A stretch of 64,000 nt of DNA from Salarchaeum japonicum (GTDB taxonomy: Archaea; Halobacteriota; Halobacteria; Halobacteriales; Halobacteriaceae). The stretch spans positions 625,564-689,563 of the forward strand of contig NZ_CP085324.1 in NCBI RefSeq assembly GCF_020614395.1, written 5' to 3'. The translations under genes were made by a program, and so were the position numbers. This document shows positions 1 to 64,000 of this stretch, in pieces. Numbering within the stretch: the stretch's first letter is position 1; every line of letters begins with the position of its first letter. The notes beneath the pieces are model-generated. The model did not search any database. It was not told the DNA's origin and saw only the letters and a program-made list of their open reading frames with translations.

Positions 1-386
1 GAGTGACAGTGCGTCATCACGGTGTCGCCGTCCGCGAACCGCCGACCGCCCACCCTGCCGAGGTCGTCCTGGGCGGCGTCCAGCTCCGCGCGGAAGTCCT
101 CGACCGCCGTAATCACGCTCTCCCGGAGTTCGGGCACGCTCTCGCCGCGCATCCCGCCGAGCACGAGCCGGAGCGCGTTCGGCAGGGAGACCGCGGTCGG
201 CCGGGTCTCCCGGAGGCGGTCGGCCGCCGCCGTCACGTCCGCGCGGAACGCCCCGGGGGTGTCCGCGTCGCTCTCCCGGGCTTCGACGGCGAGCGCGTCC
301 GCCGCGGCGCGCGCGATGGTCGCCGCCCCCCGCACGTCCATCGACGCGATGCGCTCCGCAGTGTCCGCGACCGCGTCGCTAACCAT
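1..386 (-). CDS. Ribose-1,5-bisphosphate isomerase (eIF2B-alpha-like), N-terminal part
   Basis: The first 128 residues are visible; the 3' part runs off the window start. The family converts ribose 1,5-bisphosphate to ribulose 1,5-bisphosphate in the archaeal nucleoside (pentose bisphosphate) pathway and is homologous to eIF2B alpha/beta/delta subunits. The N-terminal helical region (TAERIASMDVRGA, residues 9-21) and the stretch before the cut (FADGDTVMTHCHS) match that family. The start is the ATG at 384-386. It is divergent from deoC across about 110 bp, which fits a shared role in nucleoside salvage. A plain eIF2B-like annotation is the alternative; without the rest of the gene the two cannot be separated fully. 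Confidence 0.8.
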   Translation of the reverse strand, partial: MVSDAVADTAERIASMDVRGAATIARAAADALAVEARESDADTPGAFRADVTAAADRLRETRPTAVSLPNALRLVLGGMRGESVPELRESVITAVEDFRAELDAAQDDLGRVGGRRFADGDTVMTHCH

Positions 387-467
387 ACCGTGCCTTCGCG
401 GGGTGTCGGGAAAAAGAGCGGGGGCGCTCGCGTCCCGGTCGGCGCGCGTCGCCGTAAACACCCGCCG

Positions 468-473
468 TTTATG
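468..473 (+). promoter_or_regulatory. TATA-like element of deoC
   Basis: A TTTATG element lies 24-29 nt before the deoC ATG at 497, the spacing expected for a leaderless haloarchaeal transcript. There is no Shine-Dalgarno between it and the start. Confidence 0.45.
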
Positions 474-496
474 CGGTGAGGCCGCGACGTCCACCC

Positions 497-1129
497 ATGA
501 ATCGGGACGACCTCGCCGCCGCCATCGACCACACCGTCCTCGGCCCCGAGACCACCATCGACGACGTGGAGCGCGTGCTCGACGACGCCGCGGAGTACGG
601 CATGAACGCCTGCATCCCGCCCTGTTACGTCGCGGAGGCCGCGGACTACGCGCCGGACGTGACGCTCGCGACCGTCGTCGGATTCCCGCACGGCCAGCAC
701 CACCCCGCGGTGAAGCGCGCCGAAGCCGAGCAGGCGTGGGAGGACGGCGCGGACGAACTCGATATGGTACTCAACGTCGGCCGCCTGAAGAACGGCGAAC
801 ACGACGCCGTCCGCGACGACATCGAGGGCGTCGTCGCCGCAACCCCCCTCCCCGTGAAGGTCATCGTGGAGACCGCGCTCCTCACCGACGCCGAGAAACA
901 CGCCGCCGGCAAGCTCACGAACGAGGCGGGCGCGGACTACCTCAAGACCTCCACCGGGTTCGCGGGCGGCGGCGCGACCGTCGCGGACGTGGAACTCCTC
1001 GCCGAGTACCTGCCCGTGAAAGCCAGCGGCGGCGTCGGCACCGCCGACGAGGCGCTCGCGATGCTCGACGCCGGCGCGGAACGCATCGGCGCGAGCTCCG
1101 GCGTCGAAATCGTCGAGGACTACGACTGA
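497..1129 (+). CDS. deoC: Deoxyribose-phosphate aldolase
   Basis: 210 aa, the usual length of the DERA family. It cleaves 2-deoxyribose 5-phosphate to glyceraldehyde 3-phosphate and acetaldehyde in the cytoplasm. The Schiff-base lysine sits in LKTSTGF (Lys150) and the second active-site lysine in [10 protein letters not shown] (Lys175); Lys121 lies in VKVIVET. An upstream in-frame start would add seven basic residues, but the ATG at 497 fits the TATA spacing. The gene is divergent from the ribose-1,5-bisphosphate isomerase gene and overlaps the convergent lipoprotein gene by 10 bp at its 3' end. Confidence 0.95.
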
Positions 1130-2262
1130 ACCACGAACGTCGTCCGACTCCCCTCGTCGTTCTGCCCGGTCGCGACGACGAGTCCGTCGGTCGCGGTGAC
1201 TGACGGCCCCAGGTAGCCGCCGAGCGGGAGCGTCCACTTCTCGTCGCCCGACTCGCGGTCGAGCGCCGCGAGCACGCCGTCGTCCCGCCCGACGAACACC
1301 GTGTCCCCGGCGACCGCGGGCGCGCACCGGACGTTCGCGTCCTCCGGCCCGTACGACCACACGACCTCCCCCGTCTCGACGCTGTGCGCGTCGAGCGCGC
1401 CCGTCCCGCTGTACAGGCGGGGGCCGTCGAACGCGAGCGCCCGCCACCCCGCGCCCTCGTCGCGCTCCCAGACGACTTCGCCCGTGCGGCGGGAGAGCGC
1501 CGCGAGCGTCCCGTAGTGGCCGTTGACGTAGACGCGCTCGTCCCCGACGACCGGCGACTGGAGGTCGCGCGCGCCGAGGTTCGTCCGCCACACGGGCGTC
1601 CCGTCCGTCCGGAACACGTACACCTCGCCCGTCGCGGTCGCCACGGCGGTCACGGAGCGGTGCACCGACGGCATCGACACGATATTCCCCCAGACCGACC
1701 GCGTCCACACATCACCGTCGTACCGCCCCACGCCGGCGACTCGCCCGTCCGCGAGCGCGACGACGAACCGCTGGCTATCCACCGAGACCGCGGGCGGCGT
1801 CACCACCTGAGCCGGGAACTCGACCTGCGCGACCAGGTCGCCCGAGTCCACGTCGAACCCGCGGAGTTCGGAGCCAGCGGCCGTGTAGGCCACGCCGTCG
1901 ATCACGGTCGGCGGGAACCGCGTCCTCGTCTCCGCGCGCCACACGCGCTCGCGGGACGCGGTGTCGAACGCGTGCACCCATTCGTCGTCCGAGACGAACA
2001 CGCGGTCGTCGGTGCTCGTCGTCCCCGTCCACGACGGCGGCCGCTCGACGACGCTCGCCGTCTCCGGGTCGGAGAGCGGGGTGGCGTCGCGCGCGAACCG
2101 CGTGTTCGCGTGGTCGTGGCCGAACGACCGCCAGCCGTCCTCGAAGGCGACGCCCGGATAGTCGCTTCTGAGTTCGTTCCTGTCGTCTAGCAGCGAACAC
2201 CCGGCCGTCGCGGCGAGCGCGCTCGCACCGGCCGCGCCGAGGAACTGTCTGCGGGAGGGCAT
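1120..2262 (-). CDS. PQQ-like beta-propeller lipoprotein (Tat-exported)
   Basis: 380 aa. The N-terminus has a twin-arginine signal (RR at residues 4-5, then a short Ala-rich core) followed by a lipobox ending in Cys22 (TAGC), so the protein is probably exported folded and lipid-anchored outside the membrane. The rest is a chain of WD/PQQ-like blades with repeated '[20 protein letters not shown]'-type strands (roughly residues 60-375). Such proteins bind quinones or act as scaffolds; no catalytic residues identify a dehydrogenase here. A TTTAGT-like element lies 25-33 nt upstream on this strand (about 2287-2295). Confidence 0.85.
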
Positions 2263-2365
2263 ACGCCGAACCTGTCCGCCGCCCGACTAAACGGTTCGGG
2301 TGGGTTCGGCCACCTGCTTTTTTCTCGCCGGCTCCCGACCGACTCGGTATGCACGGGTGGCTGTG

Positions 2366-3469
2366 GTGAGTTCGCGCGAGTGGATTCCGTCCCGGGGCGA
2401 GCGCGTGCCGCTCTGGGGTGTCGTGCTCGTGCTCGCCGCAATCGTCGGGTTCGCCGTCTACTCCTTCATCGGAACGTTCGTTCTCGGCGTCTTCATCTAC
2501 TACGGCGTCCGCCCCGTCTTCCGTCGGCTCGACCGCGTCCTCCCCGAGACCGCCGCCGCCGCCCTCACCCTCCTCCTCACCGCGCTCCCGTTCTTCCTCG
2601 TCGCGGGCTACTTCGCCCTCATGGGCTTTCACGAACTCCTCCCGCGCCTCCGGAGCTACCAGGAACTCCTCCAGCCGTACGTGAACGTGGACGCCCTCCT
2701 CCAACAGCCGGTCGACCGCCTCGTCGCCTACCTCCAGAACCCCCAGCAGTACTCGGTGAGCAGCATCCTCGAACAGGCCCAGTACTACTTCGGCGTGTTC
2801 TCAAGCATCCTGATGAACCTCGTGCTCGCCACCCTGTTCGCGTTCTACCTCCTCAAGGACGGCAAACGCCTCCGCGGGTGGTTCGCGGGGTTCGCGGGCG
2901 ACGACTCCGCGACGTACGCGTACGCCACCGCCGTCGACCGCGACCTCGAAACGATGTACTTCAGCACCGTCCTGATGGTGTTCGTCATCGCAGTCGCCGC
3001 CGAAGTCGTCTACCACGGCTACAACATGCTCGCGCCGCACGCACTCGGCATCCCCTTCCCGACCGTGCTCGCCGTCGCCACCGGACTCGCCGCCCTCATC
3101 CCGCTCGTCGTCGGGAAAGTCGTCTACCTCCCGCTCGTCGGCTACCTCGGGTACAGCGCCGCGACCACGCCCGAGGTCAGCCTGCTCTTCCCCGTCGGCC
3201 TGCTCGTCGTCTGCTTCCTCTTCCTCGACTTCATCCCGATGACGTTCGTCCTCCCCGAAATCGCCGGCCGCGGCATGCACGTCGGCATCGTGATGTTCGG
3301 CTACATCGTCGGCTCGATGGTGTTCGGCTGGTACGGCCTCTTCCTCGGCCCGCTCGTCCTCGTGCTCTCCGTGCAGGCCGTCCGCATCCTCCTGAAACCG
3401 CTCGTGTTCGGAGAGGAAGTGACCGGCGAGGTGAACACCGCCGAGGACATGGGCGCAGACCCGCCCTGA
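2366..3469 (+). CDS. AI-2E family transporter (PerM/UPF0118)
   Basis: About 367 aa with seven to eight predicted membrane helices. The N-terminal pair ('PLWGVVLVLAAIVGFAVYS'), a long amphipathic middle region, and a C-terminal helical block with 'FIPMTFVLPEIAGRGMHVG' and 'YGLFLGPLVLVLSVQ' are typical of the family. Members export small molecules (AI-2 in Escherichia coli) or act as Na+/H+ antiporters; the substrate here is unknown. The start is uncertain: in-frame GTG codons occur at 2357, 2363 and 2366, and the reading frame stays open upstream to 2300. Confidence 0.85.
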   Translation: MSSREWIPSRGERVPLWGVVLVLAAIVGFAVYSFIGTFVLGVFIYYGVRPVFRRLDRVLPETAAAALTLLLTALPFFLVAGYFALMGFHELLPRLRSYQELLQPYVNVDALLQQPVDRLVAYLQNPQQYSVSSILEQAQYYFGVFSSILMNLVLATLFAFYLLKDGKRLRGWFAGFAGDDSATYAYATAVDRDLETMYFSTVLMVFVIAVAAEVVYHGYNMLAPHALGIPFPTVLAVATGLAALIPLVVGKVVYLPLVGYLGYSAATTPEVSLLFPVGLLVVCFLFLDFIPMTFVLPEIAGRGMHVGIVMFGYIVGSMVFGWYGLFLGPLVLVLSVQAVRILLKPLVFGEEVTGEVNTAEDMGADPP

Positions 3470-3479
3470 CCCGGACTCG

Positions 3480-3956
3480 CTACCCGACGCGCTCGCGGCG
3501 TTGCTGAATCGTCTGCCGAGCCAACACCACAGTTACGATAGCCGAAACCGCCGCCAGAATCCAGTTCTGCTGCAGGACGGCGTACACCACGAGAACGCCA
3601 AAACTGGCCGGAATGAGTACACCGGAAAGGTTCGGATAGCGGTTCTGGAGCGGAATCAGAACCGCTCCGGCGACGAACACGACCGTGAGCCACCCGTATC
3701 CGCCCGCTCTCGTTTCCGTCCATCCCCAGAACGTGACTGCCGCGAGACCCAGAGAAATCCCGCTGAGTAACCCCGTCATCACGATTCGAGACGCTCCCCG
3801 GCGTTGTGCGACGGCCAGGACAGCACCGCCGAGAATCAACACGACGCCCACGAGCAAGACGGTGGGTCCGAGGTTGAACACGATGCCCGCGACCGAACTG
3901 GCCAGTCCGAGAGCGGAGAACGATAGCCAGTATCGCGTGGTTGGAGGGGGACTCAT
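3480..3956 (-). CDS. Small multi-spanning membrane protein, paralogue A
   Basis: 158 aa, unrecognised family. It has five or six hydrophobic segments (about residues 11-50 as two helices, 58-78, 88-104, 112-128, 130-147) and ends in a charged tail (RQTIQQRRERVG). It is a tandem duplicate of the protein encoded at 4057-4527: same length, same Met-Ser-Pro-Pro start, identical LARQTIQQRRER tail and strong similarity throughout. The codon third positions look less GC-rich than in neighbouring genes. Nothing in the sequence suggests a substrate or catalytic role. Confidence 0.7.
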   Translation of the reverse strand: MSPPPTTRYWLSFSALGLASSVAGIVFNLGPTVLLVGVVLILGGAVLAVAQRRGASRIVMTGLLSGISLGLAAVTFWGWTETRAGGYGWLTVVFVAGAVLIPLQNRYPNLSGVLIPASFGVLVVYAVLQQNWILAAVSAIVTVVLARQTIQQRRERVG

Positions 3957-4056
3957 GACTGTATGTTTCGGTGTGCTGTTATGATTTTACGGGTGGGCGG
4001 CTCGTGTGCTCGTTCCGGTGGAGGCGTTCTTTCGGACGGAAAAAACGCATCGGACG

Positions 4057-4527
4057 CTACTCGGCGCGCTCGCGTCGCTGTTGGATTGTCTGTCGAGCCA
4101 GTACGACGGTCACGATAGCTGAAACCGCCGCCAGAAGCCAGGCCTGCTGGAGGACGCCGTACACCACGAGGACGCCGAAACTGGCCGAGATGAGGCTCTC
4201 GGCGAGGGTTCGATTCCGGATTCGTAGCGGGAGCAAGACCGCTATCGCGACCAACACGCCAGTGAGCAATCCGAGTGGTTCACTCCCGGTTTCGACCCAT
4301 CGCCAGAATGTGACTGCCGCGACACCGAGAAAAAGCCCGCTCCGTAACGCGACTATTATGAGCGGAGACGCCCCCTGTCGCTGCGCCACGGCCAGCAGGA
4401 TGCCGCCGAGAACCAACACGACGCCCATGAGGAAGACGGTGACACCGAGATTGAACACGACACTCGCGACGGAACCGACGACTCCGAGGGCGGCGAACGA
4501 CCACGACCGCGTGATGGGAGGGCTCAT
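4057..4527 (-). CDS. Small multi-spanning membrane protein, paralogue B
   Basis: 156 aa, tandem paralogue of the gene at 3480-3956 with the same hydrophobic profile and C-terminal QQRRERAE. The similarity continues into the upstream DNA: both genes are preceded by related sequence (CATGACTGTATGTTTCGGTG at 3954-3973 against CATGACTGGATATTTCGGTG at 4525-4544), so the promoter was duplicated with the gene. Function unknown; the pair may form a two-subunit membrane complex, but that is inference. Confidence 0.7.
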   Translation of the reverse strand: MSPPITRSWSFAALGVVGSVASVVFNLGVTVFLMGVVLVLGGILLAVAQRQGASPLIIVALRSGLFLGVAAVTFWRWVETGSEPLGLLTGVLVAIAVLLPLRIRNRTLAESLISASFGVLVVYGVLQQAWLLAAVSAIVTVVLARQTIQQRRERAE

Positions 4528-4643
4528 GACTGGATATTTCGGTGTTCTGTTATGAATATATGGGTGGCTGTGTCGGGTGCTCGTCGGGGCGGACCCGCCC
4601 TGAAGCGCGGGGCTTTTGACGACTCCGACAGTACACGGTTGTG

Positions 4644-5897
4644 ATGGCCCGGTACCACATCGAGACCTACGGGTGCACGTCGAACCGGGGTGAGAGCCGG
4701 GAGATAGAGAAGCGGCTTCGGGACGCCGGCCACCACAAAGTAGACGGGCCGAAAGCCGCGGACGTCTCCATCCTCAACACCTGTACGGTCGTCGAGAAGA
4801 CGGAGCGCAACATGCTCCGCCGGGCGGAAGAACTCTCGGAGGAGACCGCGGATCTGTTCGTCACGGGCTGTATGGCGCTCGCGCAGGGCGAGCAGTTCCA
4901 GGAGGCGGACGTGGACGCCCAGGTCTTGCACTGGGACGAGGTGCCGGAGGCGGTGACGAACGGCGAGTGCCCGACGACGACGCCGGACGCCGAACCCATT
5001 CTGGACGGCGTCATCGGCATCCTCCCCATCGCTCGCGGCTGTATGAGCAACTGCTCGTACTGCATCACGAAGCAGGCGACCGGCCGCGTCGATTCCCCGC
5101 CCGTGGAGGAGAACGTGGAGAAGGCGCGCGCGCTCGTCCACGCCGGCGCGAAGGAGATTCGCATCACCGGCCAGGACACGGGCGTCTACGGCTGGGACAA
5201 CGGCGAGCGCAAGCTCCCAGAACTCCTCGACCGCATCTGCACCGAAATCGAGGGCGACTTCCGGGTTCGCGTGGGGATGGCGAACCCCGGCGGCGTGCAC
5301 GGCATCCGCGAGGAACTCGCGGGCGTGTTCGCCGAACACGACGAGATATATAACTTCCTCCACGCGCCCGTCCAGTCGGGGTCGGACGACGTGCTCGAAG
5401 ACATGCGCCGCCAGCACCGCGTCGAGCAGTACCTCGACATCGTGGAGACGTTCGACGACTACTTGGGTGAGTGGACGCTCTCCACGGACTTCATCGTCGG
5501 CTTCCCCACGGAAGAACCGGCGGATCACGAGATGTCGATGGCTCTCCTCCGGGAGACGCGCCCCGAGAAAATCAACGTCACGCGGTTCTCGAAGCGCCCC
5601 GGGACGGACGCCGCGGACATGAAGGGTCTCGGCGGCCAGGTGAAGAAAGACCGCTCCTCGGAGATGACGGACGCGAAGATGGAGGTCGTCGGGGAGGCGT
5701 ACGAGTCGATGGTCGGCACGGAACGCGACGTGCTCGTCACCGAGCACGGCACCGGCGACTCCGTGAAGTGCTACGACGGCGCGTACCGCCAGATTATCGT
5801 GCAGAACGCGTCCGAACACGACCTCGAACCCGGCGACTTCGCGACGGTCGAAGTGACGGGGCATTCGACGGTGTACGCGTTCGCCGACCCCGTGTAG
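4644..5897 (+). CDS. tRNA (N6-threonylcarbamoyladenosine37-C2)-methylthiotransferase, CDKAL1 type
   Basis: 417 aa radical-SAM methylthiotransferase. The N-terminal UPF0004 domain has the expected cysteines (YGCTSNR at Cys11, NTCTVVEKTE, VTGCMAL) for the auxiliary cluster. The radical-SAM motif CMSNCSYC has Cys133, Cys137 and Cys140. A TRAM-like domain closes the protein (about residues 355-417). Archaeal and eukaryotic members thiomethylate t6A37 in ANN-decoding tRNAs to ms2t6A. A GTG lies one codon upstream at 4641; the ATG at 4644 is chosen because it begins the conserved 'MARYHIETYGC'. Confidence 0.92.
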   Translation: MARYHIETYGCTSNRGESREIEKRLRDAGHHKVDGPKAADVSILNTCTVVEKTERNMLRRAEELSEETADLFVTGCMALAQGEQFQEADVDAQVLHWDEVPEAVTNGECPTTTPDAEPILDGVIGILPIARGCMSNCSYCITKQATGRVDSPPVEENVEKARALVHAGAKEIRITGQDTGVYGWDNGERKLPELLDRICTEIEGDFRVRVGMANPGGVHGIREELAGVFAEHDEIYNFLHAPVQSGSDDVLEDMRRQHRVEQYLDIVETFDDYLGEWTLSTDFIVGFPTEEPADHEMSMALLRETRPEKINVTRFSKRPGTDAADMKGLGGQVKKDRSSEMTDAKMEVVGEAYESMVGTERDVLVTEHGTGDSVKCYDGAYRQIIVQNASEHDLEPGDFATVEVTGHSTVYAFADPV

Positions 5898-5911
5898 GCC
5901 GGACACCACGC

Positions 5912-5918
5912 CTTTACT
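5912..5918 (+). promoter_or_regulatory. TATA-like element of the aldehyde dehydrogenase gene
   Basis: CTTTACT lies 23-29 nt before the ATG at 5941, giving the standard leaderless spacing. Confidence 0.45.
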
Positions 5919-5940
5919 GTCGGCCGCTGTTTCTCCGCGT

Positions 5941-7416
5941 ATGGCTCAGACGAGCGAGACCGAGGGCGAGTGGAACCGACTCTACGTCGACGGCGAGTGG
6001 CGCGCGTCCGCGAGCGGCGACACCATCCCGGTCGAGAACCCGGCGACCCGCGAGCAGTTCGCGGAAGTCCCCGCGGGCACGGTCGAGGACGTGGACGCCG
6101 CGTACGAGGCCGCGGACGCCGCCCAGGACGAGTGGGCGGCGCTGTCGCGCGCGGAACGCCTGGAGTACGTCGAGGCGATGCGGGACGAACTCCAGGAGCG
6201 CTACGAGGAGATTGCCGGATTGCTCGCGCGCGAGAGCGGGAGCGCGATGGGGAAGGCGACCGGCGAGGTCGGTATCAGCCTCGCGGACTTCGGCACCGCG
6301 CTCTCCGTCGAACCCGAGGGCGAGGACGTCCGGGACTCCCAGTTCGTCTCGGGGAAAGACCACCACATCGTCCGGGAGCCCGTGGGCGTCGTCGGCATCA
6401 TCAGCCCCTGGAACTACCCCCTGCACCTGACGACGCGCGCGCTCGCGCCGGCGCTCGCGCTCGGGAACACCGTCGTCGTGAAACCCGCGAGCGACACGCC
6501 CGTCACGGGCGGCCTCCTGCTCGCGGAAGTCGCGGACGAAGTCGGCGTCCCGGACGGCGTCGTGAACGTCGTCACGGGCCACGGGAGCGACATCGGCGAC
6601 CGCGTCGCCGGGCATCCGACGCCGCGCGTCCTCTCCTTCACGGGGAGCACCGCGGTCGGACGGTCGGTCGGGAAGCACGCGGGCGAGAACCTCGCGATGC
6701 CCGCGCTCGAACTCGGCGGGAACGGCCCGTTCGTCGTCACCGAATCCGCGGACGTGGAGCAGGCCGCCGCGGCGGGCGCGGTCGGTTCGTTCACCCACCA
6801 GGGCCAGGTCTGCATCAGTATCAACCGCCACGTCGTCCACGAGTCCGTCTACGACGAGTACGTCGAGCGCCTCGTCGAACACGCCGAGTCGCTCACGGTG
6901 GGCGACCCGACTGACCCCGAGACGGACTTCGGCCCCATCGTGAACGAGAGCCAGCGCGACGACCTCGCCGAGTTCGTCGCGGACTCCGTCGAGGAGGGCG
7001 CGACCCTGGAGACCGGCGGCGACTACGACGAACTGTTCTTCGAGCCGACCGTGCTCTCCGGCGCGACGAACGACATCGCCGCCGCCTGCAACGAACACTT
7101 CGGCCCCATCGCGCCCGCCATCCCCGTCGAGAGCGACGACGAAGCCGTCGCGGTCGCGAACGACACCGAGTACGGCCTCTCCGCGGGCGTGTTCGCCGAC
7201 GACACCGAGTACGGCCGCGAACTCGCGGACCGCATCGACGCCGGGATGGTGCACGTGAACGACCACCCGATTCAGGACGAACCGAACGCGCCCTTCGGCG
7301 GCATGAAGGCGTCCGGCCTCGGCCGGTACAACGGCGAGTGGATAATCGACGAACTCACCGAGCCGAAGTGGATTTCGGTGCAGAACGAACCCCGCGACTA
7401 CGACCTCCTAGAATGA
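5941..7416 (+). CDS. NAD(P)-dependent aldehyde dehydrogenase family protein
   Basis: 491 aa, full length for the ALDH superfamily. It oxidises an aldehyde to the acid through a thiohemiacetal on Cys291 (GQVCISINR); the general base is Glu257 in LELGGNGP, where most homologues have LELGGK. 'IISPWNYPLHLT' and 'SFTGSTAVG' are the substrate-channel and Rossmann signatures. 'ANDTEYGLSAGVF' near the C-terminus is also typical. The substrate cannot be read from sequence; benzaldehyde/vanillin or succinate-semialdehyde type enzymes are the nearest patterns. Its 3' end overlaps the convergent HIT gene by 9 bp. Confidence 0.9.
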   Translation: MAQTSETEGEWNRLYVDGEWRASASGDTIPVENPATREQFAEVPAGTVEDVDAAYEAADAAQDEWAALSRAERLEYVEAMRDELQERYEEIAGLLARESGSAMGKATGEVGISLADFGTALSVEPEGEDVRDSQFVSGKDHHIVREPVGVVGIISPWNYPLHLTTRALAPALALGNTVVVKPASDTPVTGGLLLAEVADEVGVPDGVVNVVTGHGSDIGDRVAGHPTPRVLSFTGSTAVGRSVGKHAGENLAMPALELGGNGPFVVTESADVEQAAAAGAVGSFTHQGQVCISINRHVVHESVYDEYVERLVEHAESLTVGDPTDPETDFGPIVNESQRDDLAEFVADSVEEGATLETGGDYDELFFEPTVLSGATNDIAAACNEHFGPIAPAIPVESDDEAVAVANDTEYGLSAGVFADDTEYGRELADRIDAGMVHVNDHPIQDEPNAPFGGMKASGLGRYNGEWIIDELTEPKWISVQNEPRDYDLLE

Positions 7417-7953
7417 GAGCGTGACCGCGCCCGACCCGCTCACGCCCGTCGCCGCGTCGAGGTCGCGGAAGGCGTCGTGGAGCGCGTCGTAGGTGTCGGA
7501 GATGGCTTCGACGACGACCTTCGTGTCGCTGACGACCGGCATGAAGTTCGTGTCGCCCTCCCAGCGCGGAACGACGTGCGTGTGCAGGTGGTCTTCGATG
7601 GACCCGCCCGCCGGCCCGCCGCCGAGGTTGAGGCCGGCGTTGTAGGCGTCCGGCCCCATCGCGTCCTCGATGGCGTCGAACGTCGCCTGCTTCAGTCGCG
7701 CGTGGTCGAGTAACTCGGCGTCCGAGAGCGCGCCGTAGTCGCCGCCGTGGTCGTACGGAATCACCATCGCGTGCCCCGGATTGTAGGGCGCGTTGTTCAG
7801 CAGACAGAACGCGTGCTCGGAGCGCGCGACGATGCGGTGCTCGCGGTCCGTTCCGTGCTCGGGGAGTTCGCAGAACACGCACTCCGCCACGTCCGGGTTC
7901 TTGTCCTCTCGCTCCACCCACTCGATGCGCCACGGCGCGAACACGCGATCCAT
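7408..7953 (-). CDS. HIT family protein
   Basis: 181 aa nucleotide hydrolase or transferase. The histidine triad is HLHTHVVPRW, with a zinc-type CVFCELPEH motif near the N-terminus (two Cys separated by two residues), the arrangement of Fhit/GalT-like archaeal HIT proteins. Such enzymes hydrolyse dinucleoside polyphosphates or AMP conjugates. The substrate is not determined. The gene is convergent with the aldehyde dehydrogenase gene. Confidence 0.9.
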   Translation of the reverse strand: MDRVFAPWRIEWVEREDKNPDVAECVFCELPEHGTDREHRIVARSEHAFCLLNNAPYNPGHAMVIPYDHGGDYGALSDAELLDHARLKQATFDAIEDAMGPDAYNAGLNLGGGPAGGSIEDHLHTHVVPRWEGDTNFMPVVSDTKVVVEAISDTYDALHDAFRDLDAATGVSGSGAVTLSF

Positions 7954-8088
7954 ACCGGGGTGTGCGACCCCGCCGGCAAGAACCGTTCGGCTTCCCGTCG
8001 CGTCACGACGGATACACGTCGCGGTTCGAAACTAAGGGTGTGTTTTTAAGTTACTCGGGAGGTTCGTAACAAGTTGAGGGTGGTTCCG

Positions 8089-8289
8089 ATGGCGAGTAAA
8101 ACACCTCATTCCGACGGCATGACGGAAGTGTGCGAGAGCTGTGGGCAGGAGACCCCTCACGAGGTCTCCATCGAACTTCGAACCGAGAGTTCGAAGTCCG
8201 AGAACTCCGAGTTCTCGCGCGAACCCTACCGGGTGACCGAATGCCGTTCGTGCGGCGAAACGAGTAGCCAGCGAATGAACAACGCCTAA
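8089..8289 (+). CDS. Small zinc-ribbon protein
   Basis: 66 aa. Two CxxC knuckles (CESCGQE and CRSCGET) frame a 38-residue, Ser/Glu-rich strand region, giving a rubredoxin-like zinc ribbon. It probably corresponds to a haloarchaeal beta-ribbon family of unknown function. The ATG at 8089 follows a GAGGGTGG stretch that could act as a Shine-Dalgarno; a TTTTTAA element at 8043-8049 lies about 40 nt upstream, so this message may have a short leader, unlike most genes here. Confidence 0.7.
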   Translation: MASKTPHSDGMTEVCESCGQETPHEVSIELRTESSKSENSEFSREPYRVTECRSCGETSSQRMNNA

Positions 8290-8369
8290 CGGCGTCCGAA
8301 GACTCCCAGCAGCCCCCTCATTTATTATTCATCGGTATCACCGCCGCGCAGTCCCGACTCCGCCCCGCG

Positions 8370-9263
8370 TTATTCGGTCGTGCGCTCGCAGCCGTCCTCG
8401 GTGACGATGACGGTGTGTTCGGCCTGACTCACGAGCTCGCCCTCCTGTTCCTTCAGGACGGGATAGCTCCGAATCACGTCGTTCATCTCCAGGCGACGCA
8501 GTCCCATCTCCGCGCGCGGCGTGTCCAGCCAGCGCGCCGCGAACGGGAGGCCGTCGAACGCCGCGGCGGCGTCCAAGACCTGGCGGGCCTGCCGGTTCCG
8601 CACCGACTTCTCCGCCGTGACCTCGTAGATTTCGGTCGCCTGGCCCTCCGAGACCTTCCCGTTCCCCGTCGTCGCGAACGGCTCGATGGCGAGCACGTCT
8701 CCCTCCTGGAGTTCCACGCCCGTATCGACCCCGCGGTTCGGGACGTTCGGCCCCGTGTGCGCGTCGTACACCTCCAGGCCGTGCCCGGTGAGGTTCACGA
8801 TGGGCTTGAAGCCGTACGCCTCGATGACGTCCTCGACCTCCGCGCCGACCTCGCCCGTGTGCACGCCCGGCTCCACCGCGTCCAGCGCCGCGTCCAGCGC
8901 CTCCTCCGCGGCCTCCACGAGCTCGCGGTTGTCCCCCAAATCCACGGTCGTCGCCGCGTCCGCGATGTGGCCGTCCACGTGCACGCCCACGTCCAGACAC
9001 ACCACGTCACCCTCCGCGAACTCCGTTTCATCACCTGCGCCCGGACTCGCGTGACTCGCCTCCTCGTTCACGCTGATGTTCACCGGGAACGCCGGCTTCG
9101 CGCCGCGCTCTCGGATCTCCGACTCCGCGAACTCCGCCACCTCCAGATGCGTCGCCCCCGGCTCCACCAACGCCGCCGCCTCCGTCATCACGTCCGACAG
9201 AATGTCGCCCGCTTCCTGATACTTCTCGTACGCCTCCGACCCAACGTCCACAGAGTCAGTCAT
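8370..9263 (-). CDS. map: Methionine aminopeptidase, type II
   Basis: 297 aa, the archaeal length for MetAP2. It removes the initiator methionine from nascent proteins. Metal ligands are visible in order: DVGVHVDGHIADAATTVD (two Asp), NLTGHGLEVY (His), AIEPFATTG (Glu) and SQAEHTVIV (Glu). A roughly 60-residue helical insertion before the last motifs marks type II enzymes. The gene lies downstream of the asparaginase gene on the same strand, separated by a hairpin with flanking T/A tracts. Confidence 0.95.
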   Translation of the reverse strand: MTDSVDVGSEAYEKYQEAGDILSDVMTEAAALVEPGATHLEVAEFAESEIRERGAKPAFPVNISVNEEASHASPGAGDETEFAEGDVVCLDVGVHVDGHIADAATTVDLGDNRELVEAAEEALDAALDAVEPGVHTGEVGAEVEDVIEAYGFKPIVNLTGHGLEVYDAHTGPNVPNRGVDTGVELQEGDVLAIEPFATTGNGKVSEGQATEIYEVTAEKSVRNRQARQVLDAAAAFDGLPFAARWLDTPRAEMGLRRLEMNDVIRSYPVLKEQEGELVSQAEHTVIVTEDGCERTTE

Positions 9264-9312
9264 ACCCCGCGCTTAGAGTGACACGGGAAAAGAGGTTGCG
9301 CCTCCCACCCCA

Positions 9313-9350
9313 CCTTTTTCCGGGACTCGCTACGCTCGTCCCGCAAAAAC
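9313..9350 (-). terminator. Inverted repeat with T tracts between the asparaginase gene and map
   Basis: CGGGAC (9321-9326) pairs with GTCCCG (9338-9343) around an 11-nt loop, and the stem is flanked by a TTTTT run and an AAAAA run that also pair. On the minus strand it follows the asparaginase stop, so it is likely a terminator or processing hairpin. This is inference from structure only. Confidence 0.4.
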
Positions 9351-9377
9351 CTGGAGGGAAAAACCGCGACCGCGCCG

Positions 9378-10370
9378 CTATCGCGTGCTCGTCTGCATCG
9401 CCTCCGAGTTGTACGCTCGTCCGGCGTTGCCGTCGGTGTCGAGGACGATGACGCCCGCGCTGGAGCCGGTGAGCTCTGCGAACTCGTCGATTGCGCGGTC
9501 GGCGGCCGCCTGCGCGCCCAGCCCGGATTCGAGGTGGCGGACCGCGCGCCGGGTGAGCGTGGTCTTCGCGATGTCCTCGCCCGCGCCCGTCGCGGACGCC
9601 GCGCCCGCGGGGGCGGCGTAGAACCCCGACCCGATTTGGGGGACGTCGCCCACCCGGCCCGCGAGCGCGAGCCACCGCCCCCCAGTGGAGGTCGCCGTCG
9701 CGAACCCATCGCCATCGAACGCGACCGCGCCCACCGTGTCGTGGTCGTGCTCGTCGACCGCCTCGCGGGTCACTGCGTTCCCCGCTCGCTCGTTCGGCGA
9801 CCCCCCGCCTTGCTCACGTTCGCCCGCCTCGTCGGGACTCCCGCCAAATCGGTCGTCGAGCCACGCGACGTGCTCCAGGGGACTGCCCTCGGGGTGGCTG
9901 TCGAGGTCGTTCCACTGCTCGCGCGAGCGCTCCGTCCACAGGTCTTGTTCAGTACCGATTCCGATGTCCTCGGCGAAGTCCACGGCGTGCACGCCGTTCA
10001 GGAAGACGTGCGGGGTCTCCTCCATCACGCCGCGCGCGACCGACACCGCGTGCTCGACGCCCGGCATCCCCGCCGCCGCGCCCGCGTCTCTCCGGCTCAC
10101 GGGTTCCCCGTTCGCTCGTTCGGCGGGACTGTCGCCCCGCCCGCTATCCATCACGCCCGCGTCGGTGCGAATGATGCCGTCCGACTGCACCGCGCCGCCG
10201 ACGCCCGCGTTGAACCGCTCGTCGGATTCGAGGACGCGAACCGCCGCCTCCACCGCGTCCACGGGGTCGTCCTCGTCCGCGCCCGTGGCCGCCGCGTCGT
10301 CCAAGACCGCCTGTCGAGGCTCCGGCTCGTCGGGCGCGCCGCCCGCGCCGCCGTGCACGATGACCTTCAT
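9378..10370 (-). CDS. Isoaspartyl peptidase / L-asparaginase (Ntn hydrolase)
   Basis: 330 aa plant-type asparaginase. These enzymes self-cleave and use the new N-terminal Thr; the site is HDTVGAVAFD, cleaving before Thr. 'GVGGAVQSDG' and 'ATATSTGG' are further family motifs. Two low-complexity charged segments are unusual: about residues 77-90 and, just before the cleavage site, residues 182-203. Both contain a near-identical 23-bp DNA motif (10103-10125 and 9777-9799) translated in different frames, so they look like DNA-level insertions. The second lies in the linker that is normally flexible, so activity may be kept. Confidence 0.88.
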   Translation of the reverse strand: MKVIVHGGAGGAPDEPEPRQAVLDDAAATGADEDDPVDAVEAAVRVLESDERFNAGVGGAVQSDGIIRTDAGVMDSGRGDSPAERANGEPVSRRDAGAAAGMPGVEHAVSVARGVMEETPHVFLNGVHAVDFAEDIGIGTEQDLWTERSREQWNDLDSHPEGSPLEHVAWLDDRFGGSPDEAGEREQGGGSPNERAGNAVTREAVDEHDHDTVGAVAFDGDGFATATSTGGRWLALAGRVGDVPQIGSGFYAAPAGAASATGAGEDIAKTTLTRRAVRHLESGLGAQAAADRAIDEFAELTGSSAGVIVLDTDGNAGRAYNSEAMQTSTR

Positions 10371-10445
10371 GCGGGGTGGTTTCCCGGCGACCCCGATAAA
10401 CCGTCGGCTTCCGGAAGACCGCCGCGTCGCGCGGAAACAGCAGTC

Positions 10446-10451
10446 CTTTTA
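10446..10451 (+). promoter_or_regulatory. TATA-like element of icd
   Basis: CTTTTA lies 28-33 nt upstream of the icd ATG at 10479, consistent with a leaderless message. Confidence 0.5.
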
Positions 10452-10478
10452 CGCGCTCCCCGGCAGATTTCAGGCGAG

Positions 10479-11735
10479 ATGAGCTACGACCAGATCGACG
10501 CTCCCGCGGAGGGAGAGAAGATCACGTACGACGAGGAGTCCGGTCTCGAAGTCCCCGACAACCCCATCATCCCCATCATCTACGGGGACGGCATCGGGAA
10601 GGACGTCGCGCCCGTCGCGCAGGACGTACTGAGCGCCGCCGCCGAAGCGACCGGCCGCGACATCAACTGGTTCCGACTGTACGCCGGCGAGTCCGCCCGC
10701 GAGAAGTACGACGAGAACCTCCCCGAGGACACCGTCCAGGCCCTCAAGGACTACCGCGTCTCCATCAAGGGCCCGCTCACGACGCCCGTCGGCGCGGGCT
10801 TCCGCTCGCTGAACGTCGCGCTCCGCAAGAAGCTCGACCTCTACACGAACATGCGGCCGACCTACTACCTCGACGGCGTCCCCTCCCCCGTCTCCGACCC
10901 CGAGGAGATGGACATGGTGAACTTCCGCGAGAACACGGAGGACGTCTACGCCGGCATCGAGTGGGAAGCCGGCACCGACGAGGTCGAACAGGTACGCGAC
11001 TTCGTCGAGGACGAGATGGGCTTCGACTCCACCATCCACGACGGTTCTGTGGGTATCGGCGTGAAGCCCATCAGCGAGTTCGGCACCAAGCGCCTCGTCC
11101 GGCAGGCCATCGAGTACGCCATCGAGAACGACCGTGACTCCGTCACGCTCGTCCACAAGGGCAACATCATGAAGTTCACCGAGGGCGCGTTCCGCGACTG
11201 GGGCTACGAACTCGCCGAAGAAGAGTTCCCCGAGCAGACCATCGACGAGGACACCCTCTGGGAGGAGTACGACGGCGAGGCCCCCGAGGACAAGGTCGTC
11301 GTCAAAGACCGCATCGCGGACAACATGCTCCAGCAGCTCCTCACGCGCACGTCGAACTACGACGTGCTCGCGATGCCGAACCTCAACGGCGACTACCTCA
11401 GCGACGCCGCGGGCGCTCAGATCGGCGGCCTCGGCATCGCGCCCGGCGCGAACATCGGCGACGGCCGCTTCCTCGCGGAGCCCGTCCACGGCAGCGCGCC
11501 GAAGCACGCCGGCAAGGACAAGGCGAACCCGAGCGCCCTCATCCTCTCCGGCAAAATCCTCCTCGAACACATCGGCTGGCAGGACGCCGCAGACCTCGTC
11601 CACGACGCCGTCGAACAGCAGATCTCCTCGAAGCGCGTCACCTACGACCTCGAACGCCAGGTCGAGGGCGGCGAGAAGCTCGCGGCCAGCGAGTACGCCG
11701 AGGAAATCATCGACCGGATTCACGAGCTGGCGTAA
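10479..11735 (+). CDS. icd: Isocitrate dehydrogenase (NADP-type)
   Basis: 418 aa, matching haloarchaeal and bacterial type I NADP-IDH. It decarboxylates isocitrate to 2-oxoglutarate in the TCA cycle. 'IYGDGIGKDV' is the N-terminal signature of the IDH/IPMDH family, and 'NLNGDYLSDAAGAQIGGLG' carries the metal-binding aspartates. The protein starts MSYDQIDAP at the ATG 10479; the frame is open far upstream but without family similarity. The last codons (HELA-stop) form the first unit of a repeated hairpin array that runs to about 11861. Confidence 0.95.
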   Translation: MSYDQIDAPAEGEKITYDEESGLEVPDNPIIPIIYGDGIGKDVAPVAQDVLSAAAEATGRDINWFRLYAGESAREKYDENLPEDTVQALKDYRVSIKGPLTTPVGAGFRSLNVALRKKLDLYTNMRPTYYLDGVPSPVSDPEEMDMVNFRENTEDVYAGIEWEAGTDEVEQVRDFVEDEMGFDSTIHDGSVGIGVKPISEFGTKRLVRQAIEYAIENDRDSVTLVHKGNIMKFTEGAFRDWGYELAEEEFPEQTIDEDTLWEEYDGEAPEDKVVVKDRIADNMLQQLLTRTSNYDVLAMPNLNGDYLSDAAGAQIGGLGIAPGANIGDGRFLAEPVHGSAPKHAGKDKANPSALILSGKILLEHIGWQDAADLVHDAVEQQISSKRVTYDLERQVEGGEKLAASEYAEEIIDRIHELA

Positions 11736-11861
11736 GCGAGTCGTGGGTTAGCTGGAACTCGTTTCCAGCGCAATCCACGAGCTGGCGTAAGTCACTCGTG
11801 AATTAGTCAGGCCACAGGTCTGACGCAATCCACGGTCTCGCGTACGCGAGTTGTGGGGTAG
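11721..11861. repeat. Three-unit 55-bp hairpin repeat after icd
   Basis: Units begin at 11721, 11776 and 11831 (55-bp period) with CACGAGCTGGCGTAAG, CACGAGCTGGCGTAAG and CACGGTCTCGCGTACG. Each unit has an arm (CACGA pairing TCGTG; in unit 3 the palindrome CTCGCGTACGCGAG at 11837-11850). Units 1 and 2 also carry a second hairpin: GCTGGAA/TTCCAGC (11751-11769) and GTCAGGCC/GGTCTGAC (11806-11824). The second hairpins differ in sequence yet both pair. Unit 1 includes the icd stop codon. It may terminate icd, end a 3' UTR or encode a small RNA. Confidence 0.7.
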
Positions 11862-11917
11862 CGGCGTCGAACGTACCTGCCCTGTTTTTCTTGAGTGTCG
11901 GTCGCGTAGTCGTGGGT

Positions 11918-12205
11918 GTGAGTGAGGACGACATCTTCGAGAACGTTCCCGGTATCGAGGAGGATTTGGCGCGCGCCGAACAGCGGTTGTCGGTGCGCGT
12001 GGAGCGCCGGACGTACGACAAGCCGGTGACGATAGTGGAGGGGTTCGAGGACGAGTCCGTGAACCTCTCCGACCTCGCCTCCGAGTTGAAGTCGAGTCTG
12101 GGCGCTGGCGGGACGGTGGACGACGGCGCTATCGAGGTACAGGGCGACCACGCGGAGCGGGTGCGGGCGTTGCTGGAAGACCGCGGGTTCGCCGTCGAGG
12201 ACTAG
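11918..12205 (+). CDS. SUI1/eIF1-like translation initiation factor
   Basis: 95 aa, SUI1 fold, related to eIF1 and bacterial YciH; it monitors start-codon selection on the small subunit. The block 'RVERRTYDKPVTIVEGF' and the C-terminal 'GGTVDDGAIEVQGDHAERV' are the family core. The GTG at 11918 gives the usual length; the frame is open nine codons further upstream from a TTG. The stop overlaps the convergent histidine-kinase gene by 4 bp. Confidence 0.85.
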   Translation: MSEDDIFENVPGIEEDLARAEQRLSVRVERRTYDKPVTIVEGFEDESVNLSDLASELKSSLGAGGTVDDGAIEVQGDHAERVRALLEDRGFAVED

Positions 12206-13581
12206 ACGAGCTGGACGCCGGTGATTTCGAAGCGCGCGCCGCCGGTGTCGCTCTCGCTGACGGTGATACCCCAGTCGTGGGCGGTGGCGATTTCGCGGAC
12301 GATTTTCAGGCCGAGACCGGTGCCCTCGGAGGACGTGGTGTAGCCGGAGTCGAAGACGCGGCTGCGTTCGGATTCGGGGATGCCGGGGCCGTCGTCGGCG
12401 ACGTAGAACGCGTTGTCGGAGAACACGCCGACTTCGATGTGGGCGTCGTCGCCGGCGTGCTCGCGGGCGTTCCGGAAGAGGTTCTCGAACAGCTGGAGGA
12501 CGCGCTGGCGGTCGGCGAGTATCTCCACGTCCCCGTCGGTTCCGACGCTGAGGGTGGCGTCCGCGGTTTCGACGCTCTCCCAGGCGTCCCGCGCGACGCC
12601 GGCGAGGCTCACCGGCGTCGTGTCGTCCACGCCGGTCTCCCGGACGAGCGTTCGCACGCCCTCGATGAGGTCGTTCATGCGGTCGAGGGACTGGTCGATG
12701 ACGTCGAGGTGTTCGTCCACGTCCGCGCCCTCGGGGAGGCGGTCTTTCACGATTGGGAGGCGGGCTGACGCGACGCTCAATGGGTTGCGGAGGTCGTGCG
12801 TGACGATGCTCGCGAAGTCCTCCAGTTGCTGGTTCTTCTTCGCGAGGTCGGTGACGTCCTGCATCACGACGATGGTGCGCGTCGCGTCGTCCACGCTCTG
12901 CTCGCGCCGCCGGAGTTCCGCGTACCGCTCGCTCCCGCCCGCGTCCTCGAACGCGAACCGCGTCTCCGCGTCCTCCCGCCCCTCGATGGCGGCGGCGAGC
13001 GCGTCCGTGTCCGTCGCGGCGAACACGGCGAGGTCGAGCGGGTTCGTCCCCACGACGTCCGCCCGGTCTTCCGGGGTGAGTCCGCAGAACTCCTCGTTCG
13101 CCTCCGCGATGACGCCGTCGTCGTCCACGACGAACGCGGGGTCGGGAATCGCCTGGAACAGGCCGCGGAACTCCGCTTCGGTCTGCCGGTAGCGTTGCGC
13201 GAGCGAGAGCGACTGCTCGCGGCGCACGAGCAGGTTCGACAGGCGCTGGAACAGCACGGCGGAGTCCACGGGCGCGGAGACGATGTCGTCCACGACGGTG
13301 GTGTCGCCGCTCGACTGCGGGTCGGGGAGTTCGATGGTGATGTGGGTGTCCTCGCGTTGCAGGAGGACGACGGGGACGAACGCAGGGTCGGCCGCGTCCT
13401 TGTACGCGACGATGTCCTCGCGGTGAGCGGGGAGCGAGCGGTCGTCCACGATGACGGCGTCCGCGTCCTCGACGACGCCGTCGGGGTCGTCCCCGCCGAC
13501 GACGGTGTAGCGTTGGCTGAGCAGTGACGCCAGCGCGTTCCGATTCCCGTCGTCGTCGATGAGCGGTTGGATTCGTATCAT
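12202..13581 (-). CDS. PAS-domain histidine kinase with pseudo-receiver N-terminus
   Basis: 459 aa. Residues 1-125 look like a degenerate receiver (VIVDDRSLP in the place of the phospho-acceptor strand). A PAS domain follows (about 135-255: GLFQAIPDPAFVVDDDG), then the H-box FASIVTHDLRNPL with His262, an N-box NLFRNAREHA, and G-boxes VADDGPGIPESE and GTGLGLKIV. It has no membrane helix, so it senses a cytoplasmic signal. It lies 19 bp downstream of the KaiC-like gene on the same strand, suggesting one operon in which an ATPase clock-like protein and a kinase work together; the partner regulator is not in the immediate vicinity. Confidence 0.9.
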   Translation of the reverse strand: MIRIQPLIDDDGNRNALASLLSQRYTVVGGDDPDGVVEDADAVIVDDRSLPAHREDIVAYKDAADPAFVPVVLLQREDTHITIELPDPQSSGDTTVVDDIVSAPVDSAVLFQRLSNLLVRREQSLSLAQRYRQTEAEFRGLFQAIPDPAFVVDDDGVIAEANEEFCGLTPEDRADVVGTNPLDLAVFAATDTDALAAAIEGREDAETRFAFEDAGGSERYAELRRREQSVDDATRTIVVMQDVTDLAKKNQQLEDFASIVTHDLRNPLSVASARLPIVKDRLPEGADVDEHLDVIDQSLDRMNDLIEGVRTLVRETGVDDTTPVSLAGVARDAWESVETADATLSVGTDGDVEILADRQRVLQLFENLFRNAREHAGDDAHIEVGVFSDNAFYVADDGPGIPESERSRVFDSGYTTSSEGTGLGLKIVREIATAHDWGITVSESDTGGARFEITGVQLV

Positions 13582-13600
13582 GGACTCGTGGGTCGGCGCG

Positions 13601-15070
13601 CTACCTGCTCGACGCGTACTCGTCGCGGTCGACCCACGTCGGCGACCCGTTCAGGACGCCCTGCAGGCCGTGGAGCGGTTCTCCGAGTTCGATGCCGCGC
13701 TCGGAGATGCTGAACTCGCGGAGCGTGTGCTCGAAGTCGCCGACGCGCTTCTTCAGCACGCCCATCACGCGCCTGAGTTCGCCGCCCATCTCGACGTAAC
13801 TCAGGAACATGATGTTGTCCGCGACGTAACTCACGTTCGCGCTCGTCGGCCGCGGAACGCCGGTCACTTCCTTGATTTCGTCCACGAGCAGGACGGTGAC
13901 GCCCAGGTTCGTGAGGTAGCGCACGAGCGCGTGGAGTTTCGCGCCGAGCGCGCCCTCGTTCCCCTGGAGCGACATCTTGTAGCCCTCGACGCCGTCGATG
14001 AGGACGACGTTCGAGTCGCGCTCCTCGACGTGGCGCTGTACGTCCCGCGCGAACTCCTCGGGCGAGAGGTCGAGCGGTTCGATGGGTTCGAGGTAGAGGT
14101 CGCCGGACTCCCGGAGGTCGCTCACCGGGATGTCGAACGCCTCCGAGCGGTACGTGAACGTCTCCGGGGACTCCTCGAAGAGGTACGCGATGGGGTTGTC
14201 GCCGTTCTCCGCGGCCTCCCGGAGGAACTGCGTGCACGTCGTCGTCTTCCCGACGCCGGTCGGGCCGCTGACGAACGTCGAGGTGCCGCGCTCGATACCG
14301 CCGCCGAGCAGGGCGTCGAGTTCGTCCACGCCCGAGGAGACGAGCTCCACCTCGAACTCGCGCTGGTGGTTCTCCGGAATGATGCTCGGGTAGACCTCGA
14401 TGCCGTCGTCGCGGATTTCGAGGCCGTGCGTGCCGTCCTTCTGGCCGATACCGCGGTGTTTCGGTACGCGGATGCGGCGGCCCGCGTCCCCGCGCTGGAG
14501 TTCGATGATGCCGTCGCTCAGCGACGCGATGTCGTCGTCGGTCGCGTTGTTCTCGTACTCGGTTCGGGTCGCGATGACCGTGCTCCCGCGGTCTTTCAGG
14601 AAGCGGGCGAGCGCGATGATGCGCTTGCGGAACTGATAGTCCGAGGACTCGACGTACCGCAACTGGGTGATGGGGTCGATGCAGACCCGGTCGGGGTCGA
14701 GATCCTCGATGGCGTCCCGGATGTCGTCGATGAACTGGGTCGCCTCCACGTCCTGGGGGTTCACGAGGTCGTAGGACTGGTCGCCCGTGAAGAAGTCCGA
14801 CTCGGGGCCGAGGTCGAGGAACGCGGCGTCCGAGAGGTCGATGCCGAGCTCGGCGGCGTTCGCGGTGATGTCCGCCTGTGACTCCTCGCCGTGGATGAAC
14901 AGCACCGTTTCGCCGTCGTTCAGGCCGGCGCTCAGAAACTCCATCCCGAGGAGGGTCTTCCCGGTGCCGGGAGACCCGCGAACGAGGTAGAGTCGGCCAG
15001 GGACGAGACCGCCGTCGAGAAGCTCGTCCAATCCGGGGACGCCGGACGGGACGAGCTGCAGGTCCGACAT
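13601..15070 (-). CDS. KaiC-like double RecA-domain ATPase
   Basis: 489 aa with two KaiC/RAD55 domains, as in cyanobacterial KaiC. Walker A motifs are GSPGTGKT (residues 32-39) and GPTGVGKT (269-276). Walker B-like strands are DRVCIDPI and NVVLIDGVE. KaiC-like proteins in haloarchaea (the Cir family) are linked to light- or rhythm-dependent regulation, but most are uncharacterised. It is the first gene of a two-gene operon with a histidine kinase, reminiscent of KaiC-SasA pairing. A CCTTAACC element (15095-15102) lies 25-32 nt upstream. Confidence 0.88.
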   Translation of the reverse strand: MSDLQLVPSGVPGLDELLDGGLVPGRLYLVRGSPGTGKTLLGMEFLSAGLNDGETVLFIHGEESQADITANAAELGIDLSDAAFLDLGPESDFFTGDQSYDLVNPQDVEATQFIDDIRDAIEDLDPDRVCIDPITQLRYVESSDYQFRKRIIALARFLKDRGSTVIATRTEYENNATDDDIASLSDGIIELQRGDAGRRIRVPKHRGIGQKDGTHGLEIRDDGIEVYPSIIPENHQREFEVELVSSGVDELDALLGGGIERGTSTFVSGPTGVGKTTTCTQFLREAAENGDNPIAYLFEESPETFTYRSEAFDIPVSDLRESGDLYLEPIEPLDLSPEEFARDVQRHVEERDSNVVLIDGVEGYKMSLQGNEGALGAKLHALVRYLTNLGVTVLLVDEIKEVTGVPRPTSANVSYVADNIMFLSYVEMGGELRRVMGVLKKRVGDFEHTLREFSISERGIELGEPLHGLQGVLNGSPTWVDRDEYASSR

Positions 15071-15094
15071 TAGGCCGAATAACTACTGAGTATC

Positions 15095-15102
15095 GGTTAA
15101 GG
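15095..15102 (-). promoter_or_regulatory. TATA-like element of the KaiC-like/kinase operon
   Basis: Read on the minus strand the element is CCTTAACC, 25-32 nt before the ATG ending at 15070; spacing indicates a leaderless message. Confidence 0.45.
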
Positions 15103-15112
15103 CTATCGGCCT

Positions 15113-15451
15113 CTACTCTCGCCAGTCCGGGTTCTCCCGGGGCGGACTGAACACGTCGATTCCGTCCACGGGCGTGTCTCCGACGGCCCGCGCGGCGTGC
15201 GGTTCGTCGGCCGGAATCACGTAGGACTCGCCGGTCGTCACCACGTGCTCCTCGCCCCCGACCTCGAACGCGAGCGCGCCGTCGTACACGAACCCCACCT
15301 GCTCGTGGGGGTGGCTGTGTTCGGGGACGCTCGCGCCCGGCTGGATGTGGAAGTGCTGGACGCTCATGTTCTCGCCCGCGGAGAGCTCCGCGAGGTAGAC
15401 GCCATCGACGGCTTCGACGATGCGTTCCGCGGACAGGTCGTGCGTCTCCAT
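15113..15451 (-). CDS. Cupin-domain protein
   Basis: 112 aa single beta-barrel cupin. The metal motif is visible as PEHSHPHEQVGFVYDG (two His plus Glu, motif 1) and PADEPHAARA (His, motif 2). Small cupins bind a metal and act as isomerases, dioxygenases or sensors; the substrate is unknown. The ATG ending at 15451 starts METHDLSAERIV; an open frame upstream lacks similarity. It is divergent from the NUDIX gene across 66 bp. Confidence 0.85.
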   Translation of the reverse strand: METHDLSAERIVEAVDGVYLAELSAGENMSVQHFHIQPGASVPEHSHPHEQVGFVYDGALAFEVGGEEHVVTTGESYVIPADEPHAARAVGDTPVDGIDVFSPPRENPDWRE

Positions 15452-15517
15452 ACGTCCACCACGGCCGCCCGTCGCCCTAAACAGTTCGACTAAGTGCGTG
15501 CCGACGCGCGCTGGCGT

Positions 15518-15955
15518 ATGGACGCAGTCCACTACGTCGTGAACGCCGAAGCGGCCGTTCACCGCGACGGCGAGTACCTGCTCGTCGAGCGCGCGGCCGA
15601 CGAGGAGCACGCGGCGGGCGCGCTCGCGCTCGTCGGCGGGAAAGTCGAGGTCACCGAGGGCCGCGAGGTGCTCGAAGCCACGGTTCGCCGCGAAGTCAAG
15701 GAGGAGGTCGGCGTCACCGTCGCCGACGTGGCGTACGTGACGAGCAGCGCGTTCGAGACGCCGGATGACCGCGTCGTCAACACCGTGTTCCTCGCGGAGT
15801 ACGACGCCGGAACGGCGCGCGTCCGCGACCCCGACGAGGTCGCGGCGGTGCACTGGCTCACGCCCGAAGACGTCCGCGACCACCCCGACGCACCCCAGTT
15901 CACCGCCGACTACGTGGAGGCCGTGGACGCGCACCGCGTCGAGCGACAGTCCTAA
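15518..15955 (+). CDS. NUDIX hydrolase
   Basis: 145 aa. The Nudix box is present as GGKVEVTEG followed by EATVRREVKEEVGV; relative to the consensus there are three extra residues between the first glycine and the first conserved glutamate, so the loop is longer than usual. The REVKEEVGV end, which binds the metal, is intact. NUDIX enzymes hydrolyse nucleoside diphosphates linked to another group; the substrate is not predictable. The start is the ATG at 15518, with an earlier GTG at 15494. Confidence 0.88.
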   Translation: MDAVHYVVNAEAAVHRDGEYLLVERAADEEHAAGALALVGGKVEVTEGREVLEATVRREVKEEVGVTVADVAYVTSSAFETPDDRVVNTVFLAEYDAGTARVRDPDEVAAVHWLTPEDVRDHPDAPQFTADYVEAVDAHRVERQS

Positions 15956-15987
15956 CGTTCAAACTCCGTGGGGGCGGAGTTCGGTGC

Positions 15988-16512
15988 GTGTACGCCGTCG
16001 TCGGCTGCAGCGAGTGCAGCGCGCTCTGGATAGTCGAGGGTCGCCCCGAGACCACGGAGTGCCCGCGCTGTGGCTCCACGCGCCAGTTCTCGAAGCGCCG
16101 GAAGTTCGTCACGACGGAGGACGAAGACCACGCCCGCGAGGTGCGGTCGTCGATGCTCGCGAACCGCTCCGGGTACGGCGACGCGTTCGCGGACCTCGAC
16201 TCGTTCAGCGAGATGGACGCCGCGACGGACGAGGCCGTGGTGTCCGACGACGAGTACCTCGAAGCCGCCGGCATCGACCCCGACGAGGTCGCGGCGGCCG
16301 GCGAGCGCGCCGACGCCGCCGGGGGCGGGTCGGTGAGCAAGAAAGAGCGCGTCCGCGAGGCCGTCCGCGAACTCGACCGGCCGACAGAGGACGACATCGT
16401 CGCGTATTGCGCCGAGCACGGCGTGAGCGACGAGTACGCGCGTCGGACGCTCGAAAAGCTCGCGCGCTCGGGCGAGGTCTCCGAGTCGCGGGGCGTCTAT
16501 CGACTGCTCTGA
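15988..16512 (+). CDS. Zinc-finger plus winged-helix protein (DUF5817-like)
   Basis: 174 aa. The N-terminus has two CxxC knuckles (GCSECSAL and CPRCGST), a central acidic linker (about 60-110), and a C-terminal winged-helix-like domain (KKERVREAVRELDRPTEDDIVAY to VYRLL). From memory it resembles the haloarchaeal DUF5817 family. A nucleic-acid-binding role is likely by architecture, not shown. Translation starts at a GTG. Its stop is directly adjacent to the stop of the convergent membrane protein gene (16512/16513). Confidence 0.75.
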   Translation: MYAVVGCSECSALWIVEGRPETTECPRCGSTRQFSKRRKFVTTEDEDHAREVRSSMLANRSGYGDAFADLDSFSEMDAATDEAVVSDDEYLEAAGIDPDEVAAAGERADAAGGGSVSKKERVREAVRELDRPTEDDIVAYCAEHGVSDEYARRTLEKLARSGEVSESRGVYRLL

Positions 16513-16854
16513 CTACGTGACGAACGGGAACGTCGCCGCGCCCCAGGCGACGAGGCCCGCGAAGTAGACGGCGAACACGACGCGGCTGGCGAGCGGGAGC
16601 GCGTCCGGCCGGTACTGCGCCGCGTTCCCGCCGCCGAACCCCGTTTCAGCGGCGGTGCTCGCGGTGTCGACGCCCACGTCCGTCCGGCCGAGCGAGAACG
16701 CCACGAGGACGCCGCCGCCGAGCACGAGTCCGATGGACACCCAGGGGAGCGCGACGCTCGCGACCGACGCCACCGCGAACAGGACGGCGGCGGTCGCGCC
16801 GGCCGCCAGCACGCCGTAGACGCCGACGACCTTCGCGAACAGGCTCCAGTTCAT
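16513..16854 (-). CDS. Small membrane protein, three to four helices
   Basis: 113 aa. Hydrophobic segments lie at about residues 8-30, 36-55 and 88-110; a soluble Gly/Asn-containing loop (60-85) joins the last two. No motif identifies it. The same strand carries a 48-aa single-helix protein 46 bp upstream (16901-17047), so the two may be cotranscribed. Confidence 0.65.
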   Translation of the reverse strand: MNWSLFAKVVGVYGVLAAGATAAVLFAVASVASVALPWVSIGLVLGGGVLVAFSLGRTDVGVDTASTAAETGFGGGNAAQYRPDALPLASRVVFAVYFAGLVAWGAATFPFVT

Positions 16855-16900
16855 GCGGTATCGCGTCCCCGTGTGCCGATAAATCCTTGGGCAGTTGGGG

Positions 16901-17047
16901 TTACAGGAGCGCGCCCGTGAGCGCCTGGTAGAGCGTCACGGCGAGCAGGAGCACGGTGAGGAGGAGTTTGAGCACGCGGAGGTAGCGGACGCTCGGCGTG
17001 TCCGGGAGCGGGGTGCCGCCGCTGTCGGTGGGTGGCTTCTCGGGCAT
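16901..17047 (-). CDS. 48-residue single-helix membrane protein
   Basis: A short gene below usual calling limits: MPEKPPTDSGGTPLPDTPSV, then one membrane helix of about 20 residues (LLLTVLLLAVTLYQALTGALL). The third codon positions keep the strong GC bias of real genes here, and an ATG and stop frame it neatly between the hmgA stop and the next membrane gene. Function unknown; it may be a subunit or regulator of the downstream membrane protein. Confidence 0.5.
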   Translation of the reverse strand: MPEKPPTDSGGTPLPDTPSVRYLRVLKLLLTVLLLAVTLYQALTGALL

Positions 17048-17107
17048 ACCGTCCACTACCGGCGCCGGGGAAATAAAGTCGCGCCGGACGCGCGGTGAAA
17101 GTGAAAC

Positions 17108-18322
17108 TTATCGCCCGAGCTCCTCGTGCGCCGAGGAGAGGTTCCGCGAGGCGAGCGCGGACACGAGGGAGAGTTCGCCGGCGAGCACGCCGGTCGCGAT
17201 GAGTTCGGCGAGCGCGTCCGCGTTCGATCCGGCGGGGTCGCCGCCGCCCCGCACCCCGAGTACGTCCAGGCCCTCGGCCTGCGTCGGGAGTTTCGTCCCG
17301 CCGCCGACGGTACCGACTTCGAGGCTCGCGAGGTTGACGCTCGCGTACAGTTCGTCCTCGCGGGCTTCGACGGTCGTGATGGTATTGCTTCCCTCCACGA
17401 CCTGCGCGGCGTCCTGGCCGGTCGCGAGGAACATCGCGGCGACGACGTTCGCGGCGTGCGCGTTGAACCCGAGCGCGCCCGCCTTCGCCGACCCGACGAG
17501 GTTCTTCCGCGTGTTCGCCTCCTCGATGGCCTCCGGCGTCGTGTTGAACCGCTCTTTCACGACCTCGCGCGGGATGCGCACGTCCGCGGAGACGGTGCGC
17601 CCGCGGCCCTCGACGGCGTTGATGGCCGCGGGCTTCTTGTCCGAGCAGAGGTTGCCGGAGAGCGCGACCAGTTCCGCGGGCGTCTCGGCCTCCACCACGT
17701 CCGCGGCCTCGCCGGTGGCGATGGTGGCCATGTTCATCCCCATCGCGTCCTTCGTGTCGTAGCTGAATCGGAGGAAGACGGAGTCGCCGACGACGTAGGG
17801 CGTGACGGACTGGAGTTCGCCGTGGCTCGTCGTGGACTCCGCGGCCTCGGCGAGCGCGTCCTCGTTCTCGCGCACCCACTCCGCGACCGTCTTCGCCTCC
17901 GCCACGTCCGCGACGCGGAAGACGGGCGCGCGCGTCATCCCGTTCTTCAGGACGCGAGCGGTCGCGCCGCCGCCCGCCCGAATCGCGGAACACCCGCGGT
18001 TGACGGACGCGACGAGCGCGCCCTCCGTGGTCGCGAGCGGCAGGTAGTACTCGCCGTCGGCGGCCTCGCCGTTCACCGCCACCGGTCCTGCGACGCCCAG
18101 GGGTACCTGGACGCCGCCGACGAGGTTCTCGATGTTCGACCCGTGCACGTCCCCGGCGTCGAACGAGAACCCGCCCACGGCGTCGGGGTCGCTCTCGGTC
18201 TCCCGGCGGAGGAGTTCGCGCCGGGCGGCCGCCGCGGTCGCCTCGTCCGCGTGGTCTTCGAGTTCGTACAGCCGGAGCTCGCCGGACTGCACGCGGTCCG
18301 CGAGGTCGGAAACGTCACTCAT
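17108..18322 (-). CDS. hmgA: Hydroxymethylglutaryl-CoA reductase (class I)
   Basis: 404 aa. It reduces HMG-CoA to mevalonate with NADPH, the committed step of archaeal isoprenoid lipid synthesis. Family motifs: ENLVGGVQVPLGVAGP (HMG binding), the catalytic Lys/Asp block KDAMGMNMATIA, and the C-terminal catalytic His in SAHEELGR. No membrane anchor is present, as in other archaeal enzymes. The ATG ending at 18322 begins MSDVSDLADRVQ; the frame is open upstream but has no similarity. Divergent from the MTH1187-type gene. Confidence 0.96.
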   Translation of the reverse strand: MSDVSDLADRVQSGELRLYELEDHADEATAAAARRELLRRETESDPDAVGGFSFDAGDVHGSNIENLVGGVQVPLGVAGPVAVNGEAADGEYYLPLATTEGALVASVNRGCSAIRAGGGATARVLKNGMTRAPVFRVADVAEAKTVAEWVRENEDALAEAAESTTSHGELQSVTPYVVGDSVFLRFSYDTKDAMGMNMATIATGEAADVVEAETPAELVALSGNLCSDKKPAAINAVEGRGRTVSADVRIPREVVKERFNTTPEAIEEANTRKNLVGSAKAGALGFNAHAANVVAAMFLATGQDAAQVVEGSNTITTVEAREDELYASVNLASLEVGTVGGGTKLPTQAEGLDVLGVRGGGDPAGSNADALAELIATGVLAGELSLVSALASRNLSSAHEELGR

Positions 18323-18382
18323 ACCCCGGGATTTTCCGGGGGCGACCCTAACGGTTGTCCTTCGCCCGCTCGGACGAACAAC

Positions 18383-18388
18383 TATATG
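18383..18388 (+). promoter_or_regulatory. TATA box of the MTH1187-type gene
   Basis: TATATG lies 24-29 nt before the ATG at 18412. It is a good TATA match in a GC-rich background with no room for a leader. Confidence 0.55.
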
Positions 18389-18411
18389 ACTCGGTAGTAG
18401 GATTGTGTGGT

Positions 18412-18729
18412 ATGACCGTGACCGCGATGCTGTCGGTGTCGCCCGTGGACAGCCCCGACGTGGAGTTCGACGCGGAAATCGCGAAGGCCGTGGACGCCCT
18501 CGACGACTTCGACGTGCGCTACGAGACCCACCCGATGGAGACCACCATCGAGGCAGAGTCGCTCGGCGAGGTGTTCGCCGCCGCGCAGGCCGCCCACGAG
18601 GCCGTGGACGCGAGCCGCGTCGGCACCACCCTGAAAATCGACCACTACCGCGAGGAGACGCTGGACGCCGCGGAGAAGGTCGACCGCGTCGAACACCACC
18701 TCGGCCGCGACGCCCGCGGCGGCGAGTAA
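18412..18729 (+). CDS. MTH1187 family thiamine-binding protein, paralogue 1
   Basis: 105 aa ferredoxin-like fold protein of the MTH1187/YkoF superfamily, which binds thiamine or its hydroxymethylpyrimidine moiety. Family blocks are VTAMLSVSPV, VRYETHPMETTIEAE and TTLKIDHYR. A second copy of the family lies at 32088-32402, about 40% identical by eye. No thiamine genes are nearby. Confidence 0.85.
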   Translation: MTVTAMLSVSPVDSPDVEFDAEIAKAVDALDDFDVRYETHPMETTIEAESLGEVFAAAQAAHEAVDASRVGTTLKIDHYREETLDAAEKVDRVEHHLGRDARGGE

Positions 18730-18774
18730 CCCGGTTCCCGAACGTCTTTGCCCGCGGCCGCCCCACGCTCGGGT

Positions 18775-20304
18775 ATGACAGCGGCCGCCGACCTCGTCCT
18801 CACCAACGGCGAGGTGCACACGCTCACCGACCCCGACGAGACCTACGAGGCCGTCGCCGTCCGCGACGGTCGCATCGTCCGCGTCGACTCCGACTACGAA
18901 ATCGACTTCCTGAACGGCGTCGAGACCCGCGAAATCGACCTCGACGGCCGCGTCCTCCTCCCCGGCTTCGTGGACGCGCACGTCCACATGGAGACCGTCG
19001 GCCGCCACCGCCTCCGCGCCGACCTCCGCGACGCCACCTCGCCCGAGGACGCCGTCGACATCCTCCGGGACTCGGACACCGGCGACGACTGGATTCTCGG
19101 CTTCGGGTTCGACGAGTCCACCTGGGAGGCGTCGCGCTACCTCACCCGGGACGACCTCGACCGCGTGAGCACCGAGAAACCGGTGGTCGCGTTCCGCGAA
19201 GACCTCCACACCGCCGCGCTCAACGGCGTCGCGCTCGACCGCCTCCGCGACCCCCTCCCCGACGGCGATGTGCAGACCGAGGGCGGCGACCCGACCGGCG
19301 TCGTCGTCGAGGACGCGGCCGAGGCCGTCCGGGAGGCCGTCGAACCCGGCCCCGCGGAGACCGCAGACCTCCTCCTCGCCGCGCAGCGGGACGCCCACGA
19401 GACGGGCGTGACGAGCGTCCACGACATGGTGCGGCGCTCGCACGCCCCCCGCGTCTACCGCGACCTCGAAGCCGCGGGCGACCTCCGACTGCGCGTCCGC
19501 CTGAACTACTGGAGCGACCACCTCGACGCCGCCCGCGAACTCGGATTGCGCACCAACCACGGCAGCGAGTTCGTCCAGACCGGCGCAATCAAGACCTTCA
19601 CGGACGGCAGTCTCGGCGGCCGCACGGCGAAGCTCTCCGCCGAGTACGCGGACGGCGACGGCTCCGGTCAGTGGGTCGTCCCGCCCGCGGAACTCCGCGA
19701 GGTCGTCCGCCTCGCGGACGACGCGGGCTTCCAACTCGCCGTGCACGCCATCGGCGACGAAGCAATCGAGGAGACCATCGACGCCCTCGCGGACACCGAC
19801 GACCCGGCGGGCGCGCGCCACCGCATCGAACACCTCGAACTCGCGACCGACGACCACATCGAGCGCATGGCCGACCTCGGCCTCGTCGCCTCGATGCAGC
19901 CGAACTTCCTCAAGTGGTCGCGCGAGGGCGGCCTCTACGACTCCCGGCTCGGCCCCGAACGCAGAAGCGAGAACAACCGCTTTCCCGCCTACCTCGCGGC
20001 CGGCGTGCCGCTCGCGTTCTCCTCGGACTCGATGCCCATCGACCCCCTGTTCGGCGTCCACCAGACCGTCAACCCCCCCGAGGACACCCAGGAACTCTCC
20101 GTCACCGAGGCGCTCCGCGCGTACACGAGCGGCGCGGCCTACGCCGGATTCGACGAACACCGACTCGGAACCGTCGAGGCCGGAAAGGAAGCCGACTTCG
20201 TCGTCCTGGAGGCGTCGCCCTGGGAGCATCCCGACTCCATCGCGGACATCGACGTGGCGTACACCATCGTGGACGGCGAGGTCGTCTACGAGGCCGGCGC
20301 GTAG
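18775..20304 (+). CDS. Amidohydrolase family 3 protein (YtcJ-like)
   Basis: 509 aa TIM-barrel metal-dependent hydrolase. The N-terminal metal motif is PGFVDAHVHMETVG; further ligands are in QLAVHAIGDEAIEE and RHRIEHLELAT, and the catalytic Asp region is AFSSDSMPIDP. 'FTDGSLGGRTA' is typical of the YtcJ subgroup. Substrates of this subgroup are poorly known (N-substituted formamides are proposed for some). A GTCTTTGC element 24-31 nt upstream may be the promoter. The SMR gene follows after 35 bp. Confidence 0.88.
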   Translation: MTAAADLVLTNGEVHTLTDPDETYEAVAVRDGRIVRVDSDYEIDFLNGVETREIDLDGRVLLPGFVDAHVHMETVGRHRLRADLRDATSPEDAVDILRDSDTGDDWILGFGFDESTWEASRYLTRDDLDRVSTEKPVVAFREDLHTAALNGVALDRLRDPLPDGDVQTEGGDPTGVVVEDAAEAVREAVEPGPAETADLLLAAQRDAHETGVTSVHDMVRRSHAPRVYRDLEAAGDLRLRVRLNYWSDHLDAARELGLRTNHGSEFVQTGAIKTFTDGSLGGRTAKLSAEYADGDGSGQWVVPPAELREVVRLADDAGFQLAVHAIGDEAIEETIDALADTDDPAGARHRIEHLELATDDHIERMADLGLVASMQPNFLKWSREGGLYDSRLGPERRSENNRFPAYLAAGVPLAFSSDSMPIDPLFGVHQTVNPPEDTQELSVTEALRAYTSGAAYAGFDEHRLGTVEAGKEADFVVLEASPWEHPDSIADIDVAYTIVDGEVVYEAGA

Positions 20305-20339
20305 AAAGGAATTTCGTGGTGGGTGGGCCAGTAGCGGGT

Positions 20340-20678
20340 ATGCGCGCCCCGCTCCTCCTCGTGGCCGCCATCGCCGCAGAAGTCGTCGGAACCACCGCTC
20401 TCAAACTCTCGAACGGGTTCACCGACCCCGCGCCGTCGCTCGTCGTCGTCGCCGGCTACGGCGCGTCCTTCTACCTGCTCTCCCTCGTCCTCACCGACCT
20501 CCCGGTCGGCGTCGTGTACGCGACGTGGGCCGCGCTCGGCATCGTCGCAACCGCGACCGTCGGCGTCCTCGTGTTCGACGAGACGCTCGACCTCGCGGGC
20601 GTCGCCGGAATGGCGCTCGTCGTCGCCGGCGTCGTCGTGCTCGCCCTGTTCTCGGACGCCTACACGCCCGCGCACTGA
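20340..20678 (+). CDS. SMR-family multidrug/cation exporter
   Basis: 112 aa with four membrane helices. The membrane-embedded glutamate of SMR proteins is in AAIAAEVVGTTALKLSNGF (Glu14), and the SMR signature VVYATWAALGIV is present. Such proteins exchange protons for quaternary cations or guanidinium as dimers. It lies 35 bp after the amidohydrolase on the same strand. A GC3-rich ATG at 20340 gives the canonical start MRAPLLLVAAI. Its stop abuts the gpmI stop. Confidence 0.9.
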   Translation: MRAPLLLVAAIAAEVVGTTALKLSNGFTDPAPSLVVVAGYGASFYLLSLVLTDLPVGVVYATWAALGIVATATVGVLVFDETLDLAGVAGMALVVAGVVVLALFSDAYTPAH

Positions 20679-22184
20679 CTACTCCAGCAACGACTCGCCC
20701 GTCATCTCCGCCGGTCGCTCGACACCGAGCAGGGAGAGCAGAGTGGGTGCGATATCTTTGAGCGCGCCGCCGTCGCGCACGTCGCGGCCGGCGTCGTCGC
20801 CGTCGGGGGAGATGTAGACGAAGGGCACGGGATTGAACGTGTGCGCGGTGTGCGGGTCGCCCGGGGTGCCCATGTCGTCGGCGTTCCCGTGGTCGGCGGT
20901 CACCAGCACGGCCGCGTCCGCGGACTCCAGTTCGGCCGCGAGCCGCCCTAACTCCGTATCGACGGCTTCCACGGCGGCGACGGCGGCGTCGAAGTCGCCC
21001 GTGTGCCCGACCATGTCCGCGTTCGCGTAGTTCACGACGAGCGCGTCCGCGTCCAGTCGGTCGAGCGCGGCGTCCGTCACGCCCGCGGCGCTCATCTCCG
21101 GCTTGTGGTCGTACGTCGGTACGTCCGGGCTCGGGACGATTTCCCGGCTCTCGCCCTCGAACGCGACCTCGCGGCCGCCGTTCAGGAAGTACGTCACGTG
21201 CGGGTACTTCTCGGACTCCGCGACCCGGTGCTGGGTCAGGCCCTCGCGGGCGACGACCTCCCCGAGCGTGTCGTGAGGCTCGCGTGCCTCGAACGCCACC
21301 GGGAAGTCGAACGTCTCGTCGTACTCGGTCATCGTCACAATCGGCACCGCGGGCGGATTCGTCTCGAACGCCCACTCGGGATTCACAGAGCCGAGCATTC
21401 GCACGAGCTGGCGCGCTCGGTCCGCGCGGAAGTTGAAGAACACCACCGCGTCCCGCTCGCTCAGCGCGTCCCCGCCCCGGACGATGGTGGGCTCGACGAA
21501 CTCGTCGGTGTCGCCGCGCTCGTAGGACTCCCGAACCGCCGCGACCGCGGAGTCCGCGCGGTGCAGTCCCTCGCGCTCGACGATGGCGTCGTACGCCGCT
21601 TTCGTGCGCTCCCAGTTCTGGTCTCTGTCCATCGCGTAGTACCGCCCCGAGACCGTCGCCACGTCCCCGGTGCCGTACTCATCGACCACTTCTTCGAGCG
21701 TTCGCAGGACGGATTCGCCCGACTTCGGTTTCGTGTCCCGGCCGTCCGTGAACGCGTGCGTCGTCGCCTCGATACCGCGACTCGCGGCGGCCTCGATGAG
21801 CGCGTGGAGGTGTTCGTGGTCTGCGTGCACGCCGCCGTCCGAGACGAGTCCCATGAAGTGCACGCGACCGCCCGTCTCCGCCACATGGTCGAACGCGGCC
21901 TCGATGGCGTCGTTCTCCCCGAGTTCGCCGGCCTCGATGGCGTCGTTGATGCGGGTGTACTCCTGGAGGACGACGCGGCCCGCGCCGATGGTGAGGTGGC
22001 CGACTTCCGAGTTCCCCATCTGACCGCCGGGGAGGCCGACGTTCCGACCGTGCGTCTCCAGCGTGCCGTACGCCCCCGCGTCGGCGAGCCGGTCGAAGTT
22101 CGGCGTGTCCGCCGCTTTCACGGCGTCAAGCCGGTCGTGGTCGCCGAGCCCCCAGCCGTCCAGAATGACGAGCGCCGCCTTCAT
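20679..22184 (-). CDS. gpmI: 2,3-bisphosphoglycerate-independent phosphoglycerate mutase
   Basis: 501 aa, full length for the bacterial-type iPGM. It interconverts 3- and 2-phosphoglycerate using two Mn2+ ions and a phosphoserine intermediate; the nucleophile is Ser59 in GGQMGNSEVGH. Other metal ligands are in LVILDGWG and VTADHGNADDMG. 'HAFTDGRDTKP' is a substrate-binding motif. The ATG ending at 22184 gives MKAALVILDGWG. Confidence 0.96.
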   Translation of the reverse strand: MKAALVILDGWGLGDHDRLDAVKAADTPNFDRLADAGAYGTLETHGRNVGLPGGQMGNSEVGHLTIGAGRVVLQEYTRINDAIEAGELGENDAIEAAFDHVAETGGRVHFMGLVSDGGVHADHEHLHALIEAAASRGIEATTHAFTDGRDTKPKSGESVLRTLEEVVDEYGTGDVATVSGRYYAMDRDQNWERTKAAYDAIVEREGLHRADSAVAAVRESYERGDTDEFVEPTIVRGGDALSERDAVVFFNFRADRARQLVRMLGSVNPEWAFETNPPAVPIVTMTEYDETFDFPVAFEAREPHDTLGEVVAREGLTQHRVAESEKYPHVTYFLNGGREVAFEGESREIVPSPDVPTYDHKPEMSAAGVTDAALDRLDADALVVNYANADMVGHTGDFDAAVAAVEAVDTELGRLAAELESADAAVLVTADHGNADDMGTPGDPHTAHTFNPVPFVYISPDGDDAGRDVRDGGALKDIAPTLLSLLGVERPAEMTGESLLE

Positions 22185-22243
22185 ACAGGAGCGTGCGCGC
22201 CCCCCGGGCACGTGTCTTTCGCCATCGCGCTCGCACCGGCGGG

Positions 22244-22251
22244 GTTTTTGG
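22244..22251 (+). promoter_or_regulatory. T-rich promoter element of nurA
   Basis: GTTTTTGG lies 23-30 nt upstream of the nurA ATG at 22274, the leaderless spacing seen elsewhere in the window. Confidence 0.4.
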
Positions 22252-22273
22252 CGTCGAGGGACGGAACGCGAGT

Positions 22274-23509
22274 ATGACCCTCGACCCCGTCCACTTCGAC
22301 GGGATTACCGACCTCGTCCGGCGCGTCAGCCACGACATCGACGAGGACGAACACCGCGACCAGGCCGTCCGCGCGTGGGACGCCTACTTCGACCCGCTCT
22401 ACCGCGACGGCGAGGAAGTGCTCGCGCCCCTCGGGGACGTCCAGCGGTACGCGGTCGATATCGCGGACGCCGGCGGCCAGCCCGACCAGTTCGACACCGT
22501 CCACGGCCTCGACTCGGGAACCGTGAACCCCCGGACGTTCAAGAACGGCCTCGTGCTCGACATCGCGCAGGCCGCGATGGGCGTCAGCCCGAGCGACACC
22601 GACACCCACCGCGCGCGCACCGTCATCACCACCGTCCACCCGACCGACGACACCGTCACCATCAGCGCGACCGACGACTGGCAGAAACAGGACGCGGGCT
22701 ACTGGCGCGGCCAGATATTCGAAGCCCCCCGCGTCGAACGCGACGAGACCGCCGTCGTCCACGGACTCGCGCTCTACCTCGCGGAATCCGAGCACGCCCT
22801 CGAACACGCCGACCGCGTGAGCGACCTCCTCGTGCTCGACGGCCCGCTCTACCCGAAGATTATCGCGAACTGGCTCGACCAGGCCCGCCCGCTCTCCGAC
22901 CTCCCCCTCGAAGACCCGCTCGTCCAGTCCGTCGTCGGGAACTACGTCGACCTCGTGGAGCGGTTCGTCGAGCGCGGCGTCCCGCTCGCCGGGTTCGTGA
23001 AGAACGTCCAATCCAGGGGTATCGTCAACACGCTCGCGGAGAAGACGAACGCGCCCTGGACGGACGACGCCGCCTTCTTCACGCAGTTGCTCGAACGCCG
23101 CGACGGCCGCGACCGCGACACGGACGACCTCACGTACACGAACTGGTTCGTCTCCCGGACCGGCTACGACCGCGAGTTCTCCACGCTCGGCGACCGCCTC
23201 AGCCTCGACCTCGACCTCGACCCCGAAGCCTACGAGGTCGCGTTCTTCGTCGTCTACGACCCCCGGACGGACGTGCTGTTCAAGGTAGAGCTCCCGCGCG
23301 CGTTCGCCGAGGACGAGACGTGCCGCGACCGCCTGACGAACCACGTGCTCGCCGAAGTCGCGCACGAGGCCGGGCCGCCCGAAGCCATCGGGAAGGCCGA
23401 CGAACTCGCGCGCATCGGCATCCAGGAGAAGACGGAACTCGTCGGCGCGCTCGAAGACACCCTCGACACCGAGTGCCGCTCCACGTACGACGACGAACGC
23501 TGGGGTTAG
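22274..23509 (+). CDS. nurA: DNA double-strand-break repair nuclease NurA
   Basis: 411 aa NurA-domain protein, a 5'-3' exonuclease that works with HerA and Mre11-Rad50 in end resection. The nuclease-core motifs include GLDSGTVNPRTF and the acidic strand VLDGPLYPKI, with a Thr/Tyr-rich C-terminal strand set. herA lies downstream but is separated from it by an antisense gene, so the two are not in one operon here. The start ATG at 22274 fits the upstream T-rich element. Confidence 0.85.
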   Translation: MTLDPVHFDGITDLVRRVSHDIDEDEHRDQAVRAWDAYFDPLYRDGEEVLAPLGDVQRYAVDIADAGGQPDQFDTVHGLDSGTVNPRTFKNGLVLDIAQAAMGVSPSDTDTHRARTVITTVHPTDDTVTISATDDWQKQDAGYWRGQIFEAPRVERDETAVVHGLALYLAESEHALEHADRVSDLLVLDGPLYPKIIANWLDQARPLSDLPLEDPLVQSVVGNYVDLVERFVERGVPLAGFVKNVQSRGIVNTLAEKTNAPWTDDAAFFTQLLERRDGRDRDTDDLTYTNWFVSRTGYDREFSTLGDRLSLDLDLDPEAYEVAFFVVYDPRTDVLFKVELPRAFAEDETCRDRLTNHVLAEVAHEAGPPEAIGKADELARIGIQEKTELVGALEDTLDTECRSTYDDERWG

Positions 23510-23841
23510 GCCTCGTACTCCCGCACGACCGAAATCTCGACCGTCTCCGGGTCGACGCCGACGCGCGCGAACTGCGTCCGGACGTGCTCGCGCGCCGCCT
23601 CCAGCGCGCGCTCTCGGGTGTCGAACCCGCGCGGCATCGGCGACTCGAACGCCACCTGCACCTCCTCGCCGCCGATTTCCTGGGTGACGCCGCCGCTCTC
23701 CACCGTGTAGAACTCGTCGCACACCCAGACGTAGGCGGCGTCCTCGTCCGGCGCGCCCTCGAACGACGGCGCGTCCTCGCCGCGCTCGTAGAGCGTTCCC
23801 GTCAGCGTCGTCCCACCCGCGGAGCCTTCGACGAGCAACAT
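23506..23841 (-). CDS. Conserved haloarchaeal protein (DUF7113-like)
   Basis: 111 aa, no recognised catalytic motif. It begins MLLVEGSAGGTTLTGTLYERGE and has a mixed alpha/beta pattern ending in VREYEA; from memory it resembles the haloarchaeal DUF7113 family. It overlaps the 3' end of nurA by 4 bp and is divergent from herA across 77 bp, so it lies between the two partners on the opposite strand. Any functional link to DNA repair is inference from this position. Confidence 0.6.
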   Translation of the reverse strand: MLLVEGSAGGTTLTGTLYERGEDAPSFEGAPDEDAAYVWVCDEFYTVESGGVTQEIGGEEVQVAFESPMPRGFDTRERALEAAREHVRTQFARVGVDPETVEISVVREYEA

Positions 23842-23887
23842 ACCCGAACACAGGCGGGGGAGCGATAAAAACCGCGTGGCAGGGAAG

Positions 23888-23894
23888 GTTTTAG
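23888..23894 (+). promoter_or_regulatory. TATA-like element of herA
   Basis: GTTTTAG lies 25-31 nt before the herA ATG at 23919, showing herA has its own promoter distinct from nurA. Confidence 0.45.
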
Positions 23895-23918
23895 CCCGTG
23901 GCCGCCCACCGCCGAGAC

Positions 23919-25727
23919 ATGAGCGACCAAGACCTCGGGGACTTCTCGCCGTCCGGCACCGCGAGCGACCGACCCGCGGACGCGGGCGACGGTGTGGACG
24001 ACGAGGCGGACGACGAGGACGGGTTCGAGCGCCCCGACCTCGACACCGCGGGCGGCGGCGACGGCATCGGGATGCTCGCCGTCTCCCAGGGCCTCCGCAT
24101 CAGCGAGGAAGAGGGAGAGACCACGATTCGGGCGTACGTCACCGCCGAGAACCGCTCCGACATCCGCATCGGGAAGTACGTGCTCGCGGACTACCCCGGC
24201 CCAGAGTCGCTGTTCTGCCGCATCAAGGGCCTGGAGTACGCCCAGCGCTTCCACGGCGACGACGCGAACGAGATTCACGCCCGCCGCGCGATGCGCTCCG
24301 ACGGCATCGAGGAGGACGACTATCGGTTCCTCGCAGACCTCGACCCGCTCGCCGTCCTCTACCCCGACGACGGCGACCTGAAACGCCGGATGCCCGACCG
24401 CGTTCCGAAACCCGAGACAGTCGTGGAGGAGGCGACCGAGACCGAGCAGATCAAGACCGGTCTGAAGATTCCCGAGGACGGCGTCTTCCTCGGTCACCTC
24501 TCCGTCGGCGGGGAGAAAGTGCGGACGGCCGCGAGTCCGCCGACCATCGACTACCGCGTGAAGGACGACTACCGCGACGGCGACCCGCTCGCGTTCCGGC
24601 ATACGTTGATTGCCGGCGGAACCGGGTCGGGGAAGACGCACACGTCGAAGAACGTCCTCCGGCAGTACCTCCACGAGGAACGACGGTACGAGATGGCTGA
24701 CGGCGCGGAGCGCCGGATGGCGGTCGTGCAGTTCGACCCCCAGGACGAGTACGCGCAGATGCACGACGACAACCCCGACGCCACCCGCGAGCACGCGCGG
24801 CGCTGGGAGGCGGAAGGCCTCGCGCACGGCGGACACGACGACACCGTCGCGTTCGTCCCGAAAGTCGGGGACGCCACGTACGCCGCGAGCCACCACCACG
24901 CCGAACAGCGCGCGTTCACCGTGCCGTTCTCGATGGTGCGCTCGCGGCCGTGGCTCGTCGCGTCCAGCGACCTGAACGACAACCAGTACAGCGCGCTCAC
25001 CCTCCTCCTGAAGCGGTTCTTCCGGCAGTACGGGAACGAGGGAACGTACGAGGAGTTCACGTCCTTCCTCGACGACCCCGCGCTCAAGGAGGAACTCGAC
25101 GAGTCCGGGCGCGTCCACGAAGCCACCTACGAGGCCGTGATGCGGCGCGTGCTCGGGATGCCGAGCGGCGTGTTCGACCAGGACGCACCCCCCATCACCG
25201 ACCTCGTCCACGAGTTCGTTCGGCCCGGCGGCCTCTCCGTCGTCCCGACCTACCACGTGAACGACACCCGGGCGACCGAGACCGTCGTGCTCGCGCTCGC
25301 GAGCCTGCTCGTCGATCAGAAACTCTCGAACGACCCCGACTTCGACCGCATCAAGGAGACGCCGCTCCTCGTCGGGATGGACGAGGCGCACAACTTCCTC
25401 GCGGACGCGGACAGCGTGCAAGCCAGAAACGTCATCGGGAAGTTCACCGACGCCGCGAAACAGGGACGGAAGGAACGCCTCGGGTTGTTCCTCATCACCC
25501 AGGATCCGCAGGACATCGCCGACCCCGTGTTCAAGCAGGTGAACACGACCGTCGTCCTCAACCTCGGGGACGAGGACGCCATCAAGAGCGTGAACATCCC
25601 GAGCACCCTCGAAGGCAAAGTCCCCTACATGGAGAAGGGACAGATGGTCGTCTACTCGCCCGACAACTCCGAGCCCGTCGAAATCGTCGGCCTCCCGACG
25701 TGCCTCACGCGACACGGCCGCGACTGA
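23919..25727 (+). CDS. herA: HerA hexameric DNA translocase
   Basis: 602 aa. HerA forms a ring ATPase that pumps DNA for the NurA nuclease. An acidic N-terminal tail (about 1-50) precedes the HAS-barrel (about 50-200); Walker A is GGTGSGKT (233-240) and Walker B is LLVGMDEAHNFL. The sensor-like 'LFLITQDPQDIADPVF' and C-terminal 'GLPTCLTRHGRD' complete the FtsK/HerA core. The ATG at 23919 follows its own TATA element; an upstream in-frame ATG at 23898 would add seven residues. Confidence 0.9.
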   Translation: MSDQDLGDFSPSGTASDRPADAGDGVDDEADDEDGFERPDLDTAGGGDGIGMLAVSQGLRISEEEGETTIRAYVTAENRSDIRIGKYVLADYPGPESLFCRIKGLEYAQRFHGDDANEIHARRAMRSDGIEEDDYRFLADLDPLAVLYPDDGDLKRRMPDRVPKPETVVEEATETEQIKTGLKIPEDGVFLGHLSVGGEKVRTAASPPTIDYRVKDDYRDGDPLAFRHTLIAGGTGSGKTHTSKNVLRQYLHEERRYEMADGAERRMAVVQFDPQDEYAQMHDDNPDATREHARRWEAEGLAHGGHDDTVAFVPKVGDATYAASHHHAEQRAFTVPFSMVRSRPWLVASSDLNDNQYSALTLLLKRFFRQYGNEGTYEEFTSFLDDPALKEELDESGRVHEATYEAVMRRVLGMPSGVFDQDAPPITDLVHEFVRPGGLSVVPTYHVNDTRATETVVLALASLLVDQKLSNDPDFDRIKETPLLVGMDEAHNFLADADSVQARNVIGKFTDAAKQGRKERLGLFLITQDPQDIADPVFKQVNTTVVLNLGDEDAIKSVNIPSTLEGKVPYMEKGQMVVYSPDNSEPVEIVGLPTCLTRHGRD

Positions 25728-25772
25728 CCCCCGGCCCCTATCTTTTTCGGGGAGCGTGACGAATCGCCGGAC

Positions 25773-26198
25773 ATGTCGAAGATACTCGTCCCCATCGACA
25801 GTTCCCAGCAGTCCACCGACGCGCTCGAATACGCGCTGGAGGAGTTCCAGAGCGACGACATCACGCTCATCCACGTCATCGACCCAATCGAAGCCGGATA
25901 CACGGCGCAAGCGACCGTCCCCGGCTACTCGGAGGAGTGGTACGAGCAGGCCCAGGAGGACGCCGAGACGCTCTTCGAGCAGGCCCAGGAGACCGCCGAC
26001 GAGTACGGCGTCAGCCTCGACACCGTCACCGAAGTCGGCCGCCCCTCCCGAACCGTCGTTGACTACGCCGAAGAGAACGGCTTCGACCACATCGTGATGG
26101 GAAGCCACGGCCGAAGCGGCGTCAGTCGCATCCTCCTCGGGAGCGTCGCGGAGTCCGTCGTCCGCCGCTCGCCCATCCCCGTCACTATCGTCCGATAG
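25773..26198 (+). CDS. Universal stress protein (UspA family)
   Basis: 141 aa single UspA domain. The ATP-binding signature is GSHGRSGVSRILLGS, the form of nucleotide-binding UspA proteins. Residues 2-10 (SKILVPIDS) begin the Rossmann-like fold. Role: ATP-dependent stress signalling, exact target unknown. A TATCTTTTTC stretch lies about 25-34 nt upstream. Convergent with the KaiC-domain gene; the 78-bp gap holds the perfect 12-bp palindrome CGTTCGCGAACG at 26254-26265. Confidence 0.92.
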   Translation: MSKILVPIDSSQQSTDALEYALEEFQSDDITLIHVIDPIEAGYTAQATVPGYSEEWYEQAQEDAETLFEQAQETADEYGVSLDTVTEVGRPSRTVVDYAEENGFDHIVMGSHGRSGVSRILLGSVAESVVRRSPIPVTIVR

Positions 26199-26276
26199 TC
26201 CCTCGTATCGCGCTCGGCGGCCTCTCGCTATTGCACTGCTTCCAACCGTCGGGCGTTCGCGAACGAGTGAAGTCGA

Positions 26277-27488
26277 TTAGAAGATGTTCGCCTGCCGGTA
26301 CACCGAGATTCCCTGGCTGGTGATTTCGTAGGGTTTGGTTTCGCGGGAGTGGTTCGCGTCCCGAATCTTCTGGATTTCGACGGCCAGCCGGGTTTCGCGG
26401 AAGTCCTCCGGGCGGATGTAGCGGAGGAGGAAGACGGCGTCGGTGAGGTATTCGATGATGCCGTGGCGGGACGCGTAGGGGTTGTCCTCGGCGGCCTCGC
26501 TGGTGAGCATCGTGGTGACGCCGGCGTTCTTGAGGGCTTTCGTGAAGTCGTAGATTTCGGTGCGGCGGGTGGCCTGGTCGTCGTACATCATTTCGAGGAG
26601 GCTGACGGAGTCCAGGACGAGCCGGGTCGCGCCGAAGTCCTCGACGAGCCGGGGGAGTTCGTTCCGGATGCTCGTGAGCGAGTTCGCCATCTCGATGGGG
26701 TCGAGGTCGATGACGGCGAGGTCGCCGTTCGCGATGTGCTCGCCGAAGTTCCAGCCCTTCTCGTTCGCGCTGTCCACGATGCGCTCTTCGGTCTCTTCGA
26801 GCGTGATGAAGACGGCGCGCTCGTCGTTCTCGAGGGCGTGGTTGAGGAACTGGAGGCCGAACGTGGTCTTCCCGGTTCCGGCGCTCCCGATGGCGACGAT
26901 GAGGCTTCGCTCGGGGACGCCGCCCTGCACCATGTTGTCGAGGCCTTCGATACCGAGTTTGACGCGGGGGATGTCGGACTCGAACTCCTCGTCGAAGTCC
27001 GTGTCCTCCCCGCCGGCGTCGAGGTCGAACCCGAACTCGCCGCCGCCGTCACCGTCGCCGCCCCCACCGCCGCCGAACGCGGCTTCGAAGTCGTCCGCGC
27101 CGCCACCCCCGGTGCCGCCGAACGCCGCCTCGAAATCGTCACTCGACCCGCCGCCTCCGCCGCCGGTGCCGCTGAATGCGGCTTCGAAGTCGTCGGCGTC
27201 GTCGCTCGCGTCCGCGTCGCCGCCGTCGCTTCCGCCGCCGGTGCCGCCGAACGCGGCTTCGAAGTCGTCCGCGCTCGTCTCCTCCGCCTGGCCGGACTCG
27301 GGGCGCGCGTCCTCGTCGCCGCCGAACGCGTCCTCGAACCCCCCGGACTCCTCGTCGTCGTCCTCGCTCGCGTCCGCGTCGGGTTCGGACGGCTCCGTCG
27401 AGTCCGCGGGTTCGGCCGACTCCTCGTCGTCGTCGTCCGCGAACGCTCGCTCGAACCAGTCGTCGTCCTCGTCAGCCACCCGTCTCAC
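26277..27488 (-). CDS. KaiC-domain ATPase with acidic FExAF-repeat tail
   Basis: 403 aa from a GTG at 27488 (a second GTG three codons on is equally possible). Residues 1-175 are a disordered, Asp/Glu/Gly-rich tail carrying six copies of FE[RDA]AF at residues 12-16, 51-55, 76-80, 101-105, 119-123 and 134-138. Residues 176-403 form one RecA/KaiC domain with Walker A GSAGTGKT (201-208) and Walker B RLVLDSVSLLE. The nearest families are archaeal KaiC-like and FlaH/RAD55-like ATPases. The tail probably recruits a partner at several sites or mediates self-association; the partner is unknown. Confidence 0.85.
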   Translation of the reverse strand: MRRVADEDDDWFERAFADDDDEESAEPADSTEPSEPDADASEDDDEESGGFEDAFGGDEDARPESGQAEETSADDFEAAFGGTGGGSDGGDADASDDADDFEAAFSGTGGGGGGSSDDFEAAFGGTGGGGADDFEAAFGGGGGGDGDGGGEFGFDLDAGGEDTDFDEEFESDIPRVKLGIEGLDNMVQGGVPERSLIVAIGSAGTGKTTFGLQFLNHALENDERAVFITLEETEERIVDSANEKGWNFGEHIANGDLAVIDLDPIEMANSLTSIRNELPRLVEDFGATRLVLDSVSLLEMMYDDQATRRTEIYDFTKALKNAGVTTMLTSEAAEDNPYASRHGIIEYLTDAVFLLRYIRPEDFRETRLAVEIQKIRDANHSRETKPYEITSQGISVYRQANIF

Positions 27489-27567
27489 CCCCGTGATTGC
27501 GCGCGCCGTCCGTCATACCGGAAGGAGACGGCCAGAACGCAAAGTAGTTTTGCCCTCGTGGAAGAAC

Positions 27568-27575
27568 GCTTTTGC
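27568..27575 (+). promoter_or_regulatory. T-rich promoter element of pyrF
   Basis: GCTTTTGC lies 24-31 nt before the pyrF ATG at 27599, leaderless spacing. Confidence 0.4.
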
Positions 27576-27598
27576 CGACGCCACCGAGACTACCGGTG

Positions 27599-28399
27599 AT
27601 GGGTTTCTTCGACGACCTCGCCGCCCGCATCGACGCGACCGACAGCGTCGTCTGCGTCGGCCTCGACCCCGACCCCGACCGCCTCCCCGACGACGTGCGG
27701 GAGAAGGAACTGCCGCGCTGGGCGTTCAACCGCCGCATCATCGACGCGACGCACGAACACGCGGCGTGCTACAAGCCGAACGCGGCGTTCTACGAGGATT
27801 CGGAGGGCTGGCGGAGCCTCCGCGAGACCGTCGCGTACGCGCACGGAAAGGGCGTGCCCGTCATCGTGGACGCGAAACGCGGCGACATCGGGAACACCGC
27901 CCGCCAGTACGCGGACATCCTCGACTACGCGGACGCCATCACGGTCAACCCTTACCTCGGCCGGGACAGCCTCCAGCCGTTCCTCTCCCGGACGGACGCG
28001 GGCGTGTTCGTGCTCTGCCGAACCTCGAACTCGGGTGGAAAAGACTTCCAGAACCTCGAACTCGCGGGGTTCGACGAGTACCTCTACGAGCACGTCGCGC
28101 GCCGCGCGAGCGAGTGGAACGAGAACGACAACGTCGGGTTGGTCGTCGGCGCGACCAGCACGGACGAACTCGAACGCGTCCGCGACACCGTTCCCGACCT
28201 CCCCTTCCTCGTGCCCGGGGTCGGCGCGCAGGGCGGGGACGCCGAGGCCGCGGTCGAGTTCGGTCTGAACGAGAACGGCGTCGGCCTCGTGAACTCCACG
28301 CGCGGCATCATCTTCGCCGGCGAGGACAGCGAGGAGTGGGCGGCCGCCGCCGGCCAGGCCGCGAAGCGCCTCAAAGACCGCCTGAACCAGTACCGCTAG
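27599..28399 (+). CDS. pyrF: Orotidine 5'-phosphate decarboxylase
   Basis: 266 aa, the longer archaeal/mycobacterial PyrF type. It decarboxylates OMP to UMP, the last step of UMP synthesis. The active-site Asp-Lys-Asp array is VIVDAKRGDIGNTARQY; 'CVGLDPDPDRLP' and 'VPGVGAQGGD' bind substrate phosphate. It starts at the ATG 27599 and overlaps the convergent zinc-finger gene by 4 bp. Confidence 0.96.
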   Translation: MGFFDDLAARIDATDSVVCVGLDPDPDRLPDDVREKELPRWAFNRRIIDATHEHAACYKPNAAFYEDSEGWRSLRETVAYAHGKGVPVIVDAKRGDIGNTARQYADILDYADAITVNPYLGRDSLQPFLSRTDAGVFVLCRTSNSGGKDFQNLELAGFDEYLYEHVARRASEWNENDNVGLVVGATSTDELERVRDTVPDLPFLVPGVGAQGGDAEAAVEFGLNENGVGLVNSTRGIIFAGEDSEEWAAAAGQAAKRLKDRLNQYR

Positions 28400-28617
28400 C
28401 GGGGTTCGCCCCAGTCGTCCGGCGACTCGCCGCGCTCGTCGCGTCCGACGCGCTCGCCGCTCTCGTCGGTTTCTCGGTCACCGTACTGTCGCGCGCACTC
28501 CGTGCAGAACCCGGTGTCGCGGTCGTAGTGGTCGCGGCAGACGACGCGGCCGCACTGGTCGCAGGCGTGGCGCGCGTCCGCGCTCTCACATATCTGACAG
28601 ACGCCGGTGACGCTCAT
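28396..28617 (-). CDS. Small double zinc-finger protein
   Basis: 73 aa. Cysteine/histidine spacing CQICESADARHACDQCGRVV followed by CRDHYDRDTGFCTEC resembles a B-box/HIT-type cross-brace zinc finger with about eight ligands. The C-terminal 25 residues are acidic and disordered. Likely a nucleic-acid- or protein-binding adaptor; no function known. The ATG ending at 28617 begins MSVTGVCQIC. Confidence 0.7.
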   Translation of the reverse strand: MSVTGVCQICESADARHACDQCGRVVCRDHYDRDTGFCTECARQYGDRETDESGERVGRDERGESPDDWGEPR

Positions 28618-28727
28618 ACGCCGTCCTACGCGAATCCGCGGTTTCAATCCTCGGGGCGGGCGGTTCGTGTGACAAACTGTATCCACCGCATATATCGGCG
28701 GAAGGAGCTCTCTACCTCCGAAGAAAG

Positions 28728-28734
28728 TTTATAA
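28728..28734 (+). promoter_or_regulatory. TATA box of the GTPBP1-type gene
   Basis: TTTATAA lies 24-30 nt before the ATG at 28758, one of the best TATA matches in the window and a leaderless arrangement. Confidence 0.6.
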
Positions 28735-28757
28735 GCCGTTGTCCCCAATCCGTTCTC

Positions 28758-30353
28758 ATGGGTCTCGACCAGCCCCTCCTCGACCGTGCAATCGAGCACG
28801 GCGAGGAGGAGGGCGGCAACGTCGAGTTCAAGGAACGCCTCGCGCGCGACGTGCACCTCGCCGACGGCCGGATGGAGAGCCTCGCCGCGCAACTCCGCCA
28901 TCGCGTCCTCTCCGGCGACGGGGAAGCCCTCTACGTCGTCGGCGTCACGGACGACGGCGGCATCGCCGGCATCTCCCCAGACGACTTCTCCGAGTCGCTC
29001 GACGTGCTCAGCCTCCTCGCCGAGGAGGCGAACGCCCACATCGACGACGTGGTGACGCGCGGCACCGACGACGGCGGCCTCGTCGGCGTCGCAACCGTCC
29101 GGGACGGCGGCCAGCTCGACGGCGGCGACGACCACATCATCGTCGGCACCGCCGGCCACGTCGACCACGGGAAGTCCACGCTCGTCGGCAGTCTCGTCAC
29201 GGGCCGTTCCGACGACGGCGACGGCGACACCCGGAGTTTCCTCGACGTGCAACCCCACGAGATAGAGCGCGGGCTGTCCGCCGACCTCTCCTACGCGGTC
29301 TACGGGTTCGACGCCGAGGGCCCGCTTCGCGTGGACAACCCGAACCGGAAGTCCGACCGCGCGGCCGTCGTCGAATCGGCCGACCGCGTCGTCTCCTTCG
29401 TGGACACCGTCGGCCACGAGCCGTGGCTCCGCACGACGATTCGCGGACTGGTCGGGCAGAAGATAGACTACGGCCTCCTCACGGTCGCGGCGGACGACGG
29501 CCCGACGAAGACCACCCGCGAACACCTCGGCGTCCTGCTCGCCACCGACCTCCCGACCATCGTCGCCATCACGAAGACCGACCTCGTGAGCGACGACCGC
29601 GTCCTCGAAGTGGAGCGCGAGGTCGAGAAACTCCTCCGGAACGCCGGCCGCAGCCCCCTCCTCGTCTCGCGCCACGGCGTCGCCGCCGCCGTGGACGAAA
29701 TCGGGGACACGGTCGTCCCGCTCGTCCGCACGAGCGCGGTGACGATGGACGGTCTCGACACCCTCGACCGCCTGTTCGAACACCTCCCGAAGACCGGGGT
29801 GGAGGGCGACGACTTCCGGATGTACGTCGACCGCACGTACAGCGTCACCGGCGTCGGCGCGGTCGCCTCCGGCACGGTGAAGTCGGGCACCGTCGAGGCC
29901 GGAGACGAACTCCTCCTCGGCCCCCTCTCCGACGGTTCCTTCACCGAGGTGGAGGTGCGGAGCATCGAGATGCACTACCACCGCGTCGACCGCGCGGAGG
30001 CCGGCCGCATCGTCGGCATCGCGCTGAAGGGCGTGCGCGAAGCCGACATCGAGCGCGGGATGGTGCTCCTGCCGCGGGACGCCGACCCCGCGCCCGTACG
30101 GGAGTTCGACGCGGACGTGATGGTGCTCAACCACCCGACCCGCATCGACGCCGGCTACGAGCCGGTCGTCCACCTCGAAACCGTCAGCGAAGCCGTCCGG
30201 GTCGAACCGACGGACGGCCAACTCCTCCCCGGCGACTCCGGGAGCGCGCGCATCCGGTTCAAGTTCCGGCCGTACCTCGTGGAGGAGGGCCAGCGGTTCG
30301 TCTTCCGCGAGGGGTCGAGTAAGGGCGTCGGCACCGTCACGAGCGTCCGCTGA
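28758..30353 (+). CDS. GTPBP1-type translational GTPase
   Basis: 531 aa. An N-terminal domain of about 130 residues (begins NVEFKERLARDV, ends before the G domain) precedes an EF-Tu-like GTPase: G1 GHVDHGKS (133-140), G3 DTVGHE, G4 TKTD. Two beta-barrel domains follow, the second ending FKFRPYLVEEGQRFVFREG, as in EF-Tu domain 3. GTPBP1/2 relatives act on stalled ribosomes and mRNA decay in eukaryotes; the archaeal role is untested. The stop overlaps the start of the next gene by 1 bp (TGATG), so the two are probably coupled. Confidence 0.9.
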   Translation: MGLDQPLLDRAIEHGEEEGGNVEFKERLARDVHLADGRMESLAAQLRHRVLSGDGEALYVVGVTDDGGIAGISPDDFSESLDVLSLLAEEANAHIDDVVTRGTDDGGLVGVATVRDGGQLDGGDDHIIVGTAGHVDHGKSTLVGSLVTGRSDDGDGDTRSFLDVQPHEIERGLSADLSYAVYGFDAEGPLRVDNPNRKSDRAAVVESADRVVSFVDTVGHEPWLRTTIRGLVGQKIDYGLLTVAADDGPTKTTREHLGVLLATDLPTIVAITKTDLVSDDRVLEVEREVEKLLRNAGRSPLLVSRHGVAAAVDEIGDTVVPLVRTSAVTMDGLDTLDRLFEHLPKTGVEGDDFRMYVDRTYSVTGVGAVASGTVKSGTVEAGDELLLGPLSDGSFTEVEVRSIEMHYHRVDRAEAGRIVGIALKGVREADIERGMVLLPRDADPAPVREFDADVMVLNHPTRIDAGYEPVVHLETVSEAVRVEPTDGQLLPGDSGSARIRFKFRPYLVEEGQRFVFREGSSKGVGTVTSVR

Positions 30354-30667
30354 TGGAGTTCACGTTCGACGTCGCCGAACTCGTCGCCGGTCTCGCGCTC
30401 ACCGCCGCCGTGGCCGCGGGCGTCTCCGTCGTCGCGCCCTCGTCGTTCGCGCTCGCCGGCGGTCTCGCGCTCGGCCTGCCCTTTCTCGCCGCCGGCGCGG
30501 AACTCACCGAGCCGTCCCCGCGCGACCGACTGGAAACCGCGAGCACCGCGCTCGTCGTCGGCGTCCTCGCCGCGCTCGCCGCGCCCGTCCTCCCCCAGCC
30601 GGCGCGCATCCCCGCGGTCGTCGGCGCGACCTACCTCGCGGGGTCGCTCGTCGCCGTCACCCGATAA
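30353..30667 (+). CDS. Small membrane protein
   Basis: 104 aa with four hydrophobic segments (about residues 8-30, 34-49, 63-80, 86-102) and an Ala/Leu-rich composition. No family recognised. It is translationally coupled to the GTPBP1-type gene by a 1-bp stop/start overlap. Its last 37 bp overlap the convergent gene at 30631-31125. Confidence 0.6.
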   Translation: MEFTFDVAELVAGLALTAAVAAGVSVVAPSSFALAGGLALGLPFLAAGAELTEPSPRDRLETASTALVVGVLAALAAPVLPQPARIPAVVGATYLAGSLVAVTR

Positions 30668-31125
30668 CCCCCGGTCGTCTTCTCCGCGAGGCCGAGCAGT
30701 ACGGCCCACTCCAGGAGTCGGTGGACGCGTTCGCGCCACTCGGCCTCCCAGCCGTCGGTCTCGCGCTCCCACCGCGGCACCGCGTCGAACGTAGCGAACA
30801 CCGCGTCCGCGCTCCGCGGCGTCTCACAGAGCAGGTCGAGGACTTCTCGCGCGCCGTACACGCGCTCGCGGAACCGCGCCGCGAGCGCGCCCGTGTCGGG
30901 GTGGTCGTCCACGCGCTCGAACCCCTCACTGGTCTCGCGTGCGAGCGCGAGCGCGCGGAGGAAGGTGAGCCAGTCGGAGGCGTCACCGCGTTCCTCCACG
31001 CCGGTTCGGGCGACGACGCGCGCGCAGCAGTCGCTCTCCGTCCGCGGGTCGTCGGGAACCGCCGCGTGGACCGCCCACAGGCCGTCGAGGGAGTCGGACG
31101 CGGGCGGAACGGGCTTGCGTCGCAC
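30631..31125 (-). CDS. Conserved haloarchaeal protein downstream of mch
   Basis: 164 aa, mostly helical, with no motif I recognise. Its GTG start overlaps the mch stop by one base (TAGTG), so it is probably translated by coupling with mch. C-terminal residues about 110-160 could form a winged helix (VHRLLEWAVLLGLAEKTTGGYRV). A 37-bp tail-to-tail overlap with the membrane protein gene at its 3' end is long for this window. Confidence 0.6.
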   Translation of the reverse strand: MRRKPVPPASDSLDGLWAVHAAVPDDPRTESDCCARVVARTGVEERGDASDWLTFLRALALARETSEGFERVDDHPDTGALAARFRERVYGAREVLDLLCETPRSADAVFATFDAVPRWERETDGWEAEWRERVHRLLEWAVLLGLAEKTTGGYRVTATSDPAR

Positions 31126-32051
31126 TACAGGAAGCTCTCCGCGAGCACGTCCTCGCGGGTGTCGCCGAGCGCGTACGTCGGCCCGCCGACGACGTTCACC
31201 GTCACCTGAGCGGGCGCGAAGTAGCCCTCCGCGACCTCGCTCATCTCCCAGTCCGCGTCCGCGAACACCGCGGACGAGGGCGCGTCGTACTCGCTCGCCG
31301 TCGAGGGGAGGGCGTCGAAGGCGTCGCTGTCCTCGCGCACCGTGAAGTGCGCCTGGCCGCCGTGGACGACGCTGTCGGTCGTGCGCGCGATGGCGTCCTC
31401 CTCGTCGCCCGCGACGGGTGCGACCGGCGCGCTCCCCGTCGCAGACAGCACGTCCTGGGGGTCGTAGCCCGCCTCGAACAGCCGGAACAGCGCCATCTCG
31501 GCCGGGCGTGCGGCCGCGGAGACGCTCCCCGAGAGGCTCGCCGTCGCGTACACGGGCAGGTAGACGCCGTCCGTGTTCACGCCCGCCTCCTCCGCGATGC
31601 GCTCCGCCACCGCCTCCGTCGGGAGGCTGTCGGACTCGATGGCGAGGACGGTGAGGTCGAACGCGTCCGTGTACCCGAGGGCGCGGAACTCGGCCTCGTC
31701 AGCCACCAGCGCGCGCGCCGGCCCCGACCCCAGCCCCTCGAAGCCGTCGAGGGAGAGCTGCCAGCCCGCCTTCTGCGAGCACAGCAGTCCCAGTCCGGGC
31801 CGGTCGCACGTGAGTTCGACGTGCGGGAACGCCGCGCCCGCGACCTCGTCCATCCGCGTCTGTACGGTCGCCAGGCCCGCGGTCTGGAGTTCCGCGAGCA
31901 ACAGGCCGGCCTCCATCCCGCCCTCGAAGTCCACGCCGAAGTCGAGGACGGTCGCGCCGTTCTCCAGGTCGAACGCTCCGATGTCGAGTTCGTCCGCGAA
32001 GTCCAGGGCCTCGTCCGCCAGTTCGATGGCCATCCGATTGACGCTCTCCAT
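31125..32051 (-). CDS. mch: Methenyltetrahydromethanopterin (folate) cyclohydrolase
   Basis: 308 aa, homologous to methanogen Mch. In haloarchaea it is thought to interconvert methenyl- and formyl-tetrahydrofolate for C1 metabolism, replacing FolD. Conserved blocks: MESVNRMAIELADEAL at the start, VELTCDRPGLGLLCSQKAGW, and YLPVYATASLSGSVSAAAR. A one-base overlap couples it to the downstream gene. Confidence 0.93.
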   Translation of the reverse strand: MESVNRMAIELADEALDFADELDIGAFDLENGATVLDFGVDFEGGMEAGLLLAELQTAGLATVQTRMDEVAGAAFPHVELTCDRPGLGLLCSQKAGWQLSLDGFEGLGSGPARALVADEAEFRALGYTDAFDLTVLAIESDSLPTEAVAERIAEEAGVNTDGVYLPVYATASLSGSVSAAARPAEMALFRLFEAGYDPQDVLSATGSAPVAPVAGDEEDAIARTTDSVVHGGQAHFTVREDSDAFDALPSTASEYDAPSSAVFADADWEMSEVAEGYFAPAQVTVNVVGGPTYALGDTREDVLAESFL

Positions 32052-32087
32052 ACCCGGCGCGTTCGCCCGTCTCGCGTAAAGGGTTTC

Positions 32088-32402
32088 TCAGTCCCGCTCC
32101 CCGCGCGCCTCCCGCCCCAGCGCGTCCTCCACGGACTCGACCTTCTCGCGTGCGCGCTGGTCGCGACCCCGCTTGTCGTCTATCTTCAGGAACGTGCTCA
32201 CGCGGTCGCCCGGCACCGCCTTGTGCGCCGCCCCGACCGCGTCCAGCAGCGCGTCGATATCGTCCGCCTCGATGACCGTCCCCATCGGGTTCGTCTCGTA
32301 CGACACGTCGTAGTCGTCGAGCGCCGCCACCGCCTTCGCCACGTCCTCGCCCATGCTACCCTCCCGAACCGGTGCGACGCTCAACAGCGCGATAACTGTC
32401 AT
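32088..32402 (-). CDS. MTH1187 family thiamine-binding protein, paralogue 2
   Basis: 104 aa, second member of the family in this window (the other at 18412-18729). Shared blocks: VIALLSVAPV, VSYETNPMGTVIEAD and STFLKIDDKR. It starts at an ATG 36 bp upstream of mch on the same strand. The differences in the ligand-facing strand (NPMGT against HPMET) suggest different specificity, but the ligand is not shown. Confidence 0.85.
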   Translation of the reverse strand: MTVIALLSVAPVREGSMGEDVAKAVAALDDYDVSYETNPMGTVIEADDIDALLDAVGAAHKAVPGDRVSTFLKIDDKRGRDQRAREKVESVEDALGREARGERD

Positions 32403-32634
32403 ACCCGAATGGTCGTCGCCGCGCTACTTAGCGTCTGGCCGCACGCCCTCGACCGAACACTCCACCAGCGGAACGACGTGAGAGCCACAGAGGTCTCTCG
32501 GGGCCGTTGGTCGCAGTAGAAATGCGCTGGCTGGGATTTGAACTTCAGTCACGCCGCTTGCGTTCGCTCGCTTCGTTCCTTAGTTCAGAATCCCCGTGAG
32601 CGATTTCACTGCTCACTTCGTTCGCAGTAGAAAT
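32403..32634. other. Intergenic region with duplicated tRNA-Gly 3' end
   Basis: No plausible gene. It contains a direct copy of the tRNA-Gly 3' end and adjacent flank (32511-32543 matches 32622-32654 exactly over 33 bp, 111 bp apart). The spacer has low-complexity 'TCGCTCGCTTCG' sequence and the inverted arms GAGCGATTTC and AGTGAGCAGT-like. It looks like a remnant of an integration/excision event at the tRNA 3' end. Confidence 0.6.
32511..32543. repeat. att-like partial tRNA-Gly copy
   Basis: 33-bp direct repeat of 32622-32654, comprising the last 20 nt of tRNA-Gly (GCGCTGGCTGGGATTTGAAC in genomic orientation) plus 13 bp of its downstream flank (TCGCAGTAGAAAT). tRNA 3' ends are the usual target of archaeal tyrosine integrases. 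No integrase lies near. Confidence 0.55.
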
Positions 32635-32704
32635 GCGCTGGCTGGGATTTGAACCCAGGTTGTGACCATGGCAAGGTCACGTGATACCACTACACTACCA
32701 GCGC
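32635..32704 (-). tRNA. tRNA-Gly (GCC)
   Basis: 70-nt cloverleaf on the minus strand. The acceptor GCGCTGG pairs with CCAGCGC, the anticodon stem TGACC/GGTCA encloses TTGCCAT (anticodon GCC), and the T arm is TGGGTTCAAATCCCA. CCA is not encoded. No intron. A CTTATTTG promoter element lies about 34 nt upstream. Its 3' 20 nt are duplicated at 32524-32543. Confidence 0.95.
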
Positions 32705-32737
32705 GCGTTCTTCGCACTCGAATCGAGGAGGGCGCTA

Positions 32738-32745
32738 CAAATAAG
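32738..32745 (-). promoter_or_regulatory. TATA-like element of tRNA-Gly
   Basis: On the minus strand this reads CTTATTTG and lies 34-41 nt before the tRNA 5' end, suitable for a tRNA promoter with a short leader. Confidence 0.5.
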
Positions 32746-32854
32746 ACTTGCGAACCGGGGACGGCGCGGCCCTCGACCGTGTCCCGCGTTGGCTCACGAA
32801 ACGGGCGCACGGGGCCGTGTGAAGCCGTCTCAGTCCGTCGGGGATAACGCCATC

Positions 32855-32862
32855 CTTTTAAG
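32855..32862 (+). promoter_or_regulatory. TATA-like element of the ribosomal operon
   Basis: CTTTTAAG lies about 56-63 nt before the first ATG at 32918, so the long ribosomal operon probably has a leader of about 30 nt, in contrast to the leaderless genes around it. The stretch 32705-32917 otherwise contains no gene. Confidence 0.45.
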
Positions 32863-32917
32863 CATCCCGTCGGTAGTCGGGGTACAGTCTCGTGTCGAGA
32901 CGAAGAAGCGATACGGC

Positions 32918-33769
32918 ATGACAGTCAGCGTACTCGTGCCGTCGTCCCTCGTCCGGGAAGCCGAAGACAAACGCGAGGCAACTCGCAAACTCGGCTACGT
33001 GGCCCGCGCGGCCGCGGTCTTCCGGGCTGACCGCCTCGTGGTCTTCGACGACCCCGAGGGGGAGAAGAAGTGGGGCGGCGGGTTCGTCGAAACCGTCCTC
33101 CGGTACGCCGCGACCCCGCCATACCTCCGAAAGGAGGCGTTCGGGACGCGGAGCGAACTGGAGTACGCTGGCATCCTGCCGCCGCTCCTCGTGTCGGCAT
33201 GGACCGGCTCCGAATCGAGCGGTTCGGGGTCGAAACGACAGGGAATCGTGACCCAGGTCGGACCTGAAGGGCGCGTCCGGGTCAATTGCGGCATGCAACA
33301 CCCGATCTCCCTCCACGCTCCTCCCGGTATGGAGGTGCGGGAGGGAGAGCGCGTGACCATCAGGGTCTCTTCGCGACGACCGGTCCGAGCGAAACTCCTC
33401 GACGAAACCCCGCCAGGGTTTCAGGTGGTTCGCTCGAACCTCGGCGACGAACTCGACCGTCCCGACGCGGGCTACCGCGTGGCGACATCACGGCACGGCA
33501 CGCCGCTCTCGGCGTCGTCGCTGCCGGACGTCACGCGCCGCGTCCACCAGGACGGACTGACCGTCGCGTTCGGCGCGCCAGCTCGGGGCCTCCCCCCGAT
33601 GCTCGGCGTGTCCGAATCGGCGGTCGAGGAGGCGTCCGCCGACTCAGCCACCCACGCCCCCGGTGGGTTCGACACCTGGCTCAACGTCATCCCGCGTCAG
33701 GGCAGCGAGGTCGTGCGAACGGAAGAAGCTCTGTTCGCCGCCCTCAGCTGTCTCACGCTCACGGAGTGA
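32918..33769 (+). CDS. SPOUT-type RNA methyltransferase (DUF171 / C9orf114 family)
   Basis: 283 aa. A SPOUT methyltransferase core is split by a small OB-like insertion (about residues 100-160: GIVTQVGPEGRVRVNCG). N-terminal block: VSVLVPSSLVREAEDKREATR; C-terminal: FDTWLNVIPRQGSEVVRTEEA, where the SAM-binding trefoil knot lies. Eukaryotic relatives methylate U or bind RNA at the spindle; in haloarchaea it is a constant partner of rpl3, suggesting rRNA modification. It ends 4 bp before rpl3. Confidence 0.85.
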   Translation: MTVSVLVPSSLVREAEDKREATRKLGYVARAAAVFRADRLVVFDDPEGEKKWGGGFVETVLRYAATPPYLRKEAFGTRSELEYAGILPPLLVSAWTGSESSGSGSKRQGIVTQVGPEGRVRVNCGMQHPISLHAPPGMEVREGERVTIRVSSRRPVRAKLLDETPPGFQVVRSNLGDELDRPDAGYRVATSRHGTPLSASSLPDVTRRVHQDGLTVAFGAPARGLPPMLGVSESAVEEASADSATHAPGGFDTWLNVIPRQGSEVVRTEEALFAALSCLTLTE

Positions 33770-33773
33770 TACG

Positions 33774-34787
33774 ATGCCACAACCAAGTCGACCACGAAAA
33801 GGCTCGATGGGCTACGGCCCCCGTAAGCGGGCAGCAAGTGAAGTGCCGCGCTTCAACAGCTGGCCGAGCGACGACGGGCAGCCGGCCCTGCAGGGCTTCG
33901 CCGGATACAAGGCAGGCATGACTCACGTCGTGACGGTTGACGACAAAGCCAACTCTCCCACGGAGGGTATGGAGCAGTCCGTCCCCGTCACGCTCGTTGA
34001 AACACCCCCGATGTACGCGGCCGCGGTGCGCCTCTACGAGGACACGCCGTACGGCCAGAAACCGCTCACAGAAGTGTGGGCGGACGACCTCCACGAGGAC
34101 CTCGACCGCGTGCTCTCGACGCCGGACGAACCCGGCGACGAGGACGAACTCACGCAGGCGCTCGAAGCCAACGACGTGGCGGACGTGCGTGTCATCACGC
34201 ACACCGTCCCGTCCGACGTTGCGAGCGTCCCGAAGAAAGACCCCGACGTGATGGAGACGCGCGTCGGCGGCGGCTCCATCCAGGATCGCGCCGACTTCGC
34301 GCTCTCCCTGCTCGACGACGGCAGTCACGAACTCGGCGACGTGTTCCGCGCCGGCGAGTTCATGGACGTCGCGGGCGTCACGAAGGGCAAGGGCACCCAG
34401 GGCCCCGTCAAGCGCTGGGGCGTCCAGAAGCGCAAGGGCAAGCACGCCCGCCAGGGATGGCGGCGTCGCATCGGTAATTTGGGCCCGTGGAACCCGAGCC
34501 GCGTTCGCTCGACGGTTCCCCAGCAGGGTCAGACCGGCTACCACCAGCGCACGGAACTCAACAAGCGCCTGCTCGACTTCGGCGACGACGCCGCGGCGGA
34601 CGACATCAACGCCGACGGCGGATTCGTCAACTACGGCGAAGTCAGCGGGCCGTACGCCCTCGTGAAGGGGTCGCTCCCGGGCCCGGACAAGCGCGTGCTG
34701 CGCTTCCGTCCGGCCGTCCGGCCGAACGAATCACCGCGCCTCGACCCCGAGGTTCGGTACGTTTCCAATAGCTCGAACCAAGGATGA
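33774..34787 (+). CDS. rpl3: 50S ribosomal protein L3
   Basis: 337 aa, the long archaeal/eukaryotic L3. It reaches the peptidyl-transferase centre and organises the 3' domain of 23S rRNA. Visible signatures: the N-terminal [17 protein letters not shown], and the extension '[17 protein letters not shown]' with '[15 protein letters not shown]'. Stop overlaps the rpl4 start by 4 bp. Confidence 0.97.
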
Positions 34788-35539
34788 CACAGGCAACAGT
34801 ACGCGGCCTGGACGGCGAGGACGCCGGCACGCTCGACCTCCCCGAGGTCTTCGAGACGCCGTACCGGCCGGACCTCATCAAGCGTGCGGTGCTCGCCGCC
34901 CAAGCCAACCGAAAGCAGTCGTATGGAGCGGACGAGTTCGCTGGACTGCGAACGTCCGCGGAGTCGCCCGGTAGCGGTCGCGGGATGGCGCACGTCCCCC
35001 AGACGAACGGACGCGCCGCCCGCGTCCCGTTCGCGGTCGGTGGGCGACGCGCACACCCGCCGAAGGCGGAGAAAGACCACTCGCTCGCGGTGAACGACAA
35101 GGAGCGGAAGGCGGCCGTCCGGAGCGCCATCGCGGCGACCACGGACGCCGAGACCGTCGCCGAGCGCGGCCACGCGTTCGACGACGACCTCGAACTCCCG
35201 CTCGTCGTCTCCGACGACTTCGAGGACCTCGTGAAGACCAAGGAGGTCGTGAGCTTCCTCGAAGCGGTCGGTGCCTACGAGGACGTCGAACGCGCGGACG
35301 ACGGGAAGACGGTGCGGGCCGGCCAGGGGAAACTCCGCGGCCGCAAGTACCGCGAACCCACGTCCGTCCTGTTCGTCACGTCCAGCGAGACCGGGCCGTC
35401 GAAGGCGGCGCGGAACCTCGCGGGCGTTGACGTCGCGACCGCGCGCGAAGTGAACGCGGAAGACCTCGCGCCCGGCACGGAACCCGGACGGCTGACCGTC
35501 TGGACCGAGAGCGCGGTCGAGGAGGTGGCCGACCGATGA
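34784..35539 (+). CDS. rpl4: 50S ribosomal protein L4
   Basis: 251 aa, archaeal L4 (L1e type). Its loop lines the exit tunnel: the conserved '[20 protein letters not shown]' basic loop is at residues about 63-82. A C-terminal globular part follows ([16 protein letters not shown]). Start and stop overlap neighbours by 4 bp (ATGA), so the subunit is translationally coupled to rpl3 and rpl23. Confidence 0.97.
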
Positions 35540-35790
35540 GCGGCATCATCGACTACCCCCTCGTCACGGAGAAGGCGATGAACGACATGGACTTCGACAA
35601 CAAGCTCCAGTTCGTCGTGGACGTCGATGCGACCAAGCCCGACGTTCGCGAGGAAGTCGAGGAGCAGTACGACGTGACCGTCGAGTCCGTCAACACGCAG
35701 GTGACGATGGACGGCACGAAGAAAGCCATCGTCCGGCTCTCCGAGGAGGACGACGCGCAGGACGTCGCCTCCCGCATCGGGGTGTTCTAA
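35536..35790 (+). CDS. rpl23: 50S ribosomal protein L23
   Basis: 84 aa, the short archaeal form. It sits at the tunnel exit and docks SRP and the translocon. Strand motifs [12 protein letters not shown] and [16 protein letters not shown] are diagnostic. Overlaps rpl4 by 4 bp; rpl2 follows after 2 bp. Confidence 0.97.
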
Positions 35791-35792
35791 CA

Positions 35793-36509
35793 ATGGGACG
35801 AAGGATTCAGGGTCAGCGACGCGGGCGCGGCGGTTCGACCTTCCGCGCGCCGTCGCACCGATACAAGGCTGAACTGTCGCACAAGAAACCCGAGAGCGAC
35901 GTGCTGTCCGGCGAGGTCGTCGACGTCGAGCACGACCCCGCGCGCAGCGCGCCGGTCGCCCGCGTCGAGTTCGACGACGGCGACCAGCGACTCGTCCTCG
36001 CCAGCGAGGGCGTGGGCGTCGGTGACACCCTCGAAGTCGGTGTCTCCGCGGCCGTCGAACCCGGGAACACGCTCCCGCTCGCCGAAATCCCCGAAGGGGT
36101 TCCGGTGTGCAACGTCGAGCGTCAGCCCGGCGACGGCGGGAAGTTCGCGCGTTCCAGCGGCGTGAACGCCGACCTCATCACGCACGAGCGTGACGCTGCG
36201 GTCGTCCAGCTTCCGAGCGGCGAAATCAAGCGGCTCTCCCCCGACTGCCGCGCCACCATCGGCGTGGTCGCCGGCGGCGGCCGCACCGAGAAGCCGTTCG
36301 TGAAAGCGGGGAACAAGCACCACAAGATGAAGTCGCGCGGCACGAAGTGGCCGCGCGTCCGCGGTGTCGCGATGAACGCCGTCGACCACCCGTTCGGTGG
36401 CGGTGGCCGCCAGCACCCCGGTCGTCCGAAGTCCGTCTCGCGGGACGCCCCGCCGGGCCGGAAGGTCGGGGACATCGCGTCGAAACGCACCGGCCGAGGA
36501 GGCAACTAA
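35793..36509 (+). CDS. rpl2: 50S ribosomal protein L2
   Basis: 238 aa. L2 binds 23S rRNA near the peptidyl-transferase centre and is needed for subunit association. The conserved catalytic-region histidine lies in [18 protein letters not shown], and '[14 protein letters not shown]' is the basic N-terminus. Typical archaeal length. Confidence 0.97.
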
Positions 36510-36510
36510 C

Positions 36511-36933
36511 ATGAGTACGGAATACCGCACCGGCCGCGAGGGTGAGTTCACCTACCGCGGCTACGACCTCGACGAACTCCAGGACATGAGCCTGGACGAA
36601 GTCGCGGAACTGCTGCCCGCGCGTACGCGGCGAAGTATCACCCGTGGCCTGACCGACGAGCAGGAGAAGGTCGTCGAGAAGGCGCGCGAGAAGTCGCCGG
36701 AGGAGACCGCGAACAATCCGATTCGCACGCACCTCCGCGACCTCCCCGTCCTCCCGGAGTTCGTCGGCCTGACGTTCTCCGTCTACGACGGACACGAGTT
36801 CGAGCGCGTCGAAGTGGAGCCCGAGATGATCGGGCACTACCTCGGCGAGTTCCAGCTCACGCGCTCCTCGGTCGAGCACGGGCAGGCGGGTATCGGCGCG
36901 ACCCGCTCCTCGAAGTTCGTGCCGCTCAAATAA
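36511..36933 (+). CDS. rps19: 30S ribosomal protein S19
   Basis: 140 aa archaeal S19 (eukaryotic uS19/S15 type) in the head of the small subunit. It has an N-terminal extension of about 35 residues ([19 protein letters not shown]) before the core '[19 protein letters not shown]' and the C-terminal basic tail '[12 protein letters not shown]'. Starts 1 bp after rpl2. Confidence 0.96.
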
Positions 36934-36935
36934 CA

Positions 36936-37397
36936 ATGGGTATCAACTACAGCGTCGACACGGACCCGGAAACCACCGCGAAAGCGATGCTCCGCGAGGA
37001 GCCGATCAGCCTGAAGCACTCGAAGGCCATCTCGAAGGCTATCAAGGGCAAGACGGCGAGCGAGGCCGAAGACTTCCTCGACGCCGTCATCGCGGAAGAA
37101 CAGTCCGTGCCGTTCAAGCAGCACAACAGCGGCGTCGGTCACCGAAGCGACATCGACGGCTGGGACGCCGGTCGCTACCCGGAGAAGGCGTCGAAGGCGT
37201 TCCTCCGCCTCATCGGGAACGCGAAGAACAACGCCGACCAGCAGGGGTTCGACGCGGACACGATGGTCGTCTCCCACGTCGCCCCGCACAAGGTCGGGGA
37301 GACGCAGGGCCGCAAGCCCCGCGCGATGGGGCGTGCGACCGCGTGGAACACGCCCGAGGTCGACGTCGAACTCGTCCTCGAAGAGGTGAGTGAATAA
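36936..37397 (+). CDS. rpl22: 50S ribosomal protein L22
   Basis: 153 aa, archaeal L22 (eukaryotic L17 type). Its beta-hairpin lines the exit tunnel; the hairpin region runs through 'KHSKAISKAIKGKTASEAED'. 'HKVGETQGRKPRAMGRA' is the basic tunnel-facing loop. Confidence 0.96.
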   Translation: MGINYSVDTDPETTAKAMLREEPISLKHSKAISKAIKGKTASEAEDFLDAVIAEEQSVPFKQHNSGVGHRSDIDGWDAGRYPEKASKAFLRLIGNAKNNADQQGFDADTMVVSHVAPHKVGETQGRKPRAMGRATAWNTPEVDVELVLEEVSE

Positions 37398-37398
37398 C

Positions 37399-38382
37399 AT
37401 GGCAGACGAAGTCGAATTCATCGAACAGGGCATCCAGCGCTCCCAGATCGACGAGTTCTTCGGCGAAGAACTCGCGCGCGCTGGCTACGGTGGTATGGAA
37501 CTCGCGCCCACCCCGATGGGAATCCAGATCGTCCTCAAGGCCGAGAAGCCCGGGATGGTCATCGGGAAGGGCGGGAAGAACATCCGGAAGATCACGACGG
37601 AACTCGAGGAGCGATTCGACCTCGAAGACCCGCAGATCGACGTGCAGGAGGTCGACGAACCCGACCTGAACGCGCAGATCGTCGCGGACCGTCTCGCCAA
37701 CGCGCTCGAACGCGGCTGGTACTTCCGGAAGGCCGGTCACACGACCATCGACCGCATCATGGAGTCCGGCGCGCTCGGCGCCGAAATCGTCCTGAGCGGG
37801 AAGGTCACGGGTGCCCGGAGCCGCGTCGAGAAGTTCAACCGCGGCTACATCAAGCACAACGGCGAACCCGCAGAGGAAATCGTCGACCACGGCCAGGGTG
37901 TCGCGGTCATGAAGCTCGGCACCATCGGCGTGAACGTGAAGATCATTCCGCCGAACGCCGAACTCCCCGACGACTTCGAAATCGCGGAGGACGCCGACAT
38001 CGAAGACCTCGTCGTGGACGAAGAAGACCTCGACGGCGAGAGCGTCGAGGAACTCCTCGAAGGCGAACCCGAGGACGACGAACTCGGCGGCCCCGAGGGC
38101 GAAGCGCCCGGCGAGGACGCCGTCACCGACGCCCTCGACGACGTCGCGGAAGAAGAGATCGTCGAGGAAGAGTTCGAGGCCGAGGAGGGCGCGAGCCCGA
38201 CCTCCCCGCCGGACTCCGAGGAGTCCATCGAGGAGGAACTCGACGAACTCGCGGCTGATGTCGAAGCCGACGCCGAGGACGTCGACGAGGAAGACTTCGA
38301 CGACCTCGAAGCCGGCGTCGAGGAGGAAGCGGAAGAACTCCTCGAAGAGATGGACGAAGAAGACGAGGAGGGTGAGGAATAA
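37399..38382 (+). CDS. rps3: 30S ribosomal protein S3 with long acidic tail
   Basis: 327 aa. The KH domain is visible in [17 protein letters not shown] (about residues 50-66), and the S3 C-terminal domain runs to about residue 190. From about 198 to the end the sequence is almost entirely Asp/Glu with Ala/Leu (about 130 residues), longer than the core requires; haloarchaeal S3 proteins carry acidic tails, so this is lineage-typical in kind. The start ATG at 37399 is one base after rpl22. Confidence 0.96.
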
Positions 38383-38579
38383 TGGCTATCCTCCACGTCG
38401 AAGAAATCCGTGACATGACGCCCGCGGAGCGCGAGGCCGAACTCGACGAGCTCGAAACCGAGCTCCTCAACGCGAAGGCCGTGCAGGCCGCGGGTGGCGC
38501 GCCGGAGAACCCGGGGCGCATCAGCGAACTGAAGAAGACGATCGCGCGGATCAAAACGATCCAGAACGAAGACGAATAG
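38382..38579 (+). CDS. rpl29: 50S ribosomal protein L29
   Basis: 65 aa two-helix protein at the tunnel exit beside L23. The core motif is [20 protein letters not shown] followed by [12 protein letters not shown]. Its ATG overlaps the rps3 stop by one base (TAATG). Confidence 0.96.
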
Positions 38580-38583
38580 CGGG

Positions 38584-38973
38584 ATGCTCACGCCGGAGAC
38601 CCTCCCGCGGCACGAACTCGTCGGCCTCCACGCGGAGGTCGTCGATTCGACCGACCCCTCGCGGGTCGGTATCGCGGGCCGCATCGTCGACGAGACGATG
38701 CGAACCCTCCTCATACGCGAGGGGGAACCCGAAGGTTCTTCAGGCGTGAAGCGCGTTCCAAAGGTAGGAACGACGTTAGAGGTCAGACTCACAGATGAAC
38801 CCGCAGCCGCCCCGAAGGCGGCTGGGACCGCGTCGAAACCCGCCAGTGGCGATCCACATTCGGAGACCCAAACTACGGGCAACGGCGCGGCCTACGTTAC
38901 GGTGGATGGAGTCGTTCTGCTCTCACGACCCGCGCTGCGAACAGAGAAAGGAGTCAATTCACAATGGCGATAG
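38584..38973 (+). CDS. rnp1: Ribonuclease P protein component 1 (Rpp29/POP4)
   Basis: 129 aa. It is a subunit of archaeal RNase P, which matures the 5' end of tRNA. The Sm-like barrel is 'LPRHELVGLHAEVVDSTDPS' to 'VDETMRTLLIREG', then a low-complexity Ala/Pro/Ser segment (about 72-97), then the C-terminal strands VTVDGVVLLSRPALR. Position between rpl29 and rps17 is the usual archaeal location. The 3' end overlaps rps17 by 10 bp. Confidence 0.9.
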   Translation: MLTPETLPRHELVGLHAEVVDSTDPSRVGIAGRIVDETMRTLLIREGEPEGSSGVKRVPKVGTTLEVRLTDEPAAAPKAAGTASKPASGDPHSETQTTGNGAAYVTVDGVVLLSRPALRTEKGVNSQWR

Positions 38974-39290
38974 GACTGAACGTATCCGAGCCCGACGGCA
39001 CCTGCGCTGACGAGAGCTGTCCGTTCCACGGAAACCTTTCCGTGCGCGGTCAGGTCATCGAAGGCGAGGTCGCTAGTACGGCCATGGACAAGACCGTCGT
39101 CGTCGAGCGCGAATACGACGTATTCGTGCCGAAGTACGACCGGTACATGAAGCGACGCTCCCGCGTCAGTGTTCACGCACCGGACTGCTTCGACCTCACG
39201 GAAGGCGACACGGTTCGTATAGCTGAAACCCGACCGCTCTCGAAGACCAAATCTCACGTGGTCGTCGAACTCGTGGAGGGTGAAGAATAA
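38964..39290 (+). CDS. rps17: 30S ribosomal protein S17
   Basis: 108 aa, archaeal S17 (eukaryotic S11 type), OB fold. Motif '[19 protein letters not shown]' and '[17 protein letters not shown]' identify it. The N-terminal '[16 protein letters not shown]' has two Cys, common in archaeal S17. Overlaps rnp1 by 10 bp and rpl14 by 1 bp. Confidence 0.96.
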
Positions 39291-39688
39291 TGGAAGCCAT
39301 CAAGGCAGACGTCACGCAGGGTCTGGAGAAAGGCTCGCTCGTCACGTGCGCGGACAACACGGGCGCGCGAGAACTCAAGATCACGAGCGTCGCCGGCTAC
39401 CAGGGGACGAAGAACCGTCACCCGAAAGCCGGCGTCGGTGACAAGGTCACCGTCTCCGTCACGAAGGGGACGCCCGAGATGCGCCGTCAGGTTCTCGAAG
39501 CCGTCATCGTGCGGCAGCGCAAGTCCATCCGTCGTCCGGACGGACAGCGCGTGAAGTTCGAGGACAACGCGGCCGTCATCATCGACGACATGGAAGAACC
39601 CCGCGGAACCGAAATCAAGGGTCCGATTACGCGCGAGGTCGCGGAGCGCTGGGGAAGCATCGCAAGCACCGCGACGATGATCGTATAG
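39290..39688 (+). CDS. rpl14: 50S ribosomal protein L14
   Basis: 132 aa beta-barrel at the subunit interface. '[19 protein letters not shown]' is the L14 signature, and '[20 protein letters not shown]' and '[10 protein letters not shown]' complete it. Confidence 0.97.
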
Positions 39689-39690
39689 AT

Positions 39691-40047
39691 ATGTCTGAGC
39701 AACCACGCAAACAGCGAACTCGATCGGAGCGCGCGAGCCTCCACGAGCGACAGAAGCAGGTTCGCGCTCACCTCGCGGAAGACCTCCGAGAGGAGTACGG
39801 TCAGCGTCACGTTCGCGTGAACGTCGGCGACACCGTCGAGGTGCAGCGCGGCGACTTCGCCGGTACGGAAGGCGAAGTCACGAACGTCGACCTTCGCGAG
39901 GCCTCCGTCTACGTGGAGGACGTGACGGTTGACGCCGCGGACGGCGAGGACGTGCCGCGTCCCCTGGACGCGAGCAACCTCGTCGTCACCGAGCTCGACC
40001 TGGAGGACGACGTGCGCGCAGAACGCATCGAAGGTGACAACGAATGA
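39691..40047 (+). CDS. rpl24: 50S ribosomal protein L24
   Basis: 118 aa with a KOW motif ([20 protein letters not shown]). It binds the 5' end of 23S rRNA early in assembly. The N-terminal basic segment '[20 protein letters not shown]' is typical of the archaeal form. Overlaps rps4e by 4 bp. Confidence 0.96.
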
Positions 40048-40793
40048 CGAAACACCAGAAACGACTCTCCGTTCCGAAGTCGTGGCCCGTCGAGCGGAAG
40101 ACGGACACGTTCACGGCGAAGGCGACCGCCGGCCCCCACGGGGAATCCGGCGTGCCGCTCGTCGTCGTGCTTCGTGACGTCCTGGAGTACGTGAACACGA
40201 AGAAGGAAGCGAAGTACGCCATCAACAACGCGGGCGTGCTCGTCAACGGCGGAACCGTGAACGATGTCAACCGTCCCATCGGGATGTTCGACATCCTCGC
40301 GTTCCCCGACCGCGACGAGTACTACCGCGTGTTCCCCGACGAGGGCGGCCGCCTCGGCCTCACGGCCATCGACGAGGACGCCGCCGGTTCGAAACTCGGG
40401 AAAATCGAGGGCAAGACGCTCGTCAGCGGTGGCGACGTCCAGCTGAACCTCCACGACGGCCAGAACATCCTGGTCGAAGAAGACGAGTACAGCGGCACGG
40501 ACTCGGTCGTCATCGACAACGAGACGAACGAGGTCGTCGCGCACTTCGTCTTCGAGGAGGGCGCGCTCGTCACCGCCGTCGCCGGCCAGCACGCCGGCGA
40601 AATCGGCGAAATCGACGAGATTCAGGTCGCCCCGGGTAGCGCGGACAACACCATCGTCGTCGACACCGACGACGGCATGTTCGAGACCGTGCAGAACTAC
40701 GTCGTCGTCATCGACGAGAACTTCGTGGGTGGCGAGGACGCCGACGAGGCGTCCGAGGAACGTCAGACCGCGTCTGAAGGTGATGACGAATGA
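40044..40793 (+). CDS. rps4e: 30S ribosomal protein S4e
   Basis: 249 aa, an archaeal/eukaryotic-only protein. It has the S4-type RNA-binding domain (about 40-90, '[20 protein letters not shown]'), a central domain, and a C-terminal KOW-like region ('[20 protein letters not shown]'). An acidic tail closes it. Overlaps both neighbours by 4 bp. Confidence 0.96.
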
Positions 40794-41311
40794 GTGAAGC
40801 CGAGTTCGACAACGAGATGCGCGAACCGCGCATCGAGAAGGTCGTCGTCCACATGGGCGTCGGCCAGGGTGGCCGCGACCTCCAGAACGCCGAGGAGATT
40901 CTGGAGGAGATCGCCGGCCAGGAGTCCGTTCGCACCACCGCGAAGCGCACCGAGCCCGAGTTCGGGATTCGCGAGGGCGACCCGATCGGCGCGAAGGTCA
41001 CGCTCCGCGGCGAGGACGCAGAAGACTTCCTCTCTCGTGCGCTCCCCGTCGCCGACCTCACCGAGTCCAAGTTCGACAAGACTGGGAACGTGAGCTTCGG
41101 CGTCGAGGAACACACGGACTTCCCGAGCCAGGAGTACGACCCGAACGTCGGGATTTACGGGCTTGACGTCACCGTCAACCTCGTCCGCGGCGGGTATCGC
41201 GTGTCGAAGCGCGATACGCGCACGCGACAGATCCCGTCGAACCACCGACTGACGCCCGAGGACGCAATCGCGTTCCTCGAAGCGAACTTCGACGTCGAGG
41301 TGGACGCATGA
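40790..41311 (+). CDS. rpl5: 50S ribosomal protein L5
   Basis: 173 aa. Binds 5S rRNA and contacts the P-site tRNA. '[20 protein letters not shown]' and '[20 protein letters not shown]' are diagnostic. The following rps14 start overlaps by 4 bp. Confidence 0.96.
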
Positions 41312-41457
41312 GCGACGAACACGAAGAAACCGGCCAGTCCCACGAGTGCCGCCGCTGCGGCCGCAATCAGGGTCTCGTCGGGAAGTACGACATCTGGCTG
41401 TGCCGACAGTGCTTCCGCGAGATCGCTCGGACGATGGGATTCAAGAAGTACAGCTAA
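41308..41457 (+). CDS. rps14: 30S ribosomal protein S14, zinc type
   Basis: 49 aa, too short for ordinary gene callers. The four-Cys zinc site is CRRCGRNQG followed by LCRQCFRE, giving the C+ type used by archaea. The C-terminal 'MGFKKYS' is conserved. ATG at 41308 overlaps the rpl5 stop; rps8 starts 2 bp after it. Confidence 0.95.
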
Positions 41458-41459
41458 CA

Positions 41460-41852
41460 ATGACAGGAAAAGACCCACTCGCCGACGCCCTCTCGGGACT
41501 CGATAACTCCGAGAGCGTCGGCCACCTCACGTACACGGTATCGACCGCCTCGAACATGGTCGGCTCCGTCCTCGAGGTCCTCTACGACCGCGGGTACATC
41601 GACGGCTTCGAATACGTCGAAGACGGCAAGGGCGGCACGTTCGAGGTCGAACTGAAGGGTGCCATCAACGAGTGCGGCCCGGTCAAGCCCCGTTACTCTG
41701 CGGGCGTCGACGACTTCGAGAAGTGGGAGAAGCGGTTCCTCCCCGCCCGTGACTACGGGACGCTCGTCGTGACGACCAGCCGCGGCATCATGAGCCACTA
41801 CGAGGCCCGCGAACAGGGCGTCGGTGGCCAAGTAATCGCATACGTCTACTAA
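41460..41852 (+). CDS. rps8: 30S ribosomal protein S8
   Basis: 130 aa. S8 binds the central domain of 16S rRNA. 'DPLADALSGLDNSE' is the N-terminal helix and 'LVVTTSRGIMSHYEAREQGV' carries the conserved RNA-binding loop. The ATG at 41460 follows the rps14 stop by 2 bp and the stop overlaps rpl6 by one base. Confidence 0.96.
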   Translation: MTGKDPLADALSGLDNSESVGHLTYTVSTASNMVGSVLEVLYDRGYIDGFEYVEDGKGGTFEVELKGAINECGPVKPRYSAGVDDFEKWEKRFLPARDYGTLVVTTSRGIMSHYEAREQGVGGQVIAYVY

Positions 41853-42385
41853 TGGCACGAATAGAACTCGAAATTCCGGACGACGTGACGGTCGAGGTCG
41901 ACCACCTCGACGTGACGGTCGACGGCCCGGAGGGGTCCGTGACGCGACGCCTCTGGTACCCCGACGTGAGCGTGTCCGTCGATGACGAGTCGGTCGTCAT
42001 CGAGAGCGACACCGAGAACCGCAAGACGACCGCGACGATGGGGACGTTCGAGAGCCACCTCTCGAACATGTTCCACGGCGTGAGCGAGGGCTGGGAGTAC
42101 CGGATGGAAGTCCACTACTCTCACTTCCCGATGCAGGTGAACGTCGAGGGCGACGAAGTGGTCATCGAGAACTTCCTCGGTGAGCGCGCGCCCCGCCGCA
42201 CGCCCGTTCGCGGCGACACCGACGTCCAGGTGGACGGCGAGGAACTCACCCTCTCCGGCCCCAGCAAGGAGGACGTCGGGCAGACCGCCGCCGACATCGA
42301 ACAGCTCACCCGGGTGACGGACAAGGACACGCGCGTCTTCCAGGACGGCGTGTACATCGTCGAGAAACCCACGGGAGGTGCCTAA
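41852..42385 (+). CDS. rpl6: 50S ribosomal protein L6
   Basis: 177 aa with two repeated L6 domains. 'DVTVEVDHLDVTVDGPEGSV' and 'GTFESHLSNMFHGVSEGWEY' lie in domain 1; 'DTDVQVDGEELTLSGPSKED' lies in domain 2. It binds near the sarcin-ricin loop. Confidence 0.96.
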   Translation: MARIELEIPDDVTVEVDHLDVTVDGPEGSVTRRLWYPDVSVSVDDESVVIESDTENRKTTATMGTFESHLSNMFHGVSEGWEYRMEVHYSHFPMQVNVEGDEVVIENFLGERAPRRTPVRGDTDVQVDGEELTLSGPSKEDVGQTAADIEQLTRVTDKDTRVFQDGVYIVEKPTGGA

Positions 42386-42388
42386 CGC

Positions 42389-43105
42389 ATGGCTGACGAA
42401 CCACAAGAACTCGAAGACATCTCCGGCGTTGGACCGTCCAAGGCCGAAGCGCTCCGCGAGGCCGGCTACGAGACCATCGACGACGTGAAGGCGGCGAGCC
42501 AGAGCGAACTGGCCGACGTCGACGGCGTCGGGAACGCGCTCGCGGCCCGTATCAAGGCCGACGTCGGCGGACTCGAAGTCGAGTCCGAGACGGAGGGCGA
42601 GGTCGAGGAGGCCGAGCCCGCGGAGGAAGAAGAAGAGACTGAGGAAGAAGTCGAGACGGAACTCGTCCCGCGCGGGCACGCGGAGAAGACGCCCGACCTG
42701 GACGAGGAGACGAAGCGCCTGCTCTCGCAGCGCGACCGCATCGGCACGCCCCAGTTCAACCGACAGGATCACCACAAGAAAAAGCGCGTCTCCACGTCGT
42801 GGCGACGCCCCCGCGGCACGCTCTCGAAGCAGCGCCGCGGTATCAAGGGGAAGGGCGACACCGTGCAGGCGGGCTTCCGCTCGCCGACGGCCGTTCGGGG
42901 CAAGCACCCGAGCGGGTTCGAGGACGTTCTCGTGCACAACGCGAACGACCTCGACGACATCGACCCCGACACGGAAGCCGCCCGCATCGCCTCGAAGGTC
43001 GGCGACCGGAAGCGCGAGACCATCGAGGACAAGGCGGAAGACCTCGGGATTCGCGTTCTCAACCCCACCTACATCGAAGTCGAAGTGGAGGGAGACAATG
43101 AGTGA
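42389..43105 (+). CDS. rpl32e: 50S ribosomal protein L32e with HhH extension
   Basis: 238 aa. The core L32e (about 110-235: [20 protein letters not shown]) is preceded by a helix-hairpin-helix domain (residues 8-60, '[17 protein letters not shown]') and an acidic linker, as in other haloarchaea. The HhH may add an RNA or DNA contact; its role is unproven. The stop overlaps rpl19e by 8 bp. Confidence 0.95.
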
Positions 43106-43547
43106 CCTGAGCGCACAGAAGCGGCTCGCCGCCGACGTCCTCGACGTCGGTGAGAACCGCGTCTGGTTCGACCCCGAAGCACAGGGCGAAATCGTCGACG
43201 CCATCACGCGCGAGGACATCCGCGAACTCGTCGACGAGGGAATCATTCAGTCGAAGGACGCCCGCGGGAACTCCCGTGGCCGCGCACGCGAGCGCAACGA
43301 GAAGCGCGCGTACGGCCACCGGAAGGGCCCCGGTACCCGGAAGGGGAAGGCGGGCGCTCGACAGAACGAGAAAGAACAGTGGGAGGCGACGATTCGCGCG
43401 CAGCGACGGACGCTCCGCGAACTCCGCGACGACGGCGAACTCACGCCCAGCCAGTACCGCGAACTCTACAACATGGCGAACGGTGGCGAGTTCGACAGCG
43501 TCGCGCGTCTCGAAACGTACATCGACGAACACTACGGTGAAAACTAA
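43098..43547 (+). CDS. rpl19e: 50S ribosomal protein L19e
   Basis: 149 aa, archaeal/eukaryotic only. It forms an intersubunit bridge. The N-terminus '[20 protein letters not shown]' and the basic middle '[17 protein letters not shown]' are diagnostic. The stop overlaps rpl18 by one base. Confidence 0.96.
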
Positions 43548-44098
43548 TGGCAACTGGACCACGCTATAAGGTGCCGATGCGGCGACGCCGCGAGGTCCGG
43601 ACCGACTACCATCAGAGGTTGCGCCTCCTCAAGTCGGGGAAACCCCGGCTTGTCGCTCGCAAGAGCAACAACCACGTCACGGCGCAGCTGGTCGTTACCG
43701 GACCCAACGGCGACGAAACCGTCGCGAGCGCGACGTCCGAAGACCTCTCCGAGTACGGCTGGGACGCCCCGACGGGCAACCTCCCGAGCGCGTACCTCAC
43801 CGGCCTCCTGGCCGGACAGCGAGCCGTCGACGCCGGTGTCGAGGAAGCCGTCCTCGACATCGGCCTGAACACGGCGACGCAGGGGTCGAAGGTCTTCGCG
43901 ATTCAGGAAGGCGCTATCGACGCCGGCCTCGACATCCCGCACAACGAGGACGTCTTCGCGGACTGGCAGCGTACTCGCGGTTCGCACATCGCGGAGTACG
44001 CGGAGTCCCTGGAGGACGGCCTGTACAGCGGCGATTTCGACGCCACGGAACTGCCCGAGCACTTCGACGACGTGCTCGAAACGATTACGGAGGACTAA
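43547..44098 (+). CDS. rpl18: 50S ribosomal protein L18
   Basis: 183 aa, archaeal L18 (eukaryotic L5 type), which binds 5S rRNA with L5. '[20 protein letters not shown]' and '[20 protein letters not shown]' are characteristic. Confidence 0.96.
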
Positions 44099-44099
44099 C

Positions 44100-44735
44100 A
44101 TGAGCTACGACAGCTGGCAACCCAAGACACGCCTCGGTCGTCTCGTCCAGGACGGCGAGATCGACACGATGTCGGACGCGCTCAACACCGGCCTCCCGCT
44201 CAAGGAGCCCGAAATCGTCGACACTCTCCTTCCGGGGATGGACGACGAAGTGCTGGACATCAACATGGTTCAGCGCATGACGGACTCCGGCCGCCGCGTG
44301 AAGTTCCGATGCTCGGTTGTCGTCGGGAACCGCGACGGCTTCGTCGGGTACGCCGAGGGGCGTGACGACCAGGTCGGCGGCGCCATCGAGAAGGCGATCG
44401 GTATCGCGAAACTGAACATCATCGACGTTTCCCGCGGCTGTGGGTCGTGGGAGTGTGGCTGTGGGCGTCCGCACACGGTCGCGCTCAAGACGACCGGCAA
44501 GGCCGGGAGCGTCGAAGTCGAACTCCGTCCCGCCCCGCGCGGCCTCGGTCTCGCGGGCGGTGAGACGGTTCGGCACGTGCTCGACCTCGCCGGTATCGAG
44601 GACATCTGGACGCGCTCGTCCGGGAAGACCCGGACGACGGTGAACTTCGCGAAGGCGACGTTCAACGCGCTCCGCAACACCGCGGAAGCCCGCGTTCCCG
44701 AGCGCACGCGCGAGAAGCGCGAGGTGATCGAGTGA
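44100..44735 (+). CDS. rps5: 30S ribosomal protein S5
   Basis: 211 aa, archaeal S5 (eukaryotic S2 type), a decoding-fidelity protein. '[19 protein letters not shown]' is the dsRNA-binding-like domain; '[17 protein letters not shown]' is a Cys-rich stretch seen in archaeal S5; the C-terminal block '[20 protein letters not shown]' completes it. Stop and rpl30 start overlap by one base. Confidence 0.96.
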
Positions 44736-45199
44736 TGCAGGCAGTCGTTCAACTCCGCGGCGACGTGAACATGCGTGAGACCGTGGAGGACACGCTCGAC
44801 ATGCTGAACATTCACAGCGTGAACCACTGCGCGCTCGTCCCCGAGACGGAGACGTACCGCGGGATGGTCGCGAAGGTCAACGACTACGTCGCGTACGGCG
44901 AACCGAGCGAGGACGTGCTCGTGACGCTGCTCGAAAAGCGCGCGGAGCCCGCGGAGGGCGACGCCGACGTGGACGACGAGTGGCTCGCGGAGAACACGGA
45001 GTACGACTCGGTCGAGGACTTCGCGTCCGCCCTCCTCGCGGAGGAGACGACGCTTCGCGAACAGGGTCTCTCGCCCGTCCTCCGCCTCCACCCGCCCCGC
45101 GGCGGTCACAAGGGCATCAAGCAGCCGCAGGCCGACGGCGGCCAGCTCGGCAAGCACACGACCGAGGAGATAGACAGCCTCCTCAAGGAGATGCGATAA
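44735..45199 (+). CDS. rpl30: 50S ribosomal protein L30
   Basis: 154 aa, the long archaeal L30 (eukaryotic L7 type). 'AVVQLRGDVNMRETVEDTLD' is the core; 'RLHPPRGGHKGIKQPQADGG' is the archaeal extension. The ATG at 44735 overlaps the rps5 stop; a GTG one codon upstream (44732) is less likely. Confidence 0.95.
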   Translation: MQAVVQLRGDVNMRETVEDTLDMLNIHSVNHCALVPETETYRGMVAKVNDYVAYGEPSEDVLVTLLEKRAEPAEGDADVDDEWLAENTEYDSVEDFASALLAEETTLREQGLSPVLRLHPPRGGHKGIKQPQADGGQLGKHTTEEIDSLLKEMR

Positions 45200-45201
45200 C
45201 G

Positions 45202-45663
45202 ATGACTGATAAGAAACGACGCCAGCGCGGCACGCGCACGCACGGCGGCGGCAGTCACAAGAACCGGCGCGGCGCCGGTCACCGTGGTGGCCGCGGCAAC
45301 GCGGGCCGCGACAAACACGAGTTCCACAACTACGAACCGCTCGGCAAACACGGCTTCACGCGCCCCGAGAAGGTCAAGGAGACCGTGCTCGAAGTCTCCG
45401 TCCGCGAACTCGACGAGGACGCCGCGTTGCTCGCGGCGGACGGTCTCGCGGAGGAGACGGACTTCGGCTACCGAATCGACGCTCGCGACGTGGTCGAGGA
45501 CGGCCACGAGGCCGACGCCGTGAAGGTGCTCGGCGGCGGGCAGGTTCGGAACCAGCTCGAAGTCACGGCGGACGCGTTCACGGCGTCCGCGGTCGAACTC
45601 ATCGAGGAAGAGGGCGGCGACGCCGTCCTCTCCGAGCGCGCGGAAGAAGAGAACGAGGACTAA
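45202..45663 (+). CDS. rpl15: 50S ribosomal protein L15
   Basis: 153 aa. The basic glycine-rich N-terminus 'RTHGGGSHKNRRGAGHRGGR' threads the large-subunit rRNA; the C-terminal half is globular. It starts at the ATG 45202, two bases after rpl30, and is followed by secY after 3 bp. Confidence 0.95.
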   Translation: MTDKKRRQRGTRTHGGGSHKNRRGAGHRGGRGNAGRDKHEFHNYEPLGKHGFTRPEKVKETVLEVSVRELDEDAALLAADGLAEETDFGYRIDARDVVEDGHEADAVKVLGGGQVRNQLEVTADAFTASAVELIEEEGGDAVLSERAEEENED

Positions 45664-45666
45664 CCG

Positions 45667-47127
45667 ATGGGCTGGAAGGAGGCTGCTGAACCGGTTCTCA
45701 CGCGGATGCCCGCGGTCCAGCGACCGGAAGGACACGTCCCGTTCCGTCGGAAGCTCGCGTGGACGGCCGGTATCCTCGTCCTCTACTTCTTCCTGACGAA
45801 CATCCCGGTCTGGGGCGCGGGCGGTCTCGCGGGGAACGACGTCTTCGGGCGGTTCCGGAGCCTGCTCGCGGGCTCGCAGGGCTCGGTGCTCCAGCTCGGT
45901 ATCGGACCGATCGTCACGGCGAGCATCGTCCTCCAACTCCTCGGCGGTGCGAACCTCCTCGGGTTGGACACGAGCGACCCCCGAGACCAGGCGCTCTATC
46001 AGGGTCTCCAGAAAGTCCTCGTGATAGCGATGATCGTCATCACCGGACTGCCGATGGTGTTCCTCGGGAACTACCTTCCGCCGCAGCAAGCCGTCTACGG
46101 CGCGCTCGGCATCGGTTCGTTCGGGATGCAGGTGTTGATATTCGCCCAGATCGCCGCCGGTGGCGTCCTCATCCTCTTCATGGACGAGGTCGTCTCCAAG
46201 TGGGGCGTCGGGTCCGGTATCGGCCTGTTCATCGTCGCGGGCGTCTCGCAGAGCCTCGTGACGGGTATCATCGACCCGTCCGCGGGCATCCTCGCGACGT
46301 GGTTCAGCATTATCACCGGGTCGCTCTCGGTGCCGCCGCTGCTCACGTCGCAGGGCCTCGGGTTCCTGCTCATCGACGCCGCGTTGCTCTCCATCTTCAC
46401 GACCGCGCTCATCTACGGCGTCGTCGTGTACGCGGAGAGCGTTCGCGTCGAGATTCCGCTCAGTCACGCTCGCGTGAAGGGCGCACGGGGCCGGTTCCCG
46501 GTGAAGCTCATCTACGCGAGCGTCCTGCCGATGATTCTCGTTCGCGCGGTTCAGATGAACATCAGCTTCGTCGGCCGCCTCCTCAACAACCAACTCGGGT
46601 CGGGGATGCCGGGCTGGCTCGGCGTCTACTCGGACGGGCAGGCCGTCGGCGGTCTGTTCTACTTCTTCAGCCCGATTCAGAGTCGGGGCGAGTGGATGCC
46701 GTGGCTCGGGCAGTCCGCGGCCACCCACGAGGCGTGGGAGATAGCGCTCCGCGTCGGCGTGGACTTGACGTTCATGCTCGTCGGCGGCGCTATCTTCGCC
46801 ATCTTCTGGGTGGAGACCGCCGACATGGGTCCGGAGGCGACCGCGAAACAGATCCAGAACTCGGGCATGCAGATTCCCGGGTTCCGGCAGAACGTCGGCG
46901 TCATCGAGAAAGTCATGGAGCGCTACATCCCCCAGGTGACCGTCATCGGGGGTGCGCTCGTCGGCCTGCTCGCCGTCCTGGCGAACATGCTCGGCACCAT
47001 CGGCCAGGTCACCGGGACCGGCCTCCTGCTCACAATCTCCATCACGTACAAGCTGTACGAGGAGATAGCCGAAGAGCAGATGATGGACATGCACCCGATG
47101 ATGCGCCAGATGTTCGGGAACGAGTAA
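45667..47127 (+). CDS. secY: Preprotein translocase subunit SecY
   Basis: 486 aa with ten membrane helices, the protein-conducting channel. 'PVQRPEGHVPFRRKLAWTAG' is the N-terminal part, the plug-region helix follows, and the conserved cytosolic 'VYAESVRVEIPLSHARVKG' between TM6 and TM7 is the ribosome/SRP docking loop. Typical last gene of the spc-type block. After the stop a T-rich stretch (CTCCTTCTTATACCTTCTT, 47128-47146) may be a terminator. Confidence 0.96.
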   Translation: MGWKEAAEPVLTRMPAVQRPEGHVPFRRKLAWTAGILVLYFFLTNIPVWGAGGLAGNDVFGRFRSLLAGSQGSVLQLGIGPIVTASIVLQLLGGANLLGLDTSDPRDQALYQGLQKVLVIAMIVITGLPMVFLGNYLPPQQAVYGALGIGSFGMQVLIFAQIAAGGVLILFMDEVVSKWGVGSGIGLFIVAGVSQSLVTGIIDPSAGILATWFSIITGSLSVPPLLTSQGLGFLLIDAALLSIFTTALIYGVVVYAESVRVEIPLSHARVKGARGRFPVKLIYASVLPMILVRAVQMNISFVGRLLNNQLGSGMPGWLGVYSDGQAVGGLFYFFSPIQSRGEWMPWLGQSAATHEAWEIALRVGVDLTFMLVGGAIFAIFWVETADMGPEATAKQIQNSGMQIPGFRQNVGVIEKVMERYIPQVTVIGGALVGLLAVLANMLGTIGQVTGTGLLLTISITYKLYEEIAEEQMMDMHPMMRQMFGNE

Positions 47128-47146
47128 CTCCTTCTTATACCTTCTT
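47128..47146 (+). terminator. T-rich termination-like tract after secY
   Basis: A pyrimidine run rich in T lies directly after the secY stop. Archaeal termination needs only U-rich RNA, so this is a candidate end for the ribosomal operon. No hairpin is visible. Confidence 0.35.
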
Positions 47147-47232
47147 CCTGCGTCCGTAGTCCGCGGCTCGAAACTGTCTTTTGTGCGGGATTCGAGACGA
47201 CGTGTATGTACGACGCTCGGGGTGTTCGCTGA

Positions 47233-48567
47233 GTGCGAATCCTCGTCATCGGCGCGGGCGAAGTCGGGTCGAGTATCGCGGGAAGCCTCGCGGACGCGCA
47301 CGAAATCGTCGTGTTGGACGTGGACGGCGACCGCGTCGATTCGTTGACGTTCGAGCACGACGTGCTCGCGATTCAGGGCGACGGCACGTCCCTGGACGAC
47401 CTCGAAGCGGCGGAGGCCGCGTCCGCGGACGTGGTCATCGCGAGCACCGACGAGGACGAGACGAACCTCGCGGCGTGCGCGACGGTGAAGACGGTGACGG
47501 ACGCGTTCACCATCGCGCGCGTCGAACAGCCGTCCTTCCTGCGGACGTGGCAGCGCTCCCGGGGCGTGTTCGGCGTGGACTTCATGGTGTGCACCGACCT
47601 CCTGACCGCGCAGGCCATCGTGCGCATCGTCGGACTGCCGACGGCGCGGGACGTAGACCCGTTCGCGAACGGACTCGTGCAGATGGCGGAGTTCGAGGTC
47701 AGCGCGGAGAGCCCGCTCGCCGGGCAGACCGTCGCGGAGGCGGACACGTTCGACGCGTTGACGTTCGCGGCCCTGGTGCGCGACGAGGAGGTCGTGTTGC
47801 CGCGCGGCGACACCGTCATCGAGCCGAACGACCAAATCATCGTCATCGGGCGACCCGACAGCGTGGAGGCGTTCGCGGGCGCGGTGTCGCCGGAGGCGGA
47901 GACGGACGTCGAGGACGTGGTCGTGGTCGGCGGGAGCACGACGGCCTATCAGGTGACGCGCCTCCTCGAAGAGCGCGGGTTGTCGCCGACGCTCATCGAG
48001 CAGGACGAGGCGCGGGCGCGCGAACTCGCGGAAGCCCTCCCGGACACGACCGTCCTCCAGCACGACGCGACCGACCGCGACTTCCTGGAGCGCGAGCACA
48101 TCGGGGACGCGGATTTCGTCGTGTCGATGCTGGACTCGGACGAGAAGAACCTGCTCGTCGCGCTGCTGGCGAAGCGCGTGGGCGCGGCGCGCACGGTCGC
48201 GGTCGTGGACAACCCCCAGTACGTCCCGCTGTTCCAGACGGTCGGCGTGGACGTGGCCGTGAACCCGCGCGAGGTGACTGCAGAGGACATCACGCGGTTC
48301 ACCCGAGAGCGCCAGGCCGAGAACGTCGCCATCATCGAACCGGAGAAGGCGGAGGTGCTTGAAGTCGAGGTCGGCCCGGAGAGCGTGCTCGTCGGCCGGC
48401 CGATTCGGGAGGCGGTCGCCGACCTCCCCGCGGGGTTCGTCATCGGCGCTATCACGCGGGACGGCCAGTTCGTCACCCCGCGCGGTGACACGGTCGTGGA
48501 GCCGAACGACCACGTCGTCGCGCTCGTGACGAACGAGGCGCACGACGAGGTCGCAGACCAGCTATGA
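47233..48567 (+). CDS. trkA: Trk potassium uptake regulator TrkA
   Basis: 444 aa with two RCK modules. The first Rossmann fold begins RILVIGAGEVGSSIAG (residues 2-17), and the second begins VVVVGGSTTAYQVTRLLEERG; a TrkA_C domain follows each. It binds NAD(H) and gates the membrane subunit TrkH. Translation starts at a GTG; a GTATGTA element (47204-47210) lies 23-29 nt upstream. The stop overlaps trkH by 4 bp. Confidence 0.94.
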   Translation: MRILVIGAGEVGSSIAGSLADAHEIVVLDVDGDRVDSLTFEHDVLAIQGDGTSLDDLEAAEAASADVVIASTDEDETNLAACATVKTVTDAFTIARVEQPSFLRTWQRSRGVFGVDFMVCTDLLTAQAIVRIVGLPTARDVDPFANGLVQMAEFEVSAESPLAGQTVAEADTFDALTFAALVRDEEVVLPRGDTVIEPNDQIIVIGRPDSVEAFAGAVSPEAETDVEDVVVVGGSTTAYQVTRLLEERGLSPTLIEQDEARARELAEALPDTTVLQHDATDRDFLEREHIGDADFVVSMLDSDEKNLLVALLAKRVGAARTVAVVDNPQYVPLFQTVGVDVAVNPREVTAEDITRFTRERQAENVAIIEPEKAEVLEVEVGPESVLVGRPIREAVADLPAGFVIGAITRDGQFVTPRGDTVVEPNDHVVALVTNEAHDEVADQL

Positions 48568-50120
48568 GGCTGTGGGTGGCGTGGCGGGCGAGCCTGAGCC
48601 TGGTCGGCACGGTCGTGAAGTGGCTGTCCGTCCCCCTGTTGTTCCCGCTCGCGCTCGCCGCCTACTACGGTGACGGCGTCGCCGTGTTCGCCGCGACTAT
48701 CGGCGTCGCGTTCGCCGCGGGCTGGCTGCTCGAACGACTCGACGACGACCCCGACCTGGGGTCGCGGGAGGCCTTCCTGATGGTCGGCGTGACGTGGCTC
48801 GCGGTGAGCGTCGTCGGCGCGCTCCCCTACCTCCTCGAAGCCCACGGCATCCCGGGCGTCGTCGCGGGGAGTCCGGATTCGACGCTCGCAGACCCCGTGA
48901 ACGCGCTGTTCGAGTCGATGAGCGGGTTCACGACCACGGGCGCGACCGTGATGGGACACATCTCCTTCGACCACCACTCGCGGGCGCTGATGATGTGGCG
49001 GCAGGTGACGCAGTGGCTCGGCGGCATGGGAATCGTCGTGCTCGCGCTCGCCATCCTTCCCCAGCTGTCGGTCGGCGGCGCGCAGTTGATGGAGGCCGAA
49101 GCCCCCGGCCCGGGCCTGGAGAAACTCACGCCCCGCATCGCGCAGACCGCGCGGCGGCTCTGGGGGCTCTACCTCGGTCTCACGGCGCTCGAAGTCGTCG
49201 TGCTCGCGCTCGCCCACGAGGTCGAACTCGCCCCGAACATGGGGCTGTACAACGCTGTCGCGCACGGATTCACGACGATGCCGACCGGCGGGTTCAGCCC
49301 GGCGGCGCGGTCTATCGAGGCGTTCTCCGCGGTCGCGCAGTGGATCATCATCCCGTTCATGGTCGCGGCGGGGACGAACTTCGCGCTGTTCTGGCACGCT
49401 ACGGTCGGCGACCGCCGCTTCCTCGACGACACGGAGTTCCGGTGGTACGTCGGCGTGCTCGGCGTGCTCACCGCGGTTCTCGCCGGACTCCTGTTCACGG
49501 GTCAGTTGACGGACGCGGAGAACGTCGGGCGCGTCGCGGGCGCGGTCGAACCCGCGCTCCGGCACGCCGCGTTCCAGGTCGCCGCCATCGTCACGACCAC
49601 CGGGTACGCGTCGATGGACTTCACGCTCTGGGGGGAGCCCGCGAAGTACCTCCTGTTCGCCATGCTGTTCGTCGGCGGGAGCGCGGGTAGCACCGGCGGC
49701 GGTATCAAGATAATCCGCTGGATAGTCGTTGCGAAGTCCGTCAAGCGCGAGCTGTTCACGACCGTCCACCCGGACGCGGTGAAGCCCGTGCGTCTCGGGG
49801 GGCGCGCGCTCGACGAGAAGTCCGTGCGCGGCATCCACGCGTTCACCCTCCTCTACCTCGGTATCGTGCTCGTCGGCACGTTCCTCGTCGCTCTCTTCGG
49901 CACGCACGGCGGCGAACCGCTCACGGTGTTCGAGTCGCTCGCCGCCACCGCTTCGACCGTCGGGAACGTCGGGCCGGCGTTCGGGTTCGCCGGGCCGATG
50001 GGGAACTACCTCTCGTTCTCCGCGCCCGCGAAACTCCTGATGGTCGCGTTCATGTGGATCGGCCGCCTCGAAATCTTCCCCGTGCTCGTCCTCCTCACCC
50101 GCTCCTACTGGGCGAGTTAA
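48564..50120 (+). CDS. trkH: Trk potassium uptake channel TrkH
   Basis: 518 aa. Four pore-loop (P-loop) motifs of the KcsA-like repeats are visible: MSGFTTTGAT, TMPTGGFSP, VTTTGYASMD and ASTVGNVGPAFG. The filter glycine of each repeat is present. It imports K+, the main compatible solute of salt-in haloarchaea, and works with TrkA, to which it is coupled by a 4-bp overlap. Confidence 0.95.
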   Translation: MRLWVAWRASLSLVGTVVKWLSVPLLFPLALAAYYGDGVAVFAATIGVAFAAGWLLERLDDDPDLGSREAFLMVGVTWLAVSVVGALPYLLEAHGIPGVVAGSPDSTLADPVNALFESMSGFTTTGATVMGHISFDHHSRALMMWRQVTQWLGGMGIVVLALAILPQLSVGGAQLMEAEAPGPGLEKLTPRIAQTARRLWGLYLGLTALEVVVLALAHEVELAPNMGLYNAVAHGFTTMPTGGFSPAARSIEAFSAVAQWIIIPFMVAAGTNFALFWHATVGDRRFLDDTEFRWYVGVLGVLTAVLAGLLFTGQLTDAENVGRVAGAVEPALRHAAFQVAAIVTTTGYASMDFTLWGEPAKYLLFAMLFVGGSAGSTGGGIKIIRWIVVAKSVKRELFTTVHPDAVKPVRLGGRALDEKSVRGIHAFTLLYLGIVLVGTFLVALFGTHGGEPLTVFESLAATASTVGNVGPAFGFAGPMGNYLSFSAPAKLLMVAFMWIGRLEIFPVLVLLTRSYWAS

Positions 50121-50171
50121 CGACAACGCAATATACGGGGATTCTGTTGGCGTTTCCCGAATCGTGCTAGT

Positions 50172-50179
50172 GTTTTATG
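50172..50179 (+). promoter_or_regulatory. TATA-like element of the zinc-ribbon gene
   Basis: GTTTTATG lies 24-31 nt before the ATG at 50203. Confidence 0.5.
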
Positions 50180-50202
50180 GTGGATGCGGAACGAAGGGTG
50201 GT

Positions 50203-50415
50203 ATGGCACGAATTGGCACGGAACGTGGTCGGCGGGTGCTCGCGCAGCGAATCGCGGACACCACCGAGACCTGCGGGGACTGCGGGTTCACGGGGACGCT
50301 CCTCGGGAGCGCGTGGCGGACGTCCGTCGGCCGGCACGCCCGCCGCGACACGACGGTCTACCGGCTCCGCTGTCCCGACTGCGGCGAGCGAACCGCCGTC
50401 GAACTCACGCTCTGA
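50203..50415 (+). CDS. Small zinc-ribbon protein
   Basis: 70 aa. Two CxxC knuckles (CGDCGFTG and CPDCGERTA) about 38 residues apart with a strand-rich middle suggest a zinc ribbon. The ATG at 50203 gives MARIGTERGRR; the frame is open 13 codons further upstream, but the TATA element would then lie inside it. It overlaps the convergent Lrp-TrkA_C gene by 11 bp. Function unknown. Confidence 0.7.
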   Translation: MARIGTERGRRVLAQRIADTTETCGDCGFTGTLLGSAWRTSVGRHARRDTTVYRLRCPDCGERTAVELTL

Positions 50416-51139
50416 ACGCGTCGAGCGTGTCCGTCGGCACGCTCGTCGATGAGTACACCTTCACGAGGTCGTCCGCGCGGAGCGTCGTGTCACCCTTCGG
50501 CGTGATGGTCGCGCCGCCCCGCTCGACCGCGACGACGAGCACGTCCTCCCCGACCAGCCCCGCCTCGTTCGCCTCCTGGAGCGTCTTCCCGTCCAGGGGC
50601 GCGTCCGCCTCCACCGTCACCGCGATGACCTCGTCGTCGGCCCCCCGTCCGAACGGCTCCCGGGACGCGTCGTCGGCCGCGCCCGGCCCGAACGGTCCGT
50701 ACGGCCGGTAGTGTTCGTCCTGCAGGAGCGCCTCGTCCTCGATGTCGAGGCCGACGTTCGTCAGCTTCCGCGCGAGCCGCGAGAGGTCGTCCGTGTCCGT
50801 CCCCACCACCTTCACCGCGAGGTTCCCGCGGCCGCTCATCACCTCCCGCACCTGCACGACGCCCGGCACGTCGAGCGCCTGCTGGGCGAGGTGCGCGCGC
50901 TCCGACGCCGACGCCGTCGCCGTGATGACGTTCGTGAGCCGGCCCTCCACGCGCTCGTAGTCCACGTCCGCGTGGTAGCCGCGGATGACGCCCGCGTCCT
51001 CCAGTTTCGCGATGCGGTTGCGCACCGTCCCGGGGGACACGTCCATCTCCTCCGCGATGTCCGGCGCGCTCGTGTTCCGGGCGTCACGTTCGAGCGCGTG
51101 GATGACTCGCCGGTCGAGTTCGTCGAAATCGTACTCCAT
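50405..51139 (-). CDS. Lrp/AsnC-type regulator fused to a TrkA_C (RCK_C) domain
   Basis: 244 aa. Residues 1-55 are an Lrp-type HTH (LDRRVIHALERDARNTSAPD to TVRNRIAKLEDAGVIRGY), 60-140 an AsnC ligand-binding-like RAM domain, and 170-244 a TrkA_C domain (GKTLQEANEAGLVGEDVLVV). TrkA_C domains bind small ligands; in several bacteria cyclic di-AMP binds homologous domains. The gene is divergent from the APC permease gene, the usual position for a regulator of that promoter, and lies beside trkAH, so K+ or c-di-AMP sensing is plausible but unproven. Confidence 0.9.
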   Translation of the reverse strand: MEYDFDELDRRVIHALERDARNTSAPDIAEEMDVSPGTVRNRIAKLEDAGVIRGYHADVDYERVEGRLTNVITATASASERAHLAQQALDVPGVVQVREVMSGRGNLAVKVVGTDTDDLSRLARKLTNVGLDIEDEALLQDEHYRPYGPFGPGAADDASREPFGRGADDEVIAVTVEADAPLDGKTLQEANEAGLVGEDVLVVAVERGGATITPKGDTTLRADDLVKVYSSTSVPTDTLDAFRA

Positions 51140-51202
51140 ACTTATACCTCGTTGCGGATTGCGGAATAGTTGTCGGGGTCGTTGCGCCGCGCAGTCAGCA
51201 CG

Positions 51203-51210
51203 CTTTTTAC
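51203..51210 (+). promoter_or_regulatory. TATA-like element of the APC permease gene
   Basis: CTTTTTAC lies 23-30 nt before the ATG at 51233. The divergent 93-bp region also has the direct repeat TTGCGGATTGCGGA around 51152-51165, a possible operator for the neighbouring Lrp-type regulator. Confidence 0.45.
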
Positions 51211-51232
51211 GGGCACGGTCGTCGTGTGGCCT

Positions 51233-53611
51233 ATGTCTGACTCCGCGGAGGCCTCCGACGGATCGCACGACGTCGAGGCCGAACTCTCCCGAGACATGGG
51301 TCTCTGGGGGATCACGTTCATCGGTATCGGCGCGATGATCGGCGCGGGCGTGTTCGCGCTCACCGGCTTCGCGGCCGGCCTCGCCGGCCCCGCGCTCCTG
51401 CTCGCGTTCCTCCTGAACGGCGTCATCGCCTCCTTCACCGCGATGAGCTACGCCGAACTCGGCGCGGCGTTCCCGCGCTCCGGCGGCGCGTACAACTGGG
51501 TCACCGAAGCCATCCCCCGCCCCTGGGGCTTCTTCACCGGCTGGACGAACTGGTTCGCGCAGGCCGTCGCATGCGCACTCTACGCCGTCACGTTCGGCTC
51601 CTTCTTCGTCGAATTCCTCGTCATCCTCGGCCCGCTCCACCACGACTTCTCGCTGTTCGGCGTCATCACGCACTCCGTCCTGGCGAAGGCGCTCGCCGCG
51701 CTCGTCGTCGCGTTCTTCGCGTACATCAACTACCGGGGCGCGGAGGAAACCGGGAAAATCGGTATCGTCGTCACCACCGTGAAGGTCGTCATCCTCGGTC
51801 TCTTCGTCGTGTTCGGCGCGCTCGCCACCGTCAAAGACCCGAACTGGACGACGAAGTTCCTCGGCGACCGCGGGTTCTTCGCGAACGGCGTCACGGGCGT
51901 GCTCGCCGCGATGGGCTTCACGTACGTCGCGTTCGAGGGCTACGACATCATCGTGCAGTCCGGCGAGGAGGTCAAAAACCCCGGGACGAACATCCCGAAA
52001 GCCATCTTCTACTCCATCGTCGTCGTCATCCCCATCTACGTCCTCGTCGCGTTCGCCGCCATCGGCGGCATCGACATCACCGCCGACATCCTCGAAATCG
52101 CCGGCGTCTCCGGCACGCCCGCGGACTGGACGACCTGGCAGTTGCTCGGTGAGATGGGCGAACTCGGCATCATTCAGGCCGCCGGCCAGTTCGTCCCCTA
52201 CGGCCTCCCCCTGCTCCTCGTCGCCGGGCTGACCGCGACGATGAGCGCGCTGAACGCGACGCTCTACGCGTCCTCCCGCATCGCGTTCTCGATGAGTCGG
52301 GATAAACTCCTCCCCGACCCCCTCTCCCGCATCCACGACACCACCCGCGCGCCCTACTACTCCATCTTCGTCTCCGGCGGCATCATCGGCCTCATGGCCA
52401 TCACGCTCCCCATCGAGTCCGTCGCCGCGTCCTCGTCCGTGATGTTCCTCCTGCTGTTCTCCATGGTGAACGTCGCGGTCATCGCGATGCGGAAGAACCG
52501 CCCCGACCTCGAACGCCCCTTCGAGGTTCCGTTCATGCCCGTCCTCCCGATTCTCGGCATCTTCTTCCAGCTCCTGCTCGCGCCGTTCCTCCTCACCTCG
52601 CTCGGCCTCCAGCCCGGCCTCGGCCCCGAGTCCGAGGGGTTCGTCGCGCTCGTCACGATGCTCATCTGGTTCGCGCTCGGCGTCGGCGTCTACTACAGCT
52701 ACTCCCAGGAGCGCGAACTCGAACGCATGGAAGAACAGACCCCGGCGGTCGTCACGGAACGCGCGCCGGAAGACCGCGAGTACCAGATCGTCGTCCCGGT
52801 GTCGAACCCGGAGAACGTCGAGCAGTTCATGCGGACCGCCATCGACCTCGCGCAGGAGAACGACGGCGAAATCCTCGTGATGAGCGTCGTCACCGTCCCC
52901 CAGCAGACGCCCATCGCGGAGGGCCGGGCGTTCGCGGACGAGAAACGCGAGGTCATCGACGAGGCGATGTCGTTCGCGGAGGACGAGAACGTCCCCGTCT
53001 CCGGCACCGTCCGCATCGGCCACGACGTCTCGACGGCCATCCTGAACACGCTCGAACAGCAGTCCTCGGACGCCGTCCTGCTCGGCTGGCGGGGCCGCGG
53101 CCGCCGTCGCGACGCCGTCCTCGGGAGTAACGTAGACGCCGTCGTCACCGGCGCGCCCTGCGACGTGTTCGTGGAGAAAATCGGGACGGACGCGGACGGG
53201 AGCGTGGACTCCATCCTCGTCCCCGCGGCCGGCGGCCCGCACGGCGAACTCGCGGCGGAGGCCGCGCGCGCCGTCGCGCACTCCGAGGACGCGCCCGTCA
53301 CCGTGTTCCGCGTTCGCTCCGGCGGCGAGGACGCCGGCGAGAACGTGCTGGACAACGTCACGGCCGCGCTCGGCGACGTCGAAGTGTCCGTGAAGGAAGT
53401 CGAGGCCGACGACGTGGCGGACGCCATCGTCGCGGAGACGGCGAACCACGACCTCACGCTCATCGGCGCGACCCGCGAGGGCATGCTCCAGCAACTCGTG
53501 TTCGGCGCGATTCCCGAGGAGGTCGGGCGGCGCGCCGAGTCCACGGTCTTGATGGCGAAACGCAACCTCGGCATCACGTCCCGCCTCCGCCGCTGGCTGC
53601 GCTGGGAATAG
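51233..53611 (+). CDS. APC-family amino-acid permease fused to two UspA domains
   Basis: 792 aa. Residues 1-~500 form a 12-helix APC transporter ([15 protein letters not shown] is the substrate-binding helix 1). Two UspA domains follow, one from about residue 519 ([20 protein letters not shown]) and one from about 658 ([20 protein letters not shown]). The USP pair probably regulates transport by nucleotide or ligand binding. The upstream divergent Lrp-TrkA_C regulator suggests transcriptional control; substrate unknown. Confidence 0.92.
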
Positions 53612-53626
53612 TTCCGCAATCGACCG

Positions 53627-53633
53627 CTTTATG
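53627..53633 (+). promoter_or_regulatory. TATA-like element of adk
   Basis: CTTTATG lies 25-31 nt before the adk ATG at 53658, so adk is expressed independently of the APC gene. Confidence 0.5.
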
Positions 53634-53657
53634 CCCGTGCCGCGGGCACTGAAACGT

Positions 53658-54302
53658 ATGACTGACGCCGACCCACGCATCCTCATCCTCGGCGCGCCCG
53701 GCGCCGGGAAGGGGACGCAGAGTCGCCGACTCGCGGAAAACTACGGTATCGAGCACGTCACCACGGGCGACGCGCTCCGCGCGAACAAACACATGGAGAC
53801 CGAGTACGGCACGCCCGCGGAGTTCATGGACGCCGGCGAACTCGTCCCCGACCCCGTCGTGAACGAAATCGTGAAGGCGGCCATCGAGGACGCCGAGGGC
53901 TTCGTGCTCGACGGCTACCCCCGGAACGAGTCCCAGACGGAGTACCTCGACGAAATCACCGACCTCGACGTGGTGCTCTACCTCGACGTGGCCGACGACG
54001 AACTCGTCCGCCGACTCACCGGCCGCCGCGTCTGCGAGGAGTGCGGCGCGACCTACCACGTGGACTTCAACCCGCCCGAGGAATCCGGAACCTGCGACGA
54101 GTGCGGCGGCGACCTCTACCAGCGCGACGACGACACCGAGGAGACCGCGCGCGAACGCATCACCGTCTACGAGGAGAACACCCAGCCCGTCATCGACTAC
54201 TTCCGCGACGCCGGCCTGCTCGTCGAAATCGACGGCGAGCAGACGCCGGACGAGGTCTGGGCGGACGTGGAGGACGCGGTGGACGTGCACCTCGACGCGT
54301 AG
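53658..54302 (+). CDS. adk: Adenylate kinase
   Basis: 214 aa, long (bacterial-type) Adk rather than the short archaeal AdkA. P-loop GAPGAGKGT (residues 10-18), the AMP site [12 protein letters not shown], and a zinc LID with four Cys (CEECGATYH and CDECGG). It equilibrates ATP, ADP and AMP. The ATG at 53658 follows the TATA element. Confidence 0.95.
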
Positions 54303-54367
54303 CGCCCGCGACGCGACGGACGAGTAGGGACAGGTTGATGAACGCCCGCTCCCGACCCCCTAGGTAG

Positions 54368-55258
54368 ATGGCTCGAACCGAACAGACAGTCCGGTCGCTC
54401 GTCCGCGAAGACCCCGAGCTGGCGGACGCCCTCGAACGCCTCCTCGCCCAGCAGGAAGACGGCGACGAGGACGCCCTGAAGTGGCGGAACGTGAAAGAGG
54501 ACGTGACGACCGGTCAGTGGGGTCGCCTCATCGAGAAAGGCGTGCTGGAGGACGCCGACGACGGCTTCCGGCTCGCGGACACGGACGAAATCCGGGAGGC
54601 GCTCTCCGAGGACGTCGAGGTGGAGGACGACGACGACGATTCGAGTTGGTCGCAGTGGGATAAGATGGCGGCCGTCGGCGCGCTCGCGATGATGGCCGGG
54701 TACTCCATCAACAGCGTCCGGAACACCGTCGGCGGCGCGCTCGACATGCTCCTCGGGCCGCTCGACGCGATGCTCCCCTTCTACCTCGTCATCCTCGTGC
54801 TCGCGACCCTCACCGGTCTCTACTCCACCATCCTCCAGGACAACCTCATGGACATGTCCGGGATGGGCGAACACCAGGAGCGCATGCAGGAGATTCAGGA
54901 CGCCCAGAAGGAAGCGCGCGCGAACGACAACGACGAGCGCCTCGAACAGCTCCGCGAGGAACAGATGGAGCTGATGGGCGACCAGCTCGGCATGTTCAAA
55001 CAGCAGTTCCGGCCGATGGTGTGGATCATGCTCATCACCATCCCCGTCTTCCTCTGGATGTACTGGATGCTGCTCGCGGGCCACGTCGATTCCGGCGAGG
55101 GCAGTATCGTCCTCCCGATGTTCGGCCAGCTCGAACTCCTGGACGGCGTCGCCGGGTTCTTCCCCGCGTGGATCATCTGGTACTTCTTCTGCACGATGAG
55201 CATCGGCCAGATCCTCCGGAAAGCCCTCAACGTCCAGACCGGTCCGGACACGGCCTGA
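54368..55258 (+). CDS. EMC3/TMCO1-type membrane insertase homologue (DUF106)
   Basis: 296 aa. An N-terminal soluble acidic/helical part (1-90), three membrane segments (about 103-120, 137-155, and 218-238 with a last one at 258-280) and a cytosolic charged coiled coil (about 160-208: [20 protein letters not shown]) fit the archaeal Oxa1/EMC3 superfamily, which inserts membrane proteins with SecY. Its location in the adk-cmk-cbf5 cluster matches other archaea. Confidence 0.85.
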
Positions 55259-55272
55259 CGCGGTTCACAACC

Positions 55273-55279
55273 TCTTTAC
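55273..55279 (+). promoter_or_regulatory. TATA-like element of cmk
   Basis: CTTTACT lies 23-29 nt before the cmk ATG at 55302, giving cmk-cbf5 their own leaderless promoter. Confidence 0.45.
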
Positions 55280-55301
55280 TTCGCGCGGGCCGAGGACTGA
55301 T

Positions 55302-55880
55302 ATGTTGATTACTATCTCGGGCCCGCCGGGGTGCGGGAAGTCCACGAACGCCGCCGCGCTGGCGGACGCACTGGACTACGAGCACGTCTCCGGGGGCGAC
55401 ATCTTCCGGGCGCTCGCGGACGAGCGCGGGCTCTCCCTCGCGGAGTTCAACGAACTCGCGGAGACGGACGACCAGATAGACCGCGACCTCGACCAGCAAT
55501 TGCGGGAGACGGCGCGCACGCACGACGACCTCGTCCTGGAGTCCCGACTGGCCGGGTGGATGGCGGGCGAGTACGCCGACCTCAAGATTTGGTTGGACGC
55601 GTCGCTCGAAGTCCGCGCGGAGCGCATCGCGGAGCGCGAGGACAAATCCGTTGCGGACGCGCTCGCGGAGACGGAGGAGCGCGAGGAGTCGGAGACGGCG
55701 CGCTACCGCGAGTACTACGGTATCGACTTCGACGACCGCTCCATCTACGACCTCGCGGTGAACACGGCGCGCTGGGGGGAGGACGCGACGCTCGACCTCC
55801 TGCTCGCGGCCGTGGAGCGCTACGACCCGAGCGCGGACGAGGGCGCGACCCCCGTCGAGGGCGTCACGTACGAGTTCTGA
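55302..55880 (+). CDS. cmk: Cytidylate kinase, archaeal type
   Basis: 192 aa. P-loop GPPGCGKST (residues 7-15), with '[20 protein letters not shown]' and the LID-type '[17 protein letters not shown]' of archaeal CMP kinases. It phosphorylates CMP and dCMP. The stop overlaps the cbf5 start by one base (TGATG). Confidence 0.93.
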
Positions 55881-56746
55881 TGCGCGCACCACCGACGGAG
55901 CGGTCTGTCGAGAGCCTCCTGGAGTTCGGGGTCGTGAACCTCGACAAGCCGCCGGGCCCGTCCGCGCACGAGGTGTCCGCGTGGGTGCGGGACTTCGCCG
56001 GCGTGGAGAAGGCCGCGCACGCGGGCACGCTCGACCCGAAGGTCACGGGCTGTCTCCCCGTGCTCACCGGGACTGCGCCCCGGCTCGCGCCCGCCCTGCT
56101 GGAGGGGTCGAAGGAGTACGTCGCCGTGCTCGAACTCCACGACGACGCTCCCGGCGATCTCCGCGACGTGGTGGCCGAGTTCGAAGGCCCGCTCTACCAG
56201 AAGCCGCCGCGGAAGTCCGCGGTCTCCCGCCGCCTCCGCGTCCGCGAAATCCACGCGCTCGACGTGCTCGAAGTCCGTGAACGCCAGGCCCTCCTCCGCA
56301 TCGACTGCGAGAGCGGCACCTACGTCCGGAAGCTCTGTCACGACCTCGGACTGGCGCTCGGCACCGGCGCACACATGGGCCACCTCCGCCGCACCGCGAC
56401 CGGGCCGTTCACGGACGCTGACCTCGTGTCGATGCACGACTACGTGGACGCGCTCGCCGAGTGGCGAGACCGCGGCACCGAGGACTGGATTCGCGGCGTC
56501 GTCCAGCCCGCGGAGAACGCGCTCGTCCACCTCCCGCACGTCACCATCGCGCCCTCGGCCGCCCGCGAAGTCGCGAACGGCGCGCCCGTCTACGCGCCCG
56601 GCGTCATCGACCACGACGACCCCGCCCCCGGCGCGCTCGTCGCCTGCATCACCCCCAACGAGTCCGCCGTCTGCCTCGGTCGGGCCACCGACGTCATCGA
56701 CGCCGACGCGGGCGAAGCCGTCACCCTCGAACGCGTCCTCGTGTAG
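55880..56746 (+). CDS. cbf5: RNA-guided pseudouridine synthase Cbf5
   Basis: 288 aa. Catalytic subunit of archaeal H/ACA RNPs, also used for tRNA Psi55. The catalytic Asp52 is in HAGTLDPKVTGCLP; 'GPLYQKPPRKSAVSRRLRVR' is the RNA-binding thumb region, and a PUA domain ends the protein (about 205-288). It is translationally coupled to cmk. tRNA-Pro follows 48 bp downstream. Confidence 0.93.
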   Translation: MRAPPTERSVESLLEFGVVNLDKPPGPSAHEVSAWVRDFAGVEKAAHAGTLDPKVTGCLPVLTGTAPRLAPALLEGSKEYVAVLELHDDAPGDLRDVVAEFEGPLYQKPPRKSAVSRRLRVREIHALDVLEVRERQALLRIDCESGTYVRKLCHDLGLALGTGAHMGHLRRTATGPFTDADLVSMHDYVDALAEWRDRGTEDWIRGVVQPAENALVHLPHVTIAPSAAREVANGAPVYAPGVIDHDDPAPGALVACITPNESAVCLGRATDVIDADAGEAVTLERVLV

Positions 56747-56761
56747 CCCGCGAAACGAAGC

Positions 56762-56768
56762 CCTTAAC
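56762..56768 (+). promoter_or_regulatory. TATA-like element of tRNA-Pro
   Basis: CCTTAAC lies 27-33 nt before the tRNA 5' end, a plausible tRNA promoter. Confidence 0.4.
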
Positions 56769-56794
56769 CCCGGGCCACTCCTCGAAACACGTGT

Positions 56795-56865
56795 GGGGCC
56801 GTGGGGTAGCGGTATCCTCGGCGCATGGGGTGCGTCGGACCCGAGTTCGAATCTCGGCGGGCCCA
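56795..56865 (+). tRNA. tRNA-Pro (GGG)
   Basis: Cloverleaf: D stem GGGT/ATCC, anticodon stem GGCGC/GCGTC around ATGGGGT (anticodon GGG), T arm CCGAG-TTCGAAT-CTCGG, discriminator A. The acceptor pairs GGGGCCG with CGGGCCC; six of seven positions pair and the fourth is G opposite G, so either the acceptor stem carries a mismatch or my 5' boundary is one base off. No intron, CCA not encoded. Confidence 0.9.
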
Positions 56866-56952
56866 CTCAAACTTCTACTGACCACCGAGCGACAGCCCCC
56901 GGTACGCGGTTCTCGCGTCTCCCGGGGTCGTTTTAGGATGTTTGGTAGAAGG

Positions 56953-56959
56953 CTTTTAT
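56953..56959 (+). promoter_or_regulatory. TATA-like element of the HalX regulator
   Basis: CTTTTAT lies 29-35 nt before the GTG start at 56988. Confidence 0.5.
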
Positions 56960-56987
56960 CCGTCACCCGGGAACGTTCGGGCGATTC

Positions 56988-57545
56988 GTGTCCCAACATA
57001 CCGTCGCCGTGGTCGAGGACGAGCAGTCAGTCCGCGACCTCTACACGGCCTGGCTCGCCGACGCGTACGACGTTCGGACGGCGGGAACGCTCGCGGACGC
57101 TCGCGGCGTGCTCGACGCGTCGGTGGACGTCGTGTTGCTCGACCGCCGGCTTCCGGACGGGTCGGGCGACGACCTGCTCGCGACCATCGACGACCGGCGT
57201 CTGGACTGTCGGGTGGCGATGGTCACCGGGGTCGAACCGGACTTCGACGTGGTGTCGCTCGGGTTCGACGACTACCTCGTGAAGCCCGTGGAGCGCGAGC
57301 GGGTGGTCGAGACGGTCGAACGCCTCCTCGACCTCCGGAACTATCCCGCGGCCGTTCGCGCGTTCTACCAGACGGCGGCCGCGAAGGCGTCGCTGGAGGC
57401 CGCGAAATCGCCGGACGCGCTCGCGAGCGACGACCGGTACGCCGCGCTCTGCGAGGAGTTCGAGAACCTTCGAGAACGCGTGCAGGCGACCGCGGCGACG
57501 ACCGACCCCGTGCTGGTGCGCGCGCTGTTCCGCGACCTCGCCTAG
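56988..57545 (+). CDS. HalX-domain response regulator
   Basis: 185 aa. A receiver domain (residues 1-115) has the phospho-acceptor Asp in DVVLLDRRLPDGSGDDLL and the conserved Lys in DDYLVKPV. The C-terminal HalX domain (about 120-175, beginning RNYPAAVRAFYQTAAAKASL) is the helical output unit found only in haloarchaea, with no known DNA-binding motif. Start is GTG. The last 4 bp overlap the convergent membrane-protein gene. No paired kinase is adjacent. Confidence 0.9.
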   Translation: MSQHTVAVVEDEQSVRDLYTAWLADAYDVRTAGTLADARGVLDASVDVVLLDRRLPDGSGDDLLATIDDRRLDCRVAMVTGVEPDFDVVSLGFDDYLVKPVERERVVETVERLLDLRNYPAAVRAFYQTAAAKASLEAAKSPDALASDDRYAALCEEFENLRERVQATAATTDPVLVRALFRDLA

Positions 57546-58198
57546 GTGTGGCCGAAGCACTTCAGGACGAGCGCGAGGAAGCAGACCGCGCCGATAGTGG
57601 GAACGATGAGCATCAGCATCGGGTGGTTCGCGATGTGCGCGGCTTCCAGCAGGCCGACGGCGAGGTAGGCGGCGACGAACACCATCGCCGGGCCGAGCAG
57701 GAACCACGCGGTCAGCGGGGAGCGCTTGGTAGTCGCGGTTTCCCCGTCGTCGGGTTTGACGAACGCGATGTCCGTAACGCCGAGTCCGTGGGGCGTGCAG
57801 CGCCGCTTCACCATCCACCACGCGTCCCGGCAGTCGCTCGGGAGTTCGTGCACGAACACGACGAGGTAGTCGCAGTCCCGGCCGACGGTTTCGAGGTGGC
57901 GGTGGATGCCGGCGTGGCCGTACGCTGACAGGCCGTCCACGAGTTCGACGCCGACGGTGTCCTCGACGAGCAGGTCGCACTCGCGGCTCCCGTTCTGCAC
58001 GTCCACGTCGACGTTCCCGAGCGCGGTTCGGAGTTCGCTCCGCACCCACTGCGCGAGGTGGCGGCCCTCGGGCGGCGACGCGAACCCGTCCTCGCAGAGC
58101 GCCTGCTGCACCTCCTCGAAGAGAACTGCGTCGTCGTCGCTCGGCCGCGGCTCGGTCGTCGTGGCGCGTGCGTTCCGCGCGGACTGGTTCAGGGACAT
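57542..58198 (-). CDS. Membrane protein with PD-(D/E)XK-like soluble domain
   Basis: 218 aa. Residues 20-150 are soluble, with a strand pattern resembling restriction-endonuclease-like folds: ECDLLVEDTVGVELVDGL followed by CDYLVVFVHEL. The active-site spacing is partly there (Asp, Glu), but the lysine of ExK is Val, so catalysis is doubtful. Two membrane helices end the protein (about 165-185 and 195-215), with no signal peptide. It could be a sensing or structural nuclease-fold domain at the membrane; no homologue family is recognised. Confidence 0.6.
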   Translation of the reverse strand: MSLNQSARNARATTTEPRPSDDDAVLFEEVQQALCEDGFASPPEGRHLAQWVRSELRTALGNVDVDVQNGSRECDLLVEDTVGVELVDGLSAYGHAGIHRHLETVGRDCDYLVVFVHELPSDCRDAWWMVKRRCTPHGLGVTDIAFVKPDDGETATTKRSPLTAWFLLGPAMVFVAAYLAVGLLEAAHIANHPMLMLIVPTIGAVCFLALVLKCFGHT

Positions 58199-58275
58199 CG
58201 TCGCTCGCGTGAACGTTCCTCACACAGGACCCAATCCTTACTGCCGAACCGTATCGAACGCCCGCGCCCGCGACC

Positions 58276-60657
58276 CTAATCGTTTAGGTCGGCGTGGTCG
58301 CCGAACGCCGCCGCGAACACCGTGCCGAGCGCCTTCCGGAGGTGCTGGTGGAACGTCGGCGCGCTCACGCCCATCGCCTCCGCGACCTCCTCGCCCGTGT
58401 GCTCGCGCGGCCACGAGAAGAACCCGTGCTCGTACGCCGTCCTGAGCGCCGTGCGCTGTTTCTCCGTCAACCCCTCCACGAGCACCGCCGGCTGGGACGC
58501 CCGCTGGGAGCGCCGCACCAACTCGATACCCGGCAGTCGCTCCTCGCACGCCGCGACGAACTCGCGCACGGAGCGCGTCCGCGGCACCGTCACCGACACC
58601 TCGACCTCCCGCGGCGTCGCCGTCAACGACTGCACGGACGCGCCGTGCGCCGCCAACACGTCCACCGCCGGGAACTCGGACACCACGAGCCCGACGAGCG
58701 AGCGGTCGGCGTCCGAGTCGAACACGTCCACGGACTCCACGGACACGAGCGCGTCCGCCGCCGCCGACACCGCCGCCGGGTCGGCGTCCGCGACCGCGAC
58801 GTACACCAGCCACGACCCGTCGTCCTTCGACACCACCTCCTCCAGGTCGAACGTCGCGCCCGTCCGCCGCGCCATCGCCGACACCGGCCCCGTCGCGTCC
58901 GGCACCCGGAACGTCACCTCCACGTCCCCGCCCGTCACGAGAGCCTCCTTGCGTTCCGCCGCGTTCACCGCGCTCGCCACCGTCGCCGCGAGCTCGCTCA
59001 GTATCTCGCGCTCCTCCCGGCCGAACTGGTTCGCGCGCCGGCCGTACACGACGAGCACGCCGTACGACCCGCCGTCGAAGGACAATGGGAACGCCGCCGC
59101 CGACCCCGCGCCCGCCGCGAGCGCGCGCCGCCGCCACCCGCCGCCCGCCGCCGACACCAGGTCGGACACGACCACGGGTTCGTCGCGCTCTACCGCCCGC
59201 CACGCCGGCGACGCCGTCGCGTCCTCCACCGCCAGCGCGTCCAGAATCGACTCGCCAGCGCCCGCCCACGCCCGCGGCGACACCTCGCCGTCATCCAGCG
59301 TCCCCGTCCACGCGAACACGTACTCGTCGTCCGCCGCGAGCGACTCGCACACCGACCGCTCAACGTCCTCCCGGCTCGACGCCCCCAGCAGTCCCGCCTG
59401 CGTCCGCCGCACCAGCGTGTTCGTCCGATTCACCTCCTCTAAGCGCTCCGTCTTCGCCGCCAGCTCGCGCTCCTGCTCCCGCAGTGCGGCCTCCCGGTCG
59501 TGCCGGTCGAGCGCCGCCGCCGTGTTCGCCGCCAACACCTCCACCACCGTCACGTCCACGTCGTCGAACCCGCCCGACTCCGACCCCGCGACGAGCACGC
59601 CGTGCGACCCCACGGACACCACCAGCGCCGCCAGCTCCCCGAACACGGCCGCCGACTCCACCGTCCGCGTCTCCTCCGCGACGAACGCATCCCACACCGC
59701 CGACCCGTCCCCCAGCACGGGCAACTCCCCCGGCGTCCCGTTCGCCGTCGCCGCCGCGACCAGCGCGCGCTCGTCCGCGTCCCACCGGTAGAACGCCGTC
59801 CGCGCCAACCCCAGCAGGCCGTCCGCCGCACCGACCGCGTACTCGAACACGTCCTCGGGCGTCTCCGCCGTCACCAACGCCCGCGTCGTCTCGTGTAGCG
59901 TCGTCACCGCGCGCTCGCGCGCCACCCGCTCGCTCACGTCCCGCCCCACACCCGCGACGTGCGTCACCCGGCCGTCGTCGTCCGTAATCCGGGAGAACGT
60001 GAACTCGAACGGCACCGCGTCCTCGCCCACCGCCGCGTCCACGCGCGCACTCCCCTCCGCGACCGCCGCCTCGAACGCCGCCGCCACCGCCTCCCGGTCG
60101 TCCGACGCGACGACCGACTCCGGCTCCACCTCGCTCGGGTCTCTCCCCCCCATCACGTCCTCCGCCCGCGAGTTCCAGTGCGTCACCTCCCCCGACACGT
60201 CCGCCACGAAGAACACGTCCCGCACCGCCTCCACCGCGTCCTCCACGAACGCCCGACTCGCCGCCAACTCGCGCTCCGTCTCGTACGCCTCCGCCGCGTT
60301 CACCACCGTATTCACGAGGATATCGAACTGCCCCCGCCCCGGGCGCTTCTGCACGTACTCCGTCGCCCCCAGACTGATCGCCTCGCTCGCCACGTCCTCA
60401 CTCCCCGCCCCCGTCAACAACACGAACGGCAACTCCGGACGCTCCGCCCGCACCGCCTTCAGGAGTTCGAGGCCGTCCATCGCTGGCATCTCGTAATCGC
60501 TCACCACGCACGAAAACCCCTCCCCCAGCCGGTCGAGCGCAGCGCTCGCGCTCGTCTCCGCCACCACGTCCACGCCGCGCCGCTCCAGGAACTCCACGGT
60601 CACCGACAGGAACGCCTCGTCGTCGTCCACGACGAGCACCCGCAAACCGTCGCTCAT
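58276..60657 (-). CDS. Bacterio-opsin-activator-type multidomain regulator
   Basis: 793 aa. Domains in order: receiver (1-120, Asp in SCVVSDYEMPAMDGLELL), PAS (about 130-255), GAF (about 265-400), GAF (about 425-580), BAT domain (about 590-720) and C-terminal HTH_10 (about 735-790, EGLTEKQRTALRTAYEHGFF). Such regulators couple light, oxygen or redox sensing to transcription; Bat of Halobacterium activates bop. The target genes here are unknown. A GGTTTAC element on the minus strand (60681-60687) lies 24-30 nt upstream. Confidence 0.93.
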   Translation of the reverse strand: MSDGLRVLVVDDDEAFLSVTVEFLERRGVDVVAETSASAALDRLGEGFSCVVSDYEMPAMDGLELLKAVRAERPELPFVLLTGAGSEDVASEAISLGATEYVQKRPGRGQFDILVNTVVNAAEAYETERELAASRAFVEDAVEAVRDVFFVADVSGEVTHWNSRAEDVMGGRDPSEVEPESVVASDDREAVAAAFEAAVAEGSARVDAAVGEDAVPFEFTFSRITDDDGRVTHVAGVGRDVSERVARERAVTTLHETTRALVTAETPEDVFEYAVGAADGLLGLARTAFYRWDADERALVAAATANGTPGELPVLGDGSAVWDAFVAEETRTVESAAVFGELAALVVSVGSHGVLVAGSESGGFDDVDVTVVEVLAANTAAALDRHDREAALREQERELAAKTERLEEVNRTNTLVRRTQAGLLGASSREDVERSVCESLAADDEYVFAWTGTLDDGEVSPRAWAGAGESILDALAVEDATASPAWRAVERDEPVVVSDLVSAAGGGWRRRALAAGAGSAAAFPLSFDGGSYGVLVVYGRRANQFGREEREILSELAATVASAVNAAERKEALVTGGDVEVTFRVPDATGPVSAMARRTGATFDLEEVVSKDDGSWLVYVAVADADPAAVSAAADALVSVESVDVFDSDADRSLVGLVVSEFPAVDVLAAHGASVQSLTATPREVEVSVTVPRTRSVREFVAACEERLPGIELVRRSQRASQPAVLVEGLTEKQRTALRTAYEHGFFSWPREHTGEEVAEAMGVSAPTFHQHLRKALGTVFAAAFGDHADLND

Positions 60658-60680
60658 ACCGCTCAGTACCTACCCGCCAC

Positions 60681-60687
60681 GTAAACC
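60681..60687 (-). promoter_or_regulatory. TATA-like element of the BAT regulator gene
   Basis: On the minus strand this reads GGTTTAC, 24-30 nt before the ATG ending at 60657. Confidence 0.4.
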
Positions 60688-60727
60688 ATTAATCTTCTCG
60701 ATGTGACACACACTCAGCGAAACCAAC

Positions 60728-60797
60728 CCACCGGACGGCGTCGCCACTACGCCGAGTGAAAACAAAGAAGAAATGCTGCGGGTGTGACCGCTATCGG
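60728..60797. repeat. About 70-bp direct repeat, copy 1 (after the PIN gene)
   Basis: It matches 61601-61671 over its whole length with only a handful of substitutions and short indels (shared core GGCGTCGCCACTACGCCGAG then TGAAAACAAAG). It lies downstream of the PIN gene and contains the minus-strand T-rich run that could end its transcript. The two copies bracket the HTH/PIN module. Confidence 0.85.
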
Positions 60798-60831
60798 TAC
60801 TCAACACGGACCTATTTCGACCTATCCATCG

Positions 60832-61260
60832 CTACGCGTACGGATTGTCCGCAGTCGATAGCCGTGTAATCGTGTCGAACCGGTCGAAATCGTCGTCGAA
60901 ACTGTAGACGTACTCGATTCCGACTCGGTTCATGTACGCCGCCGTTACAGCGTCCGCGAGTTCGAGATTTCGCTCTCGAATGAATATCACCTGTCCGTCC
61001 GCCTGATCCGATTCGGTCGGATGAACGAGTTCGATGTTCTTGCTGTCTTCGAGGTACTGGAACGTTTCAACCGCTCTCCCCCAGGTCGTGTTCTTCTGAA
61101 TCGACGCCAGTGCCTCCATCAGATTCTGTGAAAGCACGTGAACGAGCGGGAGGTCTCCCTGGTCGACTGCGTCCATACTCTCGCTCGCTCGGTCGTGGAA
61201 CGCGTCACGGCGGCTTCGGTCCGCGAAAAGAACGTTCGCGTCGACGACAGCCCGAACCAT
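60832..61260 (-). CDS. PIN-domain protein (VapC-like toxin candidate)
   Basis: 142 aa. The acidic PIN quartet appears in order: VVDANVLFAD (Asp7), QNLMEALASI (Glu), LELADAVTAAYM (Asp) and SFDDDFDRFD (Asp). PIN proteins are ribonucleases, and VapC-type members cleave tRNA or rRNA. The start codon follows the stop of the HTH gene with no gap, a toxin-antitoxin-like arrangement, but the upstream partner is an HTH protein instead of a canonical VapB. Codon use is less GC-biased than the surrounding genes, and direct repeats bracket the pair. Confidence 0.82.
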   Translation of the reverse strand: MVRAVVDANVLFADRSRRDAFHDRASESMDAVDQGDLPLVHVLSQNLMEALASIQKNTTWGRAVETFQYLEDSKNIELVHPTESDQADGQVIFIRERNLELADAVTAAYMNRVGIEYVYSFDDDFDRFDTITRLSTADNPYA

Positions 61261-61563
61261 TCAGTTCCGCGTGTGCGATGCTTCCGTCTCTTCGAGCGCG
61301 TTCGTCTCCCCCATGTCGATAGGGTCGGGGCGCTCGGCGTCCCCACGCGGCACCCACCAGAGCACGATACCGCTCGTCTTCCGCCGCCGCACCAGCCCAC
61401 GCTCGTGAAGCGCGTTCAGGCGCGCCCGGGCGTCGTCCGTCGAGCAGCCGAGCACGTTCGAGATATCGCTCGTCGTCACCACCGGCGGCTCCATCGTCTC
61501 AACGACTTCGAGCACGTCCTCAGCGCTCACCGTCGTCGTCGGTTCCGAGTCGGTTCCACTCAT
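61261..61563 (-). CDS. Winged-helix protein, putative antitoxin of the PIN protein
   Basis: 100 aa winged-helix domain (VLEVVETMEPPVVTTSDISN to GLVRRRKTSGIVLWWVPRGD) with a Glu/Ala-rich acidic tail. The ATG ending at 61563 is chosen; an upstream TTG-type start would add 11 residues. A CTTTTACG element (61586-61593 in plus coordinates) lies 23-30 nt upstream on this strand. It probably represses its own promoter and neutralises the PIN protein, as in PIN/HTH pairs, but no experimental equivalent is known to me. Confidence 0.75.
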   Translation of the reverse strand: MSGTDSEPTTTVSAEDVLEVVETMEPPVVTTSDISNVLGCSTDDARARLNALHERGLVRRRKTSGIVLWWVPRGDAERPDPIDMGETNALEETEASHTRN

Positions 61564-61585
61564 ACCCGAGCGTACACCGGTATCG

Positions 61586-61593
61586 CGTAAAAG
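61586..61593 (-). promoter_or_regulatory. TATA-like element of the HTH/PIN operon
   Basis: On the minus strand CTTTTACG, 23-30 nt before the ATG ending at 61563. Confidence 0.45.
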
Positions 61594-61600
61594 CATTCGC

Positions 61601-61671
61601 CCACCGACGGCGTCGCCACTACGCCGAGTGAAAACAAAGGGAAAGAATGCTGCGAGTGTGACCGCTACCGG
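61601..61671. repeat. About 70-bp direct repeat, copy 2 (after the S-layer gene)
   Basis: Near-identical to 60728-60797, 873 bp away. This copy lies just downstream of the S-layer gene stop and overlaps its candidate terminator. See copy 1. Confidence 0.85.
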
Positions 61672-61677
61672 CGGTCA
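61628..61677 (-). terminator. Terminator-like hairpin of the S-layer gene
   Basis: TGACCGC (61659-61665) and GCGGTCA (61671-61677) form a 7-bp stem around CGGTA on the minus strand. It is followed, in the direction of transcription, by the T-rich run CTTTCCCTTTGTTTT. The copy downstream of the PIN gene retains the T run but has a shorter stem. Confidence 0.55.
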
Positions 61678-61686
61678 GTCGTTATT

Positions 61687-64000
61687 TTAGTTGTCGCGGC
61701 GGAGCGCGAGGAGCGCAGCGCCGAGGACCGCGACGAGCGCGAGACCGACGCCGAAGCCGGGCGTGCTACCGGACGAGCCTTCCTCCGTCGTCGTCGTGGA
61801 GGCAGCCGTCGTCGTGGTAGTCGTCGACGTGGTGGACGTCGTGGACGTCGTGGTAGTCGTCGACGTGGTGGACGTCGTGGACGTCGTGGACGTCGTCGAC
61901 GTGCCCGTGGACTCGACGACGTTACCGTCAGCCGTCGTGTCCGTTTCGGTGTTCGAGACAGTGAACATGTCGCCGGCACCGATTCCCTCGGGCGACGTCA
62001 TGTCGAACGTGCCGGACCAGCTACCGTCAGCCTGGACCGTCACCTTCGTGCTCTTCACGAATGCGGGCTGGGTGTCCTCCGTGGACTGAAGGCGCACGGT
62101 GAATTCCGTACCGGGCGCGTAGGTCGACATACCGGAGATGGTCTGCCCCGTCGCGGCGGTCACGTTGACCGGGTCGGACGAGTAGGAGACCTCACCAGCG
62201 ACGGTGTCGAAGGACGCCGTCACGGACTGGTGGTCTTCGTCGCTCGTGCTGCCGAGAAGACGGTCGTCAGCGACGGTGAACGTCGCGTTGAACGAGTCGT
62301 CAGAGTCGACAGATGCGGAGTCACCGCCGAGGCCGCGCTCCCAGTCAGCCGAGCTCGGCTGGTAGGCGACGTAGTAGGTGTCGTTAGCGGCGTCGGAGAT
62401 GATGCGGAAGTCCGTGCTGCTCGTGTTGAGGACCTTCGCTTCACGGTTGGACTCGGGGTTCGTCTGCTCAACGCTGAGCGTGACGTTCCCGTTGTCGAGA
62501 GCGTCGGCGAGGTTGTCGTTAGCTGCAACGAGACCCTCGAGGCCGGTCGCATCAACCTGGTGGACGACGTAGTCGCCCGTGGCGATGCTGTCATCCTGCG
62601 TGAGGGAACCTTCCTCGATGAGGCTCGCAACGTCACTGTAGTCCGCGTCTGCCGGGATGGTAGGCGCGGTCCACAGGTTCATGCCGTTCGTGGCGCGCTC
62701 CGTAATGAAGAGCGTGCCAATCGAGTCGGCGGAGTCGACAGTCGTGCTGTAGTCGTCGCTGTTGTCACCAACCGTCGCGTACAGGCTGTAGTCGCCCGTG
62801 TCGAGGAGGTTGGAGAGGTCGCTCTGCGTACCGTAATCGATGTCGTCGCCTTCACTCACGGACACCGGGGCACCGAATGCCGATTCGTTACCCGCGGTGT
62901 ACGTGTTGAACTTGATCGTGACCTGATCGTCACCGTTGCCGTCAGTCACGGTCATGTTCGCCTGGTAGCCGGACTGCGCGTCGTTACCGATAACGACGGT
63001 CGCAGTGTCCTGCGCACCAGTGATGTCAACGGTGATTTCGCCGACGTTGCCCTGAATCACGTCGTAGCTACCGGAGCCAGCGAAGGCGACTTCGCCAGCT
63101 GCGGCTTCCGTGACGGTGATGGAGTCGGACGCGGTCGCGTCGGTGTCAGCCACGTCGAACGTGAAGTTGTACGTGGCGGCCGTCGCGTCAGTGAAGTTCA
63201 GTTCCGTGGTGCTGTCAGCGGGAAGACCGGAGAGGACGACGGTGTCGTTCGTATCGTCGTCGTCCATGTCTTCAACGCTGACATCCTCGTAGTTGTCGTT
63301 GAAGATCTCCTGAACCGTGCTGGCTGCGACGTCACCGTCCCACTGGACGTAGACATCGTAGCCGCCACGGTTGGAGTCGAATTCGAGGTCAGCAGTTCCA
63401 GCAGCGTTCGACACGGAGTCCGCGGAGAGGGTTGCGTCGAACGTCTGGACTGCTATCTCGAAGGACGCGTTATCGGTGCTCGATGCTGCACCGTTGGAGA
63501 CGCCGTCGTCACCGATGGTGAGCTTGGTCTTCGAGTCGTCGACGATGTAGTAGTCACCGTCGTAGCCAGACGTGCTGAGAACCGCGGAGCCGTTCTCATC
63601 GAGACTGAACTCGGTGACAAGGCCGCCGTCCTCAGCGAACCGAATCTGGTACGTGTCTCCCTCACTGTCGCTACCGTCCTGGGCCTGGAAGAACAGGTCC
63701 TGGCCCTGCCAGAACGTGCCGTTCGTGCTCACGTTCGCGTCAGAGCCGGAACGGTCAGAAGCGCCAGCTCCGATAGTGAGGTCAGCCGAAACCTGGGAAC
63801 CCGAGGACTGTGGGTTAATGTCGACTGTACCCGTGTATACCCCGTCCGAGGACGGATTTGTGAAGTCAGTTAGGACGACTTTGAACTGCTCGCCGTCCTG
63901 AACCTGGGTACTGTCAAATTCGACTTTAATAGTTTCTCCATTGTTTGTCGGGGACTGCGCAGTCGCATTACTGACTTGGGTACCGTTGTAATAGACGGTA
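61687..64000 (-). CDS. csg: S-layer glycoprotein with PGF-CTERM signal (5' end outside window)
   Basis: At least 771 residues; the reading frame is open to position 64000, so an in-frame GTG at 63732 is internal. The C-terminus has a Thr/Ser-rich stalk (TTSTTSTTT blocks) and then the PGF-CTERM element PGFGVGLALVAVLGAALLAL followed by RRDN, the archaeosortase (ArtA) substrate for lipid attachment. The rest is Asp-rich with immunoglobulin-like strand repeats and many N-X-S/T sequons such as NGTF and NVTA, as in haloarchaeal S-layer glycoproteins. The stalk DNA (61800-61905) is a 9-bp-based repeat of GTCGTGGAC-type units. Confidence 0.92.
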   Translation of the reverse strand, partial: TVYYNGTQVSNATAQSPTNNGETIKVEFDSTQVQDGEQFKVVLTDFTNPSSDGVYTGTVDINPQSSGSQVSADLTIGAGASDRSGSDANVSTNGTFWQGQDLFFQAQDGSDSEGDTYQIRFAEDGGLVTEFSLDENGSAVLSTSGYDGDYYIVDDSKTKLTIGDDGVSNGAASSTDNASFEIAVQTFDATLSADSVSNAAGTADLEFDSNRGGYDVYVQWDGDVAASTVQEIFNDNYEDVSVEDMDDDDTNDTVVLSGLPADSTTELNFTDATAATYNFTFDVADTDATASDSITVTEAAAGEVAFAGSGSYDVIQGNVGEITVDITGAQDTATVVIGNDAQSGYQANMTVTDGNGDDQVTIKFNTYTAGNESAFGAPVSVSEGDDIDYGTQSDLSNLLDTGDYSLYATVGDNSDDYSTTVDSADSIGTLFITERATNGMNLWTAPTIPADADYSDVASLIEEGSLTQDDSIATGDYVVHQVDATGLEGLVAANDNLADALDNGNVTLSVEQTNPESNREAKVLNTSSTDFRIISDAANDTYYVAYQPSSADWERGLGGDSASVDSDDSFNATFTVADDRLLGSTSDEDHQSVTASFDTVAGEVSYSSDPVNVTAATGQTISGMSTYAPGTEFTVRLQSTEDTQPAFVKSTKVTVQADGSWSGTFDMTSPEGIGAGDMFTVSNTETDTTADGNVVESTGTSTTSTTSTTSTTSTTTTTSTTSTTSTTTTTTAASTTTTEEGSSGSTPGFGVGLALVAVLGAALLALRRDN
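61800..61905. repeat. Short tandem repeat coding the Thr/Ser stalk
   Basis: About 100 bp of degenerate 9-bp units (variants of GTGGACGTC) encode the Thr-Ser-Thr stalk of the S-layer protein. Such tracts slip during replication, so stalk length may vary between isolates. Confidence 0.75.

Follow-up and report, generated by a model that had tools for sequence, protein, structure and literature searches.

The window analysed here, a stretch of 64,000 nucleotides from the genome of Salarchaeum japonicum, ends within an S-layer glycoprotein gene, the 3' part of which matched NCBIfam NF041335 (3.1e-94, below the curated cut-off, the gene being truncated by the window) and TIGR04126. Directly behind this presumably highly expressed gene, with its probable terminator alone in between, lie two adjacent minus-strand ORFs for an HTH protein and a PIN-domain protein, and the pair is bracketed by two direct repeats (Table 1). 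The HTH gene most likely starts with the ATG at 61563, an upstream ATG at 61596 being less likely. The TTTTA element in front of it is identical in the sister species.

Table 1. Features behind the S-layer gene, in coordinates of the window
Feature	Position	Strand	Basis or remark
S-layer glycoprotein gene, 3' part in window	61687..63999	-	PGF-CTERM signal at its end
S-layer transcript-end stem TGACCGC..GCGGTCA, then T-rich tract	61659..61677	-	family-wide conservation with covariation
Proximal repeat copy	61601..61671	-	within the S-layer 3' flank
TTTTA, candidate TATA element	61588..61592	-	about 27 nt upstream of the antitoxin start (ATG, leaderless); read from sequence, putative function
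Gene of the putative hybrid antitoxin (HTH protein), 100 aa	61261..61563	-	stop codon abuts the PIN start
Winged-helix DNA-binding domain, antitoxin residues 14-70	61354..61524	-	alignment and model
Tail RPDPIDMGETNALEE, antitoxin residues 78-92	61288..61332	-	homologous to the tail that ends the AbrB-type VapB partners of this PIN family
Gene of the PIN-domain (VapC-type) putative toxin, 142 aa	60832..61260	-	Pfam PF01850, model, nearest fold, alignment
Distal repeat copy	60728..60797	-	behind the PIN gene; duplicated S-layer 3' flank in which the 5' side of the stem is truncated

The two repeat copies have the same orientation and are identical in 66 of 73 aligned columns, or 97% of the ungapped positions, with a perfect core of 34 bp (60734-60767 and 61606-61639). 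When one copy was searched against all 2.34 Mb of the genome, two places were returned (E = 2.4e-31 and 1.4e-20); the next best match had an E-value of 0.14, and no third copy was found below 0.1. An earlier note on this DNA had described direct repeats of about 70 bp around the HTH/PIN pair, and they are real, lie where it placed them and match far beyond chance. Its further statement, that each copy follows the end of a minus-strand gene and contains the transcript end, holds for the position, as the S-layer and PIN stop codons lie just 5' of the respective copies, but only partly for the transcript ends: the S-layer stem runs past the boundary at 61671 that had been given for the proximal copy, and the distal copy carries the inner part of this stem only. 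The possibility that the repeat is a dispersed genome element was rejected, as there are just two genomic copies and a 16-mer of its second half is merely sporadic elsewhere. In another genus (G007), a T-rich tract followed by the repeat's second half, GCGTAGTGGCGACGCCGTCGG, was observed between two unrelated genes (L013:1500-1535).

The source of the repeat became apparent from the S-layer loci of the family. In most other genera, a conserved stem, typically CGACTGACCGGCGTTACCGGTCAC, and a T-rich tract are situated behind the S-layer genes. Across 13 S-layer flanks of the family the 7-bp stem is kept in 97.8% of cells, two-sided changes occur at three of the seven pairs, and the covariation score was reached by none of 500 shuffles; the case for the stem rests on this covariation because RNA folding of the repeats was no better than that of shuffles. 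One other genus (G015) also has the second half of the repeat, as CGTCGCGTAGTCGCGACGCCGT, about 70 nt past the S-layer stop codon. No recognisable PIN or HTH gene was detected by tblastn at 17 S-layer loci of the family (1.5 kb downstream of each). Because the stem and T-rich tract, together with the second element in G015, follow module-free S-layer genes once, the repeat is the transcript-end region of the S-layer gene, ancestrally its 3' flank, and was duplicated to give the copy behind the PIN gene. The earlier note had suggested that the module entered behind the S-layer gene and duplicated its 3' flank, and had proposed a comparison with relatives lacking the module. This comparison supports the suggestion, since the flank occurs once and without the HTH/PIN pair in other genera of the family, and paired repeats without the module were not found among the relatives compared. 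Entry may have taken place by a single crossover of a circle carrying the flank, or by duplication at insertion. The distal copy may be a weak terminator because its stem is truncated.

The PIN protein matches Pfam PF01850 with 43.4 bits (cut-off 23.6), and its structural model has a pLDDT of 96.5. In an alignment of 28 sequences, the acidic residues E49, D103, and D122 are invariant and D7 is nearly so. The closest solved structure, both by profile (E = 4.7e-10) and by fold (TM 0.80), is the toxin VapC20 of M. tuberculosis (5wzf, 5wz4); the identity is 21-22%, and the sarcin-ricin loop, the target of VapC20, is not to be assumed as the target of the PIN protein. NCBIfam Mtu_PIN_fam (TIGR00028) gave 24.5 bits, below its curated cut-off of 73.6, and PADLOC gave no match for the PIN protein and only weak matches for the HTH protein. 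At E 1e-8, 208 of 392 haloarchaeal genomes contain relatives of the PIN protein, the distribution of which is patchy; relatives also occur on many haloarchaeal plasmids. Viral contigs contained a single relative of the PIN protein, accompanied by an AbrB partner, and no relative of the winged helix.

The gene upstream of the PIN gene was examined for 103 PIN relatives. It is of the AbrB type in 91 by an automatic rule and in about 100 after reading; the eleven partners left unclassified by the rule proved nearly all to be AbrB-type, with one having lost the AbrB domain and one cut short. Thus, the partner in this haloarchaeal VapC family is almost always an AbrB-type VapB. A winged-helix partner was found only once among the 103, in a genome of another family (G259). 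On a Haloarcula marismortui plasmid (NC_006393.1), an AbrB/MazE/SpoVT-type VapB and a PIN VapC share with the window pair the PIN family (about 43% identity), the gene order, and the tail motif, whereas the DNA-binding domain of the window antitoxin is a winged helix and not AbrB.

The HTH protein has the C-terminal tail of an AbrB-type VapB, but no match to the AbrB/SpoVT DNA-binding domain was obtained for it, and a winged helix, which scored below the cut-off of each single Pfam family, occupies the place of that domain. The tail PDPIDMGETNALEE matches the tail DPVDMGETDAVEV of the AbrB partners, a likeness that none of 100,000 shuffles equalled. On a profile built from 22 distinct tails of AbrB antitoxins (e.g., DFEPVDAGETNAVEA), the tail segment RPDPIDMGETNALEE scored 27.4 bits, against 16.0 for the best among 100,000 shuffles of the same tail and at most 0.75 for nine other winged-helix antitoxins. 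The G259 antitoxin scored 35.3, and an orphan antitoxin in G061 scored 19.6. The tail was modeled with low confidence, as expected if it would fold on the toxin. From these comparisons, we read the HTH protein as a hybrid antitoxin, with a new DNA-reading head and an old toxin-binding tail. The pair has the make-up of a VapBC system, namely a PIN toxin with acidic active-site residues and, directly upstream on the same strand, a small antitoxin gene whose product combines a DNA-binding domain with a tail. Its family, its fold, the order of its genes, and the antitoxin tail held in common thus lend good support to the proposal that it is a toxin-antitoxin module.

The winged helix itself is akin to winged helices that are encoded upstream of other PIN classes and carry other tails. 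Haloarchaeal antitoxins such as those at L050, L053, and L063 have the same head (40-56% identity) and a PIN gene directly downstream, but differ from the window antitoxin in the PIN class and in the tail (e.g., PNPVDPDDPIF...LSEQVDELLYG). With other tails again, the same head also precedes genes of two further types, one RelE-like and one HicB-like (L255 in G057 and L266 in G397). A scan of named genomes with the antitoxin returned just one weak match, in Streptomyces. The layout of the window antitoxin is common to one further pair (G259), one orphan (G061), and one plasmid remnant. In G259 (L142), tandem VapC genes of the same family have one winged-helix and one AbrB-type antitoxin, and a transposase-like ORF adjoins them. 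In G061 (L143), the winged-helix antitoxin has a related tail, HLEPVEGPKTNAVEL, and is followed by a small non-PIN ORF. In Halarchaeum DNA (L247:4001-4150 and L260:869-1031), a decayed winged-helix antitoxin retains the same linker and a GETxA tail; this relative, which lies in G009 and on plasmid pCBA1220-02, is frameshifted and has no PIN gene. In the best PIN tree, the window and G259 toxins stand apart, and a single clade was not rejected by the AU test (p 0.39); judging from these sequences, the head may have been swapped once or more than once.

Within the genus, the comparison consists of one sister species (G001), in which the module is situated at the same place with both repeat copies present. 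The identity between the two species is 98.4% for the PIN gene and 98.3% for the HTH gene, with third-codon differences of 2.5 and 4.0%, whereas the handful of neighboring stretches compared show 68-88% identity and differ at 13.6-43% of third positions. Because the module is so much more alike than its neighbors, it has, on the evidence of these identities, passed between the two species, or been converted, after their split. The left half of the repeat tracks position, with ACCGATAG and CACACCCG in both distal copies, and the right half tracks species, with CTCGGCG in both copies of the window genome and CCCGCG in both copies of G001. As the copies within the window genome are 97% alike (ungapped) and the orthologous copies between species 85 and 91%, the two copies have evidently exchanged sequence after the duplication. 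In the PIN gene of G001, the loss of 4 bp from a CTCG run shifts the frame after about residue 24, and the antitoxin is intact and 99% identical, so the toxin frame appears to have been lost before the antitoxin. The toxin frames of the two species differ at 61178-61190 by one 4-bp unit of this short run, a possible slippage site. A BAT-type response regulator gene (58276-60657) adjoins the module on its other side, and its counterpart in G001 (L010, L108, L124) is broken: it lacks the stretch matching 60567-60657, start codon included, and its frame is interrupted. The regulator was considered as a marker of the empty site and rejected, because outside Salarchaeum it does not lie beside the S-layer gene.

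Taken together, these findings make it probable that a type II toxin-antitoxin operon (VapBC) with a hybrid antitoxin was inserted at the end of the S-layer gene and left a copy of the flank on each side. Entry of the operon into the intergenic end would have placed the transcript-end region on both sides of it. The PIN protein would be a nuclease toxin, and the antitoxin tail would block its active site, as the tails of AbrB-type VapB proteins are thought to bind and block this toxin family. The head would be of the haloarchaeal kind that also serves other toxin-antitoxin pairs with other tails. With its own putative promoter, the operon would probably repress itself through binding of the winged helix to 61564-61600, and the adjacency of the genes would keep the ratio of toxin to antitoxin. 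Replacement of the head with retention of the tail would leave the toxin specificity unchanged and alter transcriptional control. The proximal repeat would end the S-layer transcript, and the distal repeat would probably end that of the toxin.

The repeats could alternatively be attachment sites at which a site-specific mobile element, the module, is excised and inserted. Exact repeats around the unit, the sequence exchange between the copies, the movement or conversion between species, and the decayed relative on a plasmid all fit this explanation. However, two small genes and no integrase or transposase lie between the repeats, the genome has no further copy of the repeat, no empty site was seen in the window genome or in G001, and homologous recombination explains the same facts, which leaves a mobile element of this kind unlikely. 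It is also conceivable that the two genes encode no toxin-antitoxin pair but an ordinary regulator (the HTH protein) and a housekeeping nuclease (the PIN protein), in that PIN domains have other known roles and the toxicity of this one is predicted. Against this, the supposed regulator bears the tail of the VapB partners of the very same PIN family, the two genes are adjacent, their distribution is patchy, and G001 lost the toxin frame before the antitoxin; we regard it as quite improbable. An idea of the earlier note, that the module could protect the S-layer locus against loss by way of addiction, agrees with its position beside the S-layer gene in both Salarchaeum species. It fares badly elsewhere, because in G001 the toxin is frameshifted and yet the S-layer gene and the antitoxin persist, because the 17 S-layer loci from other genera of the family have no recognisable module, and because toxins of this family are found at many unrelated sites on chromosomes, on plasmids, and in viral DNA; a stabilizing role is very improbable. 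Although a stem and T-rich tract recur behind many haloarchaeal S-layer genes, the view that the two repeats are unrelated terminators that merely resemble each other is in practice refuted by how long the match is: 34 bases are identical, and the 97% identity extends over about 70 bp, far past the stem, in a genome without a third copy.

The preferred reading, an inserted VapBC operon with a hybrid antitoxin, can be set beside known systems. VapBC modules are well known, as is the mixing of toxin families with antitoxin families, and PIN-associated antitoxins, including a winged HTH fused to COG2442, have been described (Makarova et al., 2009; PMC2701414). Those antitoxins show a similar modular mixing of DNA-binding domains with PIN toxins, winged helices among them. 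There, however, families enter new pairings or a known antitoxin domain gains a winged helix, whereas in the window the tail of the usual partner is kept and the head differs. In a limited search of the open-licence literature, no paper was found that describes a haloarchaeal antitoxin combining a winged helix with an AbrB-VapB tail.

The flanks provide a clear case of a toxin-antitoxin module that entered a terminator and of duplicated flanks that later exchanged sequence. The module also resembles a natural head-swap experiment, in which the toxin family and the putative neutralizing tail are the same and the DNA-binding domain is different. It thereby offers a direct test of whether the tail alone decides which toxin is blocked and the head only which promoter is controlled, in which case unannotated winged-helix antitoxins could be matched to their toxins by their tails. 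More speculatively, and at rather long odds, the haloarchaeal winged-helix head may be an interchangeable part that serves many toxin-antitoxin pairs with toxin-specific tails, so that a known VapC lineage has been placed under new control, possibly more than once, and read-through from the S-layer gene could set the supply of antitoxin.
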